Shown here: piece after piece, positions 1-64,000 of the stretch | How positions within the stretch are numbered: the stretch's first letter is position 1 | Layout of the letters: the number at the start of each line of letters is the position of its first letter | NCBI GenBank assembly: GCA_014983025.1 | Contig: JADCLP010000001.1 | Coordinates: forward strand, 1-64,000 | Direction of reading: 5' to 3' | DNA: 64,000 bases | From: Erythrobacteraceae bacterium E2-1 Yellow Sea | Lineage (GTDB): Bacteria; Pseudomonadota; Alphaproteobacteria; Sphingomonadales; Sphingomonadaceae | Notes under the pieces: generated by a model | The model's input: the letters and a program-made list of their open reading frames with translations, nothing else | The model's database searches: none | What the model was told of the DNA's origin: nothing | Translations under genes and position numbers: made by a program

Positions 1-2
1 TT

Positions 3-59
3 GCTTCACCTGCCCAGCTGGGCAACAACGATGCCGAGACTCTAATCGCAACTGGATGA
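3..59 (+). CDS. possible 3' end of a truncated gene
   Basis: One plus-strand frame is open from the window edge to a TGA at 57-59 and would end in ASPAQLGNNDAETLIATG. The composition looks protein-like, but 18 residues cannot identify a family. The frame would be convergent with rimI. It may equally be a chance open frame. Bases 60-208, between it and rimI, show no gene. Confidence 0.25.
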   Translation, partial: ASPAQLGNNDAETLIATG

Positions 60-208
60 AGGTTGGGGGTCACGTCACAATTTCTTCCATGAATTCCTCG
101 TCAATTTTTGGATTATATTTTTCAGTCGCGCTTTATTACTAGCCCGTAGCTGTAATCATGGACGGAGCATAATCGCATTGCAAGGGATACAAAGGGTGGG
201 GGCAAAAT

Positions 209-682
209 CTATTGTCCAGCTTCATCCTGCACGGTCAGGCCAAATGTCAGCGCATCCAACCGACTGCCATTAGCCACGCGATAATAATTTGGGCGCCGCC
301 CAATTTGTTCAAATCCAACCCTTTTATAAAGACGTATTGCTGGGTTGTTTTCACGCATTTCCAGGAAAATGCGATCTCCACCTAAATCCCTCACCTGATT
401 GTATAATAATTCTATCAAGCGAATACCAAGTCCACGGCTGCGATATTCCGGCAAGATGGCAATCAATAGCAATTCCGATTCGCCTGGTGCATGCCGCGCC
501 ATAAGAAATCCGACAGCCTGCGATTGATCATCATCAATGAGTTGCCCCTTCGCATCAATGACCAGGGCTGTCGTGTTGTGCAGTGCCAGCGAATCTTCGA
601 TTTGACGACGGTTCCATGCTTCCCCCCACAAAGGGTCGAATGACGCTGCCATGACCGCCATGATTTGATCAATTTGGTCCAT
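209..682 (-). CDS. rimI: ribosomal protein S18-alanine N-acetyltransferase RimI
   Basis: A 157-residue GNAT-family acetyltransferase. The acetyl-CoA binding motif A is visible at residues 77-90 (ILPEYRSRGLGIRLI, with the RxxGxG-type loop), and the NNPAIRLYKRVGF motif lies at about 112-124. RimI acetylates the N-terminal alanine of ribosomal protein S18 in the cytosol. Its ATG overlaps the tsaB stop by one base (TAATG), so the two are translationally coupled. A tsaB-rimI pair is common in bacteria and supports RimI over a generic GNAT. The family assignment is firm; the exact substrate follows from context. Confidence 0.88.
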   Translation of the reverse strand: MDQIDQIMAVMAASFDPLWGEAWNRRQIEDSLALHNTTALVIDAKGQLIDDDQSQAVGFLMARHAPGESELLLIAILPEYRSRGLGIRLIELLYNQVRDLGGDRIFLEMRENNPAIRLYKRVGFEQIGRRPNYYRVANGSRLDALTFGLTVQDEAGQ

Positions 683-1296
683 TATGCAGATGCTTTTGCA
701 TCAGGGCCGCGCCCATAAATAGGCGCAAGGTCATGTGAAAGGCAGGATTTTGGCAGTAGATTGGAAGATCGAGAATCCGGCAGTAAATCAACCACTTCTT
801 TACTGCCATCATGAAAGAATTGGGCCAATTCCTGCGCACGATTACCAGCAATATAATTGTGTTTGCATGCAAGCTGTGCCCGTTCAGGTGTCAGGGATTG
901 CACATCGTCCTGGGCATTAAGGCCAGTATCGTAATTCTCAACGAACCATTCTCCGTGGCCTCCATTCATGCAGACGGTTACCGGTAGGTTGGTAATTTCC
1001 TGAGCCATGGCAGCGATCAGCGCCAATGTGGGGTATCCCAGAACTTGTACATTCCAGGCAACACCCAGTGCTCGGGCAGTGGCAATTCCTATTCTGACAC
1101 CGGTAAAACTGCCTGGGCCGAGAGAAACAATTATCCGCTCTGCCTGTCCCTTGCCAGGCAGGGTAGAGATCATTGGTACCAGTTGTTCTGCATGGCCGCG
1201 CCCCATGATCTGGTGATCATGTGCCAGGCATTTTCCGTCATCGAACAGCGCGACGGAGCAGGCTTCTGTAGCAGTTTCTATCGCCAAAATGCGCAT
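682..1296 (-). CDS. tsaB: tRNA t6A biosynthesis protein TsaB
   Basis: A 204-residue ASKHA-fold protein. It starts MRILAIETATEACSVALF, the usual phosphate-1-like N-terminus, and has the family signature LGPGSFTGVRIG at about residues 58-69. TsaB partners TsaD in threonylcarbamoyl transfer to A37 of ANN-decoding tRNAs. The frame stays open to an ATG at 1332, but homology clearly begins at the ATG at 1296. It is followed directly by rimI with a one-base overlap. The nitroreductase gene upstream on the same strand begins 38 bases away in the other direction of the run. Confidence 0.92.
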   Translation of the reverse strand: MRILAIETATEACSVALFDDGKCLAHDHQIMGRGHAEQLVPMISTLPGKGQAERIIVSLGPGSFTGVRIGIATARALGVAWNVQVLGYPTLALIAAMAQEITNLPVTVCMNGGHGEWFVENYDTGLNAQDDVQSLTPERAQLACKHNYIAGNRAQELAQFFHDGSKEVVDLLPDSRSSNLLPKSCLSHDLAPIYGRGPDAKASA

Positions 1297-1333
1297 ATGC
1301 CTGTCGATGCTCCAGCAATGCGCCTGCTTCAAG

Positions 1334-1942
1334 TCAGACGATCAGGTTGAACTTGTCAAAATCCGGGCGTGGACTGCGATCAAAAATACTCTCGGGATCG
1401 CCATAGCCAATGCAGCAAATGAAATTAACGCGGTGACGCGGCTGATCTGAAAGGAAGGCTTGCTGCACAGCATCGGAGTCAAAGCCCGACAGCGGGCCAC
1501 AATCCAGGCCCAAGGCGCGCGCAGCAAGAATGAGATAGGCACCCTGGAGCGATGAATTGCGGAACGCACTCTCTACGCGGAACTCCTCATTTCCTTCAAA
1601 CCAGCTTTTCGCGTCTGCATGCGGGAACAACCAGGGAAGTTCTTCGTGAAAATCCATATCATAGCAGATGATTGCGCTGGCGGGCGCAGTCAGTACCTTG
1701 GATTTGTTTCCTTGCATCACGCAATCGGCCAGCTTTTGCTTCGCTTCCGTAGATTTCACCCAGACAATGCGTAGCGATTGCATGTTGGCCGAAGTGGGCG
1801 CCATCTTCAGCAAATCATAGATCGCTTCCAGTTGGGCTTCACTGATATCCTTGTCCAGCCAGCCGTTATAGGATCGCGCTTCGTTGAAAATCTGGTCAAG
1901 CGCAGCGGCCGCGAGCGGCTGGTCGTGGAATTGCTGTGTCAT
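1334..1942 (-). CDS. nitroreductase-family protein, RutE/malonic semialdehyde reductase type
   Basis: A 202-residue FMN-dependent nitroreductase-like protein. The N-terminal FMN-phosphate binding stretch SYNGWLDKDIS and the MAPTSANMQSLRIVWV motif (residues about 47-62) match the RutE/HadB subgroup. These enzymes use NAD(P)H to reduce malonic semialdehyde or similar reactive carbonyls or nitro groups. No other rut (pyrimidine degradation) gene is visible nearby, so a pyrimidine role cannot be inferred; a general detoxification reductase is equally possible. It lies 26 bases downstream of the Nfu gene on the same strand. Confidence 0.8.
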   Translation of the reverse strand: MTQQFHDQPLAAAALDQIFNEARSYNGWLDKDISEAQLEAIYDLLKMAPTSANMQSLRIVWVKSTEAKQKLADCVMQGNKSKVLTAPASAIICYDMDFHEELPWLFPHADAKSWFEGNEEFRVESAFRNSSLQGAYLILAARALGLDCGPLSGFDSDAVQQAFLSDQPRHRVNFICCIGYGDPESIFDRSPRPDFDKFNLIV

Positions 1943-1968
1943 GCTGTTCCTTGATTTAGGAAAATTGA

Positions 1969-2547
1969 TCAGGCCGCGCGTACTTCAACAACTTCAGGCA
2001 CATAATGTTTCAGAAGGCCTTCGATGCCATGTTTCAGCGTGGCTGTGCTGGATGGGCAGCCTGAGCAGGCGCCTTGCAGCGTGAGATAGACGACGCCATC
2101 CTTGAATCCGCGATAGGCAATATCACCTCCATCGCCTGCAACAGCAGGGCGAACCCGTGTTTCAAGCAGTTCATGGATTTGCGCCACAATATCGGCATTG
2201 GCGGGATCTTCTTCTACCAGAAGCACATCTTCATCAGGCACAGAAATGCCTGCTGCGCTTGCCTCTGCAAAAAGGGGTGCTTCAGATACGAAATGGTCCA
2301 ACAAAATCGCCACCACTTGCGGTTTCAAATCCGCCCAATTGACACCAGGCGCGGCGGTAACGGACACGAAATCGCCACCAAACATTACATTCACCACTTC
2401 GCCCGTGTCGAAGATAGCCTGTGCCAAAGGGCTGGCCTCTGCGCTTTCAGGGCTAGTGAATTCACGAGTGCCGGCAGACATAACCTGCCGACCGGGCAGG
2501 AATTTCAGGCTGGCGGGGTTGGGTGTGGTTTCGGTTTCTATGAACAT
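1969..2547 (-). CDS. Nfu-type iron-sulfur scaffold/carrier protein
   Basis: A 192-residue two-domain protein. The N-terminal Nfu_N domain (about 1-87) begins MFIETETTPNPASLKFLPG. The C-terminal NifU domain carries the cluster-binding CxxC at Cys161-Cys164 in LQGACSGCPSS. Such proteins receive and deliver Fe-S clusters to apo-enzymes in the cytosol. The frame is open upstream to 2604, but the conserved N-terminus fixes the ATG at 2547. It is divergent from the M16 protease gene, with about 100 bases between starts that must hold both promoters. Family certain; client proteins unknown. Confidence 0.9.
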   Translation of the reverse strand: MFIETETTPNPASLKFLPGRQVMSAGTREFTSPESAEASPLAQAIFDTGEVVNVMFGGDFVSVTAAPGVNWADLKPQVVAILLDHFVSEAPLFAEASAAGISVPDEDVLLVEEDPANADIVAQIHELLETRVRPAVAGDGGDIAYRGFKDGVVYLTLQGACSGCPSSTATLKHGIEGLLKHYVPEVVEVRAA

Positions 2548-2644
2548 GTCAGTACATTTAGGGTCGCAATCCGCGCTTCGCAAGCGATCTAGACGTTGTG
2601 TCATTCACTATCCCTTCACAACTTGACCCCTTATAGTCTGCAAT

Positions 2645-5590
2645 ATGAAGATGATTTTTCGCGCCGCATGTGCCCTTTCACTGATCTGCACCCCTGCTGC
2701 CCTGGTTCTGGGCAAGACTAGTTCTGAAAGTGCGGTTCCTGAATCCCTGCAATCAGGGGATGAGGTGCCGTGGCTCTATCGCCACAGTGATATCCCCGTG
2801 GATCGCGAATGGCAGTTTGGGGAGCTTGGCAATGGCTTGCGCTATGCGGTGCGGCACAACGGTGTTCCGCCGGGACAGGTTTCGATCCGAATCCGGATAG
2901 ATGCAGGATCATTGCATGAACGCGATGGAGAGCAGGGATATGCCCATTTGCTGGAACATATGCTGTTCCGCCAGAGCAAATATCTTGGCCCGGGTGAGGC
3001 AATCCCGACATGGCAGCGTTTGGGTGCAACTTTCGGCAGTGATACCAATGCCGAAACCACCCCCACGCAGACGGTTTACAAGCTGGACCTGCCTGGTGTG
3101 ACGCCAGCATCGCTTGATGAAAGTTTCAAGTTACTGTCAGGTATGGTGCGTGACCCGGTTCTGAACCAGGCAAATCTGGATACAGATATTCCCATTGTGC
3201 TGGCTGAAAAACGCGAGCGGGGCGGGGCTGCCCTGCGCGTGAATGACAAGACACGGCAAACTCTGTTCGCCGGGCAATTACTGGCCGAACGCCAGCCCAT
3301 CGGGACGGAAAAAACCCTGCTGGCGGCAAAGGCCAAGACTGTGCAGGCCTTCCATGATCGTTGGTACCGGCCTGAGAACACGGTGATTGTTGTGGCGGGC
3401 GATGCTGATCCAGTGGAACTTGCCCGACTGATCGAGACATATTTTGCCGATTGGAAGGCGCGGGGGGCAGCCGTTCCCGCGCCTGATTTCGGTGATCCCA
3501 AGGCACCTGCAGGTGCTGATCCAGCAAATCCGGTGGGTGAACTGGAAGTTATCGTTGAACCCGATATGCCGCGCACATTGACATACGCCGTGATGCGCCC
3601 ATGGCGGCCGGTCCAGGACACGATTGTCTATAACCAGGGACTGCTGACAGATGCAGTGGCACAGGCAATTATCAACCGCCGGTTAGAGGCGCGCGCACGC
3701 AATGGCGGCAGCTTCCTTTATGCCCAGGTGCAGCAGGATGATGTCTCGCGTTCAACTGATGCGACGTTCGTCAGCCTGGCTCCGCTCGATGGCGATTGGC
3801 AGACCGCGCTGGCCGATGTGCGCGGGGTAATCGCCGATGCACTGGTCAATCCACCCACGCAGGAGGAGATTGACCGCGAACTGGCCGAATTCGAAGCCGC
3901 CTTCGCCAGTGAAGTGGAACAGCGCAGCGTCATGGCAGGTTCCAAGCTGGCAGATACGCTGGTGACTGCGCTGGATATTCGTGAAACCGTGGCTGCTCCT
4001 GAAACCCTGCTGGATGTGTTTCGATCCATGCGGTCGAAATTTGTGCCTGACCGCGTATTTCAGCACACGCAGGCACTGTTCAAAGGCGATGTGATCCGTG
4101 GTGTTCTGGTAACACCTGAAGTGGCTGATGCTAGTAAGGATGCGTTGCGCCTTGCCCTGTCTAAAAAACCTGTGATTGATGGCAGCGCACGCCTGGCAGC
4201 CAGGAGTTTGTCCTTCGATGATCTTCCTGCCATTGGCCAACCCGGTGTGGTGGTGGAAGAAGGGCCAATTGGCCTGCTGGATATCGAACAGGTCACACTG
4301 GACAATGGCACCCGTGCAATCCTGTGGTCAAATGATGCAGAGCCTGGACGCGTAACGGTAAAGGTGCGGTTTGGCACAGGGTACCGCGCGTTCAGCAGTG
4401 AAGATGCGCCCTATATCCTGTTGGGTGAAATGGCGCTGGTGGGTTCAGGCCTGGGTGAGTTGGGGCAGGAGGAACTGGACCGGATTTCCAATGGCCGGAA
4501 AATGGGCTTTGATTTCAGTATAGATGATGCAGTTTTCAGCTTCGGTGCGCAGACACGTTCCGCTGATTTGGCAGATCAACTGTACCTGTTCGCTGCCAAG
4601 CTGGGTATGCCCCGCTGGGATGCCAACCCTGTGCAGCGCGCCAAGGCTGCAGCCAAGCTGGCTTATGACACGTATTCTGCAAGCCCAGGCGGTATCCTGA
4701 ACCGTGACCTGCAATATCTTATCACCAATCGTGACCAGCGTTTCCACATGGCGGACCCTGCAGAAATGGATCGTGCCACAGCCGAGGGTTTTCGCAAGGT
4801 GTGGGAACCTTTGCTGGCGCAGGGTCCGATTGAAGTGATGATCTTTGGCGAATTTGATCGTGATGCCACGATTGATGCGTTGAAGCGAACATTTGGTGCA
4901 TTGCCCAAGCGTCAGCCAATACCGGCCAAGGTTGCCGGGCGTGTGCCGGCATTTCCTGCTGCCAATGATCAGGTGACTGTGCTCAAGCACAGGGGGGATG
5001 CCAATCAGGCTGCAGCAGTCATCGCATGGCCCAGCGGTGGCGGTGTGGATGCCCTGCGCGAATCGCGTCAGCTCGAAATTCTGATCCAGCTGTTCAACAA
5101 CCGCCTGGTTGACGCCATGCGTGAACGGGCCGGTGCCAGCTATGCCCCGCAGGTAATTTCCGATTGGCCGATTGACCTTGCCAGTGGCGGAACAATCATG
5201 GCGGTGGCCCAATTGCTTCCGCAGGATGTTCCCGCTTTCTATGCTGAAGCGGAACGGATCGCGCGGGATCTGGCCACCAATCCGCTGACAGAGGATGAGC
5301 TGCAACGGGTGACTGAACCACTGCGCCAGCAGATCAGCCGTGCGTCCACAGGCAATAATTTCTGGCTCTATCACCTTGAAGGGGCAAGCTTCGACCCACG
5401 CAGGGTTGATTTGATGCGGTCATTGCTGGTGGATTATTCGCGCACTACGCCTGAACTCATGCAATTCCTGGCCAAACGCTATCTCGCGGCACGTCCAGGC
5501 TGGAAACTGGCCGTGATTCCCGAAGGACAAAATTTGGCGCAGGGCGCAGGGGTTGGCTCATCAGCTGGTAAGGTTGTAGGGGCAGAGTGA
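2645..5590 (+). CDS. exported M16-family zinc metalloprotease, duplicated domains
   Basis: A 981-residue protein with an N-terminal signal peptide (residues 1-23, basic start then hydrophobic stretch to about Leu22). The inverted zinc motif HLLEH lies at His101, Glu104 and His105, and a plausible third ligand is Glu188 in VLAEKRERG. The length fits a full pitrilysin-type enzyme made of an active half and a degenerate second half (about 545-981) that lacks an HxxEH motif, like PqqL-type proteins. It probably degrades peptides in the periplasm. No pqq genes are nearby, so a PQQ role is not supported. Confidence 0.88.
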   Translation: MKMIFRAACALSLICTPAALVLGKTSSESAVPESLQSGDEVPWLYRHSDIPVDREWQFGELGNGLRYAVRHNGVPPGQVSIRIRIDAGSLHERDGEQGYAHLLEHMLFRQSKYLGPGEAIPTWQRLGATFGSDTNAETTPTQTVYKLDLPGVTPASLDESFKLLSGMVRDPVLNQANLDTDIPIVLAEKRERGGAALRVNDKTRQTLFAGQLLAERQPIGTEKTLLAAKAKTVQAFHDRWYRPENTVIVVAGDADPVELARLIETYFADWKARGAAVPAPDFGDPKAPAGADPANPVGELEVIVEPDMPRTLTYAVMRPWRPVQDTIVYNQGLLTDAVAQAIINRRLEARARNGGSFLYAQVQQDDVSRSTDATFVSLAPLDGDWQTALADVRGVIADALVNPPTQEEIDRELAEFEAAFASEVEQRSVMAGSKLADTLVTALDIRETVAAPETLLDVFRSMRSKFVPDRVFQHTQALFKGDVIRGVLVTPEVADASKDALRLALSKKPVIDGSARLAARSLSFDDLPAIGQPGVVVEEGPIGLLDIEQVTLDNGTRAILWSNDAEPGRVTVKVRFGTGYRAFSSEDAPYILLGEMALVGSGLGELGQEELDRISNGRKMGFDFSIDDAVFSFGAQTRSADLADQLYLFAAKLGMPRWDANPVQRAKAAAKLAYDTYSASPGGILNRDLQYLITNRDQRFHMADPAEMDRATAEGFRKVWEPLLAQGPIEVMIFGEFDRDATIDALKRTFGALPKRQPIPAKVAGRVPAFPAANDQVTVLKHRGDANQAAAVIAWPSGGGVDALRESRQLEILIQLFNNRLVDAMRERAGASYAPQVISDWPIDLASGGTIMAVAQLLPQDVPAFYAEAERIARDLATNPLTEDELQRVTEPLRQQISRASTGNNFWLYHLEGASFDPRRVDLMRSLLVDYSRTTPELMQFLAKRYLAARPGWKLAVIPEGQNLAQGAGVGSSAGKVVGAE

Positions 5591-5599
5591 CGGTTAGCG

Positions 5600-5692
5600 T
5601 TATTCGTGCGCAACAATATCAGCCATTGGTGTCGCAGCCTTTGCATTTGCGGGGGTAAGCGTGTAACCGCGCGCACCGATTGAACGGACTAG
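5600..5692 (-). pseudogene. possible remnant of a winged-helix regulator C-terminus
   Basis: The 105-base gap between the M16 gene and the DAHP synthase gene is open on the minus strand up to the DAHP synthase start. It encodes LVRSIGARGYTLTPANAKAA and ends in a TAA. The stretch LVRSIGARGYTL resembles the terminal strand-turn of OmpR/CadC-type winged-helix domains (pattern VR-T/S-V-x-G-x-GY-x-L). No start codon, RBS or remaining domain is present, so if real it is a relic cut off by the neighbouring gene. Chance resemblance cannot be excluded. Confidence 0.3.
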
Positions 5693-5695
5693 AGA

Positions 5696-7075
5696 ATGAC
5701 CTTGGCACAGAACTGGACCCCCGAAAGCTGGAAAGCCTTCGAAGCGCGGCATTTGCCGCATTATGAAGATGCAGCCGAACTGGCAGCGGCAGAGGCAACG
5801 CTTGCCACATATCCGCCATTGGTTTTCGCTGGTGAAGCGCGCGCGCTGAAGAAAGATCTGGCCCAGGTCGCGGGCGGCCATGCATTTCTGCTGCAGGGTG
5901 GCGATTGTGCGGAAAGCTTTGCCGAATTCCACCCGAACAATATCCGCGACACTTTCCGCGTGCTGTTGCAGATGGCCGTGGTGATGACCTTTGCCAGCAA
6001 GAAGCCGGTTGTGAAGGTCGGGCGCATGGCGGGCCAGTTTGCCAAGCCGCGCAGTTCCGACACGGAAACGCAGGGTGACCTGACGCTACCCAGTTATTTC
6101 GGGGACAATATCAACGGGATCGAATTCGATCCTGCGCAGCGCCGCAATGATCCGCAGCGCATGGTGCGCGCCTATTCACAGGCTGCAGCCACGCTGAACC
6201 TGCTGCGCGCATTTGCTGGTGGTGGTTACGCCAATCTGCGCCAGGTTCACCAATGGACGCTGGATTTCATGGGCCGCAGCGACTGGGCGGACAAATTTTC
6301 TGACATTGCGGACCGCATTGGTGAGGCATTGGACTTCATGGAAGCCTGCGGCGTGGATCCGGCCACTGTGCCGCAATTGCAAGGCACGAGTTTCTATACC
6401 AGCCATGAAGCGCTGCTGCTGCCTTATGAACAGGCGATGACACGGCAAGACAGCCTGACGGGTGAATGGTTCGATACCAGTGCGCATATGCTGTGGATCG
6501 GCGACCGGACGCGTTTCGAAGGTTCCGCCCATGTCGAATATCTGCGCGGTGTCGGCAATCCCATCGGGATGAAATGCGGCCCTTCGCTGGAGCCGGATGC
6601 GCTGCTTAAGATGCTCGATACGCTCAATCCAGCACGCGAAGCCGGACGGATTACGCTGATCAGCCGTTATGGCCATGACAAGGTCGAAGATGGTCTGCCC
6701 AAATTGGTGCGTGCTGTGAAAGCGGAAGGGCACCCGGTGGTGTGGAGCTGCGACCCGATGCATGGCAATGTCATCAAGTCGGATAGTGGATACAAGACGC
6801 GCCCCTTCGACCGCATTCTGACAGAAGTGAAGGGCTTCTTTGCGGTACACCGCGCAGAGGGCACGCATCCTGGCGGCATTCACATCGAGATGACGGGACA
6901 GGACGTGACTGAATGTGTGGGTGGTGCAGTGGCCATCACTGATGACGCACTGGGGGACCGTTATCACACGCATTGCGACCCGCGCCTTAATGCAGCGCAA
7001 TCGATTGAGCTGGCGTTTCTGACCGCAGAAATGCTGAATCAAGAAGCTGCAGCACAGCAGGCCAACGCCGCCTGA
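5696..7075 (+). CDS. class II 3-deoxy-7-phosphoheptulonate (DAHP) synthase
   Basis: A 459-residue class II (plant/Mycobacterium-type) DAHP synthase, which condenses phosphoenolpyruvate and erythrose 4-phosphate in the first step of the shikimate pathway. Seen motifs: [15 protein letters not shown] near the N-terminus, [11 protein letters not shown] (about 62-72, with the metal-ligand Cys), [12 protein letters not shown], and WSCDPMHGN and [18 protein letters not shown] near the C-terminus. The ATG at 5696 opens directly at the usual start. No leader peptide for attenuation was found in the short upstream gap. A GC-rich hairpin follows the gene. Confidence 0.95.
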
Positions 7076-7093
7076 AGTAATTTACCCGGTGTG

Positions 7094-7113
7094 GCCCGGC
7101 TGCTTTGCCGGGC
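7094..7113 (+). terminator. GC-rich hairpin after DAHP synthase
   Basis: Perfect 7-bp stem GCCCGGC/GCCGGGC with a 6-base loop, 18 bases after the DAHP synthase stop. No T-run follows, so it is either a weak intrinsic terminator or a transcript-end stabiliser. The remaining 7114-7236 holds no gene. Confidence 0.45.
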
Positions 7114-7236
7114 ATGCGAACAGGGTGGAAAGCCTCTCTTTCCATTGTAACTTTCATCGGGCATGCTGCGAATATATGGCGGCGGGCACAATCTCTTATG
7201 CTCGCCCGATCGGATCGGACGCGACAGGAGAGATGA

Positions 7237-8469
7237 GTGCCCGAACCCAAGACTGCCCCCCGAAATGATGGCGGGCTGACGCTGGCGGAACGATTTACTG
7301 CCACGCGCGGACTGAGTGAGGCGCTTGTGCGCCCTTTGTCCGACGCAGATGCCACCATCCAGTCGATGGAAGATGCCTCTCCTGCCAAATGGCATCTGGC
7401 ACACACGACATGGTTTTGGGAAACATTTCTGCTGCGCGATCATTTGGCTGGATACCGCCTGTTCAATGCGGATTGGCCATATTTGTTCAATTCCTATTAC
7501 GAGGCTGAAGGCCAGCGGATTACTCGCTTTTCTCGCGGTATGCTGTCGCGCCCCACGCTTGAACAGGTGTTGGAATGGCGCGCGCATGTGGATGTCGCAA
7601 TGGCTGCATTACTTGATCGTCAAGAACTGACCGCTCTGATTGAATTGGGGGTGGCACATGAACAGCAGCATCAGGAATTGCTGCTGACCGATATCAAACA
7701 CGCCATGTTCCAGAATCCTACTGGCCCGGCCATATGGGCCGGCGCGCCTGTGCCTGCAACATGTGGCGATCTATCATGGTTCAAGCATCCCGGCGGTATC
7801 GCCATGGTGGGATATGATGGGCCGGACTTTGCCTTTGACAATGAAGGGCCATGCCACCGCGTTCTGCTGGAGCCGTTTGCACTTGCCACGCGGCTCGTCA
7901 CCAATGACGAATGGCAGCAGTTTATCGATGATGGCGGCTATGGCGATGCGCGGCTGTGGCTTTCTGATGGTTGGGCCTGGGTCCAGCGTGCAGGTATTAC
8001 TGCGCCGCTATACTGGCATAAGGATCAGCATTTTACGCATCAAGGTTGGCATGCCCGCGATCCTGATGCGCCGGTTGCGCATATCTCTTTTTTTGAGGCG
8101 GATGCCTATGCCACATGGGCAGGGACGCGGTTGCCGACAGAGTTCGAATGGGAGGTGATTGCGAAGTCGCACGATCACGCATCTGGCAACCAGCTGGACG
8201 GTGCAGGGCCTGTGCTGCCAAAGGGCGGTGACGGACTGTTCGGGGATTGCTGGCAATTCACGCGATCGGCCTATCTTCCCTATCCCCGCTACCAACCGGC
8301 AGCCGGTGCAGTGGGGGAATATAATGGCAAGTTCATGAGCGGGCAGGTGGTGCTGAAGGGTGCCAGTTGCGCCACTGTGCGTGGCCATTCACGCGCCAGC
8401 TATCGCAATTTCTTCTACCCACATCAGCAATGGCAGTTCACTGGCCTGCGTTTGGCAAAGGATATCTGA
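7237..8469 (+). CDS. egtB: ergothioneine biosynthesis protein EgtB (iron-dependent sulfoxide synthase)
   Basis: A 410-residue protein in two parts. The N-terminal DinB-like domain carries the iron-binding His53 (HLAHTTWFWETF) and the HEQQH pair His141/His145. The C-terminal formylglycine-generating-type domain is at about 180-410 (e.g. RLPTEFEWEVIAK, ending SYRNFFYPHQQWQFTGLRLA). EgtB couples trimethylhistidine to a cysteine or gamma-glutamylcysteine sulfur using O2. A GTG start is chosen because AGGAG lies 6 bases upstream and the nearby ATG at 7233 is out of frame. It sits two bases before egtD, so the pair is an operon. Confidence 0.94.
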   Translation: MPEPKTAPRNDGGLTLAERFTATRGLSEALVRPLSDADATIQSMEDASPAKWHLAHTTWFWETFLLRDHLAGYRLFNADWPYLFNSYYEAEGQRITRFSRGMLSRPTLEQVLEWRAHVDVAMAALLDRQELTALIELGVAHEQQHQELLLTDIKHAMFQNPTGPAIWAGAPVPATCGDLSWFKHPGGIAMVGYDGPDFAFDNEGPCHRVLLEPFALATRLVTNDEWQQFIDDGGYGDARLWLSDGWAWVQRAGITAPLYWHKDQHFTHQGWHARDPDAPVAHISFFEADAYATWAGTRLPTEFEWEVIAKSHDHASGNQLDGAGPVLPKGGDGLFGDCWQFTRSAYLPYPRYQPAAGAVGEYNGKFMSGQVVLKGASCATVRGHSRASYRNFFYPHQQWQFTGLRLAKDI

Positions 8470-8471
8470 TC

Positions 8472-9458
8472 ATGGCGACAGGCCAGGGGATTGCATTGGT
8501 CGATCTGGATGATGATGGTGTTGATCGCGCCTTTCGTACAGAAGTTTTGGTCGGGTTGAAGCAGGTGCAAAAGGCGGTGCCGGCGCGCTGGTTTTATGAC
8601 GATGCAGGATCCCGCCTGTTTGAAGAAATTACCCAGCTGCCAGAATATTATCTGACACGTGCTGAAACAGAGATTTTACGGGGTCGTGGGGAAGATTTCG
8701 CACACCTGATCGGGCCTGGCCGCGCAGTGGTTGAATTTGGTTCCGGCAGTTCGGTCAAGACGCCTCTATTGCTACATGCCATCGAACCGGCAGCCTATGT
8801 CCCGCTCGACATATCAGGGGATTTCCTGCGTGCATCAGCGCGTGATCTGGCAGCAAAGTTTCCTGGCCTGCCAGTTTATCCTGTAGAGGCGGATTTCATG
8901 CGGCAGGTTGCGCTGCCGGAAGAGGTGGCAGGGTTACAGAAATTGGGATTCTTCCCGGGTTCGACCATCGGTAACATGGTGCCTGCCAGCGCGGTCGATC
9001 TGTTACGCGCAATGCGCCAGACACTGGGTGAAGGATCGCAACTGTTGATCGGGATGGATCTGATCAAGGATCGCAAAGTGCTGGAAGCTGCATATGATGA
9101 TGCAGCTGGCGTGACCGCGCAATTCAACCTTAACCTGCTGGCCAGGATCAATCGCGAGCTGGATGGGGATATTCCGCTGGAAGATTTTCGCCATCTCGCG
9201 CTGTGGAATGATGATCTGGCGCGGATTGAAATGCATCTGCAGGCACGGCGCGATCTGAACTTTCGCGTGTCCGGACAGAGTTTCAGCATACAAGCCGGTG
9301 AAACAATCCATACTGAAAACAGCCACAAGTTCAGCCGACGCATGGGCAATACCATGTTGCTGGCTTCTGGTTGGACGCCAGTGGAACACTGGCTGGATAG
9401 CGAAGAAAGGTTTGCGCTGGTGCTGGCCAGGGCGACAGAGCCACGTAGCGCACCCTGA
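8472..9458 (+). CDS. egtD: L-histidine N-alpha-methyltransferase EgtD
   Basis: A 328-residue SAM-dependent methyltransferase that trimethylates histidine to hercynine, the first step of ergothioneine synthesis. Seen: the N-terminal ARWFYDDAGSRLFEEITQLPEYYLTRAE motif region, the SAM loop AVVEFGSGSSVKTPLLL, GSTIGNM, and the C-terminal ENSHKFS segment. The ATG at 8472 follows the egtB stop by two bases; the longer open frame from 8367 lies inside egtB. egtA, egtC and egtE are not in the window, so later steps must use genes elsewhere or a shorter pathway. Confidence 0.95.
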   Translation: MATGQGIALVDLDDDGVDRAFRTEVLVGLKQVQKAVPARWFYDDAGSRLFEEITQLPEYYLTRAETEILRGRGEDFAHLIGPGRAVVEFGSGSSVKTPLLLHAIEPAAYVPLDISGDFLRASARDLAAKFPGLPVYPVEADFMRQVALPEEVAGLQKLGFFPGSTIGNMVPASAVDLLRAMRQTLGEGSQLLIGMDLIKDRKVLEAAYDDAAGVTAQFNLNLLARINRELDGDIPLEDFRHLALWNDDLARIEMHLQARRDLNFRVSGQSFSIQAGETIHTENSHKFSRRMGNTMLLASGWTPVEHWLDSEERFALVLARATEPRSAP

Positions 9459-9481
9459 ATATTCTCTCTGCAGAAAAAAGG

Positions 9482-9556
9482 TGGCTGGGGTGGCAGGATT
9501 CGAACCTGCGCATGCCGGTACCAAAAACCGGTGCCTTACCGCTTGGCTACACCCCA
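9482..9556 (-). tRNA. tRNA-Gln (TTG anticodon)
   Basis: A 75-base cloverleaf on the minus strand with CCA encoded. The acceptor stem is TGGGGTG/CACCCCA, discriminator G, and the T-loop contains GGTTCGAATCC. The anticodon arm has a loop reading TTTTTGG with TTG at positions 34-36, decoding CAA and CAG by wobble. The identity is supported by the typical Gln acceptor pattern. Confidence 0.96.
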
Positions 9557-9645
9557 ACAGGCCCGCCATAGTGGCGGGGCGCCCCCTATAGCGCGGTCAT
9601 TGTGAAAGGGAAGGGGCAGTGTGCCCCCAAACACAAATTTACCGT

Positions 9646-10500
9646 TCAGAATGTCTTTCCTTCAAAATCGCTGGCGGAATGGCGTTCTTCCAGACGCGAG
9701 TTTTCATCACCCCAAGTGCGATTAACGATCCGCCCACGCTTCACGCCAGGACGTTCGGCAATCTCATGCACCCAGCGCCCGACATGTTCATACTCGTCAA
9801 TGGAAAGGAAAGTCTTGGCGTCATTGTAAATTGTGCCGAACACAAATGGGGCGAGCCAAGGGAAATTGGCGATATCGGCGATTGTGTATTCATCGCCTGC
9901 CAGAAAACGGTTTTGTGCCAGGCGCTGGTTCGCCACATCGAAAATGCGCTTGGTCTCCATGGAATATCGGTTGATGGGATATTCGTATTTCTCAGGCGCG
10001 TAGGCATAGAAATGGCCGAACCCGCCACCGATGAATGGCCCTGTGCCCACCTGCCAGAACAGCCAACTGAACGTTTCGGCGCGTGCGGCGGTTTCGGTGG
10101 GCAGGAAAGCTCCAAACTTTTCCGCCAGATGCATCAGGATTGCGCCAGATTCGAATATAGGGATTGGTTCTGGCCCGCTGCGATCAACCAGCGCCGGGAT
10201 CTTTGAATTGGGATTAATTTCGACAAAACCGCTGGTGAATTGGTCCAGATCTGAAATGCGGATAATCCATGCATCATATTCTGCATCCTGATGGCCGGCC
10301 TCCAACAGTTCTTCCAGCATGATGGTGGCCTTCACCCCATTGGGCGTGCCAAGCGAGTATAGTTGCAGAGGGTGTTCGCCCACGGGAAGCTCGCGTGTTT
10401 CGCGTGCACCTGCAGTCGGTCGATTAACACCAGTGAATTGTCCCGCTTCTTCATTGTCAAAAATCCACACTTTGGGCGGTGTGTAGGTTGTGTCTGCCAT
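9646..10500 (-). CDS. yghU: YghU-type glutathione S-transferase-like disulfide-bond oxidoreductase
   Basis: A 284-residue GST-fold protein of the Nu/YghU class. Seen: the characteristic N-terminus TPPKVWIFDNEEAGQFTGVN and FTGVNRPTAGAR, then PLQLYSLGTPNGVKATIMLEE, with Asn/Thr rather than Cys in the glutathione site, and NPNSKIPALVD. YghU enzymes reduce small disulfides using two bound glutathiones. The ATG at 10500 fits the conserved start; the longer frame to 10611 has no homology. It is divergent from the HTH-NAD synthetase gene across a 163-base gap holding a perfect palindrome. Confidence 0.9.
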   Translation of the reverse strand: MADTTYTPPKVWIFDNEEAGQFTGVNRPTAGARETRELPVGEHPLQLYSLGTPNGVKATIMLEELLEAGHQDAEYDAWIIRISDLDQFTSGFVEINPNSKIPALVDRSGPEPIPIFESGAILMHLAEKFGAFLPTETAARAETFSWLFWQVGTGPFIGGGFGHFYAYAPEKYEYPINRYSMETKRIFDVANQRLAQNRFLAGDEYTIADIANFPWLAPFVFGTIYNDAKTFLSIDEYEHVGRWVHEIAERPGVKRGRIVNRTWGDENSRLEERHSASDFEGKTF

Positions 10501-10636
10501 GGGGGATGTTCCTGATTTTGTCCTGTCACATGATATGTTCGTGAAATGGGGCGGTACGGTTACGCAAACAACCCTAGGTGACGCCCGAAACATGACAGTT
10601 TTGATTTGCAATCTGAAACCAAACTTGCTTGCACTT

Positions 10637-10655
10637 TGTATCCTTTAAGGATACA
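10637..10655. promoter_or_regulatory. perfect 19-bp palindrome, candidate operator
   Basis: TGTATCCTTTAAGGATACA is a perfect inverted repeat with 9-bp arms around one central base. It ends 9 bases before the ATG of the HTH-NAD synthetase gene. A -35-like TTGCTT (10625-10630) lies just upstream, so a bound protein would cover the -10 region. Since the downstream product begins with a helix-turn-helix domain, autoregulation is the simplest inference; direct proof is lacking. Confidence 0.6.
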
Positions 10656-10663
10656 TAAGGGCT

Positions 10664-12979
10664 ATGCATCTTGCTGGATATAAAATTCGCCAGTGGCGTG
10701 AAGCGCATGAGCCGCCACTTTCTGCAGAAGAATTTGGTGCGCGTTTTGGTGACCCTTGGCCCAGTCGTACAGTTTATGGCTGGGAATCTAAAGGAAAAAT
10801 TGCCCGGGCGCCTGTGCAAAAGAAGCTGGCGGAGCTGGGCATCTGCACGCCTGAGGATTGGCTGGAGCTGGCACCTAAAGGGGATACTGAAGGGGTGGGG
10901 GCAGTATCCTGCGACAGCGAAAATGCCCACCCATTCTACGATATACGACATCATGGCTTCATTCGAGTAGCGACATCCACTCCTCAGGTTCGCACTGCGG
11001 ATGTCACATTCAACGTCGATGGCATTTTGGCAGAGGCTGAGCGCGCGCATGATGCAGGCGTTGATCTGGTGGTGTTTCCTGAATTGTGTATAAGTTCCTA
11101 TGCGCTGGATGATTTGCATTTGCAGCATACGCTGCTGGATGCGGCAGAGGCGGGACTGGCGCGCATAGTCACCGCCAGCGCACGGATAGATCCCGTTCTG
11201 CTGGTGGGTGCACCGCTGCGCCATAATGGCCGCATATACAATTGTGCAGCCGTGGTGGCAGGCGGTCAATTACTAGGGGTGATCCCCAAAAGTTTCCTGC
11301 CCAATTACCGCGAATATTATGAAAAACGCTGGTTTGCGCATGGCCGCAATATCCAGGGGCAGACCATCAGCGTGACCGACAGCAAGGTGCCCTTTGGCAC
11401 CGATCTGATCTTTGCCGCGCGCAATCTGCCCAATTTCAAGTTGTTCGTCGAAATTTGCGAAGATTACTGGGCCCCCACGCCACCCTCCACCATGGGCGCG
11501 CTGGCTGGTGCGACTGTGGTGGCCAACCTTTCCGCATCCAACATCACCATCGGCAAATCGGATGAACGCCATCTACTCAGCCGGGCGCACTCCGCGCGTT
11601 CTGTCTGCGCCTATATCTACTCGGCCAGTGGACATGGTGAAAGCACAACGGACCTTGCCTGGGATGGGCAGGGTATGATCTATGAATTGGGCGATCTGCT
11701 GGCAGAAAGCGAGCGGTTCAGCTTGCATCCGGAATTGAGCATCGCCGATGTGGATGTGGCGCGTGTGGCGGCGGAACGTATGCGAATGCAGACCTTTAAT
11801 GATGCTGCAGAGCAGGCGGGGAGGCCTGAAGACAAATTCCGCACTGTCGAATTTGATCTTGTCACCAACGAAGGTGATCGGGGCCTGATCCGGCCTGTCG
11901 CGCGTTTCCCCTTCGTGCCCAATCGCCAACATAGGCTGGACGAGGATTGTTACGAAGCATTCAACATACAGGTTGATGGGTTGATGCGGCGGCTGGAGGC
12001 GACCCATGCGAAGAGCATGGTGATCGGCGTATCAGGTGGGCTGGATTCCACCCATGCGCTGATCGTGGCGGCCAAGTGTTGTGACCGGTTGGGCCTGCCG
12101 CGCAGCACCATTCGCGGTTACACCATGCCCGGCTTTGCCACATCAGATCACACCAAATCGAACGCGTGGAAGCTGATGCGCGCATTGGGCATCACGGCAG
12201 AAGAAATCGACATCCGCCCCGCTGCCACGCGCATGCTGGAAGATATGCAGCACCCCTTTGCCGATGGGGAGCCGGTACATGATGTGACCTTTGAAAATGT
12301 GCAGGCAGGATTGCGGACGGATTATCTGTTCCGGCTGGCTGGCCACCATTCAGGTTTTGTGATCGGCACAGGCGATTTGAGCGAGCTGGCACTGGGCTGG
12401 TGCACCTATGGCGTGGGTGACCAGATGAGCCATTATGCGGTCAATTCGGGCGTCCCCAAGACATTGATCCAATATTTGATCCGCTGGGCGGTAGGGACTG
12501 AGCAGTTTGACCCTGAAACCGATGATGTGCTGCTGTCCATCCTCGATACGGAAATTTCGCCCGAACTGGTGCCGGCAGGCGATGATGGCGAAATCCAGAG
12601 TACGGAAAGCATCATTGGGCCGTATGAACTGAATGATTTCTTCATCCACCACACTATCCGTTGGGGGCAACATCCCAGCAAGATTGCCTTTCTGGCATGG
12701 CATGCGTGGAAGGATGCACGTGCAGGGGTGTGGCCGGCGGGTTTCCCGGAAGAGAAGAAGAATGAATATGATCTGGTAACGATCCGGCATTGGCTGGAAA
12801 AATTCATCCGTCGCTTCTTTGCCTTCAGCCAATTCAAGCGCAGCGCGATCCCCAACGGGCCCAAGGTCAGCGCAGGCGGGGCGCTCAGCCCACGTGGGGA
12901 TTGGCGCGCACCATCTGACGCGGTGGCCGATGTGTGGCTGCAAGAATTGCGTAAGGGATTGCCTGAATTGCAGGTTTGA
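10664..12979 (+). CDS. nadE: glutamine-dependent NAD synthetase with N-terminal helix-turn-helix domain
   Basis: An unbroken 771-codon frame. Residues 1 to about 75 form a small XRE/HTH-like domain (GYKIRQWREAHEPPLSAEEF, then DPWPSRTVYGWESKGK). From HPFYDIRHHGFIRV (89 on) it is a complete NadE: nitrilase-type glutaminase with Glu140, Lys209 and Cys265 (VEICEDYW), then the synthetase with the ATP-pyrophosphatase loop SGGLDS at 457-462. NadE makes NAD from deamido-NAD, ATP and glutamine. Usual length is about 680-690; a GTG at 10895 would give a 694-residue NadE alone, but it lacks a well-spaced RBS. So this is either a true fusion or an HTH gene whose stop was lost. The divergent yghU and the palindrome upstream complete the locus. 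Confidence 0.9.
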   Translation: MHLAGYKIRQWREAHEPPLSAEEFGARFGDPWPSRTVYGWESKGKIARAPVQKKLAELGICTPEDWLELAPKGDTEGVGAVSCDSENAHPFYDIRHHGFIRVATSTPQVRTADVTFNVDGILAEAERAHDAGVDLVVFPELCISSYALDDLHLQHTLLDAAEAGLARIVTASARIDPVLLVGAPLRHNGRIYNCAAVVAGGQLLGVIPKSFLPNYREYYEKRWFAHGRNIQGQTISVTDSKVPFGTDLIFAARNLPNFKLFVEICEDYWAPTPPSTMGALAGATVVANLSASNITIGKSDERHLLSRAHSARSVCAYIYSASGHGESTTDLAWDGQGMIYELGDLLAESERFSLHPELSIADVDVARVAAERMRMQTFNDAAEQAGRPEDKFRTVEFDLVTNEGDRGLIRPVARFPFVPNRQHRLDEDCYEAFNIQVDGLMRRLEATHAKSMVIGVSGGLDSTHALIVAAKCCDRLGLPRSTIRGYTMPGFATSDHTKSNAWKLMRALGITAEEIDIRPAATRMLEDMQHPFADGEPVHDVTFENVQAGLRTDYLFRLAGHHSGFVIGTGDLSELALGWCTYGVGDQMSHYAVNSGVPKTLIQYLIRWAVGTEQFDPETDDVLLSILDTEISPELVPAGDDGEIQSTESIIGPYELNDFFIHHTIRWGQHPSKIAFLAWHAWKDARAGVWPAGFPEEKKNEYDLVTIRHWLEKFIRRFFAFSQFKRSAIPNGPKVSAGGALSPRGDWRAPSDAVADVWLQELRKGLPELQV

Positions 12980-12993
12980 CGGCACTAGGCTGC

Positions 12994-13881
12994 ATGAACT
13001 TGCGCACCCTCCTGATTCTGTTGCTTTGCAATATTGTGTGGGCGCTGAATATTGTCGTCAGCAAGATTGTGGTTGGCGACCTGGCTGTGCCGCCACTTTT
13101 CTATGCCTGCGCACGCTCTGGTATGGTTGCACTGGCACTCATATTCCTCCTTCGGCCCCTGCCGCGCCAGCTTGGCAAGGTTTTCTGGGTCGGTCTCGCC
13201 ATTGGCGGGGGGTCATTTGCCTTGTTGTTTGTTGGGCTTCAGACAGCTTCCCCTTCAACTGCGGGTGTAATCAACCTGCTCAGTGCTCCAGTGACAGTGT
13301 TGTTTGCCATGGTTTTCTTGGGAGAAAGGGTGCGCTGGCGGCGGGGGCTGGGCATTTTCCTGACACTGGTCGGTGTTTTCATCGCAACAGGATCACCTTC
13401 AGGGATTAGTGGCGGGATCGGCGTTGCCTATCTGCTTGCTGCAGCAGTATTTGGGGCGCTTGGTGCAGTGTTTTTCAAGCAGATCGAGATTGATGCACGC
13501 GCGATGCTGGCATGGTCAGGCTTGGCTTCTGTTGTTGTTCTGGCGCCATTGTCATTTCTATTGGAACAGCACCAGTTCGATGCAGTGATGGCAGCACCAA
13601 TGGAATTCACGGCTGCACTGTTATTCGCCAGCATTGTGGTTTCAGTGGGTGCACACACTGCATATTACCGCGTATTGCAGCAAAACGATGCCAATCTTGT
13701 GGTTCCATTGACGTTATTGACCCCATTGATGACAATCGGTTTTGGTGCATGGATTACCAATGATCCAATCGGCTGGCAGCTGATCTTGGGCGGTGCTTTG
13801 GCCATAATTGGTGTGGCGATCATTGTGCTGCGACCGAGCAGCAATATCTTCAAACCGCTGCTGGTGCGTTCCCGCTTGTAA
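12994..13881 (+). CDS. EamA/DMT-superfamily membrane transporter
   Basis: A 295-residue hydrophobic protein with about ten transmembrane segments arranged as two EamA repeats (roughly 1-140 and 150-290), the usual drug/metabolite transporter layout. It begins MNLRTLLILLLCNIVWALNIV. The frame is open from a TTG at 12976 that overlaps the nadE stop, but the ATG at 12994 starts immediately before the first membrane segment. Substrate unknown; DMT members export amino acids, metabolites or drugs. It may be co-transcribed with nadE. Confidence 0.85.
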   Translation: MNLRTLLILLLCNIVWALNIVVSKIVVGDLAVPPLFYACARSGMVALALIFLLRPLPRQLGKVFWVGLAIGGGSFALLFVGLQTASPSTAGVINLLSAPVTVLFAMVFLGERVRWRRGLGIFLTLVGVFIATGSPSGISGGIGVAYLLAAAVFGALGAVFFKQIEIDARAMLAWSGLASVVVLAPLSFLLEQHQFDAVMAAPMEFTAALLFASIVVSVGAHTAYYRVLQQNDANLVVPLTLLTPLMTIGFGAWITNDPIGWQLILGGALAIIGVAIIVLRPSSNIFKPLLVRSRL

Positions 13882-13980
13882 TTGCCTAGCTAGATGCGGC
13901 TTGCATAATCGATGTCGTGCGTTAGCGTCGCATGGCATGTGGTCGTTCACATATCCGGCATAACTGGGCCTGGGGGGCAG

Positions 13981-15303
13981 ATGGCCACACTATCCGAAAG
14001 CGGAATTTTGATCCTTTCGCAAAGCCGGCCTTTGCGGTTGTTCACGCTGTTCATCCTTTATGTTGGACAGGGACTGCCCATTGGTCTGACATGGTTTGCC
14101 ATTCCTGCATGGATGGCAGCGCGTGGAGCGTCAGCTCAGGATGTCGGGACCGTACTGGCGATGACAGCGCTGCCCTGGTCGCTGAAGCTGGTCAATGGCT
14201 TTCTGATGGATCGGTATACTTACCTGCCCATGGGTCGCCGGCGGATCTGGCTGCTGGGCGCGCAGGCGGTGATGATATTGGTTCTCCTGACCGGTGTTGC
14301 TGTGGATCCTTCTGTCACGGACATTACCATGCTTGGCCTGATCGGTTTTTGCCTCAATTCAGCCACCACGTTTCAAGACGTGGCGGTGGACGGGCTGGCC
14401 GTGGACATCATGGAGGAGGAGGAACGCGCGCGTGGCAGTGGGATGATGTTTGGTGGGCAAGCGATTGGTATTGCCTCTGCCACTGCGTTGAGCGGGGCGG
14501 TGATTGGGGTATGGGGCGTGCAAGCCGCCTATCTGATCATCGCAACGCTGGTTGGGTTGCTTAGCCTCTACATCGTCTCTTTTCGGGAGCGAGAAGGGGA
14601 AAAACGCCTGTTCTGGAGTTCTGGCGCGCCGCATCCACGTAATCTGGATATTCAGGTTGGGGCTTGGTGGCCCATACTGAAGTCAACATTCAAATCCTTT
14701 ACACGTTTGCAAAGTGCTTTGTGGCTGCCGGTCATCTTTGGGCGTGGCGTTCTTTTCGGCTCCCTGACCGGTGCAACCCCGCTGATTGGCACGCAATATC
14801 TGGGTTGGGATGAAGCCCAGATTTCATCGCTGACTGCAGCAGCTGGTATTATCGCAGGCGTGCTGGCTCTGACATTGGGTGGCTGGCTGGGGGACAGGAT
14901 CGGTTCAAAGAAAAGCGCGATCCTGTGGCTGGCGCTGCAACTCACAATGGTCACGGCCATGTATAATGCCCATGGGCTGTGGGGGGATGATCGCCTTTTC
15001 CTGGCCTTTGTATATGCTTGGATCACGCTGGACCTGCTTTTGACGGTTGCCGTTCTGCCCATTTCCATGCGGCTGTGTGACCCGCGCGTCGCAGCTACGC
15101 AGTTTACCATTTATATGGCCGTTGCCAATTTCGGGATTTCCTTTGGTGCTTTCATGCTGGGCCGGGTGGACAGCATAGGCGGCCTGCCATCTATTTTCCT
15201 GGTCGTGGGAGCTGCATTGCTCGTATCGCTGACACTGATGTTGACGGTAAATTTTCCGCGCCGTGCGCCGCTTGTTCAACCTGGTGTTGCTGGGCTGGAC
15301 TGA
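13981..15303 (+). CDS. MFS transporter, AmpG/PAT-like
   Basis: A 440-residue major facilitator protein with about 12 membrane segments. The first segment LFTLFILYVGQGLPIGLTWFA and the loop DRYTYLPMGRRRIWLLGAQ resemble AmpG/acetyl-CoA transporter-like (PAT) members; AmpG imports muropeptides, but the substrate here is not established. The ATG at 13981 is preferred over upstream starts because hydrophobic homology begins soon after. It is convergent with the GST gene, and the two coding regions overlap by 28 bases at their 3' ends. Confidence 0.8.
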   Translation: MATLSESGILILSQSRPLRLFTLFILYVGQGLPIGLTWFAIPAWMAARGASAQDVGTVLAMTALPWSLKLVNGFLMDRYTYLPMGRRRIWLLGAQAVMILVLLTGVAVDPSVTDITMLGLIGFCLNSATTFQDVAVDGLAVDIMEEEERARGSGMMFGGQAIGIASATALSGAVIGVWGVQAAYLIIATLVGLLSLYIVSFREREGEKRLFWSSGAPHPRNLDIQVGAWWPILKSTFKSFTRLQSALWLPVIFGRGVLFGSLTGATPLIGTQYLGWDEAQISSLTAAAGIIAGVLALTLGGWLGDRIGSKKSAILWLALQLTMVTAMYNAHGLWGDDRLFLAFVYAWITLDLLLTVAVLPISMRLCDPRVAATQFTIYMAVANFGISFGAFMLGRVDSIGGLPSIFLVVGAALLVSLTLMLTVNFPRRAPLVQPGVAGLD

Positions 15304-15923
15304 AACAGGGTTGGCGGATTACCCGCTTTCCAGGGCGTGAACTTTTCCATGATCGCCGTGAAGATGGGCGACGCAAGGTGCCCAGACAGCCATTTGCGCA
15401 GATGCGGGATCGGCTGGGCATCGAACCATTCACGGTCATGATTGGCAAATTGGCGGATAAAGGGAAAGCTGGCCATATCAGCCAGAGTACGGGCGGGCCC
15501 GCACAAGAAGGATTGCGATGTAAGCCGCGCGTCCCACTCGGCCAGAATATCCATCGCAGCGGTGCGGTATTCCAGCGGATCCGTATCATGGCGGGTATAA
15601 TATTTGTAGCGATCAAGGTGATGCTTGAACGGGCAATCCAGCTGATCGAACAAGGCCGTGTCATCGCCCGAGAGCCAATTTTCGGGATCATTGCAGCGCA
15701 GCGCCCAGCGCATGATAGCCAGACTTTCATCAACCACTATGCCATCGGGCAGCACCAGCACAGGCACGGTTCCCTTGGGCGATGCGGTCAGCATTTCTTC
15801 CGGCTTGTTCGCCAGCTTTACCTCGCGCAATTCGCATGCCGTGCCGCTGATCCACAGCGCCATGCGCGCGCGCATGGCATAGGGGCAGCGACGGAAAGAA
15901 TATAGGATCGGTAGCCCGCTCAT
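15276..15923 (-). CDS. glutathione S-transferase family protein
   Basis: A 215-residue GST. The thioredoxin-like N-terminal domain (1-80) contains [14 protein letters not shown] with a redox-type CPYA, and the cis-Pro region [13 protein letters not shown] followed by DESLAIMRW. The helical C-terminal domain follows. The CPYA motif suggests a glutaredoxin-like or omega-class activity rather than classical conjugation. Its ATG overlaps the trhO stop by 4 bases (ATGA), so it is coupled to trhO. Its 3' end overlaps the convergent MFS gene by 28 bases. Confidence 0.85.
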
Positions 15924-16861
15924 CCCTCTGCCAGCGGGCGCTGACCAACATGCTGTTCACCCCGCTTGCGCGCTAGTTCCGCCTGTTTCTGCCGTTCGGC
16001 ATAGCGGGCGCGCTGGGCATCATCCTTTTCATCGATGCAATGCGGGCAGCTCACGCCTTCGACATAGTCTGCAGAGGCGCGATCATCCTCGCTTACCGGG
16101 CGGCGGCAGGCACGGCAAAGAGTCAGAGTACCGACTTCCAGCCCGTGCCCGACGGAAACACGTTCATCGAACACAAAACATTCGCCATCCCACAGGCTTT
16201 CATCCTGCGGAACTTCTTCCAGATATTTCAGAATGCCGCCCTTGAGGTGATACACCTCATCGATCCCTTCGGAACGCAGGAAGCTGGTCGATTTTTCGCA
16301 GCGGATGCCGCCGGTGCAGAACATGGCGACTTTCTTCTTGCCTTCGACCAGTTCATCGCGGTGGCTGCGGAACCATTCGGGAAAATCGCGGAAGGCCGCA
16401 GTTTCAGGATCGATAGCACCACGGAAGGTGCCGATCGCAACCTCATAATCATTGCGCGTGTCGATCACCACTGTGTCAGGATCAGAAATCAGCGCGTTCC
16501 AATCATGCGGATCGACATAATGGCCGACGCTCAGCAGAGGATCGATATCAGGTTCACCCATGGTCACGATTTCGCGCTTCAGCCGCACCTTCATGCGGTT
16601 GAACGGCATGGTGTCTGCGTGGGAGAATTTGACATCCAGCCCAGAACAGCCGGGCAGGGCGCGGATATGCGCAATCACCTGCGTCAGCGCATTTTCGCCG
16701 CCAGCAATCGTGCCGTTGATCCCTTCATGTGCGATCAGCAGCGTGCCCATGGTGCCGACTTCGCGGCACAGCGCAAGCAAGGGCTCTCGTAAAGATGCAG
16801 GGTCTTCAAATGGGGCGAACTGGTACAGCGCCGTAACGGTGACGGGCGACGTTTCACTCAT
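15920..16861 (-). CDS. trhO: tRNA uridine(34) hydroxylase TrhO (rhodanese family)
   Basis: A 313-residue protein. The N-terminal UPF0176-type domain (1-100) has [10 protein letters not shown], a central rhodanese domain has the active Cys182 in [13 protein letters not shown], and a C-terminal cysteine cluster CRACRRP...CPHC (CxxC x2) is followed by a basic tail. TrhO performs O2-dependent hydroxylation of U34 in certain tRNAs using prephenate-independent chemistry. It is followed by a GST with a 4-base overlap and lies just downstream of ilvE. Confidence 0.93.
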
Positions 16862-16865
16862 CTGA

Positions 16866-17945
16866 TCAATCCAGTTTCATCACCCAGCCATGGGTGTCTT
16901 CAACCGCACCCTTCTGGATACCGACCAGCTTTTCGCGGATTTTCATGGTCAGTTGGCCGGGGCCACCACTGCCGATTTCGAACTCGCCAGCGGGTCCGGA
17001 AACCTTGCCAACGGGCGTCACAACCGCCGCCGTGCCACAAGCCATGGTTTCGATGAGGCGACCGCTCCTGGCATCTTCACGCCATTGGTCGATCGAATAT
17101 TTCTCTTCCGAAACTTCCAGTCCCTGTTCGCGCAGCAGGGTAATCAGGCTGTTGCGGGTGATGCCGGGCAGGATAGTGCCGCCCAGCGGGGGGGTGATCA
17201 CGCGGCCATCATCAAAGACGAAGAAGAGGTTCATACCACCCAGTTCCTCAACCCATTTGTGTTCGGCAGCATCCAGGAACAGCACCTGATCATGCCCCAT
17301 GGCAAAGGCTTGGCCCGTGGGCACCAGGCTGGCGGCGTAATTGCCGCCGCATTTCGCCTCACCCGTGCCCCCGGGGGCCGCGCGGGTATAATCCGAAATC
17401 CAGATGCTGACGGCTTTCGCGCCACTCTTGAAGTAATTGCCTGCCGGGCTGGCGATCACCAGGAATTTATACTGTTTGGCCGGTCGTACGCCCAAAAACG
17501 GCTCAGTCGCGATCATGAAGGGGCGCAGATAGAGAGCACCGCCTTCAACCGTGGGGAACCAATCCTTGTCTGTCCGTACCAGTTCCTTGACTGACTGGAT
17601 GAACAATTCTTCCGGCAGATGGGGCATGGCCAGGCGATCCGCTGAGGCGTTGAGTCGCCGCGCATTGGCCTCTGGCCGGAAGAATGCGATGCTGCCATCA
17701 ACCTGTTTATAGGCCTTCAGACCTTCAAAGATTTCCTGCGCGTAATGTAACACACTGGCTGCAGGATCGAGCATCAGCGGTTCGCGCGGGCCGATCTTGG
17801 CTGAGTACCAACCGCCCTTCGCTTCATCATAATCAATCGTGACCATATGGTCGGAAAACAACGTTCCGAAACCGGGATTGGCAAGTGCTGCATCGCGTTC
17901 TGCGGTGGGCATTGGGGCGGAATGGGGGATGCGTTCAAATTTCAT
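16866..17945 (-). CDS. ilvE: branched-chain amino acid aminotransferase IlvE
   Basis: A 359-residue fold-type IV PLP enzyme of the eukaryote/actinobacterial-like long class. Seen: [41 protein letters not shown], the Lys region [30 protein letters not shown] and [11 protein letters not shown]. It makes leucine, isoleucine and valine from their keto acids with glutamate. The ATG at 17945 matches the usual MKFERI-type start, although the frame is open to 18077. It is separated from the other ilv/leu genes (55-62 kb) and lies directly after the 6S RNA locus. Confidence 0.94.
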
Positions 17946-17985
17946 GCGTGCGCGCGTAATGCGCTGCAGCGATTTGGGCAAGGCC

Positions 17986-18006
17986 AAGCTGCATTCTTTG
18001 CAGCTT
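17986..18006 (-). other. perfect 8-bp stem-loop in the ilvE 5' region
   Basis: AAGCTGCA/TGCAGCTT with a 5-base loop lies about 40 bases before the ilvE ATG. No T-run follows on either strand, so it is not a normal terminator. It may structure the ilvE leader or the end of a transcript from the zapA-6S locus. Confidence 0.4.
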
Positions 18007-18065
18007 GAGCCGAGAAAAATAGCGAAGTGGCGGAACCACCATGGGTCGTTTGCCCTAGAAATCCT

Positions 18066-18083
18066 CTGACGCCTCAACGTCAG
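18066..18083 (-). terminator. hairpin at the presumed 3' end of 6S RNA
   Basis: On the minus strand CTGACG-ttgagg-CGTCAG forms a 6-bp stem and is followed by AGGATTTCTAG, a modest T-rich tail. Its place after the conserved 6S-like elements suggests that it ends that transcript. The weak tail keeps confidence moderate. Confidence 0.45.
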
Positions 18084-18205
18084 GTGGGCGCCGTATGCCC
18101 CAAACCCCAGGACGAACCAGTGGATCGGGGCAGGGACAGCTCCCGTGGATTGCTTATAGCCTCAGGGATATTCAAACAGCTCGTGCCGGGCAGTCCCGCC
18201 GCTGC
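18080..18205 (-). ncRNA. ssrS: 6S RNA (SsrS), candidate
   Basis: The non-coding stretch directly downstream of zapA, the usual place of 6S RNA in proteobacteria. It holds two elements resembling conserved 6S strands: TATCCCTGAGGCTATAAGC, compared with the E. coli 5' bubble strand CCCTGAG-C-ATA, and GGTTCGTCCTGGGG, compared with the GGTCCGTCC-GAG 3' strand. 6S RNA binds housekeeping RNA polymerase by mimicking an open promoter. The closing stem is not fully convincing by eye, so the ends are approximate. Confidence 0.65.
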
Positions 18206-18209
18206 CTAT

Positions 18210-18542
18210 TTAGGATGCGCGCGCCTTGCTCTCAAGCGTGTCTGCACAATTTTCCAGCAATTGCGCCACATATTCGAGCCGAGGGGCAAGCACGGCTTCA
18301 TCCACTAGCCCGGCTTGCGACGGCGCGGGGGAGGAAAGTTTCCGTTGCGCCTCATCCAGCTCATCCGCCAGGAACAACGCCGCAAACAGCATGTTCTGCA
18401 CATCGCTGACGCCGGGTTGCGCATCCATTGCCGCCAGCTTGGCATCGATCATCTTGCCCAATTTGACCAGATGCGTTTCTTCGCCATCGCCGCAGGCAAT
18501 CATATAGGTCTTGCCGCCAATATGCAGTGCGACCTCGCTCAT
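18210..18542 (-). CDS. zapA: cell division protein ZapA
   Basis: A 110-residue protein with the ZapA N-terminal beta-hairpin VALHIGGKTYMIACGDGEETHLVKLGKMID and a C-terminal coiled-coil helix (about 45-105). ZapA bundles FtsZ filaments and stabilises the Z ring at midcell. It overlaps the upstream small gene by 4 bases (ATGA), and the 6S RNA candidate follows. This zapA-6S order is widespread and supports both calls. Confidence 0.9.
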   Translation of the reverse strand: MSEVALHIGGKTYMIACGDGEETHLVKLGKMIDAKLAAMDAQPGVSDVQNMLFAALFLADELDEAQRKLSSPAPSQAGLVDEAVLAPRLEYVAQLLENCADTLESKARAS

Positions 18543-18721
18543 CCTTCCAGGCTTTCAATTAAGGCATCGAGTTGTTTGAGTGTGCTGGCGAGTTCTTGCC
18601 GCATGCTGGAATCGCCAGCCGAAGTGTCAGAATTGGCGGGCAATAATTCAGCAGCAGAATTAATGCGTGCAAGCGCCGCTTCTATCCGTGCGATTGCCTG
18701 ATCGATCCCCTGCCCGTTCAT
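18539..18721 (-). CDS. small coiled-coil protein upstream of zapA
   Basis: A 60-residue protein starting MNGQGIDQAIARIEAALARI, with heptad-like hydrophobic spacing across most of its length (a predicted coiled coil ending LKQLDALIESLEG). The stop overlaps the zapA start as ATGA. The frame is open further upstream to 18805, but that part is not helix-like and approaches the tkt promoter. Not recognised as a named family. The zapA coupling and coiled coil suggest a division-associated partner, which is inference. Confidence 0.65.
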   Translation of the reverse strand: MNGQGIDQAIARIEAALARINSAAELLPANSDTSAGDSSMRQELASTLKQLDALIESLEG

Positions 18722-18937
18722 GGGTCGAGAATTACCAAGATTGGCGATTAAACGCAAAGCCTTGGCCAAGCCTGTTGATAAGTAGGTTGAGGGCATATGG
18801 TTCAAGGATGCGGGGATGCGCCGTGTGTCGCGCTTGACCTCTTCAGGCTACTCCGCAATGGCTGCGCGCGAGCCGAATCGGCGTACCTTGTCGCAATGCG
18901 ATTTTCCGGTGCGCACCGCCATCAGGAGCCCTTGCGA

Positions 18938-20914
18938 ATGAGCCTCGATCCCGCCCGCCTTCAGCCTATGGCAAATGCCATTCGCGCGCTTTCCATGGAT
19001 GCAGTCCAGGCGGCGAATTCTGGCCATCCCGGTATGCCGATGGGCATGGCCGATGTGGCAACAGTGCTGTGGTCGAAATATCTGAAGTTTGATCCTGCCG
19101 CGCCCGATTGGGCTGATCGCGACCGTTTCGTTCTTTCAGCAGGCCACGGCTCTATGCTGATTTACAGCCTGCTGCACCTGTCCGGCTATGACAGCCCGAC
19201 GATCGAGGATATTCGCAATTTCCGCCAGCTCGGCAGCCCCTGCGCGGGCCACCCGGAAAACTTCCTGATCCCCGGCGTTGAATGCACTACTGGTCCGCTG
19301 GGGCAGGGGCTGGCGATGGCTGTGGGTATGGCCATGGCCGAACGCCACCTCAACGCAGTTTATGGCAATGATCTGGTCGATCATCGTACCTGGGTGATTG
19401 CGGGCGATGGCTGCCTGATGGAAGGTATCAATCACGAGGCAATTGGCCTGGCCGGGCACCTTAAGCTGGGTCGCATGATCGTGATGTGGGATGACAACAA
19501 TATCACCATTGATGGTACAACAGACCTTTCGACCAGCGAAAATATCAAGGCGCGTTACGAAGCGACCGGTTGGCATGTGGTTGAATGCGATGGTCATGAT
19601 TTTGCTGACATCGCGCGGGCGATTGATGAAGCGGTCGCCGATGAACGCCCCTCTCTGGTTGCCTGCACAACCATCATCGGGAAGGGTGCACCCAATAAGC
19701 AGGGCACCAGTGCCACGCATGGCGCGCCGCTGGGGGCAGAGGAAATAGCTGCCGCCCGCGCTGAATTGGGCTGGGATGCGGAACCCTTCGTTGTTCCCGA
19801 AGATATTTTGGCAGACTGGCGCTCGACAGGCGAAGCGGGCAAGGCTGCCCATGCGGAATGGCAGGCAAAGGCATCCACTGACAGCAGTTTTGCCGAATTC
19901 TCCCGTCGCATGTCAGGTGAACTGCCGCAGGGTGGCGATGCATATGATGCTTACATTGCCAGCCTGATTGAAACGAAGCCCAAGGTTGCAACGCGTAAGG
20001 CCAGCCAAATGGCATTGGAAGCAATGACCAGTGCACTGCCTGATCTGGTGGGCGGTTCGGCCGATCTCACCGGTTCCAACCTGACCAATACCAGCTCCAC
20101 TGCGCCGTTTTCAGCCGATGATTACAGCGGTCGCCACGTCTATTACGGCATTCGCGAATTTGGCATGGCTGCCGCGATGAACGGCATGGCGCTGCATGGC
20201 GGGATCATCCCTTACGGCGGTACCTTCCTGGTGTTCAGCGATTACTGCCGTAACGCCATTCGCATGTCAGCCCTGCAGCAGACCCGCGCTATCTATGTCA
20301 TGACACATGACAGCATCGGGCTGGGTGAGGATGGACCGACCCATCAGCCGGTCGAACATGTCATGTCGCTGCGCCTGATCCCCAATCTGTTGGTGTTCCG
20401 TCCTGCCGATGCGCTGGAAACTGCTGAAGCATGGGTATTGGCAGTCAAGCAGCAGGATCGCCCCTCTGTTCTGGCGCTTTCACGACAGAACCTTCCAGCT
20501 GTGCGATTTGATGATGAGATGAAATCTGCACAGGGGGCCTATCGCCTTAAATCCGCAGATGCTTCGCGAAAAGTGGTGCTGATCGCATCAGGTTCTGAGG
20601 TGGAGCTGGCGCTGGCCTGTGCCGCCGCCCTTGAAGAACAGGGCGTGGGTGCTGATGTGGTTTCCATGCCTTGTATGGAATTGTTTGAAGAACAGGATGC
20701 TGCATATAAGGCCGACCTGCTGCCAGCTGATGCACTCAAGGTTTCGATTGAAGCTGGTAGCACGCTGGGTTGGGAACGCTACACGGGCACCGACGGTATC
20801 CAGATCGGGCTGGATCGCTTTGGCGCATCCGCCCCGGCGGAACAACTTTTTGCCAAATTCGGCTTCACTGCGGACGCAATTGTTCCGCAAATCACAAATA
20901 AACTGAACGGTTAA
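18938..20914 (+). CDS. tkt: transketolase
   Basis: A 658-residue thiamine-diphosphate enzyme that moves two-carbon units in the pentose phosphate pathway. Seen: N-terminal RALSMDAVQAANSGHPGMPMG, the ThDP motif GDGCLMEGINHEAIGLAGHL ending in the NN pair (DDNNITIDG), and the pyrimidine-domain GIREFGMAAAMNGMALHGG. The ATG at 18938 is chosen because AGGAG lies at 18924-18928 and homology starts there; the frame is open to 18797. It heads the run tkt-gap-pgk-fba with short gaps, a probable central-carbon operon. Confidence 0.96.
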   Translation: MSLDPARLQPMANAIRALSMDAVQAANSGHPGMPMGMADVATVLWSKYLKFDPAAPDWADRDRFVLSAGHGSMLIYSLLHLSGYDSPTIEDIRNFRQLGSPCAGHPENFLIPGVECTTGPLGQGLAMAVGMAMAERHLNAVYGNDLVDHRTWVIAGDGCLMEGINHEAIGLAGHLKLGRMIVMWDDNNITIDGTTDLSTSENIKARYEATGWHVVECDGHDFADIARAIDEAVADERPSLVACTTIIGKGAPNKQGTSATHGAPLGAEEIAAARAELGWDAEPFVVPEDILADWRSTGEAGKAAHAEWQAKASTDSSFAEFSRRMSGELPQGGDAYDAYIASLIETKPKVATRKASQMALEAMTSALPDLVGGSADLTGSNLTNTSSTAPFSADDYSGRHVYYGIREFGMAAAMNGMALHGGIIPYGGTFLVFSDYCRNAIRMSALQQTRAIYVMTHDSIGLGEDGPTHQPVEHVMSLRLIPNLLVFRPADALETAEAWVLAVKQQDRPSVLALSRQNLPAVRFDDEMKSAQGAYRLKSADASRKVVLIASGSEVELALACAAALEEQGVGADVVSMPCMELFEEQDAAYKADLLPADALKVSIEAGSTLGWERYTGTDGIQIGLDRFGASAPAEQLFAKFGFTADAIVPQITNKLNG

Positions 20915-20929
20915 GCAGGAGTTTTTAAC

Positions 20930-21937
20930 ATGGCGACCAAGGTTGCGATCAATGGTTTTGGGCGTATCGGGCGGCTTGTCGCGCGCGCCATTCTGGAACG
21001 CAATGACCACGATCTCGAACTCGTTTCGATTAACGATCTGGCAGACACCAAATCGAACGCGCTGCTGTTTCAGTATGACAGCACGCATGGCCGTTATCCC
21101 GGCACGGTTGTTGCAGGTGACGGAAAGATCACGATTGATGGCAAGGACATCATCGTCACCTCTGAACGTGATCCCGGCAATTTGCCTCATGGCGAACAGG
21201 GTATCGACATCGTCATGGAATGCACCGGCTTTTTCCAGAGCCACGAAGCTGCAGAACCGCATTTGAAGGCAGGTGCGAAGCGTGTGGTGATTTCTGCGCC
21301 AGCAACGGGCGTATCAAAGACTATCGTTTACGGTGTGAACCATGACACGCTGACTTCGGACGATGTGATCATCTCCAACGCCAGCTGCACCACCAACTGC
21401 CTCGCCCCGATGGCCAAGGTTCTGCATGACACGGTGGGCATCGAACGCGGTTTCATGACCACGATCCACAGCTACACCAATGACCAGCGCATGCTGGATC
21501 AGATGCATGGCGATATGCGCCGTGCACGCGGTGGTGCGCAGAACATGATCCCGACCACCACGGGTGCTGCCCGCGCCGTGGGCCTGGTTCTGCCCGAACT
21601 GGCAGGCAAGCTGGACGGGTCATCTGTTCGCGTGCCGACCCCCAATGTCTCCATGGTTGACCTGGTGTTCACGCCGGGCCGTGACACCAGCAAGGAAGAA
21701 CTGAACGCCGCGCTGAAGGCGGCTGCGGAAGGCGCGATGAAGGGTGTGCTTGATTACACCGATCAGCCTCTAGTCAGCAGCGATTTCAACCACTATCCGG
21801 CCAGCTCAACCATCGACAGCCTGGAAACCACGGTGATGGAAGGCAAGCTTGCCCGCGTTGTCAGCTGGTATGACAATGAGTGGGGCTTCTCCAATCGCAT
21901 GATCGACACTTCTGGCGTTGTCGCCAGCCTGATCTGA
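20930..21937 (+). CDS. gap: glyceraldehyde-3-phosphate dehydrogenase, type I
   Basis: A 335-residue GAPDH. It has the NAD-binding start INGFGRIGRLVARAI and the catalytic signature ASCTTNCLAP with the active cysteine, and ends in WYDNEWGFSNRMID. It oxidises glyceraldehyde 3-phosphate to 1,3-bisphosphoglycerate. It begins 15 bases after tkt with AGGAG upstream (caggagtttttaac) and is followed by pgk after 10 bases, so the three genes are probably one transcript. Confidence 0.97.
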   Translation: MATKVAINGFGRIGRLVARAILERNDHDLELVSINDLADTKSNALLFQYDSTHGRYPGTVVAGDGKITIDGKDIIVTSERDPGNLPHGEQGIDIVMECTGFFQSHEAAEPHLKAGAKRVVISAPATGVSKTIVYGVNHDTLTSDDVIISNASCTTNCLAPMAKVLHDTVGIERGFMTTIHSYTNDQRMLDQMHGDMRRARGGAQNMIPTTTGAARAVGLVLPELAGKLDGSSVRVPTPNVSMVDLVFTPGRDTSKEELNAALKAAAEGAMKGVLDYTDQPLVSSDFNHYPASSTIDSLETTVMEGKLARVVSWYDNEWGFSNRMIDTSGVVASLI

Positions 21938-21947
21938 GGAACGAGTA

Positions 21948-23147
21948 ATGGCGGGCTTCAAGACTCTGGATGATCTGGGCGATGTCACCGGCAAGGTGGC
22001 ATTGGTTCGCGTCGATCTGAACCTTCCGATGAAGGATGGTTCGGCCACTGACGTGACCCGGGTCGAAGCAGCGAAGCCCACCATTCTGGAATTGAGCGAG
22101 AAGGGGGCGAAAGTCATCCTGCTCGCCCATTTCGGCCGGCCCAAGGGCGCGCGCAGCTCGGTTCTCTCCACCAGCATGGTGCAGGGCGATGTTGAGCGGG
22201 TACTGGGCAAGGAAATCATGTTCATCCCCGAAGTTGCGGGGCCGGTTGCCGCGCAGGCGATCGGGATTCTGAGCGCGGGCGATATCGGCCTGATGGACAA
22301 TGTCCGTTTCTGGCCCGGTGAAGAGGCGAATGATGCCGAATTCGCCAAGGCAATCGCCGCCAATGCCGATTTCTATGTCAATGATGCCTTTTCCGCCGCG
22401 CACCGCGCGCATGCGACGACAGAGGGGCTGGCGCATGTCCTGCCAGCCTATGCCGGGCGCGCAATGGAAAAAGAGCTGAAAGCGCTCGACGCCGCGCTTG
22501 GCACTCCGCAGCCGCCTGTTGCCGCAGTGGTTGGTGGGGCCAAGGTTTCGACCAAACTGGCCGTGCTGGAAAACCTTGTCGGCAAGGTGCAGCACCTGAT
22601 TATCGGCGGCGGCATGGCCAACACTTTCCTCGCCGCAAAAGGCGTGGATGTGGGCAAGTCGCTTTGCGAACATGACCTGACCGATACGGCCAATGCGATC
22701 ATGGCGCGCGCGGATGAGAGCGGCTGCACCGTCCATCTGCCCTATGACGTGGTTGTAGCGAAGGAATTTGCCGCCAATCCACCCTCCCTTCGTACCTGTA
22801 ATGTGCACGAAGTGGCTGCAGATGAGATGATCCTGGACGTTGGCCCGCTGGCGACCGAGGCATTGGGCGATGTGCTGAAAACCTGCGCCACGCTGGTGTG
22901 GAACGGCCCGATGGGCGCGTTTGAAACGCCGCCTTTCGATGCTGCAACCGTGGCGCTGGCGCGCATGGCTGCCGCACTGACGCAGGAAGGATCGTTGATC
23001 TCGGTTGCAGGCGGTGGTGATACCGTCGCCGCGCTGGCACATGCAGGGGTCACTGACGACGTGACCTATATCTCAACCGCCGGTGGCGCCTTCCTCGAAT
23101 GGATGGAAGGGAAGGAACTTCCGGGCGTTGCTGCGCTCTCCAAATAA
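21948..23147 (+). CDS. pgk: phosphoglycerate kinase
   Basis: A 399-residue monomeric kinase with the N-terminal signature VALVRVDLNLPMKDG, HFGRPKG (basic substrate patch), the hinge region KELKALDAAL, VVGGAKVSTK, and the nucleotide-binding end GGGDTVAAL...STAGGAFLEWMEGKELPG. It makes ATP from 1,3-bisphosphoglycerate. It starts 10 bases after gap. The 119-base gap to fba shows no clear terminator. Confidence 0.97.
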   Translation: MAGFKTLDDLGDVTGKVALVRVDLNLPMKDGSATDVTRVEAAKPTILELSEKGAKVILLAHFGRPKGARSSVLSTSMVQGDVERVLGKEIMFIPEVAGPVAAQAIGILSAGDIGLMDNVRFWPGEEANDAEFAKAIAANADFYVNDAFSAAHRAHATTEGLAHVLPAYAGRAMEKELKALDAALGTPQPPVAAVVGGAKVSTKLAVLENLVGKVQHLIIGGGMANTFLAAKGVDVGKSLCEHDLTDTANAIMARADESGCTVHLPYDVVVAKEFAANPPSLRTCNVHEVAADEMILDVGPLATEALGDVLKTCATLVWNGPMGAFETPPFDAATVALARMAAALTQEGSLISVAGGGDTVAALAHAGVTDDVTYISTAGGAFLEWMEGKELPGVAALSK

Positions 23148-23266
23148 ACCAGTCGAAATAGACAATCCGCATAGTTGCGATGCGCCACGCTGCTTTGTAT
23201 GGGCCCGCGCGAGCATACGAATGCACAACCACTCTGCACAGACCCAATCAAATACAGGATCACGCC

Positions 23267-24157
23267 ATGAACAGCCAGGAAATGACCGCAAAGATTGCCA
23301 CAGGCGAAGGTTTTATCGCCGCGCTTGATCAGTCGGGCGGCTCAACCCCCAAGGCGCTGCGTGGCTATGGCGTGGAAGATAGCGAGTGGAATGGCGATGA
23401 AGAAATGTTCGCCCGCATCCACGAAATGCGCAGTCGCGTGATCACTTCGCCCAGCTTTTCCAATGGCAAGGTGATCGGTGCGATCCTGTTCGAACGAACG
23501 ATGGATGGGCAGGTTGATGGCAAAAGCACGGCTGACGCGCTGAAGGCGCGCGGCGTTGTGCCCTTTATCAAGGTTGATCAGGGGCTGGAAGATGAAGCCA
23601 ATGGCGTCCAGCTGATGAAGGCGATGGACAAGCTGCCTGCGTTGCTGGAAAAATCGGTCGCAGCCGGCATGTTTGGCACCAAGATGCGTTCGGTCATCAA
23701 ATCGGCCAATGCTGAAGGCATTGCCGCTGTGGTGAAACAGCAGTTCGAAGTGGGCAACCAGATTGCCGATGCAGGCCTGGTCCCTATGCTGGAGCCGGAA
23801 TATGACATCACCTCTGCCGACCGCGCGGAAGGTGAAAAGACCCTGCTGGGTGAAATCATGAAGGGTCTGGACAGCCTGCCTGAAGGTCGCATGATGATGC
23901 TGAAGCTGTCCATACCCGTGGAATCTAACCTTTATGCCCCGGCGATTGCGCACCCCAATGTGCTGCGTGTGGTTGCCTTGTCAGGTGGCTATTCAACCGA
24001 TGAGGCTTGTGAGCATCTGGCCAAGAACAAGGGCATGATCGCCAGCTTCAGCCGTGGTTTGCTGCAGGATTTGCGCAAAGGCCAGTCGGATGAAGAATTT
24101 GACGCGGCACTGGGTGGCGCGATTGATCAGATCCAGGCGGCATCCGTCGCTGGCTGA
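23267..24157 (+). CDS. class I fructose-bisphosphate aldolase
   Basis: A 296-residue Schiff-base aldolase of the compact bacterial type known from staphylococci. Seen: GEGFIAALDQSGGSTPKALRGYG, ITSPSFSNGKVIGAILFE, GTKMRSVIKSANAEGI, the MLKLSIP strand where the catalytic lysine lies, and VVALSGGYSTDEAC. It reversibly splits fructose 1,6-bisphosphate without a metal. The ATG at 23267 fits homology; upstream in-frame codons are untranslated leader. Proximity to pgk suggests a role in gluconeogenesis or glycolysis. Confidence 0.95.
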   Translation: MNSQEMTAKIATGEGFIAALDQSGGSTPKALRGYGVEDSEWNGDEEMFARIHEMRSRVITSPSFSNGKVIGAILFERTMDGQVDGKSTADALKARGVVPFIKVDQGLEDEANGVQLMKAMDKLPALLEKSVAAGMFGTKMRSVIKSANAEGIAAVVKQQFEVGNQIADAGLVPMLEPEYDITSADRAEGEKTLLGEIMKGLDSLPEGRMMMLKLSIPVESNLYAPAIAHPNVLRVVALSGGYSTDEACEHLAKNKGMIASFSRGLLQDLRKGQSDEEFDAALGGAIDQIQAASVAG

Positions 24158-24163
24158 TCGGGT

Positions 24164-24535
24164 TTAGCGCGCCGATGGCGTAAAAATCAGGTCCATACTG
24201 TAATCCGCCAACTCTATCGCCCCGGCATCGCTGGGCGGGGTTGAGGTGGAGGAGAACAGCAGCGTGCCATTGTTCAATTGCTGTGGCACGCCCAGTTCCA
24301 GAACTACTTCGCGCATCTGCGGGCCATCTGTTACGGCAGCGGATACGGCCAGCCGTTCCTCTACAAAGCACAATTCGCGGTCCGTACAGCGGCTGTCCTC
24401 AACAATTCCGATCGCCATCACGGCGACTTCCGGGCTCATCTGCGTCACGTCAAACATCGCCACATTTTCTGCCACCATCGGGGCATTAGCCGTTGCTGTG
24501 GCCATCAGGACGGGTGCGAGAAGTGATTCGAACAT
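24164..24535 (-). CDS. hypothetical exported protein
   Basis: A 123-residue protein starting MFESLLAPVLMATATANA, a short likely signal peptide with a possible cleavage after ATANA. The mature part has two cysteines 5 residues apart (SRCTDRELCF), which could form a disulfide in the periplasm. The ATG at 24535 is chosen over 24547 because GGAGG lies 6 bases upstream on this strand. That SD is inside a hairpin (next entry). Family not recognised. It is convergent with fba. Confidence 0.65.
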   Translation of the reverse strand: MFESLLAPVLMATATANAPMVAENVAMFDVTQMSPEVAVMAIGIVEDSRCTDRELCFVEERLAVSAAVTDGPQMREVVLELGVPQQLNNGTLLFSSTSTPPSDAGAIELADYSMDLIFTPSAR

Positions 24536-24539
24536 GCTA

Positions 24540-24556
24540 GCCTCCAAACAGGAGGC
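24540..24556 (-). promoter_or_regulatory. hairpin that masks the Shine-Dalgarno
   Basis: GCCTCC-tgttt-GGAGGC on the minus strand forms a perfect 6-bp stem. Its 3' arm is the only SD for the exported protein at 24164-24535. Folding would block ribosome entry, so expression could be conditional. It might instead act as a weak plus-strand terminator (ATTTAT follows). Confidence 0.4.
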
Positions 24557-24687
24557 ATTTATAGCTCAACACCCAGCAACTGGCGCATGGGGAACATCAC
24601 CTGTCCTGAAAGGGCACAGTGGGTTTATTCCATGCCTTGCTAGCTAATTCATTGGCGGCGTACCTACGTATCGCTATTGCAGCCTGC

Positions 24688-25326
24688 ATGAATGACATGA
24701 TCGTGCCCACGCAGCTTTATTTGATTTCTCCGTCCGACGTGTCGGGAGATTTCCCTGCACGGTTGGAGAGCGCCTTGGCGGCCGGGCAGGGCATAGTCAC
24801 CGCATTTCAGTTTCGCGTGAAGGATGTTGACCAGCATGAGGCTGCACGGTTGGCAGAGCCATTGCAGGCGATCTGCGCCGCGCATGACGTGGCCTTTATC
24901 GTCAATGATTCGGTCGCATTGGCTAAGCGATTGGGGGCAGACGGGGTTCATCTGGGGCAGGGCGATGGCGATCCAAAGGATGCACGGGCCCAATTGGGGC
25001 GAGAGGCACAGATTGGCGTTACCTGCCATGCCTCCAGGCATCTGGCGATGGAAGCGGGCGAGGCGGGCGCAGATTACGTCGCTTTCGGGGCATTCTACCC
25101 TTCAAGCACCAAGGACACAGAACACCATGCTGGGCCGGAACTCCTCGAATGGTGGAGCAAACTTTTCGAAATTCCCTGTGTGGCTATTGGTGGAATCACG
25201 CCTGACAATTGCCAGCCACTGATCGAAGCGGGCGCAGATTTTCTGGCGGTCAGCGGCGCTGTGTGGAACGGCGATGAAGTTGCCGCGATCAAGGCGTTTG
25301 CCAAAAAAATCGTCAGCGCCAGTTAA
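24688..25326 (+). CDS. thiE: thiamine phosphate synthase
   Basis: A 212-residue TIM-barrel ThiE that couples HMP-pyrophosphate and thiazole phosphate. Seen: GIVTAFQFRVKD near the first strand (usually QLR-K), ICAAHDVAFIVNDSVALAKRLGADGVHLGQGD, VTCHASRHLAMEAGEAGADYVAFGAFYPS and AIGGITPDNCQPLIEAGADFLAVSGAVW. A start at the ATG 24688 or 24697 is likely. No TPP riboswitch was seen upstream. Its stop TAA shares bases with the stop of the convergent gene at 25323. Confidence 0.92.
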   Translation: MNDMIVPTQLYLISPSDVSGDFPARLESALAAGQGIVTAFQFRVKDVDQHEAARLAEPLQAICAAHDVAFIVNDSVALAKRLGADGVHLGQGDGDPKDARAQLGREAQIGVTCHASRHLAMEAGEAGADYVAFGAFYPSSTKDTEHHAGPELLEWWSKLFEIPCVAIGGITPDNCQPLIEAGADFLAVSGAVWNGDEVAAIKAFAKKIVSAS

Positions 25327-25700
25327 ACAGCAGGCCCCAGTCTTACGCAACGTATTGCGCCCAGTGATCCATCCTGATCCAGCGAACGCAGCGTGTATTC
25401 CCCCTGCCTTTGCAGCCTGGTTCCTTTCAACGGCCCGCGTGTAAACACCAGTTTATCACCTTTAAGCAGATAGGTGCCACGTCCCGTGTCAGCCTGATAG
25501 CTTGAGGCGTTGAGGATGGTGAAGTCCATCCCTTCTACTGGCAACCACGCTGCGCCTGCCGCATCGCCAGGTAGTGCACATTGATAGACGCCCTGGGGCA
25601 AGGTCTTGAGTATGCCGCCTTGCAAGGCCGATGCCTGACTGGGCAAAAGCGCCATAACCGCAAGCCCGAGGGCGTATCTGGGAAGGATGGGTAATCGCAT
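25323..25700 (-). CDS. hypothetical exported protein divergent from efp
   Basis: A 125-residue protein with a signal peptide MRLPILPRYALGLAVMALLPSQASA (residues 1-25, cleavage likely after ASA). The mature domain is small and beta-rich: LPQGVYQCALPGDAAGAAW, then GTYLLKGDKLVFTRGPLKG. It probably acts in the periplasm; function unknown. The ATG at 25700 gives a clean signal peptide; a start at 25736 would not. It overlaps the thiE stop by 4 bases, tail to tail, and is divergent from efp. Confidence 0.7.
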   Translation of the reverse strand: MRLPILPRYALGLAVMALLPSQASALQGGILKTLPQGVYQCALPGDAAGAAWLPVEGMDFTILNASSYQADTGRGTYLLKGDKLVFTRGPLKGTRLQRQGEYTLRSLDQDGSLGAIRCVRLGPAV

Positions 25701-25810
25701 GTTTGTGCCATTACACCCTGCCGCCTTGCCCCGCAATGAAGGCTCGGCTAAAGGCGCGCGACATATGCGCTGGCTGACTGGCCCGCAAATCCCACAAGAG
25801 GTTCTTTGAC

Positions 25811-26374
25811 ATGAAGATCAGCGGCGTTGACATCCGCCCCGGCAACATTCTGGAATATGAAGGCGGTATCTGGAAGGTCGCCAAAATCCAGCACACCCAA
25901 CCTGGTAAGGGTGGGGCCTATATGCAGGTTGAAATGAAAAACCTGCAGGATGGCCGCAAGACCAATGTGCGCTTCCGCAGTGCTGACACAGTTGAGCGTG
26001 TGCGTCTGGACACCAAGGAATTTCAGTTCCTGTATGAAGATGGCGAAATGCTGGTCTTCATGGACAATGACACATACGAACAGATCAACCTGCCCAGTGA
26101 CCTTTTGGGCGATGCACGCCCATTCCTGCAGGATGGCATGCAGGTGACGCTGGAATTGTGGGAAGAAAAACCCATCAGTGTTGAATTGCCGTCTCAGATC
26201 GAGGCGACGATTGTGGAAGCTGATGCCGTGGTTAAGGGGCAGACCGCTTCTTCCAGCTACAAGCCTGCCATTCTTGATAATGGTGTGCGCATCATGGTTC
26301 CGCCGCACATCGAAAGCGGCACACGTATTGTTGTCGACGTTTACGAACAGACATACGTCGGCAAGGCGAATTGA
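25811..26374 (+). CDS. efp: translation elongation factor P
   Basis: A 187-residue three-domain EF-P that relieves stalling at polyproline. The tip of domain I has PGKGGAY with Lys33, the residue that is beta-lysylated in many bacteria. EF-P signature regions [20 protein letters not shown] and the C-terminal [20 protein letters not shown] are clear. AAGAGG lies upstream of the ATG. epmA/epmB modification genes are not in the window. The next gene starts 7 bases after the stop, so it is likely co-transcribed. Confidence 0.97.
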
Positions 26375-26381
26375 GCAGATC

Positions 26382-27203
26382 ATGGCAGTACTTTCTGGCC
26401 TGATCCGGGTGATGGAAAAGGCTGCCCGCAAAGCGGGTGGCCGTCTGCGCCGTGACTTTGGTGAGGTGGAACATCTCCAGGTCAGCCGCAAGGGCCCGGC
26501 TGATTTCGTATCCAAGGCAGATATGCGCGCTGAACGCGCTGTCTATGACGAACTGCTGCAAGCACGACCCGATTGGGGCTTTGTACTGGAAGAAGCAGGC
26601 GTAATTGAAGGTGATCCGACCAAGCCGCGCTGGATCATTGATCCCCTCGATGGCACCAGCAACTTCCTGCACGGTATTCCGCATTTTGCGGTGTCTATCG
26701 CTGCTCAGGAACCAAAACTGGATGGCAGCGGTTGGGGTGATGTGATTGCAGGTGTGATCTATCAGCCGATTACCGATGAAACATTCTGGGCAGAAAAAAC
26801 GCGCGGTGCATGGCTGCATGATGGCCGTTTGCGCGTATCATCGCGTAATCGCATGTCCGATGCGCTGATTGCCACTGGCATACCTTTTCAGGGTGCGGGC
26901 GATCCGGCCGAATGGATGAAAATTTACGCCGCAATCGGGCCGGAAGTCGCCGGTATCCGTCGTTTTGGCGCTGCTTCGCTTGATCTGGCGTGGCTGGCTG
27001 CAGGCAGGTTTGATGGCTTCTGGGAAACCGGTCTGAAGTCATGGGATACCGCAGCAGGGTGCCTTCTGGTGCGCGAAGCAGGTGGCTTTGTCAGTGATTT
27101 TCGTGGGCGTAGTGAGCCGTTCCATGATGCGCAGGTGCTCGCGGCAAATGATGCTTTGCATAGCAAATTGCATAAATTGCTCGCTAATGCCTTGAAGGGT
27201 TGA
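26382..27203 (+). CDS. inositol monophosphatase family protein (SuhB-like)
   Basis: A 273-residue Mg-dependent phosphatase. Motifs: LEEAG in place of the GEES loop, WIIDPLDGTSNFLHGIPHFAVS (metal-binding DPLDGTxNF), and the C-terminal LKSWDTAAGCLLVREAGG. Family members act on inositol phosphates or related sugars, and SuhB also affects rRNA transcription. The exact substrate is not shown here. The ATG at 26382 follows the efp stop by 7 bases; upstream in-frame codons lie within efp. Confidence 0.92.
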   Translation: MAVLSGLIRVMEKAARKAGGRLRRDFGEVEHLQVSRKGPADFVSKADMRAERAVYDELLQARPDWGFVLEEAGVIEGDPTKPRWIIDPLDGTSNFLHGIPHFAVSIAAQEPKLDGSGWGDVIAGVIYQPITDETFWAEKTRGAWLHDGRLRVSSRNRMSDALIATGIPFQGAGDPAEWMKIYAAIGPEVAGIRRFGAASLDLAWLAAGRFDGFWETGLKSWDTAAGCLLVREAGGFVSDFRGRSEPFHDAQVLAANDALHSKLHKLLANALKG

Positions 27204-27237
27204 GAAAGCGCGGCTAATTGCCGCGCGCACGCACAGG

Positions 27238-27322
27238 GCCTCTGTGGCGGAATTGGTAGACGCGCTCGACTCAAAATCGAGTTTCTTACGAAGTGCCGGT
27301 TCGAGTCCGGCCAGAGGTACCA
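27238..27322 (+). tRNA. tRNA-Leu (CAA anticodon)
   Basis: An 85-base type II tRNA with long variable arm and encoded CCA. The acceptor stem is GCCTCTG/CAGAGGT (G-T first pair), discriminator A. The anticodon loop CTCAAAA between CTCGA/TCGAG gives CAA, decoding UUG. GGTTCGAGTCC forms the T arm. Confidence 0.96.
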
Positions 27323-27343
27323 GGCCCTGATCGGCAATATTTC

Positions 27344-27375
27344 CCACCCTGCATGGGGTGGAGGGTGCTTTTCCT
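27344..27375 (+). terminator. candidate terminator after tRNA-Leu
   Basis: CCACCC-tgcatg-GGGTGG is a perfect 6-bp stem 22 bases after the tRNA, followed by AGGGTGCTTTTCC with a short T-run. It fits a weak intrinsic terminator ahead of the SLC13-type gene. Confidence 0.5.
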
Positions 27376-27425
27376 GTAAAACCACTTGTAATTTGGCCCA
27401 TGCTTTGGGAATCAGTGTCTTATAG

Positions 27426-29225
27426 ATGCTGGATATCCCATCCTTTCATGCCATCGCTGCGCTGGTGGTCACGATCGCCATGTTCATCGCCTTCGCGCGT
27501 GGGCGCATGTCGGTGGAGATCGTCTCGCTGCTAACCATCGCAGTGATCGCGGTGGGTCTCTATTTCTTCCCGCTGCCGGGAAATAAGCCGACGGACGGAT
27601 TGGCCTTGGCCTTTTCCGGTTTCGGCCATTACGCCCTGATCACAATCTGTGCGCTTATGATCATGGGGCGTGGTCTCGTTGTAACAGGGGCGCTTGATCC
27701 GACTGCCCGTGTTTTGGGGCGTATATTCGACTTCAATTTGCAGCTGGGTCTGCTTGTTTCACTATTGCTGGCCTTCACATTGTCGATGGCGATTAATGAT
27801 ACGCCGGTCCTTGTGCTGTTGCTGCCAATTTTTGTGGCGCTGGCGCAGCGGGGCGCATTGCCGGCATCAAAGACGCTGATCCCGCTTAACGCCGCCGTTC
27901 TGATTGGCGGCATGGCCACCACAATTGGCACATCTACCAATATTCTGGTCGTATCCATCGCGGTTGATCTGGGGCTGCCGCAAATGGGTGTGTTCCATTA
28001 CACACCGATTGTGCTGATGGCGTCTTTGGTGGCGCTGCCATATCTGTGGCTGGTCATGCCGCGTCTGCTGCCTGATAACAGTGTAGTCGATGCCGCAGAA
28101 GAACGGCGGTTTTTTACCCGACTTCGCATTTCTGCAGAAAGCGATCTGGTAGGCAAGGAGCTTAAATCGATCCTATCTATCCTGCCCAAAGGGATCGCTA
28201 TTCTTGACCAGACACTGGGGCCGATCCAGCCGCAGCAACATTTGCGCATATCAGGCACCCATGCTGCACTGGAAGATGCGACGCGCGTTTTGAAAGGCGA
28301 TTTGGCACCGAGCTGGGTATTGGATCGAATACGGCGGGAATCATCGTCAAAGGGCCAGGATATTATGGTCGTCGAAATGACGGTGACCGCGGATTCGCGC
28401 CTTATCAGCCGCACTCTGGCGACATCTGGCATTGCTGATTTGTATGGCGTTGCAGTGTTGGGGGTCCACCATCCACAACGATTGATTGGTGAAAAGGCAC
28501 AGTTGAGTGGTGGGGGTGACCTGCGCATATCTGAAGGGGATGTGCTGCTGGTCATGGGATTGGCAGACGATCTTTATGCATTTGCCAACGCTGACAGCTT
28601 GCTGATGCTGGAAGGTGCACGGGAATTGCCGCGCCGGTCCAAGGCTTTGCTGGCTGCTGCAATCATGGGCGTTTCGGTATTCACCGCCGCAGTCGGTATC
28701 TTCCCCATTGCCATATCTGCGCTGGCGGGTGCGATTCTGATGTTCGTGACTGGCTGTGTAAAATTTGACCGTGTGGGCCGTGCCCTGTCTGCCAAGGTGA
28801 TCGTTTTGGTTGCGGCCAGTATTGCGATTGGCCGAATCATAGATGAAAGCGGTGCTGCCCAGTGGTTGGGCGAACTTTTATCGCTCGGGCTGCAACATTT
28901 ACCCCCGGCCTTGGTTCTTGCTGCAATCATGCTGTTCGTGACTTTGCTGACCAATTTTGCGTCAAATGCCACTGCCGCAACCGTGGGTACGCCCATCGCA
29001 TTCAGCATTGCCAACCAGCTGGGCCTTCCCGCAGAACCCATGGTGCTGGCCGTGCTGTTTGGCTGTAATCTGTGTTACGCCACGCCCATCGCCTATCAAA
29101 CCAACATGTTGATCATGTCGGAAGGCAGTTATGAATTTAAGGATTATATCCGCACCGGTGTGCCACTGGTGCTGTTGATGGTAACCACTTTGTCATTCCT
29201 GCTGGTGACGCGATACGGAATGTGA
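27426..29225 (+). CDS. SLC13/citrate-type permease with RCK_C (TrkA-C) domains
   Basis: A 599-residue transporter of the ion transporter superfamily. Membrane segments occupy residues 1-205 and 400-599, with ININDTP-type helix-hairpin NDTPVLVLLLP and TIGTSTNILVVS in the first half and LLTNFASNATAATVGTPIA in the second. In between (about 210-390) lie two TrkA-C-like soluble domains, which usually bind ligands to gate transport. Members move sulfate, dicarboxylates or other anions with sodium; substrate here unknown. It precedes the exported amidohydrolase by 12 bases, so the two may be functionally linked. Confidence 0.87.
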   Translation: MLDIPSFHAIAALVVTIAMFIAFARGRMSVEIVSLLTIAVIAVGLYFFPLPGNKPTDGLALAFSGFGHYALITICALMIMGRGLVVTGALDPTARVLGRIFDFNLQLGLLVSLLLAFTLSMAINDTPVLVLLLPIFVALAQRGALPASKTLIPLNAAVLIGGMATTIGTSTNILVVSIAVDLGLPQMGVFHYTPIVLMASLVALPYLWLVMPRLLPDNSVVDAAEERRFFTRLRISAESDLVGKELKSILSILPKGIAILDQTLGPIQPQQHLRISGTHAALEDATRVLKGDLAPSWVLDRIRRESSSKGQDIMVVEMTVTADSRLISRTLATSGIADLYGVAVLGVHHPQRLIGEKAQLSGGGDLRISEGDVLLVMGLADDLYAFANADSLLMLEGARELPRRSKALLAAAIMGVSVFTAAVGIFPIAISALAGAILMFVTGCVKFDRVGRALSAKVIVLVAASIAIGRIIDESGAAQWLGELLSLGLQHLPPALVLAAIMLFVTLLTNFASNATAATVGTPIAFSIANQLGLPAEPMVLAVLFGCNLCYATPIAYQTNMLIMSEGSYEFKDYIRTGVPLVLLMVTTLSFLLVTRYGM

Positions 29226-29237
29226 GGGAGTAATAGC

Positions 29238-30566
29238 ATGAAGAAACTGGCCGCCATTCTGGGGGTGTCTGCGTTAGCAATCGGGATTGCTTCTCCGGCG
29301 CAGGCTGACGATCTTCGTTCTGAACTGGCGGCTGATATGCCAGGTTTGATGGAGCTTTACCGTGATCTTCATGCCCATCCAGAATTGAGTTTTCAGGAAC
29401 ATCGCACCGCGGCCAAACTGGCCGCGATTGCTCGCGAACTCGGATTCGAGGTAACTGAAGGCGTGGGTAAGACAGGCGTTGTTGCAGTCATGCGCAATGG
29501 TGAAGGCCCAACTGTACTTTTGCGCGCTGACATGGATGGCCTGCCTGTTGTGGAGCAAACCGGATTGCCCTTTGCCTCAAAGCAGACTGGCATTCCCGCA
29601 TCAGGCATTGAAACCGGCATCATGCATGCCTGCGGCCATGATACGCATATGGCAGGCTGGGTTGGTGCGGCTCGGCTGCTTTCTGCCAGTAAGGATAAGT
29701 GGCAGGGCACTTTGGTAATGATCCTGCAACCGGCAGAAGAGCTGGGCGAGGGAGCATTGGCCATGTTGGAGGATGGGCTTTACACCCGTTTTCCAAAACC
29801 GGATTATGCATTGGCTTTCCATGATGCGGCCTCTGCCCCCGCCGGAGTGATCGCCTATTCCAAGGGTTTTGCACTGGCCAATGTCGACAGTGTCGACATC
29901 TCTGTGCCCGGCATCGGTGGCCATGGCGCCTATCCGCATACGGCAAAGGACCCCATTGTCATCGCCAGTGCCATAGTGATGCGGTTGCAAACGCTGGTCA
30001 GTCGCGAACTCAATCCGCAAGATCCCGCTGTGGTGACGGTGGGCAGCTTTCATTCTGGCGCGAAGCACAACATCATCTCTGACGAAGCGAAGCTGCAGAT
30101 CACTGTGCGATCCTATAGCGATAAAACACGCCAGCACTTGCTGGACGGGATCGCGCGGATTGCACGGGCAGAGGCGCAGGCATCAGGCATGCCAGAGGAA
30201 AAGCTGCCTGTTGTATCCGTGGAGGAGATTTATACGCCTTCCACCTATAATGATCCCGATTTCACCGATCAGGTAATGGCAGGGCTTGCGCCGCGTTTCG
30301 AAGGGCGGATTCTAGAGGCGCCACCGGTGATGGGGGGTGAGGATTTCAGCCAATTCCGGCGCGCTGCACCCGATCACGTCAAATCGCTGATTTTCTGGGT
30401 GGGCGGTGTCCCGCATGACCAATGGGCCAAATCACAGGCAGGGGAATTGTCATTGCCTTCGCTGCATTCGCCCTTCTGGGCACCCGATGCGGAGAAGGTA
30501 ATTGCTGCCGGCGCAGAGGCCTTGGCAGCAGCAGCCATGGGATTGATGCCCAGGGATGGCGGTTGA
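29238..30566 (+). CDS. exported M20-family amidohydrolase
   Basis: A 442-residue metallopeptidase-fold hydrolase with a signal peptide (residues 1-23, ending PAQA). Seen: ELYRDLHAHPELSFQEHRTA, MHACGHDTHMAGW (metal-binding cysteine/histidine of hippurate-hydrolase type), QPAEELGEGALAMLEDG, and MGGEDFSQFRR. It removes acyl groups from N-acyl amino acids or similar amides, here in the periplasm. The permease gene 12 bases upstream could import its product; this is inference from operon order. Confidence 0.92.
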   Translation: MKKLAAILGVSALAIGIASPAQADDLRSELAADMPGLMELYRDLHAHPELSFQEHRTAAKLAAIARELGFEVTEGVGKTGVVAVMRNGEGPTVLLRADMDGLPVVEQTGLPFASKQTGIPASGIETGIMHACGHDTHMAGWVGAARLLSASKDKWQGTLVMILQPAEELGEGALAMLEDGLYTRFPKPDYALAFHDAASAPAGVIAYSKGFALANVDSVDISVPGIGGHGAYPHTAKDPIVIASAIVMRLQTLVSRELNPQDPAVVTVGSFHSGAKHNIISDEAKLQITVRSYSDKTRQHLLDGIARIARAEAQASGMPEEKLPVVSVEEIYTPSTYNDPDFTDQVMAGLAPRFEGRILEAPPVMGGEDFSQFRRAAPDHVKSLIFWVGGVPHDQWAKSQAGELSLPSLHSPFWAPDAEKVIAAGAEALAAAAMGLMPRDGG

Positions 30567-30581
30567 TCACCCAATTACACA

Positions 30582-30627
30582 TCAAATAAAATAACGGCCG
30601 CCGGAGCCTTGGGTGCTCCGACGGCCG
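30582..30627 (-). terminator. intrinsic terminator of the aceA/57-aa gene transcript
   Basis: On the minus strand a stem CGGCCG-t-CGGAGC pairs with GCTCCG-g-CGGCCG around a 7-base loop and runs into TTATTTTATTT. The orientation and T-rich tail make it the end of the minus-strand transcript carrying aceA and the small gene, not of the amidohydrolase. Confidence 0.8.
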
Positions 30628-30662
30628 TGTCTCCTCCCCAGGAGAACGTTCGCCCTCAAACC

Positions 30663-30836
30663 TCAGTTATAGGTGCCGAGGCGGTGGTGCAGGGCGTTGA
30701 TCTTGGCCAGCTCGTCCCGGTCTTCCGTCACCTTGGCGTGGCTTTCCAGTGCGCGGCGCAGCAGGCGCATATCCGCAGTGGAAAGCAGTGCACGTGCGCG
30801 TGAAGGTTCACGGGGCTGTGTTGTTTCTTCAGTCAT
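30663..30836 (-). CDS. 57-residue protein downstream of isocitrate lyase
   Basis: A small gene reading ATG to TGA, with AGGAA upstream. It encodes a hydrophilic helical protein rich in Arg, Glu and Leu: start MTEETTQPREPSRARALLST, middle ADMRLLRRALESHAKVTEDR, end LAKINALHHRLGTYN. It has no membrane segment or cysteine. It lies 76 bases after aceA and just before a strong terminator, so it is probably made together with isocitrate lyase. Family not recognised; a modulator or partner of the glyoxylate shunt is only a guess. Codon use looks like that of its neighbours. Confidence 0.75.
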   Translation of the reverse strand: MTEETTQPREPSRARALLSTADMRLLRRALESHAKVTEDRDELAKINALHHRLGTYN

Positions 30837-30912
30837 GATCATTTCCTTTCGATCATGTGGGCCGGCCGCACTGTAATCAAATTCAGTGAGCCGGCCCCAT
30901 TCGAAGCTGGGT

Positions 30913-32511
30913 TCAGGCAGCCTCGAACTGGTTCATGGTGTTGTCCTTGCCGCCAGCCTTCAGGGCTGCTTCACCGGCAAAGTATTCCTTGTGGTCATCA
31001 CCGATATCGGATCCGGCCATGTTCTGGTGTTTCACGCAGGCTATGCCCTGGCGGATTTCCTGACGCTGCACATTCTTGACGTAGCCCAGCATGGCCTGTT
31101 CGCCAAAGTATTCCTTAGCCAGATTATCCGTGCTCAGCGCTGCCGTGTGATAGGTCGGCAGTGTGATTAGGTGGTGGAAGATACCGGCACGCTTGGCAGC
31201 ATCGCGCTGGAAGGTGCGGATCTTCTCGTCAGCGGCAATAGCCAGATCGGTGCTGTCGTAATCCACGCTCATCAGTCTAGCGCGATCATAAGCTGAAACA
31301 TCTTTACCTTCTGCTTCCCAGGCATCGAAAATCTGCTGGCGGAAGTTCAGAGTCCAGTTGAAGCTTGGCGAGTTGTTATAAACCAGCTTTGCATTGGGAA
31401 CGACTTCGCGAATGCGGTCAACCATGCCTGCAATCTGTTCGATGTGCGGCTTTTCGGTTTCGATCCACAGCAGGTCTGCACCGTTCTGCAGCGATGTGAT
31501 GCAGTCCAGCACGCAGCGGTCTTCACCCGTACCCGAACGGAATTGGTAAAGATTGCTGGGCAGACGCTTCGGCGCCATCAGCTTGCCATCGCGGCTGATG
31601 AAAACCTGGCCATTGGTGATGTTGGCAGGATCAACTTCATCGCAATCGAGGAAGGCGTTGTACTGGTCACCCAGGTCGCCAGGTTCGGTGGAATAAGCGA
31701 TCTGCTTGGTCAGGCCAGCGCCAAGGCTGTCAGTGCGGGCAACGATGATGCCGTCTTCAACGCCCATTTCCAGGAAGGCGTGACGCAGGGCGCGGATCTT
31801 CTGCAGGAAATCTTCATGCGGCACAGTGACCTTGCCATCCTGGTGGCCACATTGCTTTTCGTCAGAGACCTGATTTTCGATCTGCAGAGCGCAGGCGCCA
31901 GCTTCGATCATCTTCTTGGCCAGAAGATAGGTGGCTTCTGCATTACCGAAACCTGCATCGATATCGGCAATGATCGGAACGACATGCGTTTCGTAATTGT
32001 CGATCGCATTTTCCAGGCGCTTCGCTTCTACTGCATCGCCACGTTCACGCGCTGCATCCAGTTCACGGAACATGCCACCCAATTCGCGGGCATCGGCCTG
32101 CTTCAGGAAGGTGTAGAGTTCTTCGATCAGTGCAGGAACGCTGGTCTTTTCATGCATGGACTGGTCGGGCAGCGGGCCGAATTCGCTGCGCAATGCAGCA
32201 ACCATCCAGCCGGACAGGTACAGGTAACGCTGCTTTGTGCCGCCAAAATGCTTCTTGATGCTGATCACCTTCTGCTGGGCGATGAAACCGTGCCAGCAGC
32301 CCAGAGATTGTGTGTAATGGGCGGGGTCCGCATCATAGGCAGCCATATCTTCGCGCATGATCTTTGCGGTGTATTTTGCAATGTCCAGGCCAGTGGGGAA
32401 ACGGTTCTGGATCTGCATACGTGCGGCGCTCTCAGCGTCGATGGCTGCCCATGGGGCGCCGTTGGCAGAGATGGTCTTGCGCAGGCTTTCGATGGTCGAC
32501 TGATAGGTCAC
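30913..32511 (-). CDS. aceA: isocitrate lyase (long, 530-residue class)
   Basis: A 532-residue isocitrate lyase of the Pseudomonas-type long class. The catalytic Cys221 sits in SDEKQCGHQDGKVTVPHED, i.e. KQCGH instead of the KKCGH of the short class. Also seen: YLSGWMVAALRSEFGP, PIIADIDAGFGNAEATYLL, and VARTDSLGAG. It cleaves isocitrate to glyoxylate and succinate for growth on acetate or fatty acids. A GTG start is chosen (GGAG upstream, homology begins MTYQST). It is divergent from scfR across 141 bases with palindromes. No malate synthase gene is nearby. Confidence 0.96.
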   Translation of the reverse strand: MTYQSTIESLRKTISANGAPWAAIDAESAARMQIQNRFPTGLDIAKYTAKIMREDMAAYDADPAHYTQSLGCWHGFIAQQKVISIKKHFGGTKQRYLYLSGWMVAALRSEFGPLPDQSMHEKTSVPALIEELYTFLKQADARELGGMFRELDAARERGDAVEAKRLENAIDNYETHVVPIIADIDAGFGNAEATYLLAKKMIEAGACALQIENQVSDEKQCGHQDGKVTVPHEDFLQKIRALRHAFLEMGVEDGIIVARTDSLGAGLTKQIAYSTEPGDLGDQYNAFLDCDEVDPANITNGQVFISRDGKLMAPKRLPSNLYQFRSGTGEDRCVLDCITSLQNGADLLWIETEKPHIEQIAGMVDRIREVVPNAKLVYNNSPSFNWTLNFRQQIFDAWEAEGKDVSAYDRARLMSVDYDSTDLAIAADEKIRTFQRDAAKRAGIFHHLITLPTYHTAALSTDNLAKEYFGEQAMLGYVKNVQRQEIRQGIACVKHQNMAGSDIGDDHKEYFAGEAALKAGGKDNTMNQFEAA

Positions 32512-32542
32512 GGTGATTCTCCGGGGTGAATTGCGTTGCCCC

Positions 32543-32553
32543 TGCAAATTGCA
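32543..32553. promoter_or_regulatory. palindrome TGCAA-A-TTGCA upstream of aceA
   Basis: A perfect 11-bp inverted repeat 32 bases upstream of the aceA GTG, near where its promoter should lie. It resembles TGCAAA-type sites of ScfR/RamB-family regulators in general form, and could be the ScfR operator for aceA. Confidence 0.4.
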
Positions 32554-32634
32554 CTCTGCTGCACTGCAATGACAGAAAAAATTACAAAATATCTTGTCTT
32601 TTTGCGGGCATTCCATCAGATAGATCTGTAATGT

Positions 32635-32650
32635 TGTAAATAAATTTACA
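32635..32650. promoter_or_regulatory. palindrome TGTAAA-taaa-TTTACA upstream of scfR
   Basis: A perfect inverted repeat of 6-bp arms with a 4-base spacer, ending 3 bases before the first scfR start codon. Its position would let a bound protein block transcription or ribosome binding, as expected for autoregulation. Confidence 0.5.
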
Positions 32651-32652
32651 GG

Positions 32653-34056
32653 ATGATTATGGCTGACGGCTCAGTATTTGCCGGTCCTGCGTTGCGTCGA
32701 TTGCGCAAACGCGAAGGAATGACCCAAGCGGCAATGGCTGCGGCATTGGGGATAAGTCCCAGCTATCTCAATCTGATAGAGCGCAACCAGCGCCCTTTAT
32801 CGGCGCGTGTACTGGTACAGGTAATCGACCGTTTTGACTTCGATCCGCGTATGCTGCGCGAAGAGGAATCGATCGGTGGTGTTGATGGGTTGGCGCGAAG
32901 ATTGGCTGATGAACGCTTTGCCGATCTTGGGATTGACCGTGATGAAGTGAATGAATTTCTATCAACAGCGCCGCAAGCGGCCACGGCCTTTGCGCGCCTT
33001 TATGACAATATCGGTCCTGAAACTTCTGGCGGCATGGGAGATTCCTTGCTTGCTTCACGCCGTGAAATTGAACGTTGGCGCAACCATTTTGCTGATCTTG
33101 ATCATGCGGCAGAGGCTTTGGCAGATGAATTGCGACTGTCACGCAGCGATATTGGCGCGGCACTGACAGATCGCTTGCGTGATAAACACCAGTTGTCCGT
33201 CAGGATACTGCCGCTGGATGTGATGCCAGGGGCGATCCGTAGGCTGGATCTGCATGCCCGCCAGTTGCAATTGTCCGAAATGCTGGGCCGTTCATCACGC
33301 AATTTTCAGATTGCGCTGCAAATTGCGCAGCTGGAACAACACGAGGCGATTGACAAGCTGGTTGCAGGTGCCCAGCTGGATGATCCATCTGCCCGTCAGT
33401 TGTTTGAAAGGCATTTAACTGGCTATTTCGCAGCTGCATTGCTGATGCCCTATGGACGTTTTTTGCGTGCGTGTGAGCAGACGGGATATGATATTGCGGT
33501 TTTGCAGCGCCGATTTGGTGTCAGCCATGAACAGGTGGCGCATAGACTTACGACACTGCAGCGCGTAGGCCAGCGAGGGTTGCCCTTCTTTATGGCTCGT
33601 GTTGACCGGGCAGGGCAATTTTCGAAGCGGTTTTCGGGTGCGAGTGGCGCAACACTGCTGGAGACGGAGGCAAGTTGTCCGCTTTGGACAATCCATCGGG
33701 CATTTGAACGTCGTGGAGAAACCTGTGTTCAGGCAATCTGTGTTGATGGTGCAGATTCTGGCCCGGATCACTGGTTTACAATTGCGCGCACTGTAGCCGG
33801 GGCTGGGTCAAGTGGCGATGCAACCTTCGTTGTGGTTTTGGGATTGGAGGCACGCCTGGCAGGCGATCTGGTGGCATCCAAGGTGATTTCGCTTGATCGA
33901 CGTGATGCCCAACCAATAGGCATGGGGTGTTCTCGCTGCCATTTGGAAGATTGCCGGCAGCGCTCGCTACCCCCTCGTGGTGCGCCGTTGCAGATGGATA
34001 GAACACAGCGCGGGATTACTCCATTTCAGTTCAGGCCGCTTCAGGCCAGAAGGTAA
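32653..34056 (+). CDS. XRE-family short-chain fatty acid regulator (ScfR/RamB type)
   Basis: A 467-residue regulator. The N-terminal HTH (about 8-65) reads LRRLRKREGMTQAAMAAALG, followed by a middle ImmA/IrrE-like part (about 150-290) and a C-terminal DUF2083-type region with GCSRCHLEDCRQR cysteines. This architecture matches regulators of acetate and propionate metabolism genes such as aceA and the methylcitrate cycle. Divergent placement beside aceA supports that role. ATGs at 32653 and 32659 are both possible. A palindrome covers the bases just before the start. Confidence 0.9.
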   Translation: MIMADGSVFAGPALRRLRKREGMTQAAMAAALGISPSYLNLIERNQRPLSARVLVQVIDRFDFDPRMLREEESIGGVDGLARRLADERFADLGIDRDEVNEFLSTAPQAATAFARLYDNIGPETSGGMGDSLLASRREIERWRNHFADLDHAAEALADELRLSRSDIGAALTDRLRDKHQLSVRILPLDVMPGAIRRLDLHARQLQLSEMLGRSSRNFQIALQIAQLEQHEAIDKLVAGAQLDDPSARQLFERHLTGYFAAALLMPYGRFLRACEQTGYDIAVLQRRFGVSHEQVAHRLTTLQRVGQRGLPFFMARVDRAGQFSKRFSGASGATLLETEASCPLWTIHRAFERRGETCVQAICVDGADSGPDHWFTIARTVAGAGSSGDATFVVVLGLEARLAGDLVASKVISLDRRDAQPIGMGCSRCHLEDCRQRSLPPRGAPLQMDRTQRGITPFQFRPLQARR

Positions 34057-34154
34057 CTGGTGCCGAAGGATGCTTTCAGATTACATGGCCCGATAATTCA
34101 ATAACGCGATATTAATAGCTGAAACCCGCAAAATTGCGCCACTTGCGGTGCGTT

Positions 34155-34165
34155 GTAAAATTTAC
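34155..34165. promoter_or_regulatory. palindrome GTAAA-A-TTTAC upstream of prsK
   Basis: A perfect 11-bp inverted repeat about 150 bases before prsK. It shares the GTAAA/TTTAC half-sites with the palindrome in front of scfR, so it could be a second site for that regulator at the end of its own gene, or an unrelated operator. Confidence 0.35.
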
Positions 34166-34195
34166 CGACAGTTCACCTCTTTGCATTAAACCGGC

Positions 34196-34223
34196 GACCA
34201 ATCGAAGCAGGAGCTGATTGGTC
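34196..34223. promoter_or_regulatory. 8-bp inverted repeat GACCAATC/GATTGGTC upstream of prsK
   Basis: Perfect arms separated by 12 bases, 90 bases before the prsK start. It may be an operator (PrsR could bind here) or a hairpin. The rest of the 257-base gap 34057-34313 shows no gene. Confidence 0.4.
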
Positions 34224-34313
34224 GATGTCATTGCAGCTTACCAGATTTGGTCAGCATGTTTGCGCAATGTTTTTGCGTGAACCCTGCCTGCCTGCACGGG
34301 TTGGGGAATTTCG

Positions 34314-36434
34314 ATGACAACCCTCAGCACTGCCATTTGGGTTCAGATCAGCTTTTTCGCCCATTTGATGGGGGCTGTTTCCTGTGCAGCAGCTGCCCTG
34401 TGGGTTTTGCAAAGATGTGATCCACGACGAGTGGACCGGGGGCCGATCCTTCTGGCGCTTGTCCTGACCGGTATATGGAGCGCAATCACGGCTGCTTTTG
34501 GACCATCATCCCCTTATTCAGAGCTGGCCGAAACGGTCCGCAATATGGGCTGGATATGGCTGCTGTTTCGCCTTTTTGCCACGGACGGTCGCGATGAAAG
34601 CTTGCGATTGATCCGCCCGGTTGTGGCGGTTCTGGCACTGGTGGAATTGTTGCACCCATTGCTGCTTCTGGTTGAAGCGCGGTCAGTTATTACACCGGAA
34701 CTGAAGGCATTGACGCTGCAGATTTCCAATCTCCTGCGGATGCTTGTGGCGGTGGGCGCCCTTGTTTTGCTTCATAACCTTTATGCAGGGGCGGCGAATG
34801 CATCGCGCCAGTTATTGCGTTGGAGTGCACTGGCACTCGTACTGGCCTGGTCATATGAGCTCAATCTCTACACGGTCGCCTATCTGAGCGGTGAAATACC
34901 TTCTACCCTCATATCCCTGCGTGGCGCTGTGGACATGGTGCTGGCCCTGATCTTGGCTGTCGGTGCCAGCCCTGTCACCTCTGGCTTGCAGTTCAGCCCT
35001 TCGCGCGCCGTAGCTTTCCGTTCACTCTCGCTGCTGCTGATCGGCGGATATTTGATTGTAATGGCCATTATCACGCGCTCGCTATCGCTGCTGGGGGGCG
35101 ATCTTGGGCGTCTGACGCAAATTGGTTTTCTGGTGATGGCGATCACAGCAGCTATCATCTGGTTGCCATCCCCGCGCTTGCGTGGGTGGGTACGGGTTAC
35201 GGCGGTGAAGCACCTTTTCCAGCACAGGTATGATTATCGTGAGGAATGGCTGCGTTTTACCCGTACAATCGGTCGTGGAACAGCGGCAGAGCAGGATTTG
35301 CATGAACGTGCGATCAAGGCCCTGGCTGACATTACAGACAGCCCGGCCGGGTTGCTTCTAGCCCCAAATGAAGAGGCGCAACTGGCGCTGGTGGCGCGTT
35401 GGCGCTGGTCATCAATTGAGGTACCGGCACAGGCTGCTGATTATGCACTGGCAGGATTGCTGGAACAGCAGAACTTCATACTGGATCTAGACCAGGTGCG
35501 TAGTGGAATAGATCACCATGGCGAGGTGGCACTGGTGCCGGAATGGTTGCGCAATGATGACCAGGCCTGGGCACTAGTCCCGCTTTTGCACTTTGACCGC
35601 TTGGTTGGTGCCGTGGTTTTGTCGCGCCCGCCGGTCAGCCGCAAGCTGGATTGGGAAGACCTGGATATGCTGCGTGTCGTTGGGCAGCAGCTTGCCAGCT
35701 ACCTGGCCGAACAGAGTGGCCAGCAGGCCCTGATGGAAGCCAGCCGATTTGATGAGTTCAATCGACGCATGGCGTTTGTCATGCATGACATCAAGAATTT
35801 GGCCAGTCAGTTAAGTCTCTTGGCGCGCAATGCGGAAAAGCATTCAGAAAATCCCGATTTTCGGGCTGATATGCTGGTGACGCTGCGAAACAGCTCAGAC
35901 AAGCTCAACGCCCTGCTGGCCCGTCTGGGCCGTTATGGTTCAGGCCAAATCCATGCTCGCCAGCAGGTTGATCTGGAACAGTTGGTCAAGCACTTGGTGG
36001 ATCGGTTCCGTCCTGTTCACACCGTTTCACTGACACGAAGTGAACCTTGTTTGGTGATGGCCGATCAAGACGCATTGGAACAGGCGCTGATCCACATCGT
36101 ACAAAATGCAATTGACGCCAGCGATGATGATGCACCGGTGATGATTGATCTGGTTGCAGATGGGATCAATGCCCGGGTTGAAATTGTCGATAATGGCGCA
36201 GGCATGTCGCTGGCATTTCAGCGGAATGGCCTGTTCAAACCTTTCGTGTCTTCCAAGGAAGGGGGCTTCGGTATCGGAGCCTATGAATCGCGAGAATTGA
36301 TCCGCGCAATGGGCGGCAGGCTGGATGTTGAATCGCGCGAAGGGCTGGGTAGCCGCTTTACCATCATTCTGCCCTTGGCTGAGGCAGCCGTTTTATTGAA
36401 CGCCGACAGGCGCAAAACAACAGAGGTGGCATAA
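34314..36434 (+). CDS. prsK: PEP-CTERM system sensor histidine kinase PrsK
   Basis: A 706-residue membrane kinase. About eight membrane helices fill residues 1-285, then a GAF domain (about 315-465), then the phosphoacceptor region FVMHDIKNLASQLSLL with His491, and an ATPase domain (about 590-695) with VQNAIDASDD, DNGAGM and GGFGIGAYESREL. This layout is characteristic of PrsK, which partners PrsR in controlling exosortase/PEP-CTERM and exopolysaccharide genes. The start ATG is at 34314. It overlaps prsR by one base (TAATG). Confidence 0.9.
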   Translation: MTTLSTAIWVQISFFAHLMGAVSCAAAALWVLQRCDPRRVDRGPILLALVLTGIWSAITAAFGPSSPYSELAETVRNMGWIWLLFRLFATDGRDESLRLIRPVVAVLALVELLHPLLLLVEARSVITPELKALTLQISNLLRMLVAVGALVLLHNLYAGAANASRQLLRWSALALVLAWSYELNLYTVAYLSGEIPSTLISLRGAVDMVLALILAVGASPVTSGLQFSPSRAVAFRSLSLLLIGGYLIVMAIITRSLSLLGGDLGRLTQIGFLVMAITAAIIWLPSPRLRGWVRVTAVKHLFQHRYDYREEWLRFTRTIGRGTAAEQDLHERAIKALADITDSPAGLLLAPNEEAQLALVARWRWSSIEVPAQAADYALAGLLEQQNFILDLDQVRSGIDHHGEVALVPEWLRNDDQAWALVPLLHFDRLVGAVVLSRPPVSRKLDWEDLDMLRVVGQQLASYLAEQSGQQALMEASRFDEFNRRMAFVMHDIKNLASQLSLLARNAEKHSENPDFRADMLVTLRNSSDKLNALLARLGRYGSGQIHARQQVDLEQLVKHLVDRFRPVHTVSLTRSEPCLVMADQDALEQALIHIVQNAIDASDDDAPVMIDLVADGINARVEIVDNGAGMSLAFQRNGLFKPFVSSKEGGFGIGAYESRELIRAMGGRLDVESREGLGSRFTIILPLAEAAVLLNADRRKTTEVA

Positions 36435-37798
36435 TGGCCGACAAGAAACCCGCATTGCTGGTTGTCGAGGATGATGAAGGTCTGCAGGCGCAGTTGAAAT
36501 GGGCCTATGACGATTTTGAAGTGGTGCAGGCGATGGATCGTGAAAGTGCCATTGCGGCACTGCGATCATGCGAACCGGCGGTGGTGACGCTGGATCTGGG
36601 CCTGCCGCCAGACCCTGATGGGACCAGTGAAGGCTTTGCAGTTCTGGATGCCATTATGGAGCTGAAGCCAGATACGAAAGTCATCGTGGCATCGGGCCAC
36701 GGCGCGCGTGAAAGCGCGTTGCAAGCGATTGAGCGCGGTGCATATGATTTTTACCAGAAGCCTGTGGATATAGAGGCATTGGGCCTGATTGTCCGTCGCG
36801 CTTTCAATCTGCATCAGATCGAGCAGGAAAACCGCCGCCTGCGCAGCCAGGCGGGTGATGACCAGACCGTGCTGGGGCGCATGATTACTGCTGCGCCCGA
36901 AATGGTGAAGGTAGCGCGAACCATTGAACGTGTTGCCCGCACCAATGTTTCTGTCATGCTTTTGGGTGCCAGCGGTACGGGCAAGGAATTGCTGGCGCAG
37001 GCCGTGCATGACGCCAGTGACCGCAAGAATGGCCCCTTCATCGCAATCAATTGCGCCGCGATCCCTGAAAACCTGCTGGAAAGTGAGCTGTTTGGCCATG
37101 AAAAGGGGGCCTTTACAGGCGCGGTCAAAACCACCGAGGGCAAGATCGAATGTGCCCATGGGGGTACGCTGTTCCTCGATGAAGTTGGCGACATTCCTCT
37201 GCCATTGCAGGTGAAGCTATTGCGGTTTTTACAGGAACGCAAAATCGAACGGATTGGCGGCCGCAGGGAGATAGAGGTCAACACTCGCATCGTTTGTGCC
37301 ACGCATCAAGATCTGGAAGCGATGATTGGCGATGGTCGCTTTCGCGAGGATCTTTATTACCGCCTTGCCGAAGTTGTCGTACGCATCCCAACATTGGCTG
37401 AAAGACCGGGGGACCCAGCGCTGCTGGCCAAGGCATTCCTGAAGCGTTTTTCGGCAGAAATGAACCCTGCGGTGACTGGTTTTGCGCCTGATGCATTGGC
37501 TGCTATTGATGAATGGCACTGGCCGGGCAATGTGCGGGAACTGGAAAATCGTGTGAAGCGCGCTGTAATCATGGCTGAAGGCAAGCTGGTGGGTGCTGAA
37601 GACCTCGATCTGGGCGCAGAGGATGAAGGACAGGCGATGGCGCTGAACCTGAAATCCGCACGGGAGGAGTCAGACCGGCGAGTCATCCGCCGCGCTCTTG
37701 CCCGCAGTGAAGGCAATATTTCCAGCACAGCCAAGATGCTGGGGATCAGTCGCCCAACATTGTATGATCTTCTGAAGCAATATGAACTTCAGGCCTGA
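36434..37798 (+). CDS. prsR: PEP-CTERM-box response regulator PrsR (NtrC type)
   Basis: A 454-residue sigma-54 activator. Receiver domain (1-125) with phospho-acceptor Asp54 in VTLDLGLPPD, AAA+ domain (about 147-385) with Walker A GASGTGKE at 178-185 and the sigma-54 contact GAFTGA at 225-230, and a Fis-type HTH at the C-terminus (LGISRPTLYDLLKQY). It should activate sigma-54 promoters on phosphorylation by PrsK. Translationally coupled to prsK. No PEP-CTERM protein, exosortase or polysaccharide gene was recognised in this window, so its targets lie elsewhere. Confidence 0.92.
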   Translation: MADKKPALLVVEDDEGLQAQLKWAYDDFEVVQAMDRESAIAALRSCEPAVVTLDLGLPPDPDGTSEGFAVLDAIMELKPDTKVIVASGHGARESALQAIERGAYDFYQKPVDIEALGLIVRRAFNLHQIEQENRRLRSQAGDDQTVLGRMITAAPEMVKVARTIERVARTNVSVMLLGASGTGKELLAQAVHDASDRKNGPFIAINCAAIPENLLESELFGHEKGAFTGAVKTTEGKIECAHGGTLFLDEVGDIPLPLQVKLLRFLQERKIERIGGRREIEVNTRIVCATHQDLEAMIGDGRFREDLYYRLAEVVVRIPTLAERPGDPALLAKAFLKRFSAEMNPAVTGFAPDALAAIDEWHWPGNVRELENRVKRAVIMAEGKLVGAEDLDLGAEDEGQAMALNLKSAREESDRRVIRRALARSEGNISSTAKMLGISRPTLYDLLKQYELQA

Positions 37799-37852
37799 TG
37801 GGATAATCTGCACTCTCGACAATTGATGTTGGCGCGGGCAGGGCGCTTGAAT

Positions 37853-38815
37853 ATGCGCAGCCGCCTTTCATTCCTTGCTGATCCGATGATTGCCGTTTTG
37901 GTGTTTGCTACTTTGGCGGCCACAATGTCACCAGTAGCTGGCGAAGCCCGAGATGTTGCGCGCACGGTATCGAATATCGGGATTTTCCTGTTGTTCCTGG
38001 TCAATGGCATGCGGATCGCGCGGGGCGAAATATGGCGTGGCTTCGTAAACTGGCGTTTCTTTCTGCCACTGTTCATCTGGGTGTTCGGCGTGATGGCACT
38101 GGCTGGGCTGGGCGTGTCAAGGCTGGCGCTGGAGACGGCATTGCCACCAGCCATTGCCCTGGGCTTCATCTACCTGGGTGCGCTGCCTACAACGATCCAG
38201 TCAGCCACCAGCTATACCAATCTTGCAAATGGCAACATCGCATTGGCCGTGGTTGCTGCGGCGCTGCTGAACATTGCCGGAGTTTTTATCACCGCGCCGC
38301 TTTTTGCCGTTCTGGCTGGCGGTGAAGCGGCCAATCTGGGGAATGAGGTGATCCTGCGTATCGGCATGATCCTGGTACTTCCCTTCATGATCGGGCAAGC
38401 GGTGCAGGGCTGGACGCTTGAATGGGTGCTGCACCGCAAACATCGGATAGTCTGGCTGGATCGCGGTGTTATCGGTCTTGCCGTCTATGTCGCTTTTTCT
38501 GGCGCTATTGAGCAAGGGCTGGGGCAGATGCTGGACGCGTCGGGCTGGGTCTGGCTGTTCGGGCTGGTACTTGGCCTGCTTGTAATCGCCCATCTTGCGA
38601 ATTGGCTGGCAAGCGCTTTGCTGGGATATCCCTTTGCCGATCGCATCACATTCCTGTTTTCAGGTGCGCAGAAAAGCATTGCGATTGGCGCACCATTGGC
38701 CGCGATCCTGTTCAAGCCAGACATGGCCGGTTTCGTGATTGCGCCGCTGCTGCTGTATCATCTGGCGCAGCTGGTACTGGCAGCACCGCTGGCTAGCTGG
38801 CTGGCACGTCGTTAA
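37853..38815 (+). CDS. SBF-like bile acid:sodium symporter family protein
   Basis: A 320-residue membrane protein with about ten helices, of the SBF-like (YfeH/SLC10A7) group. Seen: FLLFLVNGMRIARGEIWRGF, LGALPTTIQSATSYTNLANGN (helix break typical of the family) and FSGAQKSIAIGAPLAA. Substrate unknown; relatives are linked to calcium or organic anion transport. Starts at 37826 or 37853 are both possible; the latter fits the usual short N-terminus. It overlaps the convergent DUF475 gene by 23 bases. Confidence 0.85.
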   Translation: MRSRLSFLADPMIAVLVFATLAATMSPVAGEARDVARTVSNIGIFLLFLVNGMRIARGEIWRGFVNWRFFLPLFIWVFGVMALAGLGVSRLALETALPPAIALGFIYLGALPTTIQSATSYTNLANGNIALAVVAAALLNIAGVFITAPLFAVLAGGEAANLGNEVILRIGMILVLPFMIGQAVQGWTLEWVLHRKHRIVWLDRGVIGLAVYVAFSGAIEQGLGQMLDASGWVWLFGLVLGLLVIAHLANWLASALLGYPFADRITFLFSGAQKSIAIGAPLAAILFKPDMAGFVIAPLLLYHLAQLVLAAPLASWLARR

Positions 38816-39872
38816 GGTCGATCCGTTCACTGCCTTCGCGGCGATTGTGCCTTACGGACCACCAGAAAGAGAGTGCAATCAGAGTAGCTCCGATCAGACC
38901 GGTAATGGTTTCTGGAATGTGATAGCGGGCTGAAAGCAGCATGATTGCGCCCAGAACGATGATTGCCCAAAACGCACCATGTTCAAGATAGCGATACTGT
39001 GCCAGCGTGCCCGTTTGCACCAGATGGATAGTGATGGAGCGGACGAAAATTGCGCCCACTGATAATCCAAGTGCAATGATGATCATGTTATTGGACAAGG
39101 CGAAGGCGCCGATCACGCCATCGAAACTGAAGCTGGCATCCAGCACTTCCAGATACAGGAAGCCGCCAAGCCCAGATCGAACCATGGCGCCCGTTGCGCG
39201 CTTTTTTGCCTCATGCTGTTCAATCAAGGCACCCAGGGCATTGACACCAATATAGGTCAACAGACCCAGCACGCCTGCAGTGAGAAAGGTGTTCGCATCC
39301 TCCATCTCAAGCAGTGTGGAAACACCATAGATCAGTGCCAGGACAAGTCCGATCTCGACAGCAGGAACAGTTGAAAAGCGTCCAATTGTACGTTCCAGAG
39401 CGCCGATCCAATGCACTTCCTTGTCTGAATCAAAGAAGAAGGACAGGCCCACCATTGCCAGAAAGGCACCGCCAAAACCAGCTATACCGATATGGGCACT
39501 CGACACGATGCGTTGATATTCGTCCGGACTGTTCAATGACAGGGTGATCGCATCCACTGGACCCAAACCGGCAGCAATCGCAACGATAGCGATGGGAAAA
39601 ATGATCCGCATCCCGAACACTGCGATCAGAATGCCCCAGGTAAGGAAGCGTTTTTGCCAAACAGGGTCCATTTCACGCAATACAGTGGCGTTGACCACGG
39701 CGTTATCGAAGCTGAGCGATACTTCCAGAATAGAAAGTACCAGTACGATCCACAGGATACCGAGTGTGGCGACAAGTGTTCCCGTGCTTGCCCAACCGTA
39801 CCATACAGCCAGCGCAAGGCAGACGGCGGAAAAAGCCAGCGAGAAGCCGTAATAGCGGATCAGCGTTTGCAT
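38793..39872 (-). CDS. DUF475 / TerC-like membrane protein
   Basis: A 359-residue protein with about nine membrane helices. SILEVSLSFDNAVVNATVLREM and LEVLDASFSFDGVIGAFALSNN are the two FDNA/FDGV-type repeats of the TerC-related DUF475 family, probably metal-ion exporters (manganese in TerC/Alx relatives). The ATG at 39872 is chosen because homology begins MQTLIRYYG; the frame is open to 39986. It lies 7 bases downstream of panB on the same strand and overlaps the SBF-like gene tail to tail. Confidence 0.86.
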   Translation of the reverse strand: MQTLIRYYGFSLAFSAVCLALAVWYGWASTGTLVATLGILWIVLVLSILEVSLSFDNAVVNATVLREMDPVWQKRFLTWGILIAVFGMRIIFPIAIVAIAAGLGPVDAITLSLNSPDEYQRIVSSAHIGIAGFGGAFLAMVGLSFFFDSDKEVHWIGALERTIGRFSTVPAVEIGLVLALIYGVSTLLEMEDANTFLTAGVLGLLTYIGVNALGALIEQHEAKKRATGAMVRSGLGGFLYLEVLDASFSFDGVIGAFALSNNMIIIALGLSVGAIFVRSITIHLVQTGTLAQYRYLEHGAFWAIIVLGAIMLLSARYHIPETITGLIGATLIALSFWWSVRHNRREGSERIDLNDVPAS

Positions 39873-39879
39873 AAGTTTG

Positions 39880-40752
39880 TCAGGCCTTGGGTTGATAGGT
39901 CTGTTCTTCGCAGGGGAAAGCGCGGCTGCGCACTTCCGCAGCATAGGTGGCAACTGTCTTGTCGATGATAGTGGCGATATCTTCATACCGCTTCACAAAA
40001 CGGGGCACGCGTTCGAACATGCCCAACATGTCTTCTGTCACCAACACCTGGCCATCGCATTGGGCAGAGGCACCGATACCGATGGTTGGGCATGACACTG
40101 CCTGTGTCGCTTCAATCGCAATGGGTTCGACCACACCTTCAATCACAATGGCAAATGCACCTGCATCATCCAGCGCTTTTGCGTCACTGACAATTTTTTC
40201 TGCTTCTGCATCGCTGCGGCCGCGCGCGGCATAACCGCCCAGCGTGTTCACGGCTTGCGGGGTAAGGCCGACGTGGCCCATTACCGGGATGCCGCGTTGG
40301 CTGAGGAACGCGACCGTTTCAGCCATGGCTGCCCCGCCTTCCAGCTTTACAGCTGCGGCACCACTCTGTTTCAAAAGGTATGCTGCGCTTTCAAATGCCA
40401 TTTCCTTAGATGCTTCATAAGCGCCGAACGGCATGTCGACCACCACCAGCGAATGATAGGAACCACGCACCACTGCAGCAGAGTGATTGGCCATCATTTC
40501 CAAGGTTACGGGAACGGTTGATGGCAGGCCATAAATCACCTGGCCCAAAGAATCCCCGACCAGGAGAATATCGCAATGCGCATCCAGCAATTGAGCCTGC
40601 CGCGCAGTATAGGCTGTAAGCATAACCAGTGGTTCTTCAGTCACGCCATCCACTTTACGCGCGCGGATGCGCGGAACGGTCAAGCGTCGCAGTGGCTGCG
40701 GCGTGGGGGTGGCGCGGCTGGTGCTGGTGTCGAGTTGGAAAGTCGTGGACAT
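39880..40752 (-). CDS. panB: 3-methyl-2-oxobutanoate hydroxymethyltransferase
   Basis: A 290-residue PanB, first enzyme of pantothenate synthesis (ketopantoate from ketoisovalerate and methylene-THF). Seen: [74 protein letters not shown], and [24 protein letters not shown]. Here the usual GAG-type residue in IGIGAG is Ser. Its substrate comes from the valine pathway encoded at 59-62 kb. The first 25 residues are extra compared with short PanBs, and starts are not fixed. Confidence 0.95.
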
Positions 40753-40872
40753 GTGCGATGTCTAGCGGGGCGATGGTGATAAGGCAAAGCCATAGCATGG
40801 ACGCTGGCTGTAATTTCTTGCATGAATTCGCATGGTGAGGTTGCCAAGGGCGGCTTTGGAGGAGATTTGGGC

Positions 40873-42294
40873 ATGGTTGCAGCTTCGGGTTCGGGATCGC
40901 GAGACGGTTGGTCATCGCGCACTGCCTTTGTCCTGGCGGCAATCGGTTCCGCCGTCGGGCTGGGTAACCTGGTACGATTCCCTGCTGAAGCTGCACAAAA
41001 TGGCGGTGGTGCCTTTGTTGTTTTCTACATCGCATGCATTGTTCTGATCGGTCTGCCAGTCCTGTTGTCCGAAACGTTGATCGGGCGGCATGGGCAATCT
41101 TCCGCCACCGTCAGCGTACGTCGCATGGCAGAACAATCGGGCGCGCCCAAAGCGTGGGAAGGGATCGCTGCGCTTGGTGTGTTGGGTTCGACAATGATCC
41201 TGGCATTTTACTGCGTGATCGGTGGCTGGGTGGTCAATTATATCTGGCTGTTTTTCAATGATCTGATCCAGTCTGGCGTGATGGGTGGTGCCCTGCCTGG
41301 AATGAGTGGGGAAGATATTGCGGCTATTTTCCCTTCACTGTTGGAAGATGGCATGACGATGTCTGTACTCGACCTGATATTCCTGGGCCTGACATTCTAT
41401 TTCGTGGCCCGCGGCGTATCGAGTGGGATCGAAGTGATGGCGACCTGGCTAATGCCTGCCTTCTTCATATTGTTGCTGGGCATAACCGTTTACGGCGCGT
41501 TTGGCGGGGCTTTCAGTGAAACTCTGACCTATCTGTTCACCTTCGATTTCTCCAAGCTAACTGGGCCAGTGATGCTGGCTGCAGTGGGGCAGGCGTTCTT
41601 TTCTCTATCGCTCGGCATGGCCGGGATGATCACTTATGGTTCTTACGTCGGCCGTAACGTGAATTTGGCCGGTACATCTGCCATCATCGCCTCTGCAGAT
41701 ACTGCGGTTGCGCTGATTGCCGGCCTCTGCATCTTCCCCATTGTTCTGGCTGCTGGCCTTTCTACAGATGGCGGATTGGGCCTAATGTTTGACACGCTAC
41801 CGCATGCCTTCCAGTCAATGCCTGCAGGATCACTGGTTGGGTTGGCGTTTTTCATCATGGTTGGTTTTGCTGCACTGACCAGCTCTGTCGCGCTGATGGA
41901 GGTGCCAACGGCATGGGCGATGGAAAAATTTCAGGCCCGCCGCTTGCCCTGCGCCACCATTATTGGCCTGATTGTCCTGGTTTTAGGCACATTGTCTGCC
42001 TATTCACTCAACACCCTGTCTGGCTTCCACCCGCTTGGTTTCATTCCACTGTTTGAAGGGCAGGGCATTTTTGACGTGCTGGATGGTATGACGGCCAAGC
42101 TGTTGATGCCCATTGGCGCATTGTTGATCTGCATTTTTGTTGGCTGGGTGGCTGATCCCAAACTGATCGACGATGAAAACGGCCTGACCGGGGCATTGCA
42201 CCTATTCTGGCGTTTTTTGGTGCGTTATCTTTGCCCAGTGGCCCTTGCAGCCATTCTTGTTGTCGGCCTGTTCCCTGATCTTGTCTCTGCTTGA
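40873..42294 (+). CDS. sodium-dependent transporter, SNF (NSS) family
   Basis: A 473-residue, roughly 12-helix neurotransmitter:sodium symporter homologue. The N-terminal signature FVLAAIGSAVGLGNLVRFP forms the Na+/substrate site, and VFYIACIVLIGLPVLLSE follows. Bacterial relatives import amino acids. The start ATG at 40873 is supported by GGAGGAG at 40858-40864, eight bases upstream; the earlier ATG at 40822 lacks this. It is divergent from panB. Substrate unknown. Confidence 0.92.
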   Translation: MVAASGSGSRDGWSSRTAFVLAAIGSAVGLGNLVRFPAEAAQNGGGAFVVFYIACIVLIGLPVLLSETLIGRHGQSSATVSVRRMAEQSGAPKAWEGIAALGVLGSTMILAFYCVIGGWVVNYIWLFFNDLIQSGVMGGALPGMSGEDIAAIFPSLLEDGMTMSVLDLIFLGLTFYFVARGVSSGIEVMATWLMPAFFILLLGITVYGAFGGAFSETLTYLFTFDFSKLTGPVMLAAVGQAFFSLSLGMAGMITYGSYVGRNVNLAGTSAIIASADTAVALIAGLCIFPIVLAAGLSTDGGLGLMFDTLPHAFQSMPAGSLVGLAFFIMVGFAALTSSVALMEVPTAWAMEKFQARRLPCATIIGLIVLVLGTLSAYSLNTLSGFHPLGFIPLFEGQGIFDVLDGMTAKLLMPIGALLICIFVGWVADPKLIDDENGLTGALHLFWRFLVRYLCPVALAAILVVGLFPDLVSA

Positions 42295-42394
42295 CTAGAC
42301 AGGAAAAAGCAAAAGGTTAACCGATCATCCCTTGCAAATTAATCATGCAGGGTAAGCTTATCATTTATTTACCTTTGCGTGCGATGAGGGAGGG

Positions 42395-42694
42395 ATGAAG
42401 CACTTTGAAGTCCCCCGCTATACTGAGCGAAAGCCACTCAACATCGTCATCGATGGGCGTGTCCGCACGCGCAAGGTTTATGTCGATTTGTATGATGTGT
42501 CAGAAGGCGGCTGCAAGATTCGCGGGCGGCGCGGTTTCACCAAGGTGGGCGAAACCGTGACTTTGCGTATTGATGGTTTCAAAACGCCGCTGGGCACTAT
42601 TGCATGGGTTGATGGTGAATATGCCGGCGTCGCCTTTGACGGTAATTTGCATCCTGCCGTCATTGACCATTTGTGCGCCAAACGGTCTGCATAA
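42395..42694 (+). CDS. PilZ-domain protein (putative c-di-GMP receptor)
   Basis: A 99-residue single-domain protein. It has the c-di-GMP signature RYTER (RxxxR, residues 8-12) and DVSEGG (residues 34-39, D-x-S-x-x-G), followed by the beta-strands GETVTLRIDG and YAGVAFDG. Such small PilZ proteins bind c-di-GMP and pass the signal to a partner. GGGAGGG lies immediately upstream of the ATG. No diguanylate cyclase gene lies nearby, so the output is unknown. Confidence 0.88.
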   Translation: MKHFEVPRYTERKPLNIVIDGRVRTRKVYVDLYDVSEGGCKIRGRRGFTKVGETVTLRIDGFKTPLGTIAWVDGEYAGVAFDGNLHPAVIDHLCAKRSA

Positions 42695-42851
42695 TAATTT
42701 CAAAAATCTGACAGTTAGACATCACGGACCATTGCCTTTTGCCAGGCGATGAATGTCGTTATGCGATGTCGGGGCTTGATCGTAAAAACTGGTTTGGTAA
42801 TCAGCTAACTGGCCGGATCGTAATTATAAAAAAGCGCCGGGGTCGTCGTGA

Positions 42852-43625
42852 ATGCCCGCCTTATGTAGATGCGCGGGCCGGTATATGGTGGCAGTTCTGG
42901 CGCAGAAATGGCGAATATCGACCCGGGTTGGGCAGTTTGATTTTGACCTGCGGATTCTGGCATGGATGATCGGGCTGGCTTTGTTGCTGGCAGGTGGAAT
43001 CTGGCTGCGCGATCATCCGCAGCACAATCCCTTTGCCTCACTTGATCTCAGCCATGAACCTGGCCTGGCAACCCAATTACAGATCCAGGCAATTATCAAG
43101 AATAGAGGGGCCTGCCGGGCTGCCCTGAACAGTGCTGGCGTGGACTTTACAACGCTCAGCCCGGTGGGCGATGGACCTTGCGGGCTGATTGATCGCACAC
43201 GCCTGTCCAAATCGATGCTTCGGCCTGCACGACCCATTTCGACCTGTCCAGTTGCTGCTGGTCTTGAAATGTGGACGCGGCATGGTTTGCAGAAGGCAGC
43301 ACAGGATCATTTGGGAACACGTGTTGTCCGTATTGAGCACAGGGGCACAAATTCGTGTCGACGTGTGAATGGCAGCCCGAATGGCCCGTGGAGCGACCAT
43401 GCAACTGGCAATGCAATAGATATCGTAGCCTTTGTTATGGCAGACGGACGCCGTGTGAGCGTGCTGAATGGCTGGGGGAATGGCAAAGAAGGTACCTTTC
43501 TGAAGGCTGCACGTGATGCCGCCTGCGAAAGCTTCACCACGGTAATGTCACCGGATTACAATGTCGAACATAATACGCATTTCCACCTTGATCAGGGAAC
43601 GCGCTGGGCAATGGTGTGCCGCTGA
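42852..43625 (+). CDS. extensin-like C-terminal domain protein
   Basis: A 257-residue protein with one membrane anchor (about 36-52, AWMIGLALLLAGGIW) and a periplasmic extensin_C-type domain. Seen: CPVAAGLEMWTRHGLQKAAQ, RGTNSCRRVNGSP, WSDHATGNAIDIVAFVMADGR and HNTHFHLDQG, i.e. metal-site-like His/Asp residues as in D,D-peptidase-fold proteins. The family is thought to act on cell-wall peptides, but its reaction is unknown. The start is uncertain: 42852, 42885 and 42966 are possible. Confidence 0.8.
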   Translation: MPALCRCAGRYMVAVLAQKWRISTRVGQFDFDLRILAWMIGLALLLAGGIWLRDHPQHNPFASLDLSHEPGLATQLQIQAIIKNRGACRAALNSAGVDFTTLSPVGDGPCGLIDRTRLSKSMLRPARPISTCPVAAGLEMWTRHGLQKAAQDHLGTRVVRIEHRGTNSCRRVNGSPNGPWSDHATGNAIDIVAFVMADGRRVSVLNGWGNGKEGTFLKAARDAACESFTTVMSPDYNVEHNTHFHLDQGTRWAMVCR

Positions 43626-43742
43626 TCCGTTTGTTGACCTTGCTCCTCGCCATAGAAATAAAGAATATCGACAAAATTTGATCAAGCAGGTGGAACTCAA
43701 CTGATTTCATGACTTAAGCTGGGCTGAAAGCAGGGGGTGACG

Positions 43743-44648
43743 ATGCTGCCAGAGGTTAGCAAGGGATTGGCTGCTGACAGCCAAATCATGTGGGGTGGGC
43801 CAGATGGTGGTTGGCGCCACAGGATTTATCGCCTCGCATTTCAATCCGAAACGCCTGCTGGCAGGTTGTTTGATAAATTTCTGGTCGTTGCCATCATCAC
43901 CAGTGTGATGGTGGTTATTCTTGACAGTGTCGATCACATCCATGCCCGCTGGTCGTTGGAATTCGCTCTTGCTGAATGGGCCTTCACAGCCCTGTTCACG
44001 GTTGAATATGTCCTGCGGTTGATCTGCCAAAAACGGGCAACGCGTTACGCTTTCAGCTTTTTTGGCATTATTGACCTATTGGCTGTCTTACCCACTTATC
44101 TCGCCCTGTTGTTCCCGGCTATCTACGTGTTGATCGACGTACGCATACTGCGGCTTTTGCGTGTCTTTCGTATTTTCAAACTCACGGCATATATTTCTGA
44201 ATACCAGACACTGTTGTTCGCGTTGCGATCAAGTTCGCGCAAGATATTGGTTTTTCTGTCAGCAGTGGTGCTGATTGTGGTGGTGATGGGGTCATTGATG
44301 TATGTGGTGGAGGGGCCAGAACATGGCTTCACCAGTATTCCAGCTTCCATCTATTGGGCGATCACGACCATGACTACGGTGGGTTATGGTGACATAACGC
44401 CAGAAACGCCGCTTGGCCGGTTTGTAACCGCGCTGATGATGCTGCTGGGTTGGGGGACGCTAGCTGTCCCGACTGGTATTGTTACCAGCGAACTGGCCTT
44501 ACAGCACCGCGTAGGCGGCTTGTTCGGCCCACATGGACAGCAGGCTGCAGATGGTCGCGCATGCAATACATGCCACGAAAACCAGCATATGAATGACGCG
44601 GCTTATTGCCGAAAATGCGGGACGGAGCTGCCCGGCCTCGCAAACTGA
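43743..44648 (+). CDS. voltage-gated-type potassium channel with C-terminal CxxC motifs
   Basis: A 301-residue six-helix K+ channel. S4 carries the regular arginines RILRLLRVFRIFKL, and the pore has the selectivity filter TTVGYGD (T-V-G-Y-G-D) after the YWAITTM helix. The cytoplasmic tail ends with CNTCHENQH...YCRKCGTELPG, two CxxC pairs that look like a zinc ribbon. The ATG at 43743 is preferred to a GTG at 43737. The tail may couple gating to zinc or redox state, which is inference. It is convergent with phoB. Confidence 0.9.
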   Translation: MLPEVSKGLAADSQIMWGGPDGGWRHRIYRLAFQSETPAGRLFDKFLVVAIITSVMVVILDSVDHIHARWSLEFALAEWAFTALFTVEYVLRLICQKRATRYAFSFFGIIDLLAVLPTYLALLFPAIYVLIDVRILRLLRVFRIFKLTAYISEYQTLLFALRSSSRKILVFLSAVVLIVVVMGSLMYVVEGPEHGFTSIPASIYWAITTMTTVGYGDITPETPLGRFVTALMMLLGWGTLAVPTGIVTSELALQHRVGGLFGPHGQQAADGRACNTCHENQHMNDAAYCRKCGTELPGLAN

Positions 44649-44656
44649 CCTGAAAT

Positions 44657-45346
44657 TTAAACCGGTTCCAGTGAATATCCGGCGGAACGAACGGTTCTGA
44701 TCGGATCGCGCACATTATCCAGTGAAATTGCTTTGCGCAGGCGGCGTATATGAACGTCGACCGTGCGCAGTTCGATATCGCTGCCAGTGCCCCAAACACC
44801 ATCCAGCAATTGGTTGCGGTTGAATACGCGCCCTGGGCTTTCCATGAAGAATTTCAGCAGGCGATATTCGGTCGGTCCAAGTTGCAATGCCTGGCCGCGG
44901 CGGACAACCTTATGCGCCACTGGGTCCAGCGTGATGTCCCCCACTTCAACTGTTTCACCGGCGAGTGCTGGGCGGATGCGCCGCATAACGGCCGCCACAC
45001 GCGCCAGCAATTCGCGTGGGCTGAATGGTTTGGTCAGATAATCATCTGCCCCCGTTTCCAGTCCGCGAACACGATCATCCTCAGCCTCTCGTGCTGTCAG
45101 CATGATGATGGGAACGTGGGCGGTTTCCTTGTCCCGGCGCAGACGGCGACACACCTCGATCCCGCTGGTACCCTCTATCATCCAGTCCAGAATGACCAGA
45201 TCGGGGCGTTCTTCCTGCGCCAGAATCAGTGCTTCGTCACCATCAGCGGTGCAACGCACATCATAGCCTTCATTCTGAAAACGGAATTCCAGCAGTTCGG
45301 ACAAAGCTGGATCGTCTTCGACCAGCAGCAATTTAATGGCGGACAT
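44657..45346 (-). CDS. phoB: phosphate regulon response regulator PhoB
   Basis: A 229-residue OmpR-family regulator. Receiver (1-120) with Asp54 in LVILDWMIEGTSG and KPFSPRELLARV; winged-helix domain (about 130-229) ending VRSAGYSLEPV and containing LGPTEYRLLKFFMESPGRVF. It is activated by PhoR when phosphate is scarce and binds Pho boxes. The ATG at 45346 fits homology. It is the last gene of the run phoR-pstC-pstA-pstB-phoU-phoB, 67 bases after phoU. Confidence 0.96.
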   Translation of the reverse strand: MSAIKLLLVEDDPALSELLEFRFQNEGYDVRCTADGDEALILAQEERPDLVILDWMIEGTSGIEVCRRLRRDKETAHVPIIMLTAREAEDDRVRGLETGADDYLTKPFSPRELLARVAAVMRRIRPALAGETVEVGDITLDPVAHKVVRRGQALQLGPTEYRLLKFFMESPGRVFNRNQLLDGVWGTGSDIELRTVDVHIRRLRKAISLDNVRDPIRTVRSAGYSLEPV

Positions 45347-45413
45347 GGGGTCAGTTCCTTTGAATGTCCCGGGCTTACCCATGCCGATATGTCACTTTCA
45401 CTACAGAATTGTG

Positions 45414-46082
45414 TCAATCATCCTTATCAGGAGGATAAGTGCCGCTGGCCGCGAAATGCACCATTTCTGCCACATTGGTGGCGTGGTCACCGATCCGCTC
45501 GATATTGCGGGCAATAAACAACAGCTGGGCTGCGCTGGAAATGGTGGCAGGATTTTCCACCATATAGCTGACAAGATTACGGAAAATGCTGTCGTAAAAG
45601 GCGTCAACCTTATTATCGGCAGCAATTACTTCCTTGGCCAGTTCCGGATCACGCGCGGCATAGGCTGTCAGCACATCATGCACCATTTCACCGGCAAGTT
45701 CACCCATTGCGGGCAGCAGGGTCAGCGGTTCGAAATGCTTCTTGCCTTCGATAATCGGCACACGCTTGGCGATATTCTTTGAATAATCGCCAATCCGCTC
45801 CACTACGCCAGCGATCTTCAGTGCAGCGATAACTTCGCGCAGATCATCAGCCATTGGCGCGCGCAAGGCGATGACACGCACGGCCAGCTTGTCGACTTCT
45901 GTTTCCAGATCATCGATCTTCTTGTCATTGGCGACAACTTTTTCAGCCAGTTCCAGATCACCACGCACTAGCGCATCCAGTGCATCCTGGATAGCAACCT
46001 CTGCCAGGCCACCCATTTCCGCGATCAATCCGCGAAGGCGCGTAATATCCGCGTCAAATGCCTTTACTGTATGGTCTGTCAT
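45414..46082 (-). CDS. phoU: phosphate transport system regulator PhoU
   Basis: A 222-residue all-helical protein made of two PhoU repeats (about 8-100 and 115-210), with metal-binding-type motifs DDLETEVDKLAVRV and RNIERIGDHATNVAE. PhoU links Pst transporter activity to PhoR inhibition when phosphate is plentiful. It overlaps the pstB stop by one base, so it is translationally coupled. Confidence 0.95.
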   Translation of the reverse strand: MTDHTVKAFDADITRLRGLIAEMGGLAEVAIQDALDALVRGDLELAEKVVANDKKIDDLETEVDKLAVRVIALRAPMADDLREVIAALKIAGVVERIGDYSKNIAKRVPIIEGKKHFEPLTLLPAMGELAGEMVHDVLTAYAARDPELAKEVIAADNKVDAFYDSIFRNLVSYMVENPATISSAAQLLFIARNIERIGDHATNVAEMVHFAASGTYPPDKDD

Positions 46083-46873
46083 CAGCCGTAACGCCCTGTG
46101 ATATAATCCTGTGTGCGCTTTTCGATCGGATTGGTGAAGATATCCGATGTTTTCCCATATTCCACCATTTTCCCAAGATGGAAAAATGCTGTCCGCTGCG
46201 AAACGCGTGCTGCCTGTTGCATAGAGTGGGTAACGATCACAATGGCATATCGGCCGGAGAGTTCGTCAATCAGTTCTTCAATCTTGGCGGTGGCAATTGG
46301 ATCCAGCGCTGAACATGGTTCGTCCATCAAGATAACCTCGGGGTCAACCGCAATCGCGCGTGCAATGCACAAACGCTGCTGCTGGCCGCCGGAAAGCGCG
46401 GTGCCGCTGTCAAGCAGGCGATCTTTTACTTCGTCCCACAGACCGGCCCGACGCAGCGATTTTTCGACGATTGCATCGGTCTCATCCTTCTTTTCAGCCA
46501 GTCCGTGAATGCGCGGACCATAGGCGATATTGTCATAAATCGACTTGGGGAAGGGGTTGGGTTTCTGGAATACCATGCCCACGCGTGCACGCAACTGCAC
46601 CACATCCATGGCTGAACCATAGATATCTTCACCATCCAGCACGATTTCGCCTTCGACACGGGCAGAGGGAATGGTGTCATTCATGCGGTTGAGTGTGCGC
46701 AAAAAGGTGGATTTGCCACAGCCTGATGGACCGATAAAGGCGGTCACATATTGCGACGGGATATCGATCGACACATCGTCAATCGCTTTCTTTTCGCCAT
46801 AATATACCGAGACATTGCTCGCGCGCATCTTGGCATTGGCCAGTTCCAGATTGGGATGGACTACAGTCACCAC
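46082..46873 (-). CDS. pstB: phosphate ABC transporter ATP-binding protein PstB
   Basis: A 263-residue ABC ATPase. Walker [11 protein letters not shown]-loop [15 protein letters not shown] (a PstB hallmark), signature [14 protein letters not shown], Walker [16 protein letters not shown], and [11 protein letters not shown]. It powers high-affinity phosphate import. It starts at a GTG (46873 or 46870), overlapping the pstA stop, with homology becoming strong at [13 protein letters not shown]. Confidence 0.97.
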
Positions 46874-48132
46874 TTTTTCTCGAATTTGTTGCGGAGGTAG
46901 ATCGCGAGGCCGTTCATCACAAGGAGGAACACCAGCAAGACGATGATCGCGGCGCTGGTGCGCTCCACGAAACCGCGGCCGATTTCATCGGACCACAGGA
47001 AAATCTGCACAGGTAATACGGTTGCCGGTGAGGTAAAGCCATCAGGCGGTGTCGCCACAAATGCGCGCATACCAATCATCAGCAATGGGGCTGTTTCACC
47101 CAATGCGCGTGCCATGCCGATAATGGTCCCGGTCAATATTCCGGGAAGGGCAAGGGGCAATACGTGGTGGAACACAACCTGGACCGGCGATGCGCCAACA
47201 GCCAGCGCGCCATCGCGGATGGATGGCGGCACTGCCTTGATCGCATTGCGGCCAGCAATCACGATCACCGGCATGGTCATCAGTGCCAGCGTCATGCCGC
47301 CGATTAATGGGGCAGAACGGTAATTGGGGAAAATCCAGAGGAAAACAGCCAGCCCCAGCAAGCCAAAGATGATGGATGGAACAGCGGCCAGATTGTTGAT
47401 CGATACCTCGATAATCTCGGTCCACCTGTTCTTTGGAGCATATTCTTCCAGATAAAGCGCGGCCAGCACACCGATCGGGAACGCCATCAGCAGGGTGATT
47501 ACCATGGTCAGGATCGAACCTTTCAGTGCCCCCCAAATACCCACTTTCTGTGGATCCGTGGCATCTGAACGCTGCAAAAACCCGACATCGAAATTCTTTG
47601 CCAGCTTGCCCTCTGCTGAAAGGCGATTGGCAAGCGCCTGCATTTCTTGCGAACCCTCTCCATTCAGACCCGCGGCCAGTTTGGCGCTGGCGGATAGCGA
47701 GAAGTCATGCTTTTCACGGATGATTTCGGGATCAGCAACAATCGCCCTTGCGACTTCACGCCAGGCATGGTCGTTCAGTTCAGCAGCAGCTTCCTCGCCC
47801 AGCGCCTGATCAGCATAGAATTGCACGATATCTGGCAAGCCCTGCATTTCCAGCGCCTGTATGGCTCCAGATGAGGACATGCTGGCCGCATCTGCGGCGA
47901 TGCCAGAGGAAGGGAAATCAATCGGCACTTCCAGTTCAGCCCGCTGAAATCCACCAATGCCGTTTATCGTCATGTTTCCAAGCAGGAATATCAGCACGGC
48001 GACAGAGAACAGTACGGCCGACAGGCCAGCCAGTCTAAAGCGACGCTCTGATGCGTAACGCTTCTTCAGCCGACGCTTGAACGCATCAGTGCGGGTAGGG
48101 GCCCCCCCTTCGTTGATGGCTTGATCACTCAT
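46867..48132 (-). CDS. pstA: phosphate ABC transporter permease PstA
   Basis: A 421-residue permease. It has an N-terminal helix and a large periplasmic domain (about 55-200, DUF3333-like, typical of alphaproteobacterial PstA), then five or six membrane helices with the EAA-type loop [23 protein letters not shown]. The ATG at 48132 overlaps the pstC stop by 8 bases (ATGAGTGA). It forms the channel with PstC. Confidence 0.94.
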
Positions 48133-49510
48133 AAGCTTCACGGAACCGTTTTACGACACGCAGCGCAATAAAGTTAAGCGCCAGAGTGACGAGGAACAGG
48201 ACAAAGCCCAGCGCAAAGGCGCTGAGCGTAGCAGGATGATCAAAACTGCCTTCACCAGTCAGCATGGCCACGATCTGGAAGGTAACAGTTGTCATCGCCT
48301 CCAGCGGATTGGCGGTGAGGTTGGCGGCGGCGCCGGCGGCCATCACCACAATCATGGTTTCACCAATCGCGCGGCTGATGGCCAGCATAACGCCGGCGAC
48401 AATGCCGGGCAGGGCGGCAGGGATCAGCACCTTGCGGATGGTTTCCGATTTCGTGGCACCCATGGCCAGGCTACCATCGCGCATTGCGCCGGGAACAGCA
48501 GCAATCGAATCATCTGCCATGGAAGATACAAAGGGAATGATCATCACCCCCATCACGATACCTGCAGCAAGCGCGCTTTCCGATGATGCACTCGTGATCC
48601 CGATTGAGATGGCAGCATCGCGGATGGCAGGTGCCACGGTAAGCGCAGCGAAATAGCCATAGACCACTGTCGGCACACCGGCGAGGATTTCCAAGGCAGG
48701 CTTCAACCAGGCGCGCAGCCGTGGGTCGGCATATTGGGTGAGGTAAATCGCACTCATCAAGCCAAGTGGGATTGCCACGATCATGGCGATGATCGCACCG
48801 ATATAGATCGTGCCCCAGAACAAGGGGATGGCACCATAACGTGTTGGGTCGGGATTGTCTGCGCTGCTCATCGGGTCTGGGCCCCAATGCGTGCCGAACA
48901 GGAAATCGATCGGGTTGACCATGCCAAAGAAGCGCGTGGTCTCGAACACCAGGCTCGCGAAAATGCCGAATGTGGTCAGGATCGCCACCAATGATGCCCC
49001 TAGCAGCGTCATCATCACGGTACGTTCCACCTTGGTGCGGGCGGTGAAATCAGGTTTCAGGCGCAGGAAGGCAAAGGCGCCGCTTACCAGCGCAATCAGC
49101 GCGGTCAGGGCGATGCCGATCCAGTTGTAACGATTAAGCGCATTCTGAAACGGTTCGACAAGCGCCATTGCATCCTGATTGAAAACAGCGTCACTGCGCC
49201 CCTGTGCCACAGCACGCGCCTCTGCCAGGATCGAATCGCGTTCAAAACCAAAGGCGGGCAGGGTTTGTGCTTCTGGCGATGCCAGCACCTGGCTGTTTAC
49301 TAGCTGCGGGGCAATGCTGGACCATATGGTAATGAAGACAACTGTTGGAACAAGAACCCAAAGCGCCACATACCAGCCGTGATAATTGGGCCGCGCAGCA
49401 AGGCGTCTTGGATTTTCACCCTTTTGGAAACTCCACGCCTTGGCACGTGCTGCCAGCCACCCGGCAAGGCCAAGCCCCATGGCAATCATCAGGAGAGTGA
49501 TTGGCGACAC
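48125..49510 (-). CDS. pstC: phosphate ABC transporter permease PstC
   Basis: A 461-residue permease with an extended N-terminal region (two helices and a periplasmic loop, about 1-145) and the core permease (about 165-455), including AAVPGAMRDGSLAMGATKSET, the coupling loop to PstB. The start is a GTG at 49510; an internal ATG gives MIAMGLGLAG. It lies 155 bases after phoR, with a Pho box in between. No periplasmic phosphate-binding pstS gene precedes it, unlike the classical pst operon. Confidence 0.92.
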   Translation of the reverse strand: MSPITLLMIAMGLGLAGWLAARAKAWSFQKGENPRRLAARPNYHGWYVALWVLVPTVVFITIWSSIAPQLVNSQVLASPEAQTLPAFGFERDSILAEARAVAQGRSDAVFNQDAMALVEPFQNALNRYNWIGIALTALIALVSGAFAFLRLKPDFTARTKVERTVMMTLLGASLVAILTTFGIFASLVFETTRFFGMVNPIDFLFGTHWGPDPMSSADNPDPTRYGAIPLFWGTIYIGAIIAMIVAIPLGLMSAIYLTQYADPRLRAWLKPALEILAGVPTVVYGYFAALTVAPAIRDAAISIGITSASSESALAAGIVMGVMIIPFVSSMADDSIAAVPGAMRDGSLAMGATKSETIRKVLIPAALPGIVAGVMLAISRAIGETMIVVMAAGAAANLTANPLEAMTTVTFQIVAMLTGEGSFDHPATLSAFALGFVLFLVTLALNFIALRVVKRFREAYE

Positions 49511-49657
49511 TATCTAACCCTTAAGCCCCGAATTTCAGTTACGATTGCTGCGCTCACACCGCGCTACACAGCTTTGGTTATTGGTCAAATTCGCCTGTGG
49601 AAATGTTCACAGGAACAGCCCAAAAATCAGGCTAAATATGCTGTTGTTGGAGAAATA

Positions 49658-49675
49658 TGACAATTTCATGACAAA
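49658..49675 (-). promoter_or_regulatory. Pho box (PhoB binding site) for pstC
   Basis: On the minus strand two TGTCAT direct repeats spaced 11 bases apart (TTGTCATGAAATTGTCATAT) match the PhoB recognition pattern. The site overlaps the last codons and stop of phoR and lies about 150 bases upstream of pstC. It should place pstCAB-phoU-phoB under PhoB control. Confidence 0.75.
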
Positions 49676-50925
49676 GCTTTGTTTTCGTCTTCAACCAGTG
49701 GAATTCGAATGGTGAACGTGGTGCCTTTGCCTGGCTGGCTGGCAATATCAAACCGTCCGCGATGGCGTTCAACAATGTGTTTGACGATTGCCAAGCCCAA
49801 GCCGGTTCCACCTGAGGCCCTGCTGCGCCCTGGATCCGTGCGATAGAAACGCCTGGTTAAATGAGGGATGTGTTCGGGGGCAATTCCTTCGCCCTGATCT
49901 TGAACAATGATGCGAGCATGACCTTCGTTTCCGCGCATCAAATGGACGGTTACAGGGGTGTCTGCTGCGCCATATTTGAAAGCATTATCGACCAGATTGC
50001 GGACCATCTGTTCAATCTGCTGGGCATCACCCATCACTTCGATCTTGCTTTCTAGATCAAGCACCAATCGTTCTATACGTTCGCCACTGGACGCATCGCG
50101 AGCTGCACGTTCAACCAAAGCTGTCAGATTGACCTTCTCACTGGGCTGGTCATGCTTTTCTGCTTCGATACGCGATAGCGACATCAGATCGCTGACCAGG
50201 CTTTGCAGGCGGCGTGCCTCACGCAAGATAGTACCAAGGAATTTCTGCGAACGTTCCGCTCCCAGTTCTGCCCCGCCTTCGCTCAACGTTTCGACATAGC
50301 CAATGATAGAGGCAAGGGGGGTACGCAATTCGTGGCTGGCATTGGCAACAAAATCTGTGTGCGCGCGGCTGATATCAGCTTCCGCAGTCTGGTTGATCAG
50401 TTCGATCACAGCCAGATTGTCATCTATGCGTTGCAGGCTCATCCGCCAGATATCGCGGCGCCGAACCAGTCCCCGCACAATGGCAGCACAGTTGCGATCA
50501 CGACTGATCAAGGCGATCGCTTCGGGCTGACGAAAGGCTACGCGGGTATCTTGGCCCACGATATGCTGGCCCAGTGTTTCACGCGCTGCTCGGTTAGCGA
50601 TCGCCACCTTTCCGCCTTCAGTCAAAAGAAGCGGCGTGGCAGAATTTTCGATCAGATCGCGCATCGAATCGCGTGTAAGCGGTTGGGAGCCGTTGCTGTC
50701 TTCCCTTTCTGGCGGTTGGGCAGAAGTAAGATAAAGTGTGCTTACCCAAAGCAGGAAGATCGCCCCGGCCAATACCAGGTCGGTACCGACAAGTATGGCG
50801 GCGATACAAGTTGCACCGGCAATGATTATGCCGACAACGGGAAGCGGTTGGCGCTGGTCCATTGGCACCGGGCCATACCAGATGGATTGAGACAGAAAAG
50901 CGTCAATGCGCAGCTTTTCCAGCAT
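49666..50925 (-). CDS. phoR: phosphate regulon sensor kinase PhoR
   Basis: A 419-residue kinase. One or two membrane helices lie at 28-67, a PAS-like region at about 88-180, then the dimerisation/phosphoacceptor region DFVANASHELRTPLASIIGY with His198, and the ATPase domain with NLVDNAFKYG, DQGEGIAPEHIP and GGTGLGLAIVKHIVERH. It senses the Pst/PhoU state and phosphorylates PhoB. Its stop codon lies inside the Pho box for pstC. tRNA-Glu is upstream. Confidence 0.94.
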   Translation of the reverse strand: MLEKLRIDAFLSQSIWYGPVPMDQRQPLPVVGIIIAGATCIAAILVGTDLVLAGAIFLLWVSTLYLTSAQPPEREDSNGSQPLTRDSMRDLIENSATPLLLTEGGKVAIANRAARETLGQHIVGQDTRVAFRQPEAIALISRDRNCAAIVRGLVRRRDIWRMSLQRIDDNLAVIELINQTAEADISRAHTDFVANASHELRTPLASIIGYVETLSEGGAELGAERSQKFLGTILREARRLQSLVSDLMSLSRIEAEKHDQPSEKVNLTALVERAARDASSGERIERLVLDLESKIEVMGDAQQIEQMVRNLVDNAFKYGAADTPVTVHLMRGNEGHARIIVQDQGEGIAPEHIPHLTRRFYRTDPGRSRASGGTGLGLAIVKHIVERHRGRFDIASQPGKGTTFTIRIPLVEDENKALS

Positions 50926-50969
50926 GCTCTAGGTACATGCTATGAATTTTATCGCTGAGTGGGAGGAGA

Positions 50970-51045
50970 TGGTGACCCCTACGGGACTCGAACCCGTGTT
51001 TCCGCCGTGAAAGGGCGGCGTCCTAGACCGCTAGACGAAGGGGCC
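50970..51045 (-). tRNA. tRNA-Glu (TTC anticodon)
   Basis: A 76-base cloverleaf with encoded CCA. The acceptor GGCCCCT pairs with AGGGGTC (one G-T). The anticodon loop CTTTCAC between CCGCC/GGCGG reads TTC, decoding GAA and GAG. The T arm contains GGTTCGAGTCC. Confidence 0.96.
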
Positions 51046-51105
51046 ACTCGCTGCGAGAGCGCGCCAATAGGGGTGGGATTCGGTGCGGTCAAGCCCTGTA
51101 TGGGA

Positions 51106-52893
51106 TCAATCTGCAAAAGCTGCGTCTTCCAGGTGCAATTCCGCCTGTGGGCGATTGCCCCAATCATCGATTTTTGCGCGTCCAGCCAGATGAAACCGCC
51201 GCCCTTGAGATCGGTGCAGCAGGGTCTGCGCCATTTCAGTTTCCGCTGCACGAAAGGCGATGGCTTTTAAAGATCGTCCGTCATCCCCGGCGGCGATCAC
51301 GCGCAGATGATCCTTTCCAACAATATCAGCCTTGATGATTCGCACTGGCCCAACTGCCACCCGCGGACCGGGCCAGCCAACACCATAGGGACCTGCTTGG
51401 TCGAGTGTTTCCACCAAGGATGGAGTCAGTCCGCCCGGTGCAAGTGCCAGGTCCAGCTGCAGGGACTGATTTTCCCGTGCACGCAGCACATCCTGACCCA
51501 GCCGCGAATCGAGAAATTCGGCTAGTGCCTCCAGATTGCCGGTTTCCACAGTAAGCCCAGCAGCCATGGCATGGCCACCGCCAGCCACCAACAGGCCCTG
51601 TTCGCGTGCAGCAATAATGGCTGCGCCCAAGTCGACACCACTTATGGAGCGACCCGAGCCTTTGCCTGTTCCATCGGCTTCATCCAGCGCGATGACGATT
51701 GCAGGCTTGCCGGTCTTTTCCTTGATTCGGCCTGCTACAATACCGATTACGCCGGGATGCCAGCCAGACCCGGCCAGCAATTGCACGGCGCGGTTGCCTT
51801 GCCCAATCAGCATGGCTTCGGCCGCCTCCTGCACTCCAGCCTCAATCGCTCGACGCTCTTCATTCAGGGTGGAAAGCTGTTCGGCGATCGCACGCGCCTC
51901 GTCCGGGTCATCCGTTGTCAGAAGCCTGACGCCCAGAGTCGATTCGCCGACGCGTCCGCCAGCATTGATTCGTGGACCCAGGGCAAAACCCAGATCACTA
52001 CACTGTGGCGCACGATTCAGCCGGCTGGCATCAATCAATGCGGCCATGCCGATTCTGTCGCGACGGGCCATCACTTTCAGACCCTGGGCAACAAAGGCCC
52101 GGTTCAGGCCATGCAAGGCAGCTACATCTGCCACAGTACCCAGTGCCACCAGGTCCAACAGCGCCATCAAATCGGGCTCGACGCGATTTTCAAAATAGCC
52201 AAGGCCGCGCAGGCCACGGACCAAAGCAATCGCCAGAAGAAATGCGACACCTACCGCTGCCAGATGGCCATGGCTGGATGCCAGATCGTTTTCATCTAGG
52301 CGGTTGGGGTTCACAAGAGCAGCGGCGCTGGGTAGCTCGGCTGCACATTTGTGATGGTCAACCACAATAACGTCCACGCCGGCCTGCCGGGCCTGCTCAA
52401 GCGCTTCATAAGCCATCGCACCGCAATCTACCGTTATGATCAGGCTTGAGCCTTCCTCTGCCAGGCGCACCAGGGCCTCACCACTGGGGCCATATCCTTC
52501 AAGCAGGCGGTCAGGTATGTAATAGTTTGCTTTTGCACCCAGATCGCGCAGCACGCGTATCATAAGGGCCGCACTGGTCGCCCCATCAACATCATAATCA
52601 CCATAAACGGTGATCGTTTCTGCACTCAGTACAGCCTGGGCGATCCGTTCGGCAGCGGCATCCATATCGCGAAATTCAGACGGATCGGGCAGAAAATCGC
52701 GCAGGGTTGGCTTGGAATGACGTGCAATATCTTCACGCGCGACACCGCGAGTCAGCAGAAGCTGTGTCAGTATGTCGTTTTCCAGTCCGGCTGCGGATGG
52801 GCCGAGTTCCATATTGCCGCCACGCCAGCGCCAAGCGCGGCCAGATAAGGAGGCAGAAACACCCAGGACATGAGCAAGTGAATGAGGGGGCAT
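51106..52893 (-). CDS. recJ: single-stranded-DNA-specific exonuclease RecJ
   Basis: A 595-residue DHH-family 5'-3' exonuclease used in recombination and mismatch repair. Motif I VYGDYDVDG is at 96-104 (Asp99, Asp101, Asp103), motif III VVDHHK has DHH at 179-181, and the DHHA1-type GGGHAMAAGLTV follows. The N-terminal start could be at M1 or at M28 (MELGPSAAG). It is a single gene on this strand; the three-gene operon begins divergently about 80 bases away. Confidence 0.95.
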   Translation of the reverse strand: MPPHSLAHVLGVSASLSGRAWRWRGGNMELGPSAAGLENDILTQLLLTRGVAREDIARHSKPTLRDFLPDPSEFRDMDAAAERIAQAVLSAETITVYGDYDVDGATSAALMIRVLRDLGAKANYYIPDRLLEGYGPSGEALVRLAEEGSSLIITVDCGAMAYEALEQARQAGVDVIVVDHHKCAAELPSAAALVNPNRLDENDLASSHGHLAAVGVAFLLAIALVRGLRGLGYFENRVEPDLMALLDLVALGTVADVAALHGLNRAFVAQGLKVMARRDRIGMAALIDASRLNRAPQCSDLGFALGPRINAGGRVGESTLGVRLLTTDDPDEARAIAEQLSTLNEERRAIEAGVQEAAEAMLIGQGNRAVQLLAGSGWHPGVIGIVAGRIKEKTGKPAIVIALDEADGTGKGSGRSISGVDLGAAIIAAREQGLLVAGGGHAMAAGLTVETGNLEALAEFLDSRLGQDVLRARENQSLQLDLALAPGGLTPSLVETLDQAGPYGVGWPGPRVAVGPVRIIKADIVGKDHLRVIAAGDDGRSLKAIAFRAAETEMAQTLLHRSQGRRFHLAGRAKIDDWGNRPQAELHLEDAAFAD

Positions 52894-52973
52894 TTCATAA
52901 CTTTAATCGAGAGTGCACCGATAGAACAGAGGCAGTAATTGACAATCACCGGCAGTAAGTATCATCAGAAACC

Positions 52974-53495
52974 ATGGCAAAGCCTAAACTCCTGATTATC
53001 TGGCACAGTCGCACAGGCGCAAGTGAGGCTATGGCGCGAGCAGCATATGACGGGGCGATGAAGGCCATTCAAAATCACGAGCCGAATAAAGCGGAAGTTG
53101 AAGTGGAGATTCTGGCGGCGGAAAATGTAGTACCGGCTAATATTCTGTCGGCGACTGCCTATATTTTCGTTTGTCCAGAAAATCTCTCAAGTATGAGCGG
53201 GATGATGAAGGAAATGTTTGATCGCTGCTATTACCCTGTGCTGGGGCAGGCTGAAGGGCGCGCATACGCAACAATGATTGCAGCTGGGTCCGATGGGGAA
53301 GGTGCAGAACGGCAGATTGACCGGATCGCAACCGGATGGCGATTGAGGCGTGTTACAGATTCGTTGATCGTGAATCTTCAGGCGCAGTCGCCAGAACAAA
53401 TTCTGGCGCCAAAAGCACTATCAATTACTCAATTTAATAAATGTTCAGACACAGGTAATGCTATGGCTGAAGGAATAGCTCTCGGTATATTCTGA
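52974..53495 (+). CDS. flavodoxin-fold / NAD(P)H-dependent FMN-type protein
   Basis: A 173-residue flavodoxin-like protein. It starts LLIIWHSRTGASEAMARAAYDGA, with SRTGAS as the phosphate-binding loop, and has FVCPENLSSMSGMMKEMFDRCYYP, which resembles the FMN-contact loop of NADPH-dependent reductases. Its redox partner and reaction are unknown. It heads a tight three-gene operon (10-base gap to the next gene). Confidence 0.82.
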   Translation: MAKPKLLIIWHSRTGASEAMARAAYDGAMKAIQNHEPNKAEVEVEILAAENVVPANILSATAYIFVCPENLSSMSGMMKEMFDRCYYPVLGQAEGRAYATMIAAGSDGEGAERQIDRIATGWRLRRVTDSLIVNLQAQSPEQILAPKALSITQFNKCSDTGNAMAEGIALGIF

Positions 53496-53505
53496 ATTAT
53501 TCAGT

Positions 53506-54426
53506 ATGCTATACCAAAGTGGAGATATTACAGCCTCGACGCGCGATGTAATTTGCAGCAAGGTTCACAAGGGGCGCGAACTGGTATGCAGGGACGGGAA
53601 AATAGCAGTCGCACAGGGTGAAGCATACGAGCAACCGAACGCGGTTCGCGGCGTTTATCTGCTGTTTGTCAGTGGCAAGCGGCCTGACACGCCCGCCATT
53701 CGTGCATTCGTACGTGCAAATTCAGCCATTTCGCTGACGCATGATCCGGCAGCGGTGCAGATGTTGCGCGTTGTGCGATCCGATGATGAAATTGTGCAAC
53801 CACCAACTGGCGATGCAGCGCCTGGATGGGTGGAATTGCTGCGCGATGGCCTGACTTTCGATCTGGAAGGTTTATGCCCGGCAGACCCCATAGAGTTTCC
53901 AGCGGCCCAGCATGGTTTCGATTTTGAGGGTAATCCCTCAAGCAGTATGTATGAGGCATTACGACTTGTGCCAGGGGCGCATTTGGCTGGTGGCGAATCC
54001 AGCCTGCCCGTGGTGCGCGGCATGATCGCTCTGGCCCGTGACCTGACCCATCATTTTCAGGATGTAGAGGCTATCATCTGGCCTCCGGCACAAAGCGTTG
54101 TTGGACGGCGTTATTTCGAATCAACAACAACGGCCTGGATTGATGGTGGGGCCTTCCCGGCATTGGGCCTGACGGCCTTTGTCCAGACATTGGATGGTGC
54201 GTTGCAAAGCGTTGGCCTGGATTATTTCATCGGGCAGGAACTGCGTATCGAACCGCCTTTGGTTGAAGACAAAGTGGCCGCCACCCGCCTGGCGGTTCGA
54301 TTGGTGAACCAGCTTGTCCTGATGGGTGGCGTGCAAGATGCGGAGCGTGTTGTTGCGCCTGATGGCACGCGATTGATCATGCGGCTTTCACGCAACGGCC
54401 GGTTTGTGAGGGTCTGGAGCGAATAA
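53506..54426 (+). CDS. conserved-looking protein of unknown function in the recJ-adjacent operon
   Basis: A 306-residue soluble protein, not recognised. No signal peptide or membrane helix. Features: basic N-terminal stretch, VYLLFVSGKRPDTPAIRAFV, a middle IEFPAAQHGFDFEGNP and a C-terminal half with WPPAQSVVGRRYFESTTTAW and GLDYFIGQELRIEPPLVED, resembling an alpha/beta domain. It lies 10 bases after the flavodoxin-like gene and 5 bases before the AHH gene, so the three are surely co-transcribed. A DUF4261-like fold is possible but I cannot confirm it. Role unknown. Confidence 0.6.
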   Translation: MLYQSGDITASTRDVICSKVHKGRELVCRDGKIAVAQGEAYEQPNAVRGVYLLFVSGKRPDTPAIRAFVRANSAISLTHDPAAVQMLRVVRSDDEIVQPPTGDAAPGWVELLRDGLTFDLEGLCPADPIEFPAAQHGFDFEGNPSSSMYEALRLVPGAHLAGGESSLPVVRGMIALARDLTHHFQDVEAIIWPPAQSVVGRRYFESTTTAWIDGGAFPALGLTAFVQTLDGALQSVGLDYFIGQELRIEPPLVEDKVAATRLAVRLVNQLVLMGGVQDAERVVAPDGTRLIMRLSRNGRFVRVWSE

Positions 54427-54431
54427 TCTGA

Positions 54432-54968
54432 ATGGCAAAGGGGCGGGCAGGCAAGGCCGGCTGGCCGGGGCGAATTCGCGCGGCGATTCCATTTCGCGCG
54501 GTCAACCGCAAAGGAACGAATGGGTATGATGCTGGCTTGCAACGGCATCATTTGTTGCCGCGGCAATTGCTATCACGAAGCTGCTTTGGGCGAATGTTTG
54601 ATTCACTTGGCTACAAGCGTGTCGGTTTTGATGACTTCAGGGCTAATGGCTTGCTCTTGCCAGCCAATGAAAACAACGCCTTACGTACAGGAATGCCCCT
54701 TCATCGCGGGCCACATCGGGAATATAACGATCTGGTGATCCACCGTGTCGGCACGATTGAGGAACAGTGGACGCAGGACTGCGAGCGTGATCCGCAGACA
54801 GCAATGGAAGATGCTTTGTTTCGTTTGGCATTATTGCAAAGCGCATTACGGCAACGATTGCTGGATGAACGCCGCCGTATGGTGCTGAATCGCAAGGATC
54901 CACTGGGGACTGGCTTTGATTTTAGCGAACTGGACGCGATGGCGGCTGAATTGTGGAAAGCGACCTGA
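54432..54968 (+). CDS. AHH-domain putative nuclease
   Basis: A 178-residue basic protein with an AHH-type HNH/endonuclease-VII fold motif: LQRHHLLPRQL (His39-His40), LLLPANENNALRTGMPLHRGPHREYN (Asn79, His91, His95). The C-terminal half is helical and charged. AHH domains occur in toxins and in free-standing proteins and are predicted nucleases. No immunity-like or secretion signal was seen. It is third in the recJ-adjacent operon, after a flavodoxin-fold protein. Confidence 0.75.
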   Translation: MAKGRAGKAGWPGRIRAAIPFRAVNRKGTNGYDAGLQRHHLLPRQLLSRSCFGRMFDSLGYKRVGFDDFRANGLLLPANENNALRTGMPLHRGPHREYNDLVIHRVGTIEEQWTQDCERDPQTAMEDALFRLALLQSALRQRLLDERRRMVLNRKDPLGTGFDFSELDAMAAELWKAT

Positions 54969-55000
54969 CGCATCATGAATAATGCAGTCAGGTCTGCAGT

Positions 55001-55987
55001 TCAGTCCCCCCAAGCTGTGTAGCTGGATTTTTCCGCCAGTTCGGCCTTGGCGGCATGATATTCACGTTCCAGCCGCGCAACCATTTCCGCCACAGTTGTA
55101 ACGGATTTGATCGCGCCTACGCCCTGACCTGAACCCCAAATGTCCTTCCATGCCTTGGCTTCTGAACTGCCTCCGCTGCCAAAGTTCATTGTGGTTGGAT
55201 CGCTTTCAGGCAGATTGTCGGGATCCATCCCCGCTGCCTCAATCGAACTGCGCAGGTAATTGCCGTGAACGCCGGTGAACAAGTTGGTGTATACAATGTC
55301 ATGCGCATGGCTATCCACGATGGCCTGTTTGTATTCGGTTACTGCCCGTGCTTCTACGGTCGCGATAAAACCGCTTCCCATATAAGCGAAATCAGCGCGC
55401 AAGGCCTGTGCTGCCAGAATGGAATAGCCATTCGCTATTGACCCTGACAGCGCGATCAGGCCGTCGAACCACTCGCGCACTTCCTGCAGCAGGGCAAAGG
55501 GGGACAGTGTGCCTGCATGGCCGCCAGCGCCCGCTGCAACCAGAATCAGGCCGTCGGCACCCTTCTCAATCGCCTTTTTGGCAAAGCGGTTATTAATGAC
55601 ATCATGCAAGGTGATCCCGCCCCAAATTCGGACTGCATCAAACACTTCTGACTGTGCGCCCAAGGATGTAATGACCAGGGGAACCTTCCATTTTTCACAG
55701 GTTGCCATGTCTTCTGCCAAACGTGCATTGGAACGGTGCACGATCTGGTTCACAGCAAATGGGGCTGCCGGTCGGTCAGGATTGTCGCGGTTATGCGCAG
55801 CCAGTTCTTCGGTAATCTGGTGTAGCCATTCATCCAGCTGGCTTTGCGGGCGGGCATTGAGCGCAGGAAAGCTTCCGACGATGCCTGCCTTGCATTGTGC
55901 GATCACCAGTTCAGGGCCCGATAGGATAAACATCGGAGATCCGATCAAAGGCAATCGCAAGCGATCAAAGGGGGCTGGCAGGTTCAT
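55001..55987 (-). CDS. nitronate monooxygenase / 2-nitropropane dioxygenase-type protein
   Basis: A 328-residue FMN-binding TIM barrel. Seen: PFDRLRLPLIGSPMFILSGPEL, AAPFAVNQIVHRSNARL, VLVAAGAGGHAGTL-like GADGLILVAAGAGGHAGTLSP, and FAYMGSGFIATVEARA. NMO-family enzymes oxidise nitronates; close relatives (FabK-like) reduce enoyl-ACP, so the physiological role is not fixed. It follows leuA on the same strand after 184 bases that hold a palindrome. Confidence 0.88.
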   Translation of the reverse strand: MNLPAPFDRLRLPLIGSPMFILSGPELVIAQCKAGIVGSFPALNARPQSQLDEWLHQITEELAAHNRDNPDRPAAPFAVNQIVHRSNARLAEDMATCEKWKVPLVITSLGAQSEVFDAVRIWGGITLHDVINNRFAKKAIEKGADGLILVAAGAGGHAGTLSPFALLQEVREWFDGLIALSGSIANGYSILAAQALRADFAYMGSGFIATVEARAVTEYKQAIVDSHAHDIVYTNLFTGVHGNYLRSSIEAAGMDPDNLPESDPTTMNFGSGGSSEAKAWKDIWGSGQGVGAIKSVTTVAEMVARLEREYHAAKAELAEKSSYTAWGD

Positions 55988-56107
55988 CCTCTAACTCCGT
56001 TTCTTTCGAAAACTTTTCGTCGTCATATGGCGTTGTGCCACTACTGTCGAGCAGCTGTACTTGCCTCGTGATCTGACTAGGCATGACAGGTCAGGTGATT
56101 TGTATAT

Positions 56108-56133
56108 AAAACTGTAACGATCAATACAGTTTT
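56108..56133. promoter_or_regulatory. AAAACTGTA/TACAGTTTT inverted repeat
   Basis: Perfect 9-bp arms around an 8-base spacer in the 184-base gap between leuA and the NMO-family gene, about 120 bases upstream of the latter. It could be an operator or a weak bidirectional terminator (A/T-rich arms, T-run on the plus strand). It does not match LexA spacing. Confidence 0.45.
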
Positions 56134-56171
56134 TGAACTGACGGTGCCGGTCGTCGCGGATATCCGCTTGA

Positions 56172-57851
56172 TTACTGGCGAATTGCGCTGTTCGCCGCGC
56201 TCAGCACGGCGCGCACGCTGGCGGTTGCCACGTCTTCATCAATGCCGCAGCCCCAGATAGTGCTACCATCCGGGCCATTGCATTCAAGGTAGGCGGCTGC
56301 GCGGGCATCAGTTCCAGTGCCCATGGCGTGTTCGGTGTAATCGCACACTTCCAGTTCCACGCCAAAGGCATCACGCAAAGTGCCAACGACTGATGAGATC
56401 AGGCCATTACCTCGTCCGCTAACCGTCTGTTCCTGCCCATCGACAGCGATCTTGCCAGAAAAGATGCGCGTGCCATCGCCAGCACGGCTTTCCTCATAAT
56501 CCACCAGCTGGAAATGCTTGGGGTGGATTTTGACATGGTAGGCCTTGCGGAAGGCATCCCAAATATCGGTTGCATTCAGTTCACGGCCCAGTTCGTCAGC
56601 CATTTGCTGCACATGACGGGAGAAATCTGCCTGCATCTTCTTGGGCAATTTCAGGCCCTGATCCTGTTCCAATACCCAGGCGAAACCACCTTTTCCGCTT
56701 TGCGAATTGACGCGGATAACCGCTTCGTAATTGCGGCCCAGATCAGCAGGATCGATCGGCAGATAGGGGACGCGCCATTGCTCGTCATTTTGCTGCTTAT
56801 GTGCCTCAAAACCTTTCTTGATTGCATCTTGATGCGACCCAGAAAAGGCAGTGAAAACCAGCTCTCCGCCATAAGGGTGGCGCTGGTGCACGGGAATCTG
56901 GTTGCAATATTCCACCGTTTCGATCACGCGGTCGATATCGCTGAAGTCGAGGCCCGGGTCGATGCCCTGCGTGTACATGTTGAGCGCAACAGTGACGAGG
57001 CAGCAATTGCCCGTGCGTTCTCCATTGCCGAACAGGCAGCCTTCCACGCGGTCGGCACCCGCCATCATGCCAAGCTCTGCCGCAGCAACGCCTGTGCCGC
57101 GGTCATTATGCGTGTGCAGGCTGATCACCGCGCTTTCGCGATTTGGCAGATTGCGGCAGAAATATTCGATCTGATCGGCATAGATATTGGGCGTTGCCGC
57201 CTCTACTGTTGCCGGAAGATTCAGGATGATTGGCTTTTCGGGCGTGGGTTGCAGAACCCGCATTACCGCCTCGCAAACCTCGATGCTGAAATCTAGTTCT
57301 GCGGTTGAGAATGTTTCGGGCGAATACTGGAAATTCCAGTCGGTGTTTGGTTGTTTGGCAGCTTCATCCCGCATCACCTTGGCACCTGCCATGGCGATTT
57401 CGCGCACTTCCTGCTTTGACATACGGAATACGATGTCGCGCCAGGCAGGGCTGACAGCATTGTAGAGATGGACAATGGCCTGTTTTGCACCTGCAAGGCT
57501 GGCAAAACTCGTGCGGATCAGATCTTCACGGCTCTGAGTCAGCACCTGTACGATAACATCGTCAGGCACACGGCTGGACTGAACAAGGCCAGAAATGAAG
57601 TCGAATTCGGTTGCGCCTGCGCTTGGGAAGCCAACTTCGATTTCCTTCACGCCCACTTCCACTAGCAGATCGAAGAAGCGGTTCTTCTTCACAGCATCCA
57701 TCGGATCAATGATGGATTGGTTGCCATCACGCAGATCTGTGGACAGCCAACGGGGCGGGGCGGTGATGGTACGGCTGGGCCATTGGCGGTCAGGCAAATT
57801 AACCTGCGGGAATGGCCGGTACTTGCGGCTGGGATCAGACATCATGGACAT
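56172..57851 (-). CDS. leuA: 2-isopropylmalate synthase (long class)
   Basis: A 559-residue LeuA of the yeast/actinobacterial-like long class, first step of leucine synthesis. Seen: [21 protein letters not shown] (catalytic DGNQ), [50 protein letters not shown], and a C-terminal allosteric LeuA dimer domain (about 430-559). The ATG at 57851 has no obvious SD, and the upstream leader peptide suggests control by leucine. It is followed by an NMO-family gene. Confidence 0.96.
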
Positions 57852-57900
57852 TTGAGGAAACTCGTAACGTTAATACTTGAGATGAAGTGCGGCGGCTTGT

Positions 57901-57953
57901 CCCTTGGGCGCACGCGCACCCAGATGGCACGCGTCAGCTCACGCCCAAGGGCG
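57901..57953 (-). promoter_or_regulatory. leuA attenuation region (alternative hairpins)
   Basis: The codons at the end of the leader peptide contain a self-complementary CGCCCTTGGGCG (57942-57953), and the downstream CGCCCAAGGG (57901-57910) can pair with its first half. The two pairings are mutually exclusive, the usual sign of an attenuator. No clear T-run follows, so it may act through Rho or translation rather than as a simple intrinsic terminator. Confidence 0.55.
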
Positions 57954-57989
57954 TGTAAGTCGTAGCAGCAGCGATCCGTTACGTGTCAT
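57939..57989 (-). CDS. leucine leader peptide (leuL-like)
   Basis: A 16-codon reading frame MTRNGSLLLRLTRPWA ending in TGA, about 90 bases upstream of leuA. Four of 16 residues are leucine, with three in a row (CTG CTG CTA, then CGA CTT). This is the typical sensing peptide of amino acid attenuation: ribosome stalling at the Leu codons when leucine is scarce would change the downstream fold. Too short for most gene finders. Confidence 0.75.
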   Translation of the reverse strand: MTRNGSLLLRLTRPWA

Positions 57990-58060
57990 GCAGCCTCATT
58001 TGATGATTCGCGCGCAAATGGCAAGGCATTTGGGCAGAAAATGCCCGTTTGTGTGGCGTT

Positions 58061-59209
58061 TTACAGCCAGCGCAACCGATCCGGGCCCAGTTGATCCAGG
58101 CTGGTCACACCCATCAGCCGCATACCGCGTTCAATTTCATCCTTTAAAATACCAATGGCACGTTCAACGCCGGGCTGGCCTGCTGCGGCCAGAGCATAAA
58201 GGTATAGCCGCCCGCCAGACGCGGCATTGGCCCCAGCGGCCAGGCTCTTCAGTACATGGGTGCCACGCCGCACACCGCCATCCAGAATAATCTCTATCTC
58301 GCCGCCTACTGTGTCGACAATTTCGCGCAATTGATCAAAGGGCGCGCGGCTGCCGTCGAGCTGGCGCCCTCCGTGGTTGGAGATCATGATGCCATCGGCA
58401 CCAATTTCAACGGCTCGGCGCGCGTCAGATGCGCTCATCACACCTTTCAGCACGAATTTGCCGCCCCAATCCTGGCGGATACGCGCGGCCGTATCCCAGG
58501 TCATGCTGGTATCGAGCATGGTGTTGAAGTATTCGGCAATACTCACCGCCTTGCCCGTTCCTTCGCTGACATGCGTATCCAGATTTGGCAGGCGGAATTT
58601 TTCACGAAAAACATAATCCAGCGCCCAGCGGGGACGCGTGGCATAGGACCATATGGCGCTGGGGGAAAAGCGTGGCGGGGTGGTGAAGCCTGACCGCAGG
58701 CAGCGTTCCCGTTTGCCTGAAACGATTGTGTCCACTGTCAACGCAATCGCATCGAAACTGGCCGCCTGGCACCGCTGAATCATGGATGCGTTCAACCCCT
58801 TGTCCTTATGGACATAGAGCTGGAACATTTTCGGCCCGTTGGTGAGTTCTGCAATTTCTTCGATGCTGCGTGTGGCAAGGCTGGAAATGCCGAACCACAG
58901 CCCGAATTTCTCAGCCGCTTTCGCAACGGCGGTTTCACCCTGATGGTGGAAGGCGCGCTGCACGGCTGTTGGGCTGAGGATCAGGGGCAGGGCACTCTTG
59001 CGGCCCAAGATGGTGCAGCTGGTGTCAATATCTGCCACACCGGCAAGCACATTGGGCACAAGATCGGCATCATCAAAGGCGGCTGTGTTGCGTGCCTTGG
59101 TCAGTTCATCATCAGCCGCGCCATCAATATAATCGAAAACTGGCCAGGGCAGGTTGGCCTTGGCCAGTTTCCGGAAATCATCGATATTATGACAATCTGA
59201 TAGGCGCAT
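58061..59209 (-). CDS. lldD: alpha-hydroxy-acid oxidising protein, L-lactate dehydrogenase (LldD) type
   Basis: A 382-residue FMN-dependent (S)-2-hydroxy acid oxidase/dehydrogenase. Seen: N-terminal DFRKLAKANLPWPVFDYIDGAADDE, PLILSPTAVQRAFHHQGE, FVLKGVMSASDARRAVEIGADGIMISNHGGRQLDGS (catalytic His and FMN site). It probably oxidises L-lactate to pyruvate at the membrane. It sits between ilvC and leuA, which is not a standard place for lldD; pyruvate is the substrate of ilvB. Confidence 0.9.
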   Translation of the reverse strand: MRLSDCHNIDDFRKLAKANLPWPVFDYIDGAADDELTKARNTAAFDDADLVPNVLAGVADIDTSCTILGRKSALPLILSPTAVQRAFHHQGETAVAKAAEKFGLWFGISSLATRSIEEIAELTNGPKMFQLYVHKDKGLNASMIQRCQAASFDAIALTVDTIVSGKRERCLRSGFTTPPRFSPSAIWSYATRPRWALDYVFREKFRLPNLDTHVSEGTGKAVSIAEYFNTMLDTSMTWDTAARIRQDWGGKFVLKGVMSASDARRAVEIGADGIMISNHGGRQLDGSRAPFDQLREIVDTVGGEIEIILDGGVRRGTHVLKSLAAGANAASGGRLYLYALAAAGQPGVERAIGILKDEIERGMRLMGVTSLDQLGPDRLRWL

Positions 59210-59225
59210 GATACGCCCTTATAAC

Positions 59226-60873
<1,648 letters not shown>

Positions 60874-60889
60874 GTCCTCTACCAGCGAC

Positions 60890-62635
60890 CTAAACCAGCG
60901 CCTTGGCTTCATCATCCATCGTGCCAGCAACCATATCGCCATACAGGATCATATCAGTATGCGCGGCACCAGATGGAATCATGGGGAAGCAATTGGCTTC
61001 TTTGGCTACCAGACAATCAACGATTACTGGCCCATCATGGTCCAGCATCGCCTGAATGCCTGCGTCAAGACCGGCCTCGTCCTCAATACGAATGCCTTGC
61101 CAGCCATATGCTTCGGCCAAGCGCACGAAATCGGGCAGGCTGTCCGAATAAGAGTTCGAATAGCGGCTTTCATAGGTCAGTTCCTGCCATTGGCGGACCA
61201 TGCCCATATATTCATTGTTCAGGATGAACACTTTCACCGGCAGGCGATACTGGCTGGCTGTGCCCAATTCCTGGATGTTCATCTGGATCGATGCTTCACC
61301 GGCAATATCGATAACCAGATCATCTGGGTTGCCCAGCTGCGCGCCGATGGCGGCTGGCAAACCATATCCCATCGTGCCCAGGCCACCACTGGTCAGCCAT
61401 TTATTGGGTTCAAAGAAATGGAAATATTGCGCAGCCCACATCTGGTGCTGGCCAACCTCTGTGGAGATAATCGGCTTGCGATCCTTGGTCAGTTCAAACA
61501 GCCGCTCAACCGCCTTTTGCGGCATGATCAGATCCGACTTTTCCGGATAGGCCAGGCATTCACGCGCGCGCCAGCCGGCTATGCGCGCTTTCCATTCGCC
61601 AAGATCGCGCGGTTTACGGCTGCCCCAGGCAGAAACCAATTGTTCCAGAACGCTGGCGCAATCGCCCAGGATCGGCAGATCCACCGGAACGGTCTTGTTG
61701 ATGGAACTGCGATCAATATCGATGTGGATCTTGGTGGAATCCGGGCTGAAGGCATCCAAACGGCCCGTCACACGATCATCAAATCGCGCGCCAATGCAAA
61801 CCATCAGATCGCATTTGTTCATTGCCATATTGGCTTCATAGGTGCCGTGCATACCCAGCATGCCCAGCCAATCGGGGTGATCGGCGGGGAATGCACCCAG
61901 ACCCATCAAAGTTGACGTAACAGGTGCGCCGGTCAGGTCCTGCAATTGGCGCAACAATGCAGATGCGCGCGGGCCGGAATTGATCACGCCGCCACCGGTA
62001 TAAAATATGGGCCGTTCTGCCTTGGCCAGCAAATCAACCGCATCGGCAATCTGTTCGATCGCACCCACCATTTGCGGTGCATATCGATGTGCGGCGGCGC
62101 CATTTCCTTCGCGTTGGAAGGATGGGACGGCGATCTGTACGTCTTTCGGGATGTCGATCAGAACCGGGCCGGGGCGGCCCGTTGTGGCAATGCGGAAAGC
62201 TTCTTGCAGCACGGGCTTCAGATCGGCCGGTTCCTTCACCAGATAATTATGCTTGGTGCAGTGGCGCGTAATGCCCACGGTATCAGCTTCCTGAAAGGCA
62301 TCGGTGCCGATCAGCGCACTAGGGACCTGACCTGTGATGATCACCATCGGGATCGAGTCCATGAAAGCATCAGCAATACCGGTAACGGCGTTGGTTGCGC
62401 CGGGGCCGGATGTGACCAGAACCACGCCCGGCTTGCCAGTAGAGCGGGCATAACCTTCTGCTGCATGGGCAGCGCCAGCTTCATGCCGCACCAGAATATG
62501 ACGCAAACGCTTGTCAGCAAATAGCTCGTCGTAAATGGGCAGAACTGCGCCGCCGGGATAGCCGAAGACATATTCGACCCCCTGTTCGACCAGGCAATCA
62601 ACCAGGATGGCGGCTCCGCTGCGCTCCTGTGCCAC
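60890..62635 (-). CDS. ilvB: acetolactate synthase large (catalytic) subunit
   Basis: A 581-residue ThDP/FAD enzyme, first committed step for valine and leucine. Seen: [32 protein letters not shown], the catalytic Glu region [23 protein letters not shown], and the ThDP motif [33 protein letters not shown] with [12 protein letters not shown]. The start is a GTG at 62635 (AGGAAGG upstream), overlapping the stop of a short upstream reading frame. It follows a terminator-like hairpin. Confidence 0.96.
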
Positions 62636-62712
62636 TATTCACGTCCTTCCTTTTGCCAACGCGGTTTGCGCGCAGGGCTCTCTAAACAAAAAATGCGGCC
62701 CGGTACACGCAT
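62635..62712 (-). CDS. possible short upstream ORF coupled to ilvB
   Basis: A 25-codon ORF starts at an ATG in the loop of the hairpin at 62684-62724 and ends in TAG, whose last base is the first base of the ilvB GTG (TAGTG). It begins [11 protein letters not shown] and ends QKEGRE. It is not rich in Ile/Val/Leu, so it is not a typical ilv leader, but the coupling could still set ilvB translation. It may also be chance. Confidence 0.3.
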
Positions 62713-62724
62713 GTGCGCCGGGCC
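62684..62724 (-). terminator. intrinsic terminator / possible ilvB attenuator
   Basis: A perfect 7-bp GGCCCGG/CCGGGCC stem with a 14-base loop on the minus strand, followed by GCATTTTTTG. It lies between miaA and ilvB. It ends the miaA transcript or acts as an attenuator for ilvB, 50 bases before its start codon. Confidence 0.8.
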
Positions 62725-62767
62725 AATGTCGACGCTCGCTAAGGGTTCAAATATAACGTGTCAACAC

Positions 62768-63715
62768 CTAATGTTGTAATAATGATGCGAAATTATCTTG
62801 AATATTGCAATTATGAGACTCAATTCGTTGCCAATGTGCTGGGGGTTGGCGTCGGAACCAGGTAAATTGTCGCTTGGCGTAATTTCGTGTCGCCTGACTG
62901 CCTGAGATAATAATATCCTCTTTCGTAACATCACCTCGCAGATAAGCAGAGATCTCGGGTACTCCGATGGCGCGCATCACAGGCATATCCGGTGAAAGTT
63001 CGCGGGCCAGAAGTTGTTTTACCTCTTCAATCGCTCCACGTTCCAGCATCAGACCAAAACGTCGGTCGCACCTTTCATACAACCAATCGCGACCTGGCAG
63101 CAGGATCAGCGGGTGCAGGGTGATGGTATCCCCAATCCCGCCCGATTTTTCATACTGCCATTGGATCAGGCTTTTGCCGGTGGACCTGACCACTTCCAGC
63201 GATCGCGCCACGCGTTGGCTATCGCCCGCATTCAACTGTGCCGCACGCAAAGGGTCTTCAATCTGCAAGGCTGCATAGGTGGCTTCAACCGGCATTTGCC
63301 GCACTTCGTCACGAATATCAGGATCAATGGCTGGGATAGGGGCGATCCCTTCCAGCAATGTCCGCAGGTAAAGGCCGGTGCCACCGACCAGGATTGGCAC
63401 GGCACCCTCACTGTGCAATTGAGTGATCTCGTTCCTCGCAGCCTCTGCCCAGTCCGCAGATGAACAAGTTTGCGCCCCATCCCATGCACCAAACAGGCGA
63501 TGTTCTACCCCGCGCATATCTTCTTCGCTGGGCCGCGCGCTTAATACTTGCAAATCAGCATAGACCTGCGCGCTGTCTGCATTCAGCACAACCCCACGCA
63601 TTCCGCGCTTTTCCAATGCCAATGCCAGTTCTACTGCCAGATCGCTCTTGCCGCTGGCCGTTGGCCCTGCAATGAGCGCCACCGGTTGCGCCACAGGAGA
63701 TTCTCGCTTGCTCAT
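62768..63715 (-). CDS. miaA: tRNA dimethylallyltransferase MiaA
   Basis: A 315-residue prenyltransferase for A37 of UNN-decoding tRNAs. P-loop AGPTASGKSDLAVELA, then LNADSAQVYADLQVLSARPS (substrate site), VGGTGLYLRTLLEG, and C-terminal QATRNYAKRQFTWFRRQP. The ATG at 63715 is chosen by homology to the P-loop; the longer frame to 63862 is not. Its start overlaps the start of the divergent serB gene by 8 bases. Confidence 0.95.
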   Translation of the reverse strand: MSKRESPVAQPVALIAGPTASGKSDLAVELALALEKRGMRGVVLNADSAQVYADLQVLSARPSEEDMRGVEHRLFGAWDGAQTCSSADWAEAARNEITQLHSEGAVPILVGGTGLYLRTLLEGIAPIPAIDPDIRDEVRQMPVEATYAALQIEDPLRAAQLNAGDSQRVARSLEVVRSTGKSLIQWQYEKSGGIGDTITLHPLILLPGRDWLYERCDRRFGLMLERGAIEEVKQLLARELSPDMPVMRAIGVPEISAYLRGDVTKEDIIISGSQATRNYAKRQFTWFRRQPPAHWQRIESHNCNIQDNFASLLQH

Positions 63716-64000
63716 TGCCCGCCTGATAGCAGACCCGGCCGATCTGTTGACCCGTATTGAAGCGGTGAAGGCAGAATTGGAGCCTGAAGCCATGCCGATA
63801 GAGGCATCTGCAACATCTCTGGGTGACAAGGTGCTGGTGGAAATCAGCGCACTTGATGGCAATCAGGCGCTGTTTCGTCATGTGCTTGACGAAATTTTTG
63901 CACCTGCTGACATGCTGATCGCCAAGGATGCGGTGCGTGTGCCTGCATTGTTTGTCTCAGATATGGATTCTACCATGATCGGGCAGGAATGCATTGACGA
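63708..64000 (+). CDS. serB: phosphoserine phosphatase SerB (5' part only)
   Basis: The gene runs off the window end; about 97 codons are visible. It begins LLIARLIADPADLLTRIEA, the N-terminal part common in alphaproteobacterial SerB, and reaches VSDMDSTMIGQECIDD, the HAD motif I (DMDST) with the nucleophile Asp. It removes phosphate from phosphoserine in serine synthesis. A TTG start (GGAG 8 bases upstream) is chosen; an ATG at 63672 would overlap miaA by 44 bases. Confidence 0.9.
   Translation, partial: MLIARLIADPADLLTRIEAVKAELEPEAMPIEASATSLGDKVLVEISALDGNQALFRHVLDEIFAPADMLIAKDAVRVPALFVSDMDSTMIGQECID

Follow-up and report, generated by a model that had tools for sequence, protein, structure and literature searches.

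A helix-turn-helix head on NAD synthetase and a palindrome in its promoter suggest self-control of nadE in Erythrobacter-group bacteria

The first 64,000 nucleotides of contig JADCLP010000001.1 from Erythrobacteraceae bacterium E2-1 Yellow Sea (the whole stretch that we analysed, called the window here) contain an open reading frame at 10664–12979 on the plus strand, which starts with ATG and runs for 771 codons without an internal stop. It joins a Cro/CI-like helix-turn-helix (HTH) domain, through a variable linker, to a whole octameric-type glutamine-dependent NAD synthetase (NadE). An initial annotation of the sequence had noted this frame and had suggested that the enzyme, if translated as one chain, may bind DNA, possibly at its own promoter. 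Is the HTH head really part of the enzyme, and does it act on the enzyme's gene? We infer from sequence comparisons, with no binding data, that the nadE enzyme very probably controls its own gene in many Erythrobacter-group bacteria. The parts of the frame are as follows.

10664–10867, plus strand: Cro/CI-like HTH domain (residues 1–68), from AlphaFold, fold comparison, conservation and dN/dS
10757–10786, plus strand: recognition-helix region WPSRTVYGWE (residues 32–41), near-invariant in 70 aligned sequences
10868–10930, plus strand: variable, probably flexible linker (residues 69–89), with low pLDDT and 19 lengths
10895–10897, plus strand: in-frame GTG (codon 78), the only candidate internal start in the window's linker
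10931–12958, plus strand: complete octameric-type glutamine-dependent NAD synthetase (residues 90–765)

The enzyme part is complete, as the initial annotation had said. Residues 90–765 match the NCBIfam model NF002730 (NAD(+) synthase) with 1069.9 bits against a curated cutoff of 473, Pfam places CN_hydrolase at residues 101–370 and NAD_synthase at 436–607, and PDB structure 3dla, which we take to be the Mycobacterium tuberculosis enzyme, aligns to residues 91–767 with an E-value of 3e-259. The residues E140, K209 and C265, the Glu-Lys-Cys glutaminase triad, and S457-G-G-L-D-S462, the SGGLDS synthetase loop, are unchanged across 31 aligned sequences including the window's. At an E-value of 0.001, the only match to the window protein in its own genome is its own gene.

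By scanning a genome collection with an alignment of the HTH we found the same layout in 72 named loci, mostly from the Erythrobacter group (Erythrobacter, Altererythrobacter, Qipengyuania, Pontixanthobacter, Tsuneonella, Croceibacterium, Aurantiacibacter and similar genera, together with less specific metagenome-assembled genome names). Because its patterns were WPSRTVYG and LAG[YH]KIRxW, the scan is biased towards loci with the WPSRTVYG helix, a bias that also bears on the near-invariance of this helix noted above. The HTH is in frame with the start of NadE, with no stop separating them, in every one of the 72 loci; five of them leave the end of their contig, and one metagenome-assembled genome (L108) is frameshifted within NadE. 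Because 72 named records have the same frame, we exclude an assembly error as the source of the fusion, and with it the hidden stop that the initial annotation had named as a possible refutation.

The fusion is distributed patchily. The HTH is present in 31 of 114 genomes of the window's genus (E below 1e-39, leaving out three weak matches). Among 35 genus genomes with a NadE match, 10 are fused, and tblastn searches with the HTH gave no significant match at the nadE locus in the remaining 25. In a sample of the family, 101 of 199 genomes have a long NadE, and 34 of these 101 align from the HTH onwards. Stops flagged in three fused matches (G151, G170 and G325) are the gene's own end, at codon 762–769. 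A search of 289 genomes across the class gave strong matches in four genomes, all of the same family, and three weak matches elsewhere. We built a NadE tree with FastTree from 84 distinct fused genes (ORF over 740 amino acids) and 46 unfused ones, the latter being all 26 long NadE genes of the genus search plus 20 picked by hand from 67 in the family sample. The tree has 10 changes of fusion state, 7 of them forced by supported branches; 37 of its 127 inner branches are unresolved, so it does not fix whether the fusion is ancestral or derived. From this patchiness and the 10 changes we infer that the HTH head is dispensable.

What is the head? It had been labelled XRE-like, and for the window's own sequence no family model supports that label. 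At an E-value of 1, neither Pfam nor NCBIfam has a model that matches residues 1–99, the cutoffs of HTH_3 and HTH_31 are not reached, and phmmer, run with the isolated N terminus on PDB sequences, found nothing above chance level (best E 0.6), so the label needed support from the fold and from homologues. The homologous heads of L200, L202 and L203 lie just under the HTH_31/HTH_3 cutoffs (24.7 and 26.6 of 27; 22.5 of 23), and those of L136 and L238 do not match either model. AlphaFold, run with 70 sequences, predicts a five-helix domain at residues 1–74 (best pLDDT 88.4, with 73–83 for the other four models). This model matches the P22 c2 repressor with a Z-score of 7.3 and the 434 repressor with 6.3 (rmsd 2.6–2.8 Å over 62–64 residues), and the solved structures nearest to it are mostly Cro/CI-like DNA-binding proteins, with HigA antitoxins also present. 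Z-scores of 7–8 are middling and do not decide for an HTH fold by themselves, and Foldseek searches with the model gave no matches at E below 0.001. With that reservation the model shows a five-helix, lambda-repressor-like fold, and the XRE-like label rests on this resemblance to the P22 c2 and 434 repressors and on the near-cutoff scores of the homologues. The dN/dS ratio of the HTH is 0.02–0.15 in 12 of 14 pairs, and the other two pairs gave no dS.

The fold matches also include chains of HppE (Z 6.8), an enzyme whose Cro-like domain may be a structural or assembly module without DNA binding. Together with the lack of a match between the window domain and HTH family models, this leaves room for the idea that the HTH-like fold on NadE is likewise structural. 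We give that idea very little credence: the domain is coupled to a promoter palindrome that changes with the recognition helix and is near-unique in the genomes, as set out below.

The linker bears on whether there is one protein or two. Residues 73–87 have pLDDT below 50 in the full-length model, as expected of a flexible tether; this model is modest overall (mean pLDDT 71.7), with further low segments in the HTH and the core. Among 85 fused genes the linker has 19 distinct lengths, and the reading frame is kept in every one. Lengths were measured from a DW motif as far as HG-x-x-R in NadE, which adds about 12 NadE residues; in L099 and L122 we placed the beginning of the linker at residue 68. 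The motif failed on five of the 90 distinct fused genes (L091, L112, L115, L116 and L125), which leaves these 85; inspection by eye shows a linker Met in each of the five.

The initial annotation had considered, as an alternative, internal initiation at the GTG at 10895, and had judged its ribosome-binding site improper; we agree, as there is no Shine-Dalgarno match of at least 4 nt ahead of it. A linker ATG is lacking in 22 of the 85 fused genes, the window's among them, and in 14 the linker is free of ATG, GTG and TTG alike; Croceibacterium salegens (L139) is a species without any such codon, and Qipengyuania citrea (L078) one whose linker has an ATG together with a ribosome site. Elsewhere internal initiation has more to recommend it: 63 of the 85 linkers contain an ATG, 34 of these with a Shine-Dalgarno match of at least 4 nt, compared to 19 of 85 genes with such a match ahead of the HTH ATG. 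Such linker ATGs sit 12–14 codons ahead of the HG-x-x-R motif, the usual start region of unfused NadE genes. A second, short NadE product is therefore possible in species with a linker ATG. A stronger form of the argument would make two proteins the rule, a small HTH autorepressor and an internally initiated NadE, with the fusion being read-through or minor. This we consider unlikely, in view of 72 loci without a separating stop, linkers of so many lengths that all stay in frame, and the genes without any internal start; at best, some species would use it alongside the fusion. Nor do the fused loci contain the arrangement that had been named as a refutation, separate HTH and NadE genes with a stop between them, although unfused relatives with NadE alone do exist. 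Taking the open in-frame linkers, the start-less linkers and the low dN/dS of the HTH together, we infer that HTH-NadE is translated, under selection and a single chain, at least where the linker offers no internal start.

As a separate observation, the linker ATG has a Shine-Dalgarno match of at least 5 nt in the fused nadE genes of L106, L107, L110, L239, L243 and L253, which suggests an additional head-less NadE there.

If a single chain with a repressor-like head is made, where might it bind? The sequence immediately upstream of the window's nadE contains a perfect palindrome, whose surroundings are listed here with a related half-site in the linker.

10629–10634, plus strand: −35-like hexamer TTGCAC, read from the sequence, with its promoter role inferred
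10637–10655, no strand assigned: putative operator, a perfect 19-bp inverted repeat TGTATCCTT-T-AAGGATACA, with the core GTATCC-N5-GGATAC at 10638–10654
10652–10657, plus strand: inferred −10 region TACATA, placed by spacing only, 17 nt after the −35-like box and overlapping the right half-site
10904–10909, plus strand: GTATCC half-site in the linker, left half only, at the same offset (ORF +240) as sites in L069 and L074

A gap of 8 nt separates the palindrome from the ATG. Spacing alone leads us to infer a transcription start at the A of the ATG, and so a leaderless mRNA; a scan for consensus sigma-70-like promoters found none on the plus strand at the window operator. The GTATCC/GGATAC core is present, with 11 or 12 of its 12 bases, at all 73 loci compared. 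The end of the core is 8–12 nt from the ATG in 72 of them and 4 nt in one, and the nearest TTG upstream of the 17-bp core begins 9 or 10 nt ahead of it in 65 of 73. Two close relatives, L069 and L074, also have a nearly full second operator within the linker, with 11 of the 12 core bases; we sought a general second operator in the linkers of the fused genes and saw it only in these two.

The palindrome goes with the head. In the tree set, an operator matching at 10 of 12 bases or better is present upstream of 84 of 84 fused NadE genes and 0 of 46 unfused ones, for which we searched up to 400 nt and found a best match of 9 of 12. This association holds in 7 of 7 phylogenetically independent contrasts (p = 0.016). 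When arms of any sequence were allowed, perfect 6/6 inverted halves were found in the last 40 nt of 88 of 115 promoters (counts that include three duplicates); 200 mononucleotide shuffles gave 0.7 on average and never more than 3.

The sequence of the palindrome also changes with the recognition helix. A profile search revealed a second class of NadE-linked HTH, with KTQTVFGWE in place of WPSRTVYGWE. In the tree set, the WPSRTVYGWE class has the operator GTATCC-N5-GGATAC (69 of 69 genes) and the KTQTVFGWE class has TTATCY-N5-RGATAA (15 of 15), so that the two types match in 84 of 84 genes. The two classes are interleaved on the NadE tree, and independent supported contrasts agree in 4 of 4 cases, which is too few for significance. 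In 7 of 78 class A promoters the left half reads GTAGCC. The sister pair L099 and L243 is a case in which head and operator differ between close relatives: their NadE DNA past ORF position 300 is 85–100% identical per 60 nt, and their promoter and HTH only 51–71%. Promoter, operator and head were apparently replaced here as a unit, by a probable recombinational swap that ended near the linker. Because promoter and HTH travel as one segment, linkage could account for part of the agreement between helix and operator.

The operator is close to unique in genomes that have the fusion. Across 24 fused genomes there are 17 perfect operators, 16 of which are at the nadE promoter, 9–12 nt from the ATG. 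The lone extra site lies inside a coding frame in genome G005, so the other 23 genomes have no second perfect site, and a reversed control pattern gave two perfect sites in the same 24 genomes. The window genome has the nadE operator as its sole perfect match. With at most one mismatch allowed, 41 genus genomes yielded 89 sites, compared to 220 for the reversed control, and on this search we set a wider regulon aside. It could still be argued that the HTH governs other NAD genes as well, or that it activates rather than represses. Among known proteins NadR comes closest, and it acts as a repressor of several NAD genes (PMC12421817); in addition, 8 of the 24 fused genomes, G005 included, have one or two mismatches in their own nadE operator, so that imperfect sites elsewhere cannot be excluded. 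The site counts speak against a wider regulon, and repression is favoured because the operator overlaps the inferred −10 region; we regard either departure from self-repression as improbable.

The pairing of head and operator recurs at another enzyme. In a different genus of the same family (g112), a related HTH with the helix PGSTVQGWE is fused to a class II DAHP synthase (PF01474, E = 1.7e-206), the entry enzyme of aromatic amino acid synthesis. The loci concerned (L195–L201, L258–L272 and L380–L399) have an operator TTACCC-N5-GGGTAA in the same place and with the same 6-5-6 geometry as the nadE operator, often as two in tandem. Of 101 genomes sampled, 96 have a DAHP synthase match: 41 from the HTH onwards, 54 without the HTH, and one C-terminal fragment. 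We took 20 further fused genes and 20 unfused genes as subsets of the 41 and 54, and found the TTACCC operator (10 of 12 or better) in 20 of 20 fused and 0 of 20 unfused genes, the best unfused match being 9. A second copy is located 24–65 bp further up in 18 of the 20 fused promoters (33–36 bp in 15 of them). Across 22 fused genomes, 22 perfect sites occur in 19 genomes, three of which have two, and all are at the DAHP synthase promoter; the reversed control gave one site. This replicate makes chance an unlikely source of the pairing between HTH and operator. The fused heads of both enzymes together predict a recognition code, in which the helix PSRTVY goes with the half-site GTATCC, KTQTVF with TTATCY, and GSTVQ with TTACCC.

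The DAHP synthase genes bear on another reading as well, in which the palindrome serves as an RNA element or as a site for some other regulator and is tied to the HTH only by the shared ancestry of one segment. Linkage alone could couple the two, since promoter and HTH move together, and the types of HTH and operator are few. An origin of this kind would have to accommodate two enzyme fusions that share 6-5-6 geometry and spacing from the ATG despite different half-sites, and second operator copies that stand further upstream, away from the ATG, in nearly all the DAHP synthase promoters. We think it very unlikely, and prefer the HTH head itself as the protein that recognises the palindrome.

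Where could such heads have come from? Standalone HTH homologues of 73–78 amino acids are present at L202 (1980–2198), L203 (2246–2470) and L273 (minus strand). Each adjoins an oppositely oriented gene of 154–166 codons and has a primase-like gene downstream. For L202 and L203, Pfam identifies the former neighbour as XRE-type and the latter by DUF7146 and Toprim_3; for L273 both were assigned by eye. These loci look like a Cro-like gene heading the replication module of an integrated element. Searches of plasmids, phages and viral contigs with the L202 protein gave no match, so a mobile-element origin of the head is inferred from neighbouring genes only. The picture that we lean towards, without great assurance, is that of a portable cassette within this family, consisting of a promoter, a 6-5-6 operator and a Cro-like head derived from mobile elements, which was inserted in frame before NAD synthetase or class II DAHP synthase to give self-repressing enzymes, and whose specificities have been swapped between species.

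For nadE itself, the explanation that best covers the data, and that we hold with good confidence, is a single HTH-linker-NadE chain that binds the palindrome in its own promoter and exerts negative autoregulation. Two heads of the oligomeric enzyme, tethered through the flexible linker, would occupy the 6-5-6 palindrome, which covers the spacer and the −10 region; the bound dimer would block polymerase and shut off nadE transcription, hence negative autoregulation of an essential enzyme, apparently with the nadE promoter as its only target. The paired heads would be supplied by the enzyme oligomer. The M. tuberculosis NadE is an octamer according to the accessible part of PMC6946656, so paired heads should be available if the fused enzymes resemble it. 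By analogy with NadR, binding may also depend on how the enzyme is assembled or on whether it is occupied by NaAD, ATP, glutamine or NAD, a hypothesis on which none of our computations bears. Promoter, operator and HTH behave as one cassette, which has been exchanged between NadE genes and resembles a Cro-like regulator of integrated mobile elements. The proposal rests on comparative evidence–the single conserved frame, the co-occurrence of HTH and operator, the joint change of helix and operator, and the near-uniqueness of the operator–and to that extent bears out the suggestion that the chain binds its own promoter. DNA binding, repression rather than activation, the leaderless transcript and the sensing of any ligand or metabolite are inferred, in the absence of binding, expression or proteomic data.

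Enzymes with regulatory DNA-binding domains are known from other systems. In PutA and BirA an enzyme carries a DNA-binding domain through which it regulates its own pathway's genes, a link that has been shown experimentally; these domains are unrelated to the NadE head. The P22 c2 and 434 repressors have a palindromic operator inside the promoter, as is inferred for nadE, and share the five-helix fold, whereas the window's HTH is part of a metabolic enzyme and goes unrecognised by Pfam HTH models. NrtR, NiaR and NadQ likewise exert transcriptional control over bacterial NAD synthesis, and to our knowledge they are not fusions with NadE. The nearest in kind is NadR of Enterobacterales (HTH, NMN adenylyltransferase and ribosylnicotinamide kinase), which shares an HTH on an enzyme of the NAD pathway. 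Unlike NadR, the window enzyme is the terminal NAD synthetase, with apparently only its own promoter as a target. A Pfam scan of the window protein found no NMN adenylyltransferase or ribosylnicotinamide kinase domain, and because these are absent HTH-NadE cannot be NadR. The accessible part of PMC12421817 describes four kinds of NAD transcription factor (NadR, NiaR, NrtR and NadQ), of which NadR is an NAD-metabolic enzyme with an HTH at its N terminus and a transcriptional repressor responsive to NAD and ATP. Compared to the octameric NadE of the M. tuberculosis type (PDB 3dla), the window protein shares the whole enzyme and its catalytic residues, and adds the N-terminal HTH and linker. The term 'helix-turn-helix' does not appear in the main text of two papers on octameric NadE (PMC3376133 and PMC7196632), nor is an HTH mentioned in the accessible part of a third (PMC6946656). 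A literature search, mainly of open-access papers and limited to titles and the beginnings of abstracts, returned no report of a fusion of HTH with NadE or with DAHP synthase. Fusion of an enzyme and a repressor is already known as a kind; the novel part is the proposed portable cassette.

HTH-NadE is a candidate to join the four factors above as a fifth kind of transcriptional control over NAD synthesis, one exerted by the final enzyme of the pathway on itself. Should the cassette proposal hold, enzymes would have a general way of turning into regulators. The NadE and DAHP synthase fusions, parallel cases each with its matching operators, amount to a natural experiment on the joint change of HTH specificity and operator, and offer a possible view of how mobile-element regulators may be domesticated.

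Upstream of nadE in the window, a GST-like gene is located on the minus strand at 9646–10611, and upstream of this are two overlapping frames (7237–9458) that by eye resemble an EgtB/EgtD ergothioneine-type pair.
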